Of a DNA stretch of 18,602 bases, positions 1-18,602 are shown piece by piece (the stretch's first letter is position 1; each line of letters begins with the position of its first letter). The notes beneath the pieces are model-generated. The model was given only the letters and a program-made list of their open reading frames with translations. It searched no databases and was not told the origin of the DNA. Position numbers and translations under genes: made by a program. The stretch is taken from the NCBI GenBank assembly GCA_030637665.1, contig DAOWGA010000319.1, positions 1-18,602 on the forward strand, given 5' to 3'. The DNA comes from Lysobacterales bacterium. GTDB taxonomy: Bacteria; Pseudomonadota; Gammaproteobacteria; Xanthomonadales; SZUA-36.

Positions 1-627
1 AGCGTCGTGATCGCCACGGATAACCGGAAAATATTTACAGCGGCTGTAAACTTCGGTGCCGAGGTGGTTATGACCTCGCAAGAACACGAGAGTGGCAGTG
101 ACCGCATTGCGGAATGTGCGGATCAGCTTGGCTGGGATGATGATCAACTGATCGTTAACTTGCAGGGTGATGAGCCACTCATGCCGCCAGCCTGTCTGGA
201 CCAGGTGGCTGATTTGCTGGCAACTGATCCGGATGCCGACGTGGCCAGCCTGTTCTGGCCGCTGGACTGCAGCGAGGAAGTTGCAAACCCCAACGTAGTA
301 AAAACTGTTGTGGACCAGTCAGGGCGCGCACTCTATTTCAGCCGTTCTGTCGTACCTCACCCCCGCAACTGGCAGAACCTGGCGAAAGCGCTGGAATCCG
401 GAATTTCCTGGAAAAGACACATCGGCCTGTATGCCTACCGCGCCGCAGCCTTGAGAGCATTCGCGGCGATGGATGCTACGCCGTTGGAAGCAGCGGAGAA
501 GCTCGAACAGCTGCGTTTTCTCGAAAGTGGCCGGCAAATCCGCATGGCCCGGGCCTGCTCATTTATTCCCGCTGGTGTGGACACGCCCGGAGATTTGGAA
601 CGGGTTCGCCGTAGCATCGATGGCTGA
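1..627 (+). CDS. kdsB: 3-deoxy-manno-octulosonate cytidylyltransferase, 5' end missing
   Basis: The protein activates KDO with CTP to give CMP-KDO, the donor for the inner core of lipopolysaccharide; it is cytosolic. The reading frame is open from base 1 (first residues SVVIATD), so the window cuts the gene. The missing part should hold the N-terminal nucleotide-binding segment. The 208 residues present carry the family hallmarks: VVIATD at the very start, a SGSDRIAE segment, the NLQGDEP motif near residues 50-56, then ALYFSRSVVPHPR and HIGLYAYR, and a C-terminal EKLEQLRFLE segment. The complete family is about 250 residues, so some 40 are missing. The stop (625-627) lies inside the start of uvrC, an 8-base overlap that suggests co-translation. 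It marks the organism as Gram-negative with KDO-type LPS. Family assignment is near certain. Confidence 0.95.
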   Translation, partial: SVVIATDNRKIFTAAVNFGAEVVMTSQEHESGSDRIAECADQLGWDDDQLIVNLQGDEPLMPPACLDQVADLLATDPDADVASLFWPLDCSEEVANPNVVKTVVDQSGRALYFSRSVVPHPRNWQNLAKALESGISWKRHIGLYAYRAAALRAFAAMDATPLEAAEKLEQLRFLESGRQIRMARACSFIPAGVDTPGDLERVRRSIDG

Positions 628-2443
628 GGATTCATCAACTTCGTTCGACGGCAAGACTTTTGCGGCCGCACTGCCAACCCGGCCTGGCGTGTACCTGATG
701 CGGGATGGTGACGGCAGTGTGCTTTATATTGGCAAGGCACGTAATCTGCGCAAGCGCGTAGCGAGCTACTTCGATGCCCGGCCCAAAATCGATCGCATCA
801 TGCGCATGATTGCCCGCATATCGGATATCGAGCTTAGCCTGACGCGCACTGAAGGCGAGGCTTTGTTGCTGGAAAACGAGTGGATCAAGTCGCTCAAGCC
901 GCGTTACAACATTCTTTTGCGGGATGACAAGTCTTATCCCTGGATTGCTTTGAGCAGTTCTCACGAATTTCCCCGCATCGCATTTCATCGCGGTGCAAGA
1001 GATAAGTCGCAAACTTATTTTGGGCCCTATCCGTCAGCCGGGTCCGTTCGTCACAGCATTAACCTGATTCAGAAACTGTTTCGTATTCGCAACTGCGAGG
1101 ACAGCTACTTTTCGCACCGCAACCGGCCCTGCCTGCAATACCAGATCCGCCGCTGCACGGCTCCCTGTGTCGGATTTGTCAGTACAGATGATTATGCTCT
1201 GCAGGTCGACGACGCGAAATTGTTCCTGCAGGGCAAGAGCCAGAAAGTCCTGACCAGGCTGATTGCTCGCATGGAGCAGGCGGCACACGCGCAGGAATAT
1301 GAGTCTGCTGCCATGTTCCGTGATCAGATCAATTCCTTGAAACAGATGCAGGCGCAGCAGTTCGTTTCTACCGGCCAGGGTGATATTGATTTCCTCGCGC
1401 TGGCGCAGGAACAGGGAAAAAGTTGCGTGCAACTGGTCTCGATACGCGGAGGAAGAAACCTCGGTCAGCGCAGTCATTTTCCCAGCCAGGCGGAAGGGCG
1501 GGACGCAATTGACGTCATGGAGGCATTCCTGGGACAGTACTACCGGCAAAGGCAGGCGCCGCCGCAACTGGTAATTTCCCACAGCGTGGAAAACCTGGAA
1601 TTGCTGAGTAGTGTGTTTACAGAGCAGGCCGGCAGAAAAGTGTCCATCCAGGCTCATCCCCGAGGTGGCCGCCGTAAGATGCTTGAATTGGCCAGCGGGA
1701 ACGCTCGCCAGGCATTGCAGATGCGCCTGGCCAGCCGGGCCAATATGGCCAGCCAGTTCGAGACTTTGCAAAATCTTCTGAATCTGGAAGGCATACCGGA
1801 GTCGGTGGACTGTTTCGATATCTCGCACACGGCGGGAAACCAGACGGTCGGTTCCTGCGTGGTTTTCGATGTGAACGGTCCCGATAAGTCCCGCTATCGC
1901 AGATACAAACTGAAGGGAATCACTCCCGGTGACGATTACGCAGCCATTCAGCAGGTGCTAACGCGCCGATATGGCCGCATCCAGGCAGAGGATGGCAGCC
2001 TGCCGGACCTGATCCTGATTGATGGCGGCAAAGGTCAGCTGAAGCTGGCGCAGGAGGTGCTGTCTGAGTTCGGGCTGTCTGGAATTCCGATAATGGGTGT
2101 TGCCAAAGGCAGGGCGCGCAAAGCGGGATATGAAGAATGGGTGCTGCCTCAACCCGCCCGCAGCTTCCGTCCGGGCCCTGAATCTCCAGCTTCCCACCTG
2201 GTCCAGCAGATTCGCGACGAGGCCCATCGCTTTGCGATCACTGGTCATCGCGGACGGCGGCAGAAAGCCGCCACACGCTCAACGCTGGAAAAAATACCGG
2301 GTATCGGCCCGAAGCGCCGCCGGTCTCTGCTCAACCATTTTGGTGGATTACAGGGCGTGAACAAGGCCGGCATCGAAGAACTCTCCAGCGTGCCGGGCAT
2401 CAACCAGCTTCTGGCTGAAGAAATCTTTCGTGCCCTGCATTAG
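620..2443 (+). CDS. uvrC: UvrABC excinuclease subunit C
   Basis: UvrC makes both incisions around a bulky DNA lesion after UvrA and UvrB have loaded UvrB at the damage. I place the start at ATG 620, giving 607 residues, the usual family length. The frame stays open upstream to 473, but that stretch lies inside kdsB and would put 49 unrelated residues before the GIY-YIG domain. Domains in order: GIY-YIG nuclease for the 3' incision (residues about 20-100, with PGVYLM, VLYIGKA and TEGEALLLEN); a UvrB-interacting UVR domain (about 205-240); an RNase H-like nuclease for the 5' incision, with candidate catalytic acids D400 (FDISH) and D468 (LIDGGKGQ); and a C-terminal double helix-hairpin-helix (about 550-607, with IPGIGPKRRRSLL and VPGINQLLAEEI). 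It overlaps kdsB by 8 bases. Confidence 0.96.
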   Translation: MAEDSSTSFDGKTFAAALPTRPGVYLMRDGDGSVLYIGKARNLRKRVASYFDARPKIDRIMRMIARISDIELSLTRTEGEALLLENEWIKSLKPRYNILLRDDKSYPWIALSSSHEFPRIAFHRGARDKSQTYFGPYPSAGSVRHSINLIQKLFRIRNCEDSYFSHRNRPCLQYQIRRCTAPCVGFVSTDDYALQVDDAKLFLQGKSQKVLTRLIARMEQAAHAQEYESAAMFRDQINSLKQMQAQQFVSTGQGDIDFLALAQEQGKSCVQLVSIRGGRNLGQRSHFPSQAEGRDAIDVMEAFLGQYYRQRQAPPQLVISHSVENLELLSSVFTEQAGRKVSIQAHPRGGRRKMLELASGNARQALQMRLASRANMASQFETLQNLLNLEGIPESVDCFDISHTAGNQTVGSCVVFDVNGPDKSRYRRYKLKGITPGDDYAAIQQVLTRRYGRIQAEDGSLPDLILIDGGKGQLKLAQEVLSEFGLSGIPIMGVAKGRARKAGYEEWVLPQPARSFRPGPESPASHLVQQIRDEAHRFAITGHRGRRQKAATRSTLEKIPGIGPKRRRSLLNHFGGLQGVNKAGIEELSSVPGINQLLAEEIFRALH

Positions 2444-2513
2444 GCCTACCCTGCAGGCATGTCGGCCTCCTATAGGGCTGATCCAAAATCCGGATGTGAT
2501 TTTCGTGCCAGTC

Positions 2514-2522
2514 TGCGATAAT
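2514..2522 (+). promoter_or_regulatory. candidate extended -10 promoter for pgsA
   Basis: The uvrC-pgsA gap holds TGC-GATAAT, an extended -10 element (TG, one base, then a hexamer matching TATAAT at five of six). It would start transcription about 25-30 bases before the pgsA ATG. The matching -35 position (2494-2499, ATGTGA) is poor, which is tolerated with an extended -10. I see no Rho-independent terminator in this 112-base gap, so read-through from uvrC is also possible. Confidence 0.35.
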
Positions 2523-2555
2523 GCTGGCCGGTAATCGGCACTCCACATATTTACC

Positions 2556-3212
2556 ATGAGCATCACCATACCTACAGTTTTGACCCTGCTGCGCATCGCA
2601 CTGGTGCCCGTGTTGGTGTTGTTTTTCTATTTGCCTGTCCCCTGGTCTAACCTGGCTTGTGCTTTCATTTTTGTGCTGGCGGCCATCACGGACATCGCAG
2701 ATGGATACATTGCACGCAAACACGGGCAGATGTCCCGCTTCGGGGAATTTCTGGACCCGGTGGCTGACAAGCTCATGGTAGCAACCGCGCTCGTGCTCCT
2801 GGTTCAAAGGCAGGAAAACCACGAGGCGGTTTTTGCCATCGCCGCAGCCATCATCGTTGGCCGGGAGATCACGATTTCTGCCTTGAGGGAATGGATGTCG
2901 GAAGTCGGAGAGAGCGCCCTGGTCAGCGTGACCTGGGTTGGCAAGACCAAGACAGGGTTCCAGATGACGGCCATCAGCTTCCTCCTTTTCGACCAGAATA
3001 TCGGCTGGATTCCGACCGCAATTATCGGTGAATTGCTGCTTTATACGGCAGCCGCCCTCACCCTGTGGTCCATGTGGACCTACCTGCAATCCGCCTGGCC
3101 GGTGATCAGCGATAGCCGCTTTCATGTTCATTACCACCAGCATGAAAAGGAAAACCTGTCGGCGGGGCCCGAAGAGCCGGAAGAATCTGTCGCTGAACAG
3201 AAGGCTGAGTGA
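2556..3212 (+). CDS. pgsA: CDP-diacylglycerol--glycerol-3-phosphate 3-phosphatidyltransferase
   Basis: This inner-membrane enzyme joins CDP-diacylglycerol and glycerol-3-phosphate to phosphatidylglycerol phosphate, the committed step to phosphatidylglycerol and cardiolipin. The CDP-alcohol phosphatidyltransferase signature D-x2-D-G-x2-A-R-x8-G-x3-D-x3-D is complete: D46, D49, G50, A53, R54, G63, D67, D71. Hydrophobic helices flank it, including NxLTLLRI-type sequence at the N-terminus ([15 protein letters not shown]). At 218 residues it is about 30 longer than typical PgsA. The extra part is a hydrophilic, His- and Glu-rich C-terminal tail (about residues 185-218). That tail is also where the downstream ispG frame begins, so part of it may reflect crowding at the gene junction. 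The ATG at 2556 has only a weak Shine-Dalgarno match. Confidence 0.93.
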
Positions 3213-3213
3213 C

Positions 3214-4467
3214 TTGACCATTAGCGCCGAAGTCGCCGGCCGTCGCAAAACACCCACGGTCCAGGTAGGAAACATCAGCATCGGAAGCGGGCATCCTGTG
3301 GTGGTCCAGTCGATGACCAACACCGATACGGCCGATGCAAAATCAACCGCGCGGCAAGTGGCTGAGCTCGCCCGGGTGGGGTCTGAGCTGGTGCGGATTA
3401 CCGTCAACACGCTGGAAGCGGCGCAAGCGGTCCCGGACATTGCCCGCCGGCTCGAAATGATGTCTTGCGAGGTTCCATTGATCGGTGATTTTCATTACAA
3501 CGGGCACCAGTTGCTGCAGCAGGTGCCCGAGTGCGCTCAAATCCTGGCGAAATACCGGATCAATCCGGGGAATGTCGGTTTCGGGCGCAAGCGTGATGAC
3601 CAGTTTGCCACTATTATCGAGCTGGCCCTGAAGTACGAAAAGCCGGTCCGAATCGGCGTCAACTGGGGCAGCCTGGACGCCAGCCTGCTGGCCCGCTTGA
3701 TGGATGAAAACGCTTCCGGCAGCAAGCCCCGGGATGCGGCGGTCGTGATGCGTGAGGCGCTTATCCGTTCGGCAATCGAAAGTGCAGGCCAGGCTGAGAG
3801 CCTGGGCCTGGCCCATGATCGCATCGTCCTTTCCTGCAAAGTCAGCGACGTACAGGATCTGATCAGCGTTTACCGCGCACTTGGGGAGCGCTGTGACTAT
3901 GCGCTGCACCTGGGGCTGACTGAAGCGGGCATGGGCAGCAAAGGTATTGTTTCCTCCACGGCAGCGCTTGCCGTTTTGCTGCAGGAAGGGATCGGGGACA
4001 CCATTCGTATATCCCTGACTCCGGAACCGGACCAGCCCAGAACTGACGAAGTTCTCGTAGCCCAGGAATTGCTGCAAAGCATGGGCATGCGGGCTTTCTC
4101 CCCGATGGTGACTGCCTGTCCGGGTTGCGGTCGTACCACCAGCACTTTTTTCCAGTCCCTGGCACAGGATGTGCAAAATTTTGTGCGTGAGCGAATGCCT
4201 GAATGGAAAGTGCAATTCGAAGGCGTTGAAAACCTGTCTCTCGCTGTGATGGGCTGCGTTGTCAACGGTCCGGGTGAAAGCCGTCATGCTGATATCGGCA
4301 TCAGTTTGCCGGGCACGGGCGAGAAGCCGGTGGCGCCCGTTTTCGTCGATGGCAAAAAGCATGTCACCTTACGCGGTGAGGAACTGACTTCCGAATTCCT
4401 GCAATTGATCGAGGAATACGTGCACAAGCACTATCCGCAAAGATTCCCGGCCGAAGACCATACATAA
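3214..4467 (+). CDS. ispG: (E)-4-hydroxy-3-methylbut-2-enyl-diphosphate synthase, TTG start
   Basis: IspG converts methylerythritol cyclodiphosphate to HMBPP in the MEP isoprenoid pathway, using a [4Fe-4S] cluster and reduced flavodoxin or ferredoxin. Family marks: [10 protein letters not shown] near the N-terminus, [25 protein letters not shown] and GCVVNGPGE. The cluster ligands are visible as C302, C305, C348 and E355 (three Cys plus one Glu, as in E. coli). The frame is open upstream to 3124, but that part overlaps pgsA and is poor in family sequence. I prefer TTG 3214, one base after the pgsA stop, with AGAAGG (3199-3204) nine bases before it. This gives 417 residues, longer than E. coli IspG (about 370) through extra sequence in the middle, a variant known in other proteobacteria. 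No ATG lies at a suitable place. Confidence 0.95.
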
Positions 4468-4470
4468 AGC

Positions 4471-5286
4471 ATGGTTCAGGTACGCAAACAGAAAATAGCC
4501 GACCAGGCTGACCGCCACCACCTTTACCAGGAGTCCGTTCAGGACACCGAAGCCGAAATCGATTTTGTCGAGGATACCTGGCGGGAACTCAGGAACCGTC
4601 CTGCGGAATTGCTGCGTGAGGATTTCTGCGGTACGGCCAATACCGCCTGCGAATGGGTGCGGCGTGATCAGTACCACTACGCCATTGGCATTGACCTGGA
4701 CGCTGAAGTACTGGAGTGGGGGCGACTCAACAACCTGGAGCAACTCGATGACGAGCAATATGCCCGGATCGAATTGCTACAGGATAACGTGCTCGATACC
4801 CAGGCTGACCTGGCGGACATCATCCTGGCCATGAACTTCAGCTATTTTCTGTTTCTCGATCGTGCTGATTTGCTGGAATACTTCCAGGGTGTTCATGTGG
4901 GCCTCGTTGAAGACGGAATTCTATTTCTGGACGCCTACGGTGGTTACGATGCACCCAAGGAGTTGCAGGAAGAAAGAGAGTGCGACGGATTTACCTACAT
5001 CTGGGACCAGGACTCATTCAACCCCATTGACTCACTCATGACCTGCCACATCCATTTCGAATTCCCGGATAAGTCGCGAATGGAAAAGGCGTTTTCGTAT
5101 CACTGGCGATTATGGACCCTGCCCGAGATCTGCGAATTGCTGGCAGAGGCCGGTTTTGACAAGATAACGGTGTATTGGGAAGGTACCGACAAGAAGACCG
5201 GTGAAGGGGATGGAGTCTACAAGCCAGCCAGGGTCGGGGATGCAGATCCCGGCTGGGTTTGCTACATCGTCGCCGAGAAATGGTAG
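4471..5286 (+). CDS. class I SAM-dependent methyltransferase, substrate unknown
   Basis: A 271-residue soluble protein with a Rossmann-type SAM-binding core. Residues 48-57 (LLREDFCGTA) are the glycine-containing motif I of a recognisable methyltransferase subfamily. IGIDLD at 72-77 supplies the acidic residue expected to hold the SAM ribose. DNVLD (105-109) and ILAMNFSYF (118-126) fit motifs II-IV. The C-terminal half is rich in aromatic and acidic residues (FTYIWDQDSF, FSYHWRLWTLPEI) and probably forms the substrate cap. It begins three bases after the ispG stop, so it is probably co-transcribed, but that alone does not say it acts on an isoprenoid. Small molecule, protein and RNA are all possible acceptors. 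The fold is well supported; the substrate cannot be read from the sequence. Confidence 0.85.
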   Translation: MVQVRKQKIADQADRHHLYQESVQDTEAEIDFVEDTWRELRNRPAELLREDFCGTANTACEWVRRDQYHYAIGIDLDAEVLEWGRLNNLEQLDDEQYARIELLQDNVLDTQADLADIILAMNFSYFLFLDRADLLEYFQGVHVGLVEDGILFLDAYGGYDAPKELQEERECDGFTYIWDQDSFNPIDSLMTCHIHFEFPDKSRMEKAFSYHWRLWTLPEICELLAEAGFDKITVYWEGTDKKTGEGDGVYKPARVGDADPGWVCYIVAEKW

Positions 5287-5302
5287 CAGCGCCTGCTTCT
5301 AC
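5283..5302 (+). terminator. possible hairpin at convergent gene ends
   Basis: GTAGCAGC and GCTTCTAC pair at seven of eight positions around a four-base loop. The hairpin contains the stop codons of both the methyltransferase and ygfZ, whose ends are only 12 bases apart. It could slow polymerases from either side. Neither strand has a T-run after it, so it is not a standard intrinsic terminator. Confidence 0.25.
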
Positions 5303-6099
5303 GACACCACTTCGTATGACTGGTTTTCGCAGCCGATTGAATCGGGTTTCTCGCCTGCCCTGGGTCGCGTGACCATAAACAACAGCGTGTTTTGGTTTTC
5401 AGCCGGTGCGGAATCAACCAGGGTGCCGTCGACTGTTTCCGCACCATAATTGACTTGAACCCGGGCACCATTCCCGATTCCGGCCTGACCCTCGACAGTC
5501 GCGATCAGCGGTGTGCGTTTTACTTTGCCCAGGTAACGGGTGCGGGCAACGATCTCCTGGCCGGGGTAGCAGCCTTTGGAAAAGCTGACCGCGCCGATGG
5601 TGTCGAAGCCGAGCATTTGCGGAATATATTTTTCTGAAGTTTGCGCATCCAGCCAGGCCACTCCCTGGATGAGTTCTGTAAATTTCCACTGGCCTGCATC
5701 TTCGCTGGCGCCTGAATTTTCTGTTCCAGGCGAGTACCGCAACGAAAGACCGGCCGGGGAAAATATGGCATTACCTGTTTCCGCTGAATCAGAAGGAAGT
5801 AGGCCGCACACCTCCATTTCCTGTGCAATTTCAATTTGCACTTTTGCCCGCAGCACGAACATCCGCAATCGCTGAACCATGGCGGGCAGCAATTCTGACG
5901 CTCCGATCGCCACGTAACTGTCACCCAGGCTGCCCACCAATAACAGCCCCAATACCTGCCCGCGTGCTGTGCAGTAGGTGGCAAACGTTGATTCTCCATC
6001 TGTGAGCACGGCGATATCCGCACTCAATTGGGACTGTAAGAAGGAGCCGGCATCAGGGCCGGAAAACCTTGTGGTGGAAAGGTAGGACAAATGAATCAT
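5299..6099 (-). CDS. ygfZ: folate-binding YgfZ-family Fe-S assembly protein
   Basis: YgfZ-family proteins bind tetrahydrofolate through a GcvT-like fold and help make or repair particular Fe-S enzymes; the mitochondrial relative is Iba57. The signature KGCYPGQE is at residues 175-182 with the conserved C177, followed by IVARTRYLGKVKR, as in E. coli YgfZ. The N-terminal aminomethyltransferase-like half (about 1-90, with SFLQSQLSADI and CTARGQVLGLLLV) is also typical. At 266 residues it is somewhat shorter than E. coli YgfZ (about 326). The gene is transcribed away from sdhC through a shared 220-base promoter region. An Fe-S helper beside a Fe-S respiratory complex is functionally reasonable, although the adjacency may be chance. 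Start ATG 6097-6099 fits the family N-terminus. Confidence 0.92.
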   Translation of the reverse strand: MIHLSYLSTTRFSGPDAGSFLQSQLSADIAVLTDGESTFATYCTARGQVLGLLLVGSLGDSYVAIGASELLPAMVQRLRMFVLRAKVQIEIAQEMEVCGLLPSDSAETGNAIFSPAGLSLRYSPGTENSGASEDAGQWKFTELIQGVAWLDAQTSEKYIPQMLGFDTIGAVSFSKGCYPGQEIVARTRYLGKVKRTPLIATVEGQAGIGNGARVQVNYGAETVDGTLVDSAPAENQNTLLFMVTRPRAGEKPDSIGCENQSYEVVS

Positions 6100-6144
6100 G
6101 GTTGCATTCGGGTCGGGTCGCCTGGGTGGACATTTACGTCATGC

Positions 6145-6173
6145 ATTGTATCCAAAAGAGTTGACCATGACAG
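6145..6173 (-). promoter_or_regulatory. candidate sigma70 promoter for ygfZ
   Basis: On the minus strand, CTGTCA (6173-6168, four of six matches to the -35 consensus) and TACAAT (6150-6145, five of six matches to the -10) are separated by exactly 17 bases. The transcript would have a leader of about 40 bases before the ygfZ ATG. It overlaps the outward-facing TTGACC at 6161-6166, so polymerases for the two directions may compete. Confidence 0.45.
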
Positions 6174-6260
6174 GAGATTCTGCCTTGAATATATGTGTCT
6201 GAATCAGTAGGCTTGCCAGGTTGCATTGACCCGCCAGGGTCGCGAAAAGATTCATACAAA
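6161..6260 (+). promoter_or_regulatory. upstream region of the sdh operon with promoter-like elements
   Basis: Two TTGACC hexamers (five of six matches to a -35) lie at 6161-6166 and 6226-6231. The first has TTGAAT (6185-6190, four of six) 18 bases downstream. The second has only weak -10 candidates near 6250-6258. The second hexamer overlaps a perfect 5-bp inverted repeat, GACCC-GCCA-GGGTC (6228-6241), which could be an operator or a short hairpin in the leader. I cannot choose between the two, and I see no convincing site for a named regulator. Confidence 0.3.
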
Positions 6261-6319
6261 AACGACTGCTGTATCGATTTCTGATCCGGTATTTTTGAAC
6301 GCCCAAACAGAAGAGAACC

Positions 6320-6706
6320 ATGAAAGCAGATCAACGACCTTTGTCCCCGTTCATGATCGGCCCTTACTATAAGCCTCAACTGACATCCCTGATGTCCATC
6401 ACTCACCGCGCTACAGGCGTGTTTCTCAGTGTAGTTGGCGCCCCGCTACTATTGTGGTGGATCGTCGCCGTTAGCAGCGGCCCTGCGGCCTATGACGCCC
6501 TGCTGGCTTGCATGGCCGGCTGGATTGGCAAATTGGGATTGCTGGCTTGTCTGTTCAGTCTGAATTTTCATCTCCTCAACGGCATACGACACCTGGTTTG
6601 GGATACCGGGCGGGCGCTCGATCTCAAAAGCGCCTACACGCTGGGATGGCTGGTGCTGGCAAGCGCGGTCATTCTCACTGCAGTTCTGGCGGGGGTGCTG
6701 TTATGA
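6320..6706 (+). CDS. sdhC: succinate dehydrogenase cytochrome b556 subunit
   Basis: SdhC is one of the two membrane anchors of complex II; with SdhD it binds haem b and ubiquinone. The 128-residue protein has three predicted membrane helices and the family marks RPLSP at 6-10, SITHRATGV at 26-34 (the quinone-site serine and arginine of E. coli correspond to S26 and R30), and FHLLNGIRHLVWDTG at 83-97. H84 lies at the position of the E. coli haem b ligand, also His84. The start ATG has AGAAGAG just upstream. It is the first gene of a tight plus-strand run, and its stop overlaps the sdhD start as ATGA. Confidence 0.96.
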   Translation: MKADQRPLSPFMIGPYYKPQLTSLMSITHRATGVFLSVVGAPLLLWWIVAVSSGPAAYDALLACMAGWIGKLGLLACLFSLNFHLLNGIRHLVWDTGRALDLKSAYTLGWLVLASAVILTAVLAGVLL

Positions 6707-7083
6707 GCATGGTGAATCCTCTGGCCAAAGCACGCGGCCTTGGCAGCGCCAAGGAAGGTGTGCACCACTGGTATATGCAAAGAGCAAGTGCAATCCTGCT
6801 TCTGTTCCTGGTCGGCTGGCTGATATACGCCATGATCAAACTGGCTGGCGCCGGGCATGCCGAAGCGGCAGCGTTTATTTCAAATCCGACCAATGCAGCC
6901 TTCATGCTCGTTTTGCTGGTCAGCCTCTTTTACCACGCGATGCTGGGACTCCAGGTCGTAATCGAGGATTACGTACACCAGCGGGCGCTGGAAGTGACCC
7001 TTTATTTCCTGACCCGTGCCGGAGCTTATATCGGCATGGCTATTGGGATTATTCACGTACTTAAACTGGCCCTTGGAGCCTGA
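6703..7083 (+). CDS. sdhD: succinate dehydrogenase membrane anchor subunit
   Basis: SdhD is the second membrane anchor of complex II. I start it at ATG 6703, which shares ATGA with the sdhC stop; the frame is open further upstream only as a shadow of sdhC. The 126-residue product has three hydrophobic helices. H78 in LFYHAMLGLQ and Y90 in EDYVHQ keep the E. coli spacing of H71 (haem ligand) and Y83 (quinone hydrogen bond). The N-terminal HHWYMQRASA segment is also typical. A second in-frame ATG at 6709 is possible. Translation is probably coupled to sdhC. Confidence 0.95.
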   Translation: MSMVNPLAKARGLGSAKEGVHHWYMQRASAILLLFLVGWLIYAMIKLAGAGHAEAAAFISNPTNAAFMLVLLVSLFYHAMLGLQVVIEDYVHQRALEVTLYFLTRAGAYIGMAIGIIHVLKLALGA

Positions 7084-7086
7084 TTG

Positions 7087-8877
7087 ATGAGCAAGTCCTA
7101 CGATCTCAAAGAACATAAATACGACGTTATCGTAGTCGGGGCCGGCGGCGCCGGCTTGCGGGCGACCATGGGCATCGCGGCCACCGGGCTGACAACAGCC
7201 TGTATCACCAAGGTCTTTCCGACGCGCAGCCACACGGTTGCAGCACAGGGCGGCATGTCCGCGGCTCTGGGCAACATGGGTGAAGATGACTGGCGCTGGC
7301 ATATGTACGACACGGTCAAGGGCTCCGACTGGCTGGGAGACCAGGACGCCATTGAATACATGTGCCGCGAGGCAATGCCTGCTGTCGTGGAACTGGAGCA
7401 TTTCGGCGTGCCTTTCTCACGCACCGAAGACGGGCGGATATACCAGCGCCCCTTCGGCGGAATGACCACGCATTATGGAGAAGGGACGGCGCAGCGCACC
7501 TGTGCGGCGGCTGACCGGACCGGTCACGCCATCCTGCATACGCTTTATCAGCAGTCGCTAAAACACGATGCAACTTTTTACATTGAGTACTTTGCGATTG
7601 ACCTGCTGATGGACGATTCCGGCACCTGCCGGGGTGTGCTGGCCTGGAACCTGGCGGACGGCACACTGCACCTGTTCCGCGCCCATGCGGTGATTCTGGC
7701 GACCGGTGGTTACGGGCGCAGTTTTTTTTCCTGCACTTCGGCGCATACCTGTACCGGAGACGGTAACGGTATGGTGCTGCGCGCCGGCCTGCCACTGCAA
7801 GACATGGAATTCATCCAGTTTCATCCCACGGGTGTCTACGGGGCCGGTGTCCTGATCACAGAGGGCGTCAGGGGGGAAGGCGGGTTCCTGACCAATTCAG
7901 AAGGCGAACGTTTCATGGAGCGTTATGCGCCCAATGCCAAAGACCTCGCCTCGCGTGATGTCGTCAGCCGTTCGATGACCATCGAAATCAGGGAGGGCAG
8001 GGGCGTTGGACCGAAAGCAGATCACATTCACCTGAACCTGCAGCACCTGGGTGCAGATGTGATCAAGGAACGCCTGCCGGGAATTGCCGAAAGCGCCGAG
8101 ATTTTCGCAGGAGTGGATGTCACCACGGACCCCATACCGGTGTTGCCCACCGTGCACTACAACATGGGTGGAATTCCTACGAACTACATGGGTGAAGTCG
8201 TAACGCTCACGGATGGTGATCCTGATACCGTGGTCCCGGGTTTATTCGCCATTGGCGAAGCTGCCTGCGTTTCGGTTCATGGCGCCAACCGGCTGGGTTC
8301 CAACTCCTTGCTCGACCTGATCGTGTTTGGGCGGGCAGTGGCCCAGAGATGTGGTGAGGTCATCAAGCCGGGTACCAGGCATCCCGATGTGCCACAGTCG
8401 GCTGTCGATGCGCTGCTTGCAGATTTCGATAGCCTGCGTAACGCCAGCGGTTCGCGTACAACGGCGGAGATTCGCGGCGAAATGCAGCATGTGATGCAAA
8501 GCAATGCTGCGGTATTCCGTACCGGTGAAGTGCTGAAGGAAGGTTGCAAGTTAATCAGCAACGTTTACCAGAGCTACAGCGAAGTCAATGTCACGGACCG
8601 TTCCCTGGTTTGGAATTCGGACCTGGTGGAAACCCTGGAATTGAGAAACCTGCTGGCTTGCGCGGTGACCGCCATGATTTCAGCGGAAAACCGCAAGGAA
8701 AGCCGCGGCGCTCATGCACGGGAAGATTTTCCTGACCGCGATGATGAACAGTGGATGAAGCACACACTGTCCTGGCTGGATGATGAGGGCAATGTGACCC
8801 TGGATTACAGGCCGGTGCACCTGTATACGCTGACTGATGACGTGGATGTCGTTCCGCCGAAGGCCAGGGTGTACTGA
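7087..8877 (+). CDS. sdhA: succinate dehydrogenase flavoprotein subunit
   Basis: SdhA oxidises succinate to fumarate at a covalently bound FAD on the cytoplasmic face and passes electrons to SdhB. The product is 596 residues, as expected. Visible features: FAD dinucleotide-binding GAGGAG at 18-23; [10 protein letters not shown] with H49 as the covalent FAD attachment histidine; HPTG from H246; TEGVRGEGG around 258-266; R290 in SRDVVSR, corresponding to the catalytic E. coli R286; H357 in VHYNMGG; and [13 protein letters not shown] from 398. The last hundred residues include the [21 protein letters not shown] segment typical of SDH. A TTG three bases before ATG 7087 also reads in frame, but ATG is preferred. 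The gene follows sdhD by three bases. Confidence 0.98.
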
Positions 8878-8895
8878 GGAAAGGAGTCAAAATAA

Positions 8896-9681
8896 ATGGC
8901 TGAGTTTCGCTTACCAAAAAATTCAAGAATAATGAAGGGCAAGACCTTCCCTGCGCCCGAGGGCGCCACCCGGACCAGGACGTTCAAGGTCTATCGCTGG
9001 GACCCGGACGATGGGGAAAACCCCCGTGTGGATAGTTACGTAGTAGATCTCGACAGCTGTGGCCCAATGGTGCTGGATGCGATCATCAAGATCAAAAACG
9101 AGATTGACCCAACTTTGACTTTTCGCCGCTCCTGCCGGGAAGGAATTTGCGGGTCCTGCGCAATGAACATCGATGGCACCAATACCCTGGCTTGTACCAG
9201 GCCCATCTCGGATTTCAAGGGCGATGTGAAAATCAATCCCTTGCCGCATTTGCCGGTGGTCAAGGATATCGTCCCGGATATGAGTCATTTCTATGCTCAG
9301 TACGCGACCATCCGGCCATGGATTCGTACCCAGAGCACAACGCCTCCGGACAGCGAGCGTCTGCAGTCCAAAACGGATCGTGAAAAGCTGGACGGCTTGT
9401 ACGAATGTATCCTGTGCGCCTGTTGCTCTACATCCTGCCCCAGCTACTGGTGGAATGGCGATCGCTACCTCGGACCGGCCGTCCTGCTACAGGCCTACCG
9501 CTGGCTGGCGGATTCCAGGGACGAAGCCACCGGTGAGCGGCTGGATGACCTGGAAGATCCGTTCAGGCTGTATCGCTGCCACACCATCATGAACTGCACA
9601 AAAACCTGCCCCAAGGGCCTGAATCCAGCGAAATCCATCGCTGAAATCAAGAAAATGCTGATCGCCCGCAGGGGCATCTGA
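8896..9681 (+). CDS. sdhB: succinate dehydrogenase iron-sulfur subunit
   Basis: SdhB carries electrons from the SdhA flavin through three Fe-S clusters to the quinone site. All ligands are present in the 261-residue product. [2Fe-2S]: C80, C85, C88, C100. [4Fe-4S]: C171, C174, C177, C238. [3Fe-4S]: C181, C228, C234. The spacing of the last two sets is that of E. coli SdhB shifted by 22 residues. The N-terminus is about 20 residues longer than E. coli SdhB, with a basic [20 protein letters not shown] lead. AGGAG at 8882-8886, nine bases before the ATG, is the clearest Shine-Dalgarno in the operon. Confidence 0.98.
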
Positions 9682-9727
9682 GCCCGGCCCCTGGTGCATC
9701 TGCAGTTAGCCGGGATACTGGTGCAAA

Positions 9728-9973
9728 ATGCCAGCTAGCCGTGTCAGCAAGCTAAAGTGGCTGTGCCGGCGTGGCATGAAAGAACTGGATGTGCTCCTCG
9801 AGCGGTTCCTGGACCAACATCAGCAACTGTTGCTGGACGGTTACTGGCCGGAACTCGAATCCTTGCTGCAGAATGAAGACGACCTGCTCTGGGACTGGTT
9901 GCAACAGCCAGCCTGCGAGCCAGCCGCAGCCTACCGGGATGTGCTGGAAAAAATCCGTGCCGGACGAGGGTAG
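9728..9973 (+). CDS. sdhE: SDH flavinylation factor SdhE (YgfY/CptB)
   Basis: SdhE promotes covalent attachment of FAD to SdhA. The 81-residue protein has the diagnostic RRGMKELD at residues 14-21, containing the RGxxE core that contacts SdhA, followed by helices with the LEs and W-D-W pattern (DDLLWDWL) of the family. Its position right after sdhB, 46 bases away, fits the role. It overlaps the next gene by 17 bases. Confidence 0.93.
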   Translation: MPASRVSKLKWLCRRGMKELDVLLERFLDQHQQLLLDGYWPELESLLQNEDDLLWDWLQQPACEPAAAYRDVLEKIRAGRG

Positions 9974-10409
9974 CTTCATTGAATTACAGACCGGAGAAGC
10001 TGCCTGGCTAAAAGCAGCCCGGTTGATCCTGGCTGTGCTGGCTGTCATCGCGCTACTGACTGCAAACACCTCGTGGGTGTGGAAACTTGCCTCTCTTATC
10101 GTCCTTATGCTGACGTTTTCCCTGATTTACCTGCAATCGCACCGCAGCGGTGGCATCCGGGTCGTGCACCTCTACCGCAACGGGGCCGTGACTCTTTGGA
10201 ATGGGCAGGACATGGAAATTCCTGCTGTATTGGAAGGCGTTCCATGGCTGACACCCTGGGTCAGCATATTATCTGTCGGTCGTTTCGATCGCTGGCCAAG
10301 ACAGCGGCTGGTGGTGTGTTGCAGTAATAATCATCCCGACGACTACCGCCACATGTTGAACTGCCTGCGGCTCGGGAGTGCAGCTAATGGCATACTAAGC
10401 CCACGATGA
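9957..10409 (+). CDS. ygfX: YgfX-family membrane protein (CptA-like)
   Basis: A 150-residue protein from GTG 9957, inside the end of sdhE. The frame is open to 9789, but that upstream part is only a shadow of sdhE. Two adjacent hydrophobic helices (about residues 19-35 and 41-58) are followed by a soluble C-terminal half with RVVHLYRNGAVTLWNGQ, VPWLTPWVSILSV and a closing FRhL-like DYRHMLNCLRL. This is the layout of YgfX, which is commonly paired with sdhE (cptAB). The E. coli homologue was described as a toxin-like inhibitor of cytoskeletal proteins, but that role is debated and cannot be read here. Its stop shares ATGA with the start of the kinase gene. The start codon is uncertain. Confidence 0.75.
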   Translation: MPDEGSFIELQTGEAAWLKAARLILAVLAVIALLTANTSWVWKLASLIVLMLTFSLIYLQSHRSGGIRVVHLYRNGAVTLWNGQDMEIPAVLEGVPWLTPWVSILSVGRFDRWPRQRLVVCCSNNHPDDYRHMLNCLRLGSAANGILSPR

Positions 10410-11533
10410 GCAAGGAACAGCCAACGGGCGGGGCCAGCACTTTTGACGTTTTGATGGATGCGGCGGTTGACGCCATCATCCTCATAGATGACAGAGGGGC
10501 AATATTGCGGTTCAACCGGGCTGCACAAAAGATTTTCGGTTATCCAGCGGATTTTGTTCGCGGAAAAAATGTGAGCATGCTGATGCCTGAACCCGATCGC
10601 AGCAAGCACAATGCGTATCTGGAACGCTACCTGAAATCCGGGAATGCCGAGATCATAGGCCGCGAACGGGAAGTATCAGGAGTGCGCAGCACCGGACTGG
10701 TATTTCCGATGCGACTGTCTGTAGGCGAGGTCGGAAGGGAGCATGGCGGCAAGCAATTTGTCGGCATCCTGCGTGATCTCTCGGAACAAAAGGCGATAGA
10801 GGAGCAGGTTCACCAACTGGAGGAGCAGCTTGTTCATGCAGACCGGCTGGTCATCCTGGGTGAACTCACAGCCGGGATCGCGCATGAAATCAATCAGCCT
10901 CTAACGGCAATAGCCGCTTACGCGGATGCCGGAAGACACCTGGTAGAGCGAAGCGTGGATGCCAGCCCCGAGGATATTCATGGCATTTGCGAGCGCATAG
11001 GCGAGCAATCACGCAGGGCCGCTGAAGTGGTGCAACGCTTACGTAAGCTGGTACGCACAGGTACCGTCAGTAAAGCCAGTCATGACTTAAATAAAATTAT
11101 TAGAAATACCTTGTTACTATTTGAATATGAACTAAATAAATCAGGTATTGATCTTGTTTTTATGGCTGGGGAAGGACTTCGGAACCTGTACGTGGATGAA
11201 ATTCAGATACAGCAGATTCTGGTGAACCTGGTCAAGAACAGCCTGGATGCAATCAACGCGGTCGGCCAGTCAGACGGGCGAATTGAAATTCAGGTGAAAA
11301 TTGTCGGTAAAGAAGTTGCCGTGGCTGTGCAGGATAACGGCCCGGGCGTTCCGGCAATACTCCGCCCGCAACTGTTCGATTCGTTTTTTACGACCAAGCC
11401 CAAGGGGGTCGGTTTGGGGCTCTCGATTTGTAAGAATATTGCTGCCGCTCACGGCGGTAGCCTGGGCTACACCAGCCCGGCAGAGGGTGGTAGCTGCTTT
11501 ACGCTGAGATTACCGCTGGAGCACATAGGTTGA
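10406..11533 (+). CDS. fixL: FixL-type PAS sensor histidine kinase, probable haem oxygen sensor
   Basis: A 375-residue soluble sensor kinase without membrane helices. Domains in order: one PAS domain (about 12-127), a short coiled linker (128-147), a HisKA dimerisation domain with phospho-acceptor H160 in GIAHEINQPL, and an HATPase domain (about 225-372) with N-box N278, G1 DNGPG (310-314) and G2 GVGLGL (334-339). The PAS domain is very close to FixL: LMPEPDRSKH ends at H68, aligned with the haem ligand His200 of Bradyrhizobium FixL, and R88 lies exactly 20 residues later, aligned with the oxygen-signalling Arg220. I83, L96-equivalent packing residues and FPMRLSVGE are also kept. This supports haem binding but does not prove it, since related PAS domains share parts of the motif. 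It shares ATGA with ygfX upstream and TTGA with the regulator downstream. A stretch near 11085-11160 is unusually AT-rich. Confidence 0.88.
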   Translation: MSKEQPTGGASTFDVLMDAAVDAIILIDDRGAILRFNRAAQKIFGYPADFVRGKNVSMLMPEPDRSKHNAYLERYLKSGNAEIIGREREVSGVRSTGLVFPMRLSVGEVGREHGGKQFVGILRDLSEQKAIEEQVHQLEEQLVHADRLVILGELTAGIAHEINQPLTAIAAYADAGRHLVERSVDASPEDIHGICERIGEQSRRAAEVVQRLRKLVRTGTVSKASHDLNKIIRNTLLLFEYELNKSGIDLVFMAGEGLRNLYVDEIQIQQILVNLVKNSLDAINAVGQSDGRIEIQVKIVGKEVAVAVQDNGPGVPAILRPQLFDSFFTTKPKGVGLGLSICKNIAAAHGGSLGYTSPAEGGSCFTLRLPLEHIG

Positions 11534-12144
11534 ACGAAGGTCATTGCAAAATCTGTATTATCGATGACGATGAGGCAATCAGGGAGTCTCTGCGCCTGCT
11601 GCTGTTTGCAGATGGCTTGAATAGTTGCACTTTCGAGTCTGCCGATGCATTCCTGCAAGACGGCAACTGCATTGAATTCGATTGCATGCTGCTGGACATC
11701 AGAATGCCGGGCACGGATGGCCTGGAACTCTTTCAGATACTGAATCGCCAGCAACTGTCCTATCCGGTGATCTTCATCACGGGCCATGGGGATATTCCAC
11801 TCGCTGTTTCCGCCATAAAGCAGGGCGCTTACGATTTCCTCACCAAACCGTTCAAGGAAGGCGAGCTGATCAGCAGGATTCACGCAGCGATAGAGCACCA
11901 CAAATCAACTCGTGAACAGGTACAGGAGCGGCATCAACTCCAGCACCGCGTCGGCTTGTGTACGCCCAGGGAACATGACGTGATGCGCTTGCTGGTCAAG
12001 GGCTTGCCTAACAAGGGAATTGCCGAAGCCCTGGGCATCAGCCCCCGCACAGTTGAGATTCATCGTGCGCACGTGATGGAGAAAATGGAAGCCGATTCGC
12101 TGCCCGCGCTGGTGCGAATGATTGCGGTGCTGGGGGAGAGCTAA
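11530..12144 (+). CDS. fixJ: FixJ-family response regulator with LuxR-type HTH
   Basis: The cognate partner of the kinase just upstream. The TTG start at 11530 overlaps the kinase stop by four bases (TTGA), indicating translational coupling; no ATG is available at the domain start. The 204-residue product has an N-terminal receiver (about 5-122) with an intact acidic pocket (IIDDDE, 10-15), phospho-acceptor D56 in LLDIRMPG, T84 in FITGHGD and K106 in FLTKPF. A linker leads to a LuxR/FixJ helix-turn-helix (about 143-200) with LCTPREHDVMRLL, NKGIAEALGISPRTVEIHRA and VMEKM. All catalytic residues are present, so it should be phosphorylated normally and bind DNA. The location suggests it controls the neighbouring HiPIP and cbb3 genes; this is inference from position. 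Confidence 0.9.
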   Translation: MNEGHCKICIIDDDEAIRESLRLLLFADGLNSCTFESADAFLQDGNCIEFDCMLLDIRMPGTDGLELFQILNRQQLSYPVIFITGHGDIPLAVSAIKQGAYDFLTKPFKEGELISRIHAAIEHHKSTREQVQERHQLQHRVGLCTPREHDVMRLLVKGLPNKGIAEALGISPRTVEIHRAHVMEKMEADSLPALVRMIAVLGES

Positions 12145-12239
12145 ACCACGCAACGCACTAATCAGCAGTCAAATTTCTACCTCATCCTGTGATTTTATCT
12201 ATCTTTTTTGCCTCAGCTTGATCCAGGACATTTCAATAC

Positions 12240-12245
12240 TACGTA
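12240..12245 (+). promoter_or_regulatory. candidate regulator site TACGTA upstream of the small receiver gene
   Basis: The 180-base gap after fixJ contains CTACGTATTTTCC (12239-12251) centred on the palindrome TACGTA. A similar CTACGTTTT occurs at 13178-13186 just before ccoN. Both lie in non-coding DNA close to the FixJ-type regulator gene, so they are candidates for its binding site. The core CTACGT also occurs inside ccoN, and I have no recalled consensus certain enough to confirm it. The rest of the gap holds no clear terminator or RNA gene. Confidence 0.15.
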
Positions 12246-12324
12246 TTTTCCCTGATGGTATGAAGGAGCCAAGTCGTTAGCATGCCGCCAACAGCTGGGC
12301 CTGTATTACAAGGTTGACGAGGAA

Positions 12325-12723
12325 TTGTGCGGGGGCTCCGGGATTAAACAGAAAAGCAAAAAAGGTGTTGTGGTTCTCATTGAGCCGGATACTAGCGTAC
12401 GCGATGCGCTGGTAACCTTGCTGCATGGTGAGGGCTGGGCAGTGAACTGCCTGGACCAGTGCACAGAATTGGCCAATGCACTCGAGGAAGAAGGCATAAT
12501 CGCTGTCATCAGCGAGTCGAGCCTGCCGGACTGTACACCGCAGGAGATCCTCGAGTGGTGCAATGCCAGAAAAATACCCGTCATTTTCACCGGACATGAT
12601 TTATCATTGCAGGGTGCTGTGGACCTGATCAGGCAAGGGGCAAGCGATTTCCTCGACAAGCCTTTCCCGCAGGGCAGACTGGTCGATTTGCTGAATGACA
12701 TGTCTACAAGGCAAAATGCATAA
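12325..12723 (+). CDS. stand-alone degenerate receiver domain, cysteine-rich, FixT-like
   Basis: A 132-residue single receiver domain with no output domain. The fold is clear: VVVLIEPDTSVRDAL at the first strand, VIFTGHD with T89, and GASDFLDKPF with K112. Key residues are altered. The phospho-acceptor Asp position is E64 (AVISESSLP), a natural phosphomimic, and the acidic pocket reads E-P-D instead of D-D, so Mg-dependent phosphorylation is unlikely. It has cysteines C42, C46, C70 and C79, plus C2 if the TTG start is right. A lone receiver after fixLJ resembles FixT, an inhibitor of FixL; Caulobacter FixT is reported to bind a 4Fe-4S cluster through cysteines. Homology to FixT is inference. 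The start is uncertain: no ATG is in frame. TTG 12325 is the first usual start codon after the in-frame stop at 12253, and GTG 12370 would cut the first strand. Confidence 0.72.
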   Translation: MCGGSGIKQKSKKGVVVLIEPDTSVRDALVTLLHGEGWAVNCLDQCTELANALEEEGIIAVISESSLPDCTPQEILEWCNARKIPVIFTGHDLSLQGAVDLIRQGASDFLDKPFPQGRLVDLLNDMSTRQNA

Positions 12724-12733
12724 ATAATTCCCT

Positions 12734-12759
12734 TACAATAGATAGAGTTCCCCCGGAGG
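12734..12759 (+). promoter_or_regulatory. candidate -10 and strong Shine-Dalgarno for the HiPIP gene
   Basis: TACAAT at 12734-12739 matches the -10 hexamer at five of six positions, but no good -35 lies 16-18 bases upstream, so an activator may be needed. GGAGG at 12755-12759 is eight bases before the HiPIP ATG and is one of the best ribosome binding sites in the window, fitting an abundant electron carrier. Confidence 0.35.
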
Positions 12760-12767
12760 CTAACGAG

Positions 12768-13109
12768 ATGAAAGAAAAAGTGATTGATCGGCGTGGTTTT
12801 CTGAAAATGGGCGTGAAGGCCGGTGGCGGTGTTCTGGCCTTGTCGGCCATCCCCATCCATTTGATGGCTCAGGACAAAGTGACCGAGGATGAAGCACTGG
12901 CGCAAGCCATGGGCTATGTGCTGGATGCCACGACAACCGACACCAAAAAGTTTCCCAAACGCGCAGGTGATGCTGGCGCCAGCCAGTTCTGCGACAACTG
13001 TGCCTTGTTCAGCGGCGAAGCAGATGCCGAATTTGCGCCCTGCAGCATTTTCCAGAACCGCCTGGTGGCAGGGAAGGGCTGGTGCAACGCCTGGGTGGCC
13101 AAAACCTGA
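12768..13109 (+). CDS. hip: high-potential iron-sulfur protein, Tat-exported
   Basis: HiPIPs are small soluble periplasmic [4Fe-4S] electron carriers cycling between the 3+ and 2+ states, usually taking electrons from the bc1 complex. The 113-residue precursor begins with a twin-arginine signal (DRRGFLKMG at 7-15, then a hydrophobic stretch to about 34; cleavage probably after LMA). The mature part has the family Tyr in QAMGYVLDAT (Y50) and the four ligands in the C-x2-C, C, C pattern: C75, C78, C92 and C106 in GKGWC. The gene stands alone between the small receiver and ccoN, with its own terminator. Its place suggests it donates electrons to the cbb3 oxidase, as HiPIPs do to other terminal oxidases or reaction centres; this is inference. 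Confidence 0.94.
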   Translation: MKEKVIDRRGFLKMGVKAGGGVLALSAIPIHLMAQDKVTEDEALAQAMGYVLDATTTDTKKFPKRAGDAGASQFCDNCALFSGEADAEFAPCSIFQNRLVAGKGWCNAWVAKT

Positions 13110-13115
13110 CAAACC

Positions 13116-13149
13116 AACTCCCGGCCGGAAGCGACCGGGAGTTTTTTTT
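13116..13149 (+). terminator. strong Rho-independent terminator after HiPIP gene
   Basis: AACTCCCGG (13116-13124) and CCGGGAGTT (13135-13143) form a perfect 9-bp stem with a 10-base loop, and a run of eight T follows from 13142. It starts seven bases after the HiPIP stop codon and only about 60 bases before ccoN. Confidence 0.9.
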
Positions 13150-13153
13150 GCGC

Positions 13154-13176
13154 CGGGCAGGCGATCGTTCTGCCCG
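13154..13176 (+). repeat. second inverted repeat between the terminator and ccoN
   Basis: CGGGCAG (13154-13160) and CTGCCCG (13170-13176) form a perfect 7-bp stem around a 9-base loop. It has no T-run of terminator quality behind it. It lies in the short ccoN leader and could be an operator, an mRNA stability hairpin or a back-up terminator. Confidence 0.45.
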
Positions 13177-13211
13177 CCTACGTTTTGTGATTCAACAAGT
13201 GGGAAATTGAT

Positions 13212-14633
13212 ATGACCTACAACGATAAAGTGGTGCGGCAATTTGTCGTCATGACTGTGATCTGGGGTATTGTGGGCATGCTGGTTGGCGTCATCATCGC
13301 CGCCCAGCTGTGGCTGCCACAACTTAACTTCGACATACCCTGGCTGAGTTATGGCAGATTGCGGCCCTTGCACACCAACGCCGTCATTTTCGCATTCGGT
13401 GGTTGTGCACTGATCGGTACGTCATTATATGTCGTGCAGCGAACCTGCCATGTGCGCTTGTTTGCCGGCGGGCTGGCGTCTTTCGTCTTCTGGGGCTGGC
13501 AACTGGTGATCCTGTCGGCCGCCGTCTCCCTGCCGCTGGGGTTTACTCAGGGCAAGGAATATGCAGAGCTGGAATGGCCTATCGATTTGCTGATTACGGT
13601 TGTCTGGGTGGCTTATGCGGTCGTATTCTTTGGCACCATAGTCAAGCGACGGGTCAGTCACATATACGTAGCTAACTGGTTTTATGCTGCTTTCATCCTG
13701 ACCATTGCCTTACTGCATATCGTTAATAACCTCTCGCTTCCGGTTAATGCTTTCAAGTCCTACGGGATATACACCGGTGCGGTTGATGCCATGGTTCAGT
13801 GGTGGTACGGCCATAACGCGGTTGGTTTCTTCCTGACCGCGGGCTTCCTGGCGATGATGTACTACTTCGTGCCCAAGCAGGCGGAGGGCCCGGTCTATTC
13901 CTACCGGCTTTCCATTGTGCATTTCTGGGCGCTGATTGGGGTCTACATGTGGGCCGGGCCGCACCACCTGCACTACACGGCACTGCCCGACTGGGTGCAG
14001 TCCATTGGCATGGTGTTCTCCCTGATTCTGCTGGCGCCGAGCTGGGGCGGCATGATCAACGGTGTCATGACCCTCTCCGGACACTGGCACAAGTTACGCA
14101 CGGACCCGGTGCTGAAATTCATGATCGTGGCACTTAGCTTCTACGGTATGTCGACCTTCGAGGGCCCGATGATGTCCATCAAGACGGTCAATGCCCTGAG
14201 CCATTACACCGACTGGACGATTGGACACGTTCACTCGGGCGCATTGGGGTGGGTTGCCATGATGACCATTGGTTCGCTGTATAGCCTGATCCCGCGGCTG
14301 GTGGGTGAAAAAACCATGCACAGCGTCAAGGCCGTGGATATGCATTTCTGGATCGCAACCATTGGCATTGTGCTGTACATCACATCCATGTGGATTGCCG
14401 GTGTGATGCAGGGCCTGATGTGGCGCGCATTCAACGACGACGGTACGCTGACCTACACCTTTATCGAAACCATCGCTGCCACCAAGCCGTACTACGTGAT
14501 CCGGTTGCTGGGCGGCCTCCTGTTCCTGAGTGGCATGTTCATTATGTTGTGGAATCTGTGGAAGACCATGCTGCAAAGGCCTGCGCAAGAATTTGCAGCG
14601 GCTGAACCGGCGCACTGGGGAGAGCAGAGATGA
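13212..14633 (+). CDS. ccoN: cbb3-type cytochrome c oxidase subunit I
   Basis: The catalytic membrane subunit of the high-affinity oxidase; it reduces oxygen to water at a haem b3-CuB centre and pumps protons. The 473-residue protein has about twelve membrane helices. Ligand positions match Pseudomonas stutzeri CcoN with a constant shift of six residues: H54 (haem b) in RPLHTN, H201 (CuB) in YGHNAV, Y245 (the tyrosine cross-linked to a CuB histidine), H251 and H252 (CuB) in PHHLHYT, E317 in STFEGP, and H339 and H341 (haems b3 and b) in GHVHSG. It is therefore complete and probably active. It is the first gene of ccoNOQP and shares ATGA with ccoO. The leader is only 62 bases after a strong terminator. 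Confidence 0.98.
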
Positions 14634-15241
14634 GCGGAGGACATAAAAGATTAGAGAAGAATATCGGCCTGATGGCGGTTTTTATCGTGATCGTAATCAG
14701 CCTCGGTGGCCTGGTCGAAATCCTGCCATTGATCTTCCAGGATCAGGTCCGGTTGCCTGCTGAGGGCGTCAAACCCTATCCGGCTCTTCAGGCGGCAGGA
14801 CGCGACATCTACGTTCGTGAGGGTTGTTACAACTGCCATTCGCAGATGATCCGGCCGTTCCGCAGTGAAACAGAACGCTACGGCGCGTTCTCGGTGGCGG
14901 GTGAGTCGGTATATGATCGCCCGTTCCAGTGGGGTTCCAAACGTACCGGGCCTGACCTTGCCAGGGTCGGTGGGCGCTACAGTGACGAGTGGCATGTCAT
15001 TCACCTGACCAATCCACGCAACGTGGTGCCGGAATCCAATATGCCCGGCTATCCCTGGCTGCTGGAAAGTACGGTGGATCCGGAGCTGATCCAACGTAAA
15101 TTGAGCGTATTGCAAACCCTGGGCGACCCGTATACAGATGAGGACGTCTCTGCTGCCGGCGATGCTGTTGACGGCAAGACTGAAATGCAGGCCCTGGTGG
15201 CTTACCTGCAGGGTCTGGGCCTGGCCAGGCGCAACCGCTGA
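14630..15241 (+). CDS. ccoO: cbb3-type cytochrome c oxidase subunit II, monohaem cytochrome c
   Basis: CcoO is a membrane-anchored monohaem cytochrome c that passes electrons to the CcoN haems. The 203-residue protein has one N-terminal membrane helix (about 12-36) and then a periplasmic domain with CYNCH (C66, C69, H70) in the family context [18 protein letters not shown]. The probable methionine ligand is M138 in [27 protein letters not shown] is also typical. It overlaps the ccoN stop by four bases, giving translational coupling and fixed stoichiometry. Confidence 0.98.
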
Positions 15242-15242
15242 G

Positions 15243-15458
15243 ATGAATCTCACGGATCTGAATATGGACCTGGTACGTGGAATCCTGATGGTTGGGCTGA
15301 TTATCGCATTCCTGGGCATGTGGGCCTGGGCATGGAGTGGCAAACGCAAAGAGGTATTCCACGAAGCCAGCATGCTTCCGCTGGAGGAAGATAATGGGCA
15401 AATACCGCAGGAAAGTGATTCGCGGGGCAATGGCAAGAAAGACGGAATCGAGGAGTAA
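15243..15458 (+). CDS. ccoQ: cbb3-type oxidase small subunit CcoQ
   Basis: A 71-residue single-helix protein (helix about 10-31, ending in WAWSGKRKEVFHEASMLPL), which is the CcoQ pattern: a short N-terminus, one helix, then a basic stretch and an acidic tail. CcoQ stabilises the oxidase, helping CcoP associate with CcoNO. The start ATG 15243 lies one base after the ccoO stop; the frame is open further upstream inside ccoO only by chance. The C-terminal 30 residues are very hydrophilic and longer than in many CcoQ proteins. Confidence 0.88.
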   Translation: MNLTDLNMDLVRGILMVGLIIAFLGMWAWAWSGKRKEVFHEASMLPLEEDNGQIPQESDSRGNGKKDGIEE

Positions 15459-15461
15459 TCC

Positions 15462-16358
15462 ATGCTGAATTCATTCTGGAACTGGTTCGTAATCATCATC
15501 TCCATTGCCAGTATTCTCGGCTGTTGGTGGCTGTTGCACTGGACCAGAGGGGTTTCCGATCGCGAAGGAGAGGAAGTTGGTTCCACCGGGCACATTTGGG
15601 ACGAGAATATCCGCGAATTGAATGCGCCCTTGCCACGCTGGTGGTTGCACCTGTTTAACATCACCATTATTTTCGCTTTTCTCTACCTGCTGTTATTCCC
15701 CGGACTGGGTAACGTTCCGGGCATACTGGGCTGGACCCAGATCGGGCAATATGAATCCGAGCGCGCTGCTGCGACAGAGGCACAGGAATCCGTTTACGCG
15801 CGATTCCGTGATATGGATCCGGCAGCCCTGACGGCGGATGCAGAGGCCAATGAAATAGGCCACAGGCTGTTTGCGAACAATTGCGCCATGTGTCACGGCT
15901 CGGATGGCCGTGGCGCCAGGTCTTTCCCCAACCTGACTGACAACGACTGGCTGTACGGTGGTTCTTTCGAGCAGGTGTTGACCAGCATCAACAAAGGTCG
16001 CGTGGGCACGATGCCACCATGGGGCGCGGTATTGGGTGAAGACGGTGTTAGCGAAGTTGTTGCCTATGTTCAGCAGTTGGCCGGTCAGGAAGTTGATGCT
16101 CAATTGGCTGAGGCCGGACAAGCGCGTTATGCCACGATCTGTATTGCCTGTCACGGCATGGATGGCACCGGTAACCAGGCTCTGGGTGCACCCAATCTGA
16201 GCAACAACATCTGGTTGTACGGTGGTGATGCAGCCTCGATCGCAGAATCTGTCAACATGGGCCGCGCAGGCAAGATGCCGGCGCATGAGAACCTGCTGAA
16301 TGAAGATCGCCGCAGGTTGCTTGCTGCATACGTGACCGGGCTTTCGGAACGGCAATAG
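15462..16358 (+). CDS. ccoP: cbb3-type cytochrome c oxidase subunit III, dihaem cytochrome c
   Basis: CcoP is the entry point for electrons into the oxidase. The 298-residue protein has two N-terminal membrane helices (about 5-27 and 62-80), joined by the conserved HIWDENIRELNAPLPRWW-type segment. Two cytochrome c domains follow, with CAMCH (C141, C144, H145) and CIACH (C227, C230, H231). Probable methionine ligands are M184 in GTMPPWG and M272 in GKMPAH. This is the two-helix dihaem form. It starts three bases after ccoQ. Confidence 0.97.
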   Translation: MLNSFWNWFVIIISIASILGCWWLLHWTRGVSDREGEEVGSTGHIWDENIRELNAPLPRWWLHLFNITIIFAFLYLLLFPGLGNVPGILGWTQIGQYESERAAATEAQESVYARFRDMDPAALTADAEANEIGHRLFANNCAMCHGSDGRGARSFPNLTDNDWLYGGSFEQVLTSINKGRVGTMPPWGAVLGEDGVSEVVAYVQQLAGQEVDAQLAEAGQARYATICIACHGMDGTGNQALGAPNLSNNIWLYGGDAASIAESVNMGRAGKMPAHENLLNEDRRRLLAAYVTGLSERQ

Positions 16359-16387
16359 GCGAAAGCTTTGCGCAGCGAAACCAAGGC

Positions 16388-16747
16388 ATGAACAACAGGA
16401 CTGAAAGCATCCCCGGGCGCTGGGGCCGGCGCAGGCGTGACATTGGCATTTCGATCTGGATTGCTTTTTTGGCCGCTTGCATTGGTACCTTCGTAATCTT
16501 CGCGGTCTTGGATCCGGACGCATTGAATGACGCCTGGGTCCTGCCCTGGGAAATGGGCCGCAGGCTGGCCTACAGCCTGGGCTTTCTGTTCCTGTTCATC
16601 GTCAGCCTGATCGCCAGCAGCATGACTGTTTTTATGATCCGCACGGGCCCGGGCCAGGGGCACGCGAGTGGCCAGGGCAGAAGACCGCCGCCGGAGATCG
16701 AGTCTCCAACCGAAAAGAATCCTGACCTGGATATCGGAGACCTCTAG
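16388..16747 (+). CDS. hypothetical two-helix membrane protein in the cco operon
   Basis: I do not recognise this 119-residue protein. It has a basic N-terminus (GRWGRRRRD), a first membrane helix at about 19-41, a short loop with DPDALNDAWVLPWEMGRR, a second helix at about 60-82, and a polar, proline- and glutamate-rich C-terminal tail. The positive-inside rule places both ends in the cytoplasm. It lies between ccoP (29-base gap) and ccoG (one-base TAGTG overlap), so it is in the operon and probably serves the oxidase or its assembly. No cysteine, histidine or CxxCH suggests a cofactor role. It is not CcoS or CcoQ by sequence. Confidence 0.7.
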   Translation: MNNRTESIPGRWGRRRRDIGISIWIAFLAACIGTFVIFAVLDPDALNDAWVLPWEMGRRLAYSLGFLFLFIVSLIASSMTVFMIRTGPGQGHASGQGRRPPPEIESPTEKNPDLDIGDL

Positions 16748-18135
16748 TGGCCGACACATCGGCGGCAGGCGAATCGCTGTACTGCAAGGAACCGAAGGTC
16801 TATCCCAGGCACGTCACCGGGCGCTTTGCGCGGTTGCGGGTCATTGCGGTCTGGGTCCTGCTCGGATTGTATTACGTCCTGCCATGGATCAATGTAGGCG
16901 GCAACCAGTCCGTCCTGTTCGATCTGCCGGCGCGCAAATTTTATATCCTTGGCTTTACGTTCTGGCCGCAGGATTTCATTTACCTGGCGTTGCTTATGGT
17001 AACCGCAGGCCTGTCGCTGTTTTTCTTCACAGCGCTCGCCGGCCGCCTGTGGTGCGGATTTGCCTGCCCGCAAACGGTATGGACCGAAGTGTTCGTGATG
17101 ATCGAACGCTGGACAGAAGGCGACCGGCCAAAACAGATGAAGCTGGACGAGGCGCCGTGGAGCCGGGGGAAGATTTTAAAAAAATCATCCAAGCAGTTTC
17201 TATGGATCACTTTCGCAGCCTGGACTGGTTTTACTTTCGTCGGTTTTTTCACCCCGGTACGGGAACTGACTGACAACATTCTGAACCTGACACTGGGACC
17301 GTGGGAGACATTCTGGTTGGTCTTCTACGGCTTTGCCACCTACGGCAATGCCGGTTTCCTGCGTGAGCAGGTTTGCAAATACATGTGTCCTTACGCTCGT
17401 TTCCAGAGCGCCATGTTTGACCAGGACACGCTGATCATTTCCTATGACGAGGAACGCGGCGAACCTCGTGGCGGCAGGAGAAAGAATACGGATCTCGAGG
17501 AAGCCGGCCTGGGTGAATGCATCAACTGCACGCTGTGCGTACAGGTGTGCCCGACCGGCATCGACATCCGCAATGGCCTGCAGTACGAGTGCATCGCCTG
17601 CGCCGCCTGCATAGATGTATGTGATCAGGTCATGGATAAAATGGAATATCCGCACGGCCTGATTCGTTTCACCACCGAAAATGCACTCAAACACAAGCAG
17701 GCACACGTATTACGTCCACGAATTTTCGTCTACGCAGCCCTGCTGCTGGTGATCATCAGTGGCACCTTGTGGTCCATGACGCACCGGACGCCCCTGCGCG
17801 CTGACCTGATCCGGGATCGTAACGCGTTGTATCGGGAACTCCCCGATGGCATGATCGAGAATGTGTACACGCTGAAAATCACCAATATGGATGATGTACC
17901 GCACCAGTATGAATTTGTCCTGCCTGATGACGCTGATGCGCAGATTGATACATCGAAACCCATGGCATTGCATGCAGAAGAAGTGACCGGCATTTCCGTG
18001 CGTATCAGGATGCCGAGGTCTGCGGGGCAAGGCGTGCAGAATCTGAAACTGGAATTGCGGGCTGAAGATGAACCGTCCATCTCCAAAATCATTGAGACCA
18101 AAGTAATGCTGCCTATAGAGTTCGGGAATAAGTGA
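16747..18135 (+). CDS. ccoG: cbb3 oxidase accessory protein CcoG (FixG/RdxA)
   Basis: CcoG is an inner-membrane ferredoxin-like protein reported to reduce Cu(II) to Cu(I) for the CuB centre. The 462-residue product starts at GTG 16747, overlapping the previous stop by one base. The N-terminal half has several membrane helices and paired cysteines C103/C107 (WCGFACPQTVW) and C210/C214 (VCKYMCPYARFQ). Two [4Fe-4S] motifs follow: C258, C261, C264, C268 and C282, C285, C288, C292. A further helix (about 325-340) leads to a C-terminal immunoglobulin-like domain in the periplasm (about 360-460). Length and order match the family. Confidence 0.97.
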   Translation: MADTSAAGESLYCKEPKVYPRHVTGRFARLRVIAVWVLLGLYYVLPWINVGGNQSVLFDLPARKFYILGFTFWPQDFIYLALLMVTAGLSLFFFTALAGRLWCGFACPQTVWTEVFVMIERWTEGDRPKQMKLDEAPWSRGKILKKSSKQFLWITFAAWTGFTFVGFFTPVRELTDNILNLTLGPWETFWLVFYGFATYGNAGFLREQVCKYMCPYARFQSAMFDQDTLIISYDEERGEPRGGRRKNTDLEEAGLGECINCTLCVQVCPTGIDIRNGLQYECIACAACIDVCDQVMDKMEYPHGLIRFTTENALKHKQAHVLRPRIFVYAALLLVIISGTLWSMTHRTPLRADLIRDRNALYRELPDGMIENVYTLKITNMDDVPHQYEFVLPDDADAQIDTSKPMALHAEEVTGISVRIRMPRSAGQGVQNLKLELRAEDEPSISKIIETKVMLPIEFGNK

Positions 18136-18413
18136 TGGTGGAAAATCTGAGCAACCAGCAACGTCCCTGGTACAAAGAGCCCTGGCCATGGGTGGCAATC
18201 GCCATTCCTGGCGCCGCTGTCATCATGGGGTTTATCACTTTATACCTTGCGCTCAGCAATCCGGACTACCTGGTAGTTGAAGACGAGCAATACCAGGTCA
18301 TTGAGTCCGAACTTCGCGCCCAACCGCAAGCTGCATCATCGCCTGAACCAGACCCTGACCTGGGCAACGACCCGGAAAACGGGAACCGCGGTGACGATGA
18401 TGGAGAGCACTGA
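18135..18413 (+). CDS. fixH: short FixH-like protein
   Basis: A 92-residue protein starting at ATG 18135, sharing TGATG with the ccoG stop; a GTG three bases upstream also reads in frame. The N-terminus PWYKEPWPWVAIAIPGAAV, the single helix (about 15-37) and the following LVVEDEQYQ match the N-terminal anchor of FixH (CcoH), an assembly factor for cbb3 that works with CcoI and CcoG. Full FixH proteins are about 150-170 residues, with a periplasmic domain. Here that domain is replaced by a low-complexity Pro/Glu/Asp/Gly tail. No frameshift is evident, because ccoI begins within this gene. I read it as a naturally short FixH, with function inferred from position and the N-terminus. Confidence 0.72.
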   Translation: MVENLSNQQRPWYKEPWPWVAIAIPGAAVIMGFITLYLALSNPDYLVVEDEQYQVIESELRAQPQAASSPEPDPDLGNDPENGNRGDDDGEH

Positions 18414-18602
18414 AAACGCCTGTTTTCACTGCGGTGAACCCATACCCGCCGATGTAAAACTGTTTGTCTTGCGCGACGGACAGGAAAAAGCTGTTTGCTG
18501 CTCAGGCTGCCAGGCCGTTGCCCAGTTGATTTTCGGTACCGGGCTGGGGCGCTACTATCAATTCCGGCAGGAACTGGGCCGCACAGCTGAAGAAGACTCA
18601 AA
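18397..18602 (+). CDS. ccoI: Cu-translocating P1B-type ATPase CcoI/FixI, 3' end missing
   Basis: The first 68 residues of a gene cut by the window end. ATG 18397 (or ATG 18400) overlaps the end of fixH. The visible part holds CFHCGEPIP at 9-17 and VCCSGCQAVAQLIFG around 33-47, then GLGRYYQFR. This is the cysteine-rich metal-binding domain found at the N-terminus of FixI/CcoI-type ATPases, ahead of the usual heavy-metal-associated domain. CcoI exports copper across the inner membrane for the CuB site of cbb3. The order ccoG-fixH-ccoI is the standard one, and ccoS would be expected after it. The ATPase motifs lie outside the window. Confidence 0.9.
   Translation, partial: MMESTENACFHCGEPIPADVKLFVLRDGQEKAVCCSGCQAVAQLIFGTGLGRYYQFRQELGRTAEEDS

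Follow-up and report, generated by a model that had tools for sequence, protein, structure and literature searches.

The window, the 18,602-nucleotide stretch of Lysobacterales DNA analysed here, carries a pseudo-receiver gene, which we call FT, on the downstream side of fixJ in the order fixL-fixJ-FT, followed by a HiPIP gene and the genes of a cbb3 oxidase (Table 1). Domain matches and alignment give the kinase a predicted heme-PAS-like region together with HisKA and HATPase domains, and it aligns to solved FixL chains through PEPDRSxH (8js5, E = 2.7e-26), the histidine of which we take to be the heme ligand. The kinase scores 293.9 bits against the NCBIfam model for rhizobial FixL, below its cut-off of 850, and the neighbouring FixJ scores 226.7 bits against NF006900, below the cut-off of 255. 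The hairpin behind HiPIP is likely an intrinsic terminator, so that read-through into ccoN may be partial and FT and HiPIP may form a transcript of their own. At the other end, a weakly conserved ORF at about 9974-10409, between sdhE and fixL (25-32% identity in seven loci), reaches fixL, and fixLJ may therefore be co-transcribed with sdhE. A further, conserved ORF of 119 aa (16388-16747), for which no Pfam match was found, lies in the gap between ccoP and ccoG; 10 of the 14 fetched loci have it in this position.

Table 1. Coordinates of the genes, residues and predicted signals around FT in the window.
Feature	Position	Strand	Basis or remark
fixL-like PAS histidine kinase	10406..11533	+	PAS, HisKA, HATPase (Pfam)
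fixJ-like response regulator	11530..12144	+	receiver and GerE HTH
FixJ-type box TACGTATTTTCCC	12240..12252	+	exact consensus match, predicted
-10-like hexamer TAGCAT	12278..12283	+	38 nt after box start
FT, pseudo-receiver gene	12325..12723	+	TTG-start ORF as listed; 132 residues
FT E20-P21-D22, replacing the acidic pair	12382..12390	+	alignment
FT C46, first residue of helix alpha-2	12460..12462	+	AF2 model, alignment
FT E64, phospho-acceptor position	12514..12516	+	alignment
FT C70, loop ahead of helix alpha-3	12532..12534	+	AF2 model, alignment
FT C79, inside helix alpha-3 (72-81)	12559..12561	+	AF2 model, alignment
HiPIP gene, next after FT	12768..13109	+	PF01355
Hairpin and T-run	13116..13149	+	z -4.32; after HiPIP, before ccoN; missed by simple scan
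cbb3 oxidase ccoN, ccoO, (ccoQ), ccoP	13212..16358	+	TIGR00780, TIGR00781, TIGR00782 over cut-off; ccoQ by position only

The FT protein matches Response_reg (Pfam, 40.1 bits), its AF2 model has a receiver fold (pLDDT 84.3, pTM 0.80), and the Pfam scan of the ORF found no output domain. The earlier note had described exactly such a protein: an ORF placed directly after fixL-fixJ, with a receiver fold, a glutamate at the phospho-acceptor, E-P-D instead of the acidic pair, the conserved T89 and K112, and no output domain. Pfam, model, alignment and ORF positions bear out each of these points. Conservation across 121 aligned rows exceeds chance: E64, T89 and K112 are invariant, and E20 and P21 are present in 120. 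By the definition given in PMC12632262, FT is an aspartate-less pseudo-receiver: like the pseudo-receivers and aspartate-less receivers described there, it has no acceptor aspartate and an incomplete acidic pair, but unlike them it is a single-domain protein linked to FixJ, and the text of that paper makes no mention of FixT. A VpsR match (Pfam, 24.3 bits against a cut-off of 23.7) was read as generic receiver similarity and set aside.

FT matches 438 proteins at E<=1e-3, with identities of 60-98% among the 120 matches listed. An alignment of 185 rows, compiled from the best 120 of these 438, the best 120 of 562 from a second search and 16 locus sequences, includes near-copies such as P0001 (98% identical); in these listed matches and loci, Q96 and K112 are present in 185/185 rows and E64, E20, P21 and H91 in 184/185 each. 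Across the aligned sequences of 15 FTs, conservation is strongest in the acid loop with E-P-D (1.0), the KPFPQ loop between beta-5 and alpha-5 (0.90), beta-4 (0.87), alpha-4 (0.85) and beta-5 (0.80), followed by alpha-5 (0.76) and alpha-1 (0.73), while the cysteine-bearing half, alpha-3 (0.52) and alpha-2 (0.44), comprises the least conserved elements.

But where does the protein begin? The listed TTG start, at 12325, varies between loci. In pairwise comparisons of eight gapless loci, the differences at codon positions 1/2/3 amount to 0.60/0.63/0.59 for residues -4 to 6, 0.43/0.44/0.60 for residues 7-14, 0.11/0.06/0.38 for residues 16-19 and 0.27/0.17/0.62 for residues 20-40; the bias inside residues 7-15 is weak (0.50/0.46/0.57 for 8-12 and 0.54/0.65/0.70 for 13-15). 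Upstream of residue 7 the differences are spread equally over the codon positions, which casts doubt on C2 as well as on the TTG start. In the 11 loci of the clade that carries the cysteines (the window, L036-L044 and L009), the codon of residue 7 is ATT, ATC or ATA in 10 and TTG in L044, and that of residue 16 is GTG in seven and CTG in four; in the five outgroup loci an ATG stands 11 codons 5' of E20. Going by these patterns, a near-cognate start at 12343-12345 is possible, and the true start of FT is more likely to be ATT 12343 or GTG 12370. From either of the two, C2 would probably be left untranslated. C2, which had been named as a perhaps additional ligand, was accordingly rejected in view of the missing coding bias upstream of residue 7 and a cysteine at position 2 in only 6 of the 121 aligned rows. 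In the same 11 loci, the codon at the position of 12343-12345, where it is ATT, ATC or ATA, is often preceded by a GGG run.

The region upstream of FT carries a predicted binding site for its neighbour. PMC4999443 gives the FixJ site consensus as GTAGTTTCCC and GTAMGTAG and the FixJ site of S. meliloti fixK as TAAGTAATTTCCCTTA. The exact sequence TACGTADTTTCCC occurs as a single copy, at 12240-12252, in the 1.97-Mb, 77%-complete assembly from which the window comes. A box that fits TA[CG]GTANTTT[CT]CC lies 5' of FT in 16/16 loci (the window, L036-L049 and L009), with a -10-like hexamer at +38 in 12 and at +39 in three of them and none in L049. Since the box before FT is the only FixJ-type site in the window with fewer than three mismatches, the extension of the circuit to SDH output proposed in the earlier note finds no support.

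A comparison of fnr upstream regions, reached through an extra box (L072), served as a control. In the family of the window, a TACGTA core lies 68-92 nt before fnr in 13/14 genomes with FixL versus 1/16 without (L110-L139, with G204 counted as FixL-positive and G191, G200, G097 second copy left out; Fisher p 2.4e-6, for genomes that are related and not independent). The identity of the gene is given by NF008365 (231.7 bits, cut-off 228). The FixL-negative exception, G161, belongs to the genus of the window and is 83% complete, and its fixLJ may be unassembled; the FixL-positive G147 has no TACGTA before fnr. Four of the 13 fnr boxes are within one mismatch of TACGTANTTTCCC, and the rest share mainly the TACGTA core. 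Thirteen-mers with three to four mismatches in 320 nt, the kind found before fnr in the window's own genome (L121, G000:C235), do not stand out from chance (between 16 and 187 of 300 shuffles did as well), and the argument for FixJ at fnr is therefore drawn from the position of the core and its split by FixL, not from the 13-mer score. Together, the box, the -10-like hexamer and the fnr core pattern suggest that FixJ very probably switches FT on, and FixJ probably controls both FT, with HiPIP, and fnr. Matches to an Fnr-type box within the window were left aside, as three at one mismatch or fewer compare with 2.1 expected; the one exact copy, at 15978-15991, is inside ccoP.

FT was found at E<=1e-20 in 15 of 299 genomes of the order, all 15 within the window's family, where it occurs in 15/39 genomes (E<=6.3e-42, the next match of any kind being at 7.5e-17). 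FixL at E<=1e-60 is present in 14 of these 39, all among the 15 with FT, and in the fifteenth, G204, fixL is in pieces. Within the family, FT is thus confined, by these searches, to genomes with fixL. A search with the divergent alignment through 369 genomes sampled from the class was positive in 273 at E<=1e-12, but outside the own genome no match approached FT: the best reached 4.7e-22, in a frame of 521 aa, and the others among the rows listed all lie in frames of at least 202 aa. These matches were taken as ordinary regulators. FixL at E<=1e-75 occurs in two of the 369 (41% identity). Neither of these two gammaproteobacterial genomes has FT after fixJ, suggesting that the brake proposed below would not be generally needed, and TACGTA is absent from the stretches of 7.2 and 7.0 kb covered at their loci.

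At the level of synteny, fixJ is directly 5' of FT in 13 of the 14 fetched loci, the contig of the remaining one, L042, beginning at FT. HiPIP is 3' of FT in 10/14 and ccoN in 12/14; the contig of L046 ends before ccoN could appear, and L047 has no cco gene in the 8 kb fetched downstream. In L048 and L049, HiPIP is absent and FT is still beside fixLJ. L008, a duplicate of L036, was left out of the counts, as were L018-L020 (29-30% identity), of which the L020 match is a sigma54-type regulator. The labels of the 10 close loci are gammaproteobacterial in nine cases (Lysobacterales, Xanthomonadales, Chromatiales, Gammaproteobacteria) and alphaproteobacterial in one, and the host family is probably gammaproteobacterial.

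The arrangement is reminiscent of FixT. S. meliloti FixT, like FT, is a stand-alone atypical receiver encoded directly after fixJ, and the pSymA order fixL-fixJ-fixT-fixK-...-fixN (L007, with fixK and fixN assigned from ORFs and the FixT ORF annotated as fixT in sister records) is like that of the window. However, FT keeps T89, the TGH motif and a more FixJ-like sequence, and it has its own 5' FixJ-type box, whereas in S. meliloti the TAAGTAATTTCCC site is located where fixT ends, ahead of fixK. In profile comparison, FT matches S. meliloti FixT (hhalign E 2.9e-5), though more weakly than FixJ (5.3e-13). The FixJ receiver (NF006900; 5xt2) is its nearest relative by profile and full-length FixJ comes first in Foldseek, yet FT reaches 60.2 bits against the 255-bit cut-off of NF006900 and lacks the HTH and the acceptor aspartate.

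The FixT equivalog family NF051882 (cut-off 150 bits) is not among the 17 families that FT matches at E<=1e-3, nor does it appear in the 25 top-ranked of the 45 at E<=10. This model is narrow: S. meliloti FixT itself scores 27.9 bits, one of 14 controls passes, and of 385 alphaproteobacterial genomes 107 match at E<=1e-3 and none exceeds the cut-off. S. meliloti FixT searched against the same 385 genomes gave three matches, of which L077 was judged to be FixT. In a tree that left out the 20 alphaproteobacterial NF051882 loci, the FT clade (99/99) and the two FixTs (97/95) are separate on long branches, and a joint clade is not rejected (p-AU 0.297). Twelve of those 20 loci combine a FixL-like kinase, a FixJ-like regulator and a separate receiver of less than 200 aa, and the neighbourhood of FT is therefore a known design. 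The short receivers at L145-L163 resemble FT in standing beside FixL/FixJ-like genes, but those listed keep a D-rich pocket (for example DDD and CLVID) where FT has E-P-D and Glu, a combination found in none of them. Among the papers listed in the literature searches, none dealt with a FixT-like gene from these bacteria. For the counterpart relationship drawn in the earlier note, co-occurrence with fixL and gene order speak in favour; kinship to FixT itself is neither backed nor rejected by the tree and did not show with NF051882. The best reading of these comparisons is that FT works like FixT, which is not a claim that it is FixT.

What would such a protein do? Among Alphaproteobacteria, FixL is known to be subject to feedback. 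In PMC7078487, Caulobacter FixT is described as an inhibitor of FixL autophosphorylation. On balance, and at somewhat better than even odds, we favour a reading in which FixJ induces FT and FT, a receiver that can no longer be phosphorylated, acts back as a brake on the FixL-FixJ oxygen switch. As oxygen falls, FixL would phosphorylate FixJ, and FixJ~P would activate FT, with HiPIP, and the Fnr gene, as well as the cbb3 oxidase, directly or through Fnr; FT, whose faces of docking type are conserved in sequence, would then bind FixL the way a FixJ receiver does and hold it back as FixT does. The kinase tuning suggested in the earlier note is thereby retained, backed by the FixJ-type box, the fixL co-occurrence and the gene order, without the Fe-S sensing attached to it.

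FT could instead act on FixJ and not on FixL, with the glutamate locking it in one state as a decoy or helper that engages FixJ via alpha-4/beta-5. FixJ dimers use alpha-4/beta-5, and in FT this stretch ranks with the best-conserved elements; its profile kinship with the FixJ receiver and the Foldseek top match point the same way. We nevertheless consider FixJ an unlikely target compared with FixL.

The cysteine set of the earlier proposal is not borne out as it was named. That proposal had C42, C46, C70 and C79, and perhaps C2, as candidate Fe-S ligands. C46, C70 and C79 stand, with cysteine in 113, 119 and 117 of the 121 aligned rows, whereas C42 falls away along with C2, being cysteine in 55/121 and in 69/185 of the larger set of listed matches and loci. 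In that larger set, C46, C70 and C79 are cysteine in 171, 176 and 178 of 185 rows and the full triad is present in 165. Leaving L045-L049 aside, 13 of 180 rows (matches listed) lack one triad cysteine and two lack two; L042, from the window's own genus, has no C46 and L043 no C70, each keeping the other triad cysteines. The 10 FTs of the cysteine group form one clade in the tree (98/99), which includes L042 and L043. In the deeper syntenic FTs L045-L049, position 46 is G throughout, position 70 is K, M, L, L and D, and position 79 is C, C, G, A and A. These five retain E20-P21-D22, K112 and the promoter box, suggesting that the basic job of FT would need no cysteines.

Caulobacter FixT provides the precedent for a receiver that binds an Fe-S cluster and is, like FT, a single FixLJ-linked receiver with lineage-specific cysteines; PMC7078487 reports that its four-cysteine motif (C53/C56/C59/C64) is missing in FixT outside Caulobacter. 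The motif C-x2-C-x2-C-x4-C is also absent from the window FT, whose cysteines are at alpha-2/alpha-3. The cysteine just before beta-3 in S. meliloti FixT and L077, probably the column of Caulobacter C64, a position at which FixT widely keeps cysteine, aligns with I59 of FT, and the FT positions are thus unrelated to it. An Fe-S cluster in FT is possible but lacks support. One held by C46, C70, C79 and a fourth ligand, and tuning FT by oxygen or iron, would draw on the 165 rows with a complete triad and on H91 as a candidate fourth ligand. It appears distinctly improbable to us: the four or five cysteines shrink to three, and these are lost singly in the rows above, as in L042 and L043; L045-L049 have neither C46 nor C70, and three of them no C79, with H91 retained in four; the FixT cysteine falls on I59; and C79 lies nine residues beyond C70, inside the modelled helix 72-81, so that, judged from secondary structure and ideal helix geometry, the two would be too far from each other for one cubane. 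If functional, the triad would be a means of tuning that a single clade acquired later and in which it may serve as a thiol switch, a metal site or mere packing.

That FT is a phosphorylation-independent adaptor (for a protease, secretion or respiratory assembly) merely co-regulated with FixLJ is very hard to credit despite the frequent HiPIP (10/14) and ccoN (12/14) neighbours, because FT stays beside fixLJ in L048 and L049 without HiPIP and in L047 without a cco gene in the 8 kb fetched downstream.

Returning to FT as a brake on FixL, speculation about its evolution is tempting. FT might be a second FixT of independent origin: within one gammaproteobacterial family the FixJ receiver would have been duplicated, the copy would have turned into a brake on FixL that FixJ induces, and one clade would then have gained a cysteine triad at alpha-2/alpha-3 that responds to redox state or metal, in convergence with Caulobacter, while an AUU/AUC/AUA start keeps translation low; as a whole, this scenario is a long shot. 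A FixJ-controlled pseudo-receiver fixed beside fixLJ in an uncultured family that is probably gammaproteobacterial would mark the feedback loop as a recurrent design, and the FT relatives with and without the triad offer material on what cysteines add to such a brake. For the window's family, the predicted FixJ regulon would comprise FT-HiPIP, fnr and perhaps cbb3. The predicted cascade from FixJ to Fnr resembles that from FixJ to FixK. Elsewhere, an exact TACGTAATTTCCC box lies 5' of an ORF of 192 aa (L064, G171:C59), which on inspection resembles a hydroxylase and is a possible further FixJ target, and another exact box was seen at L074.
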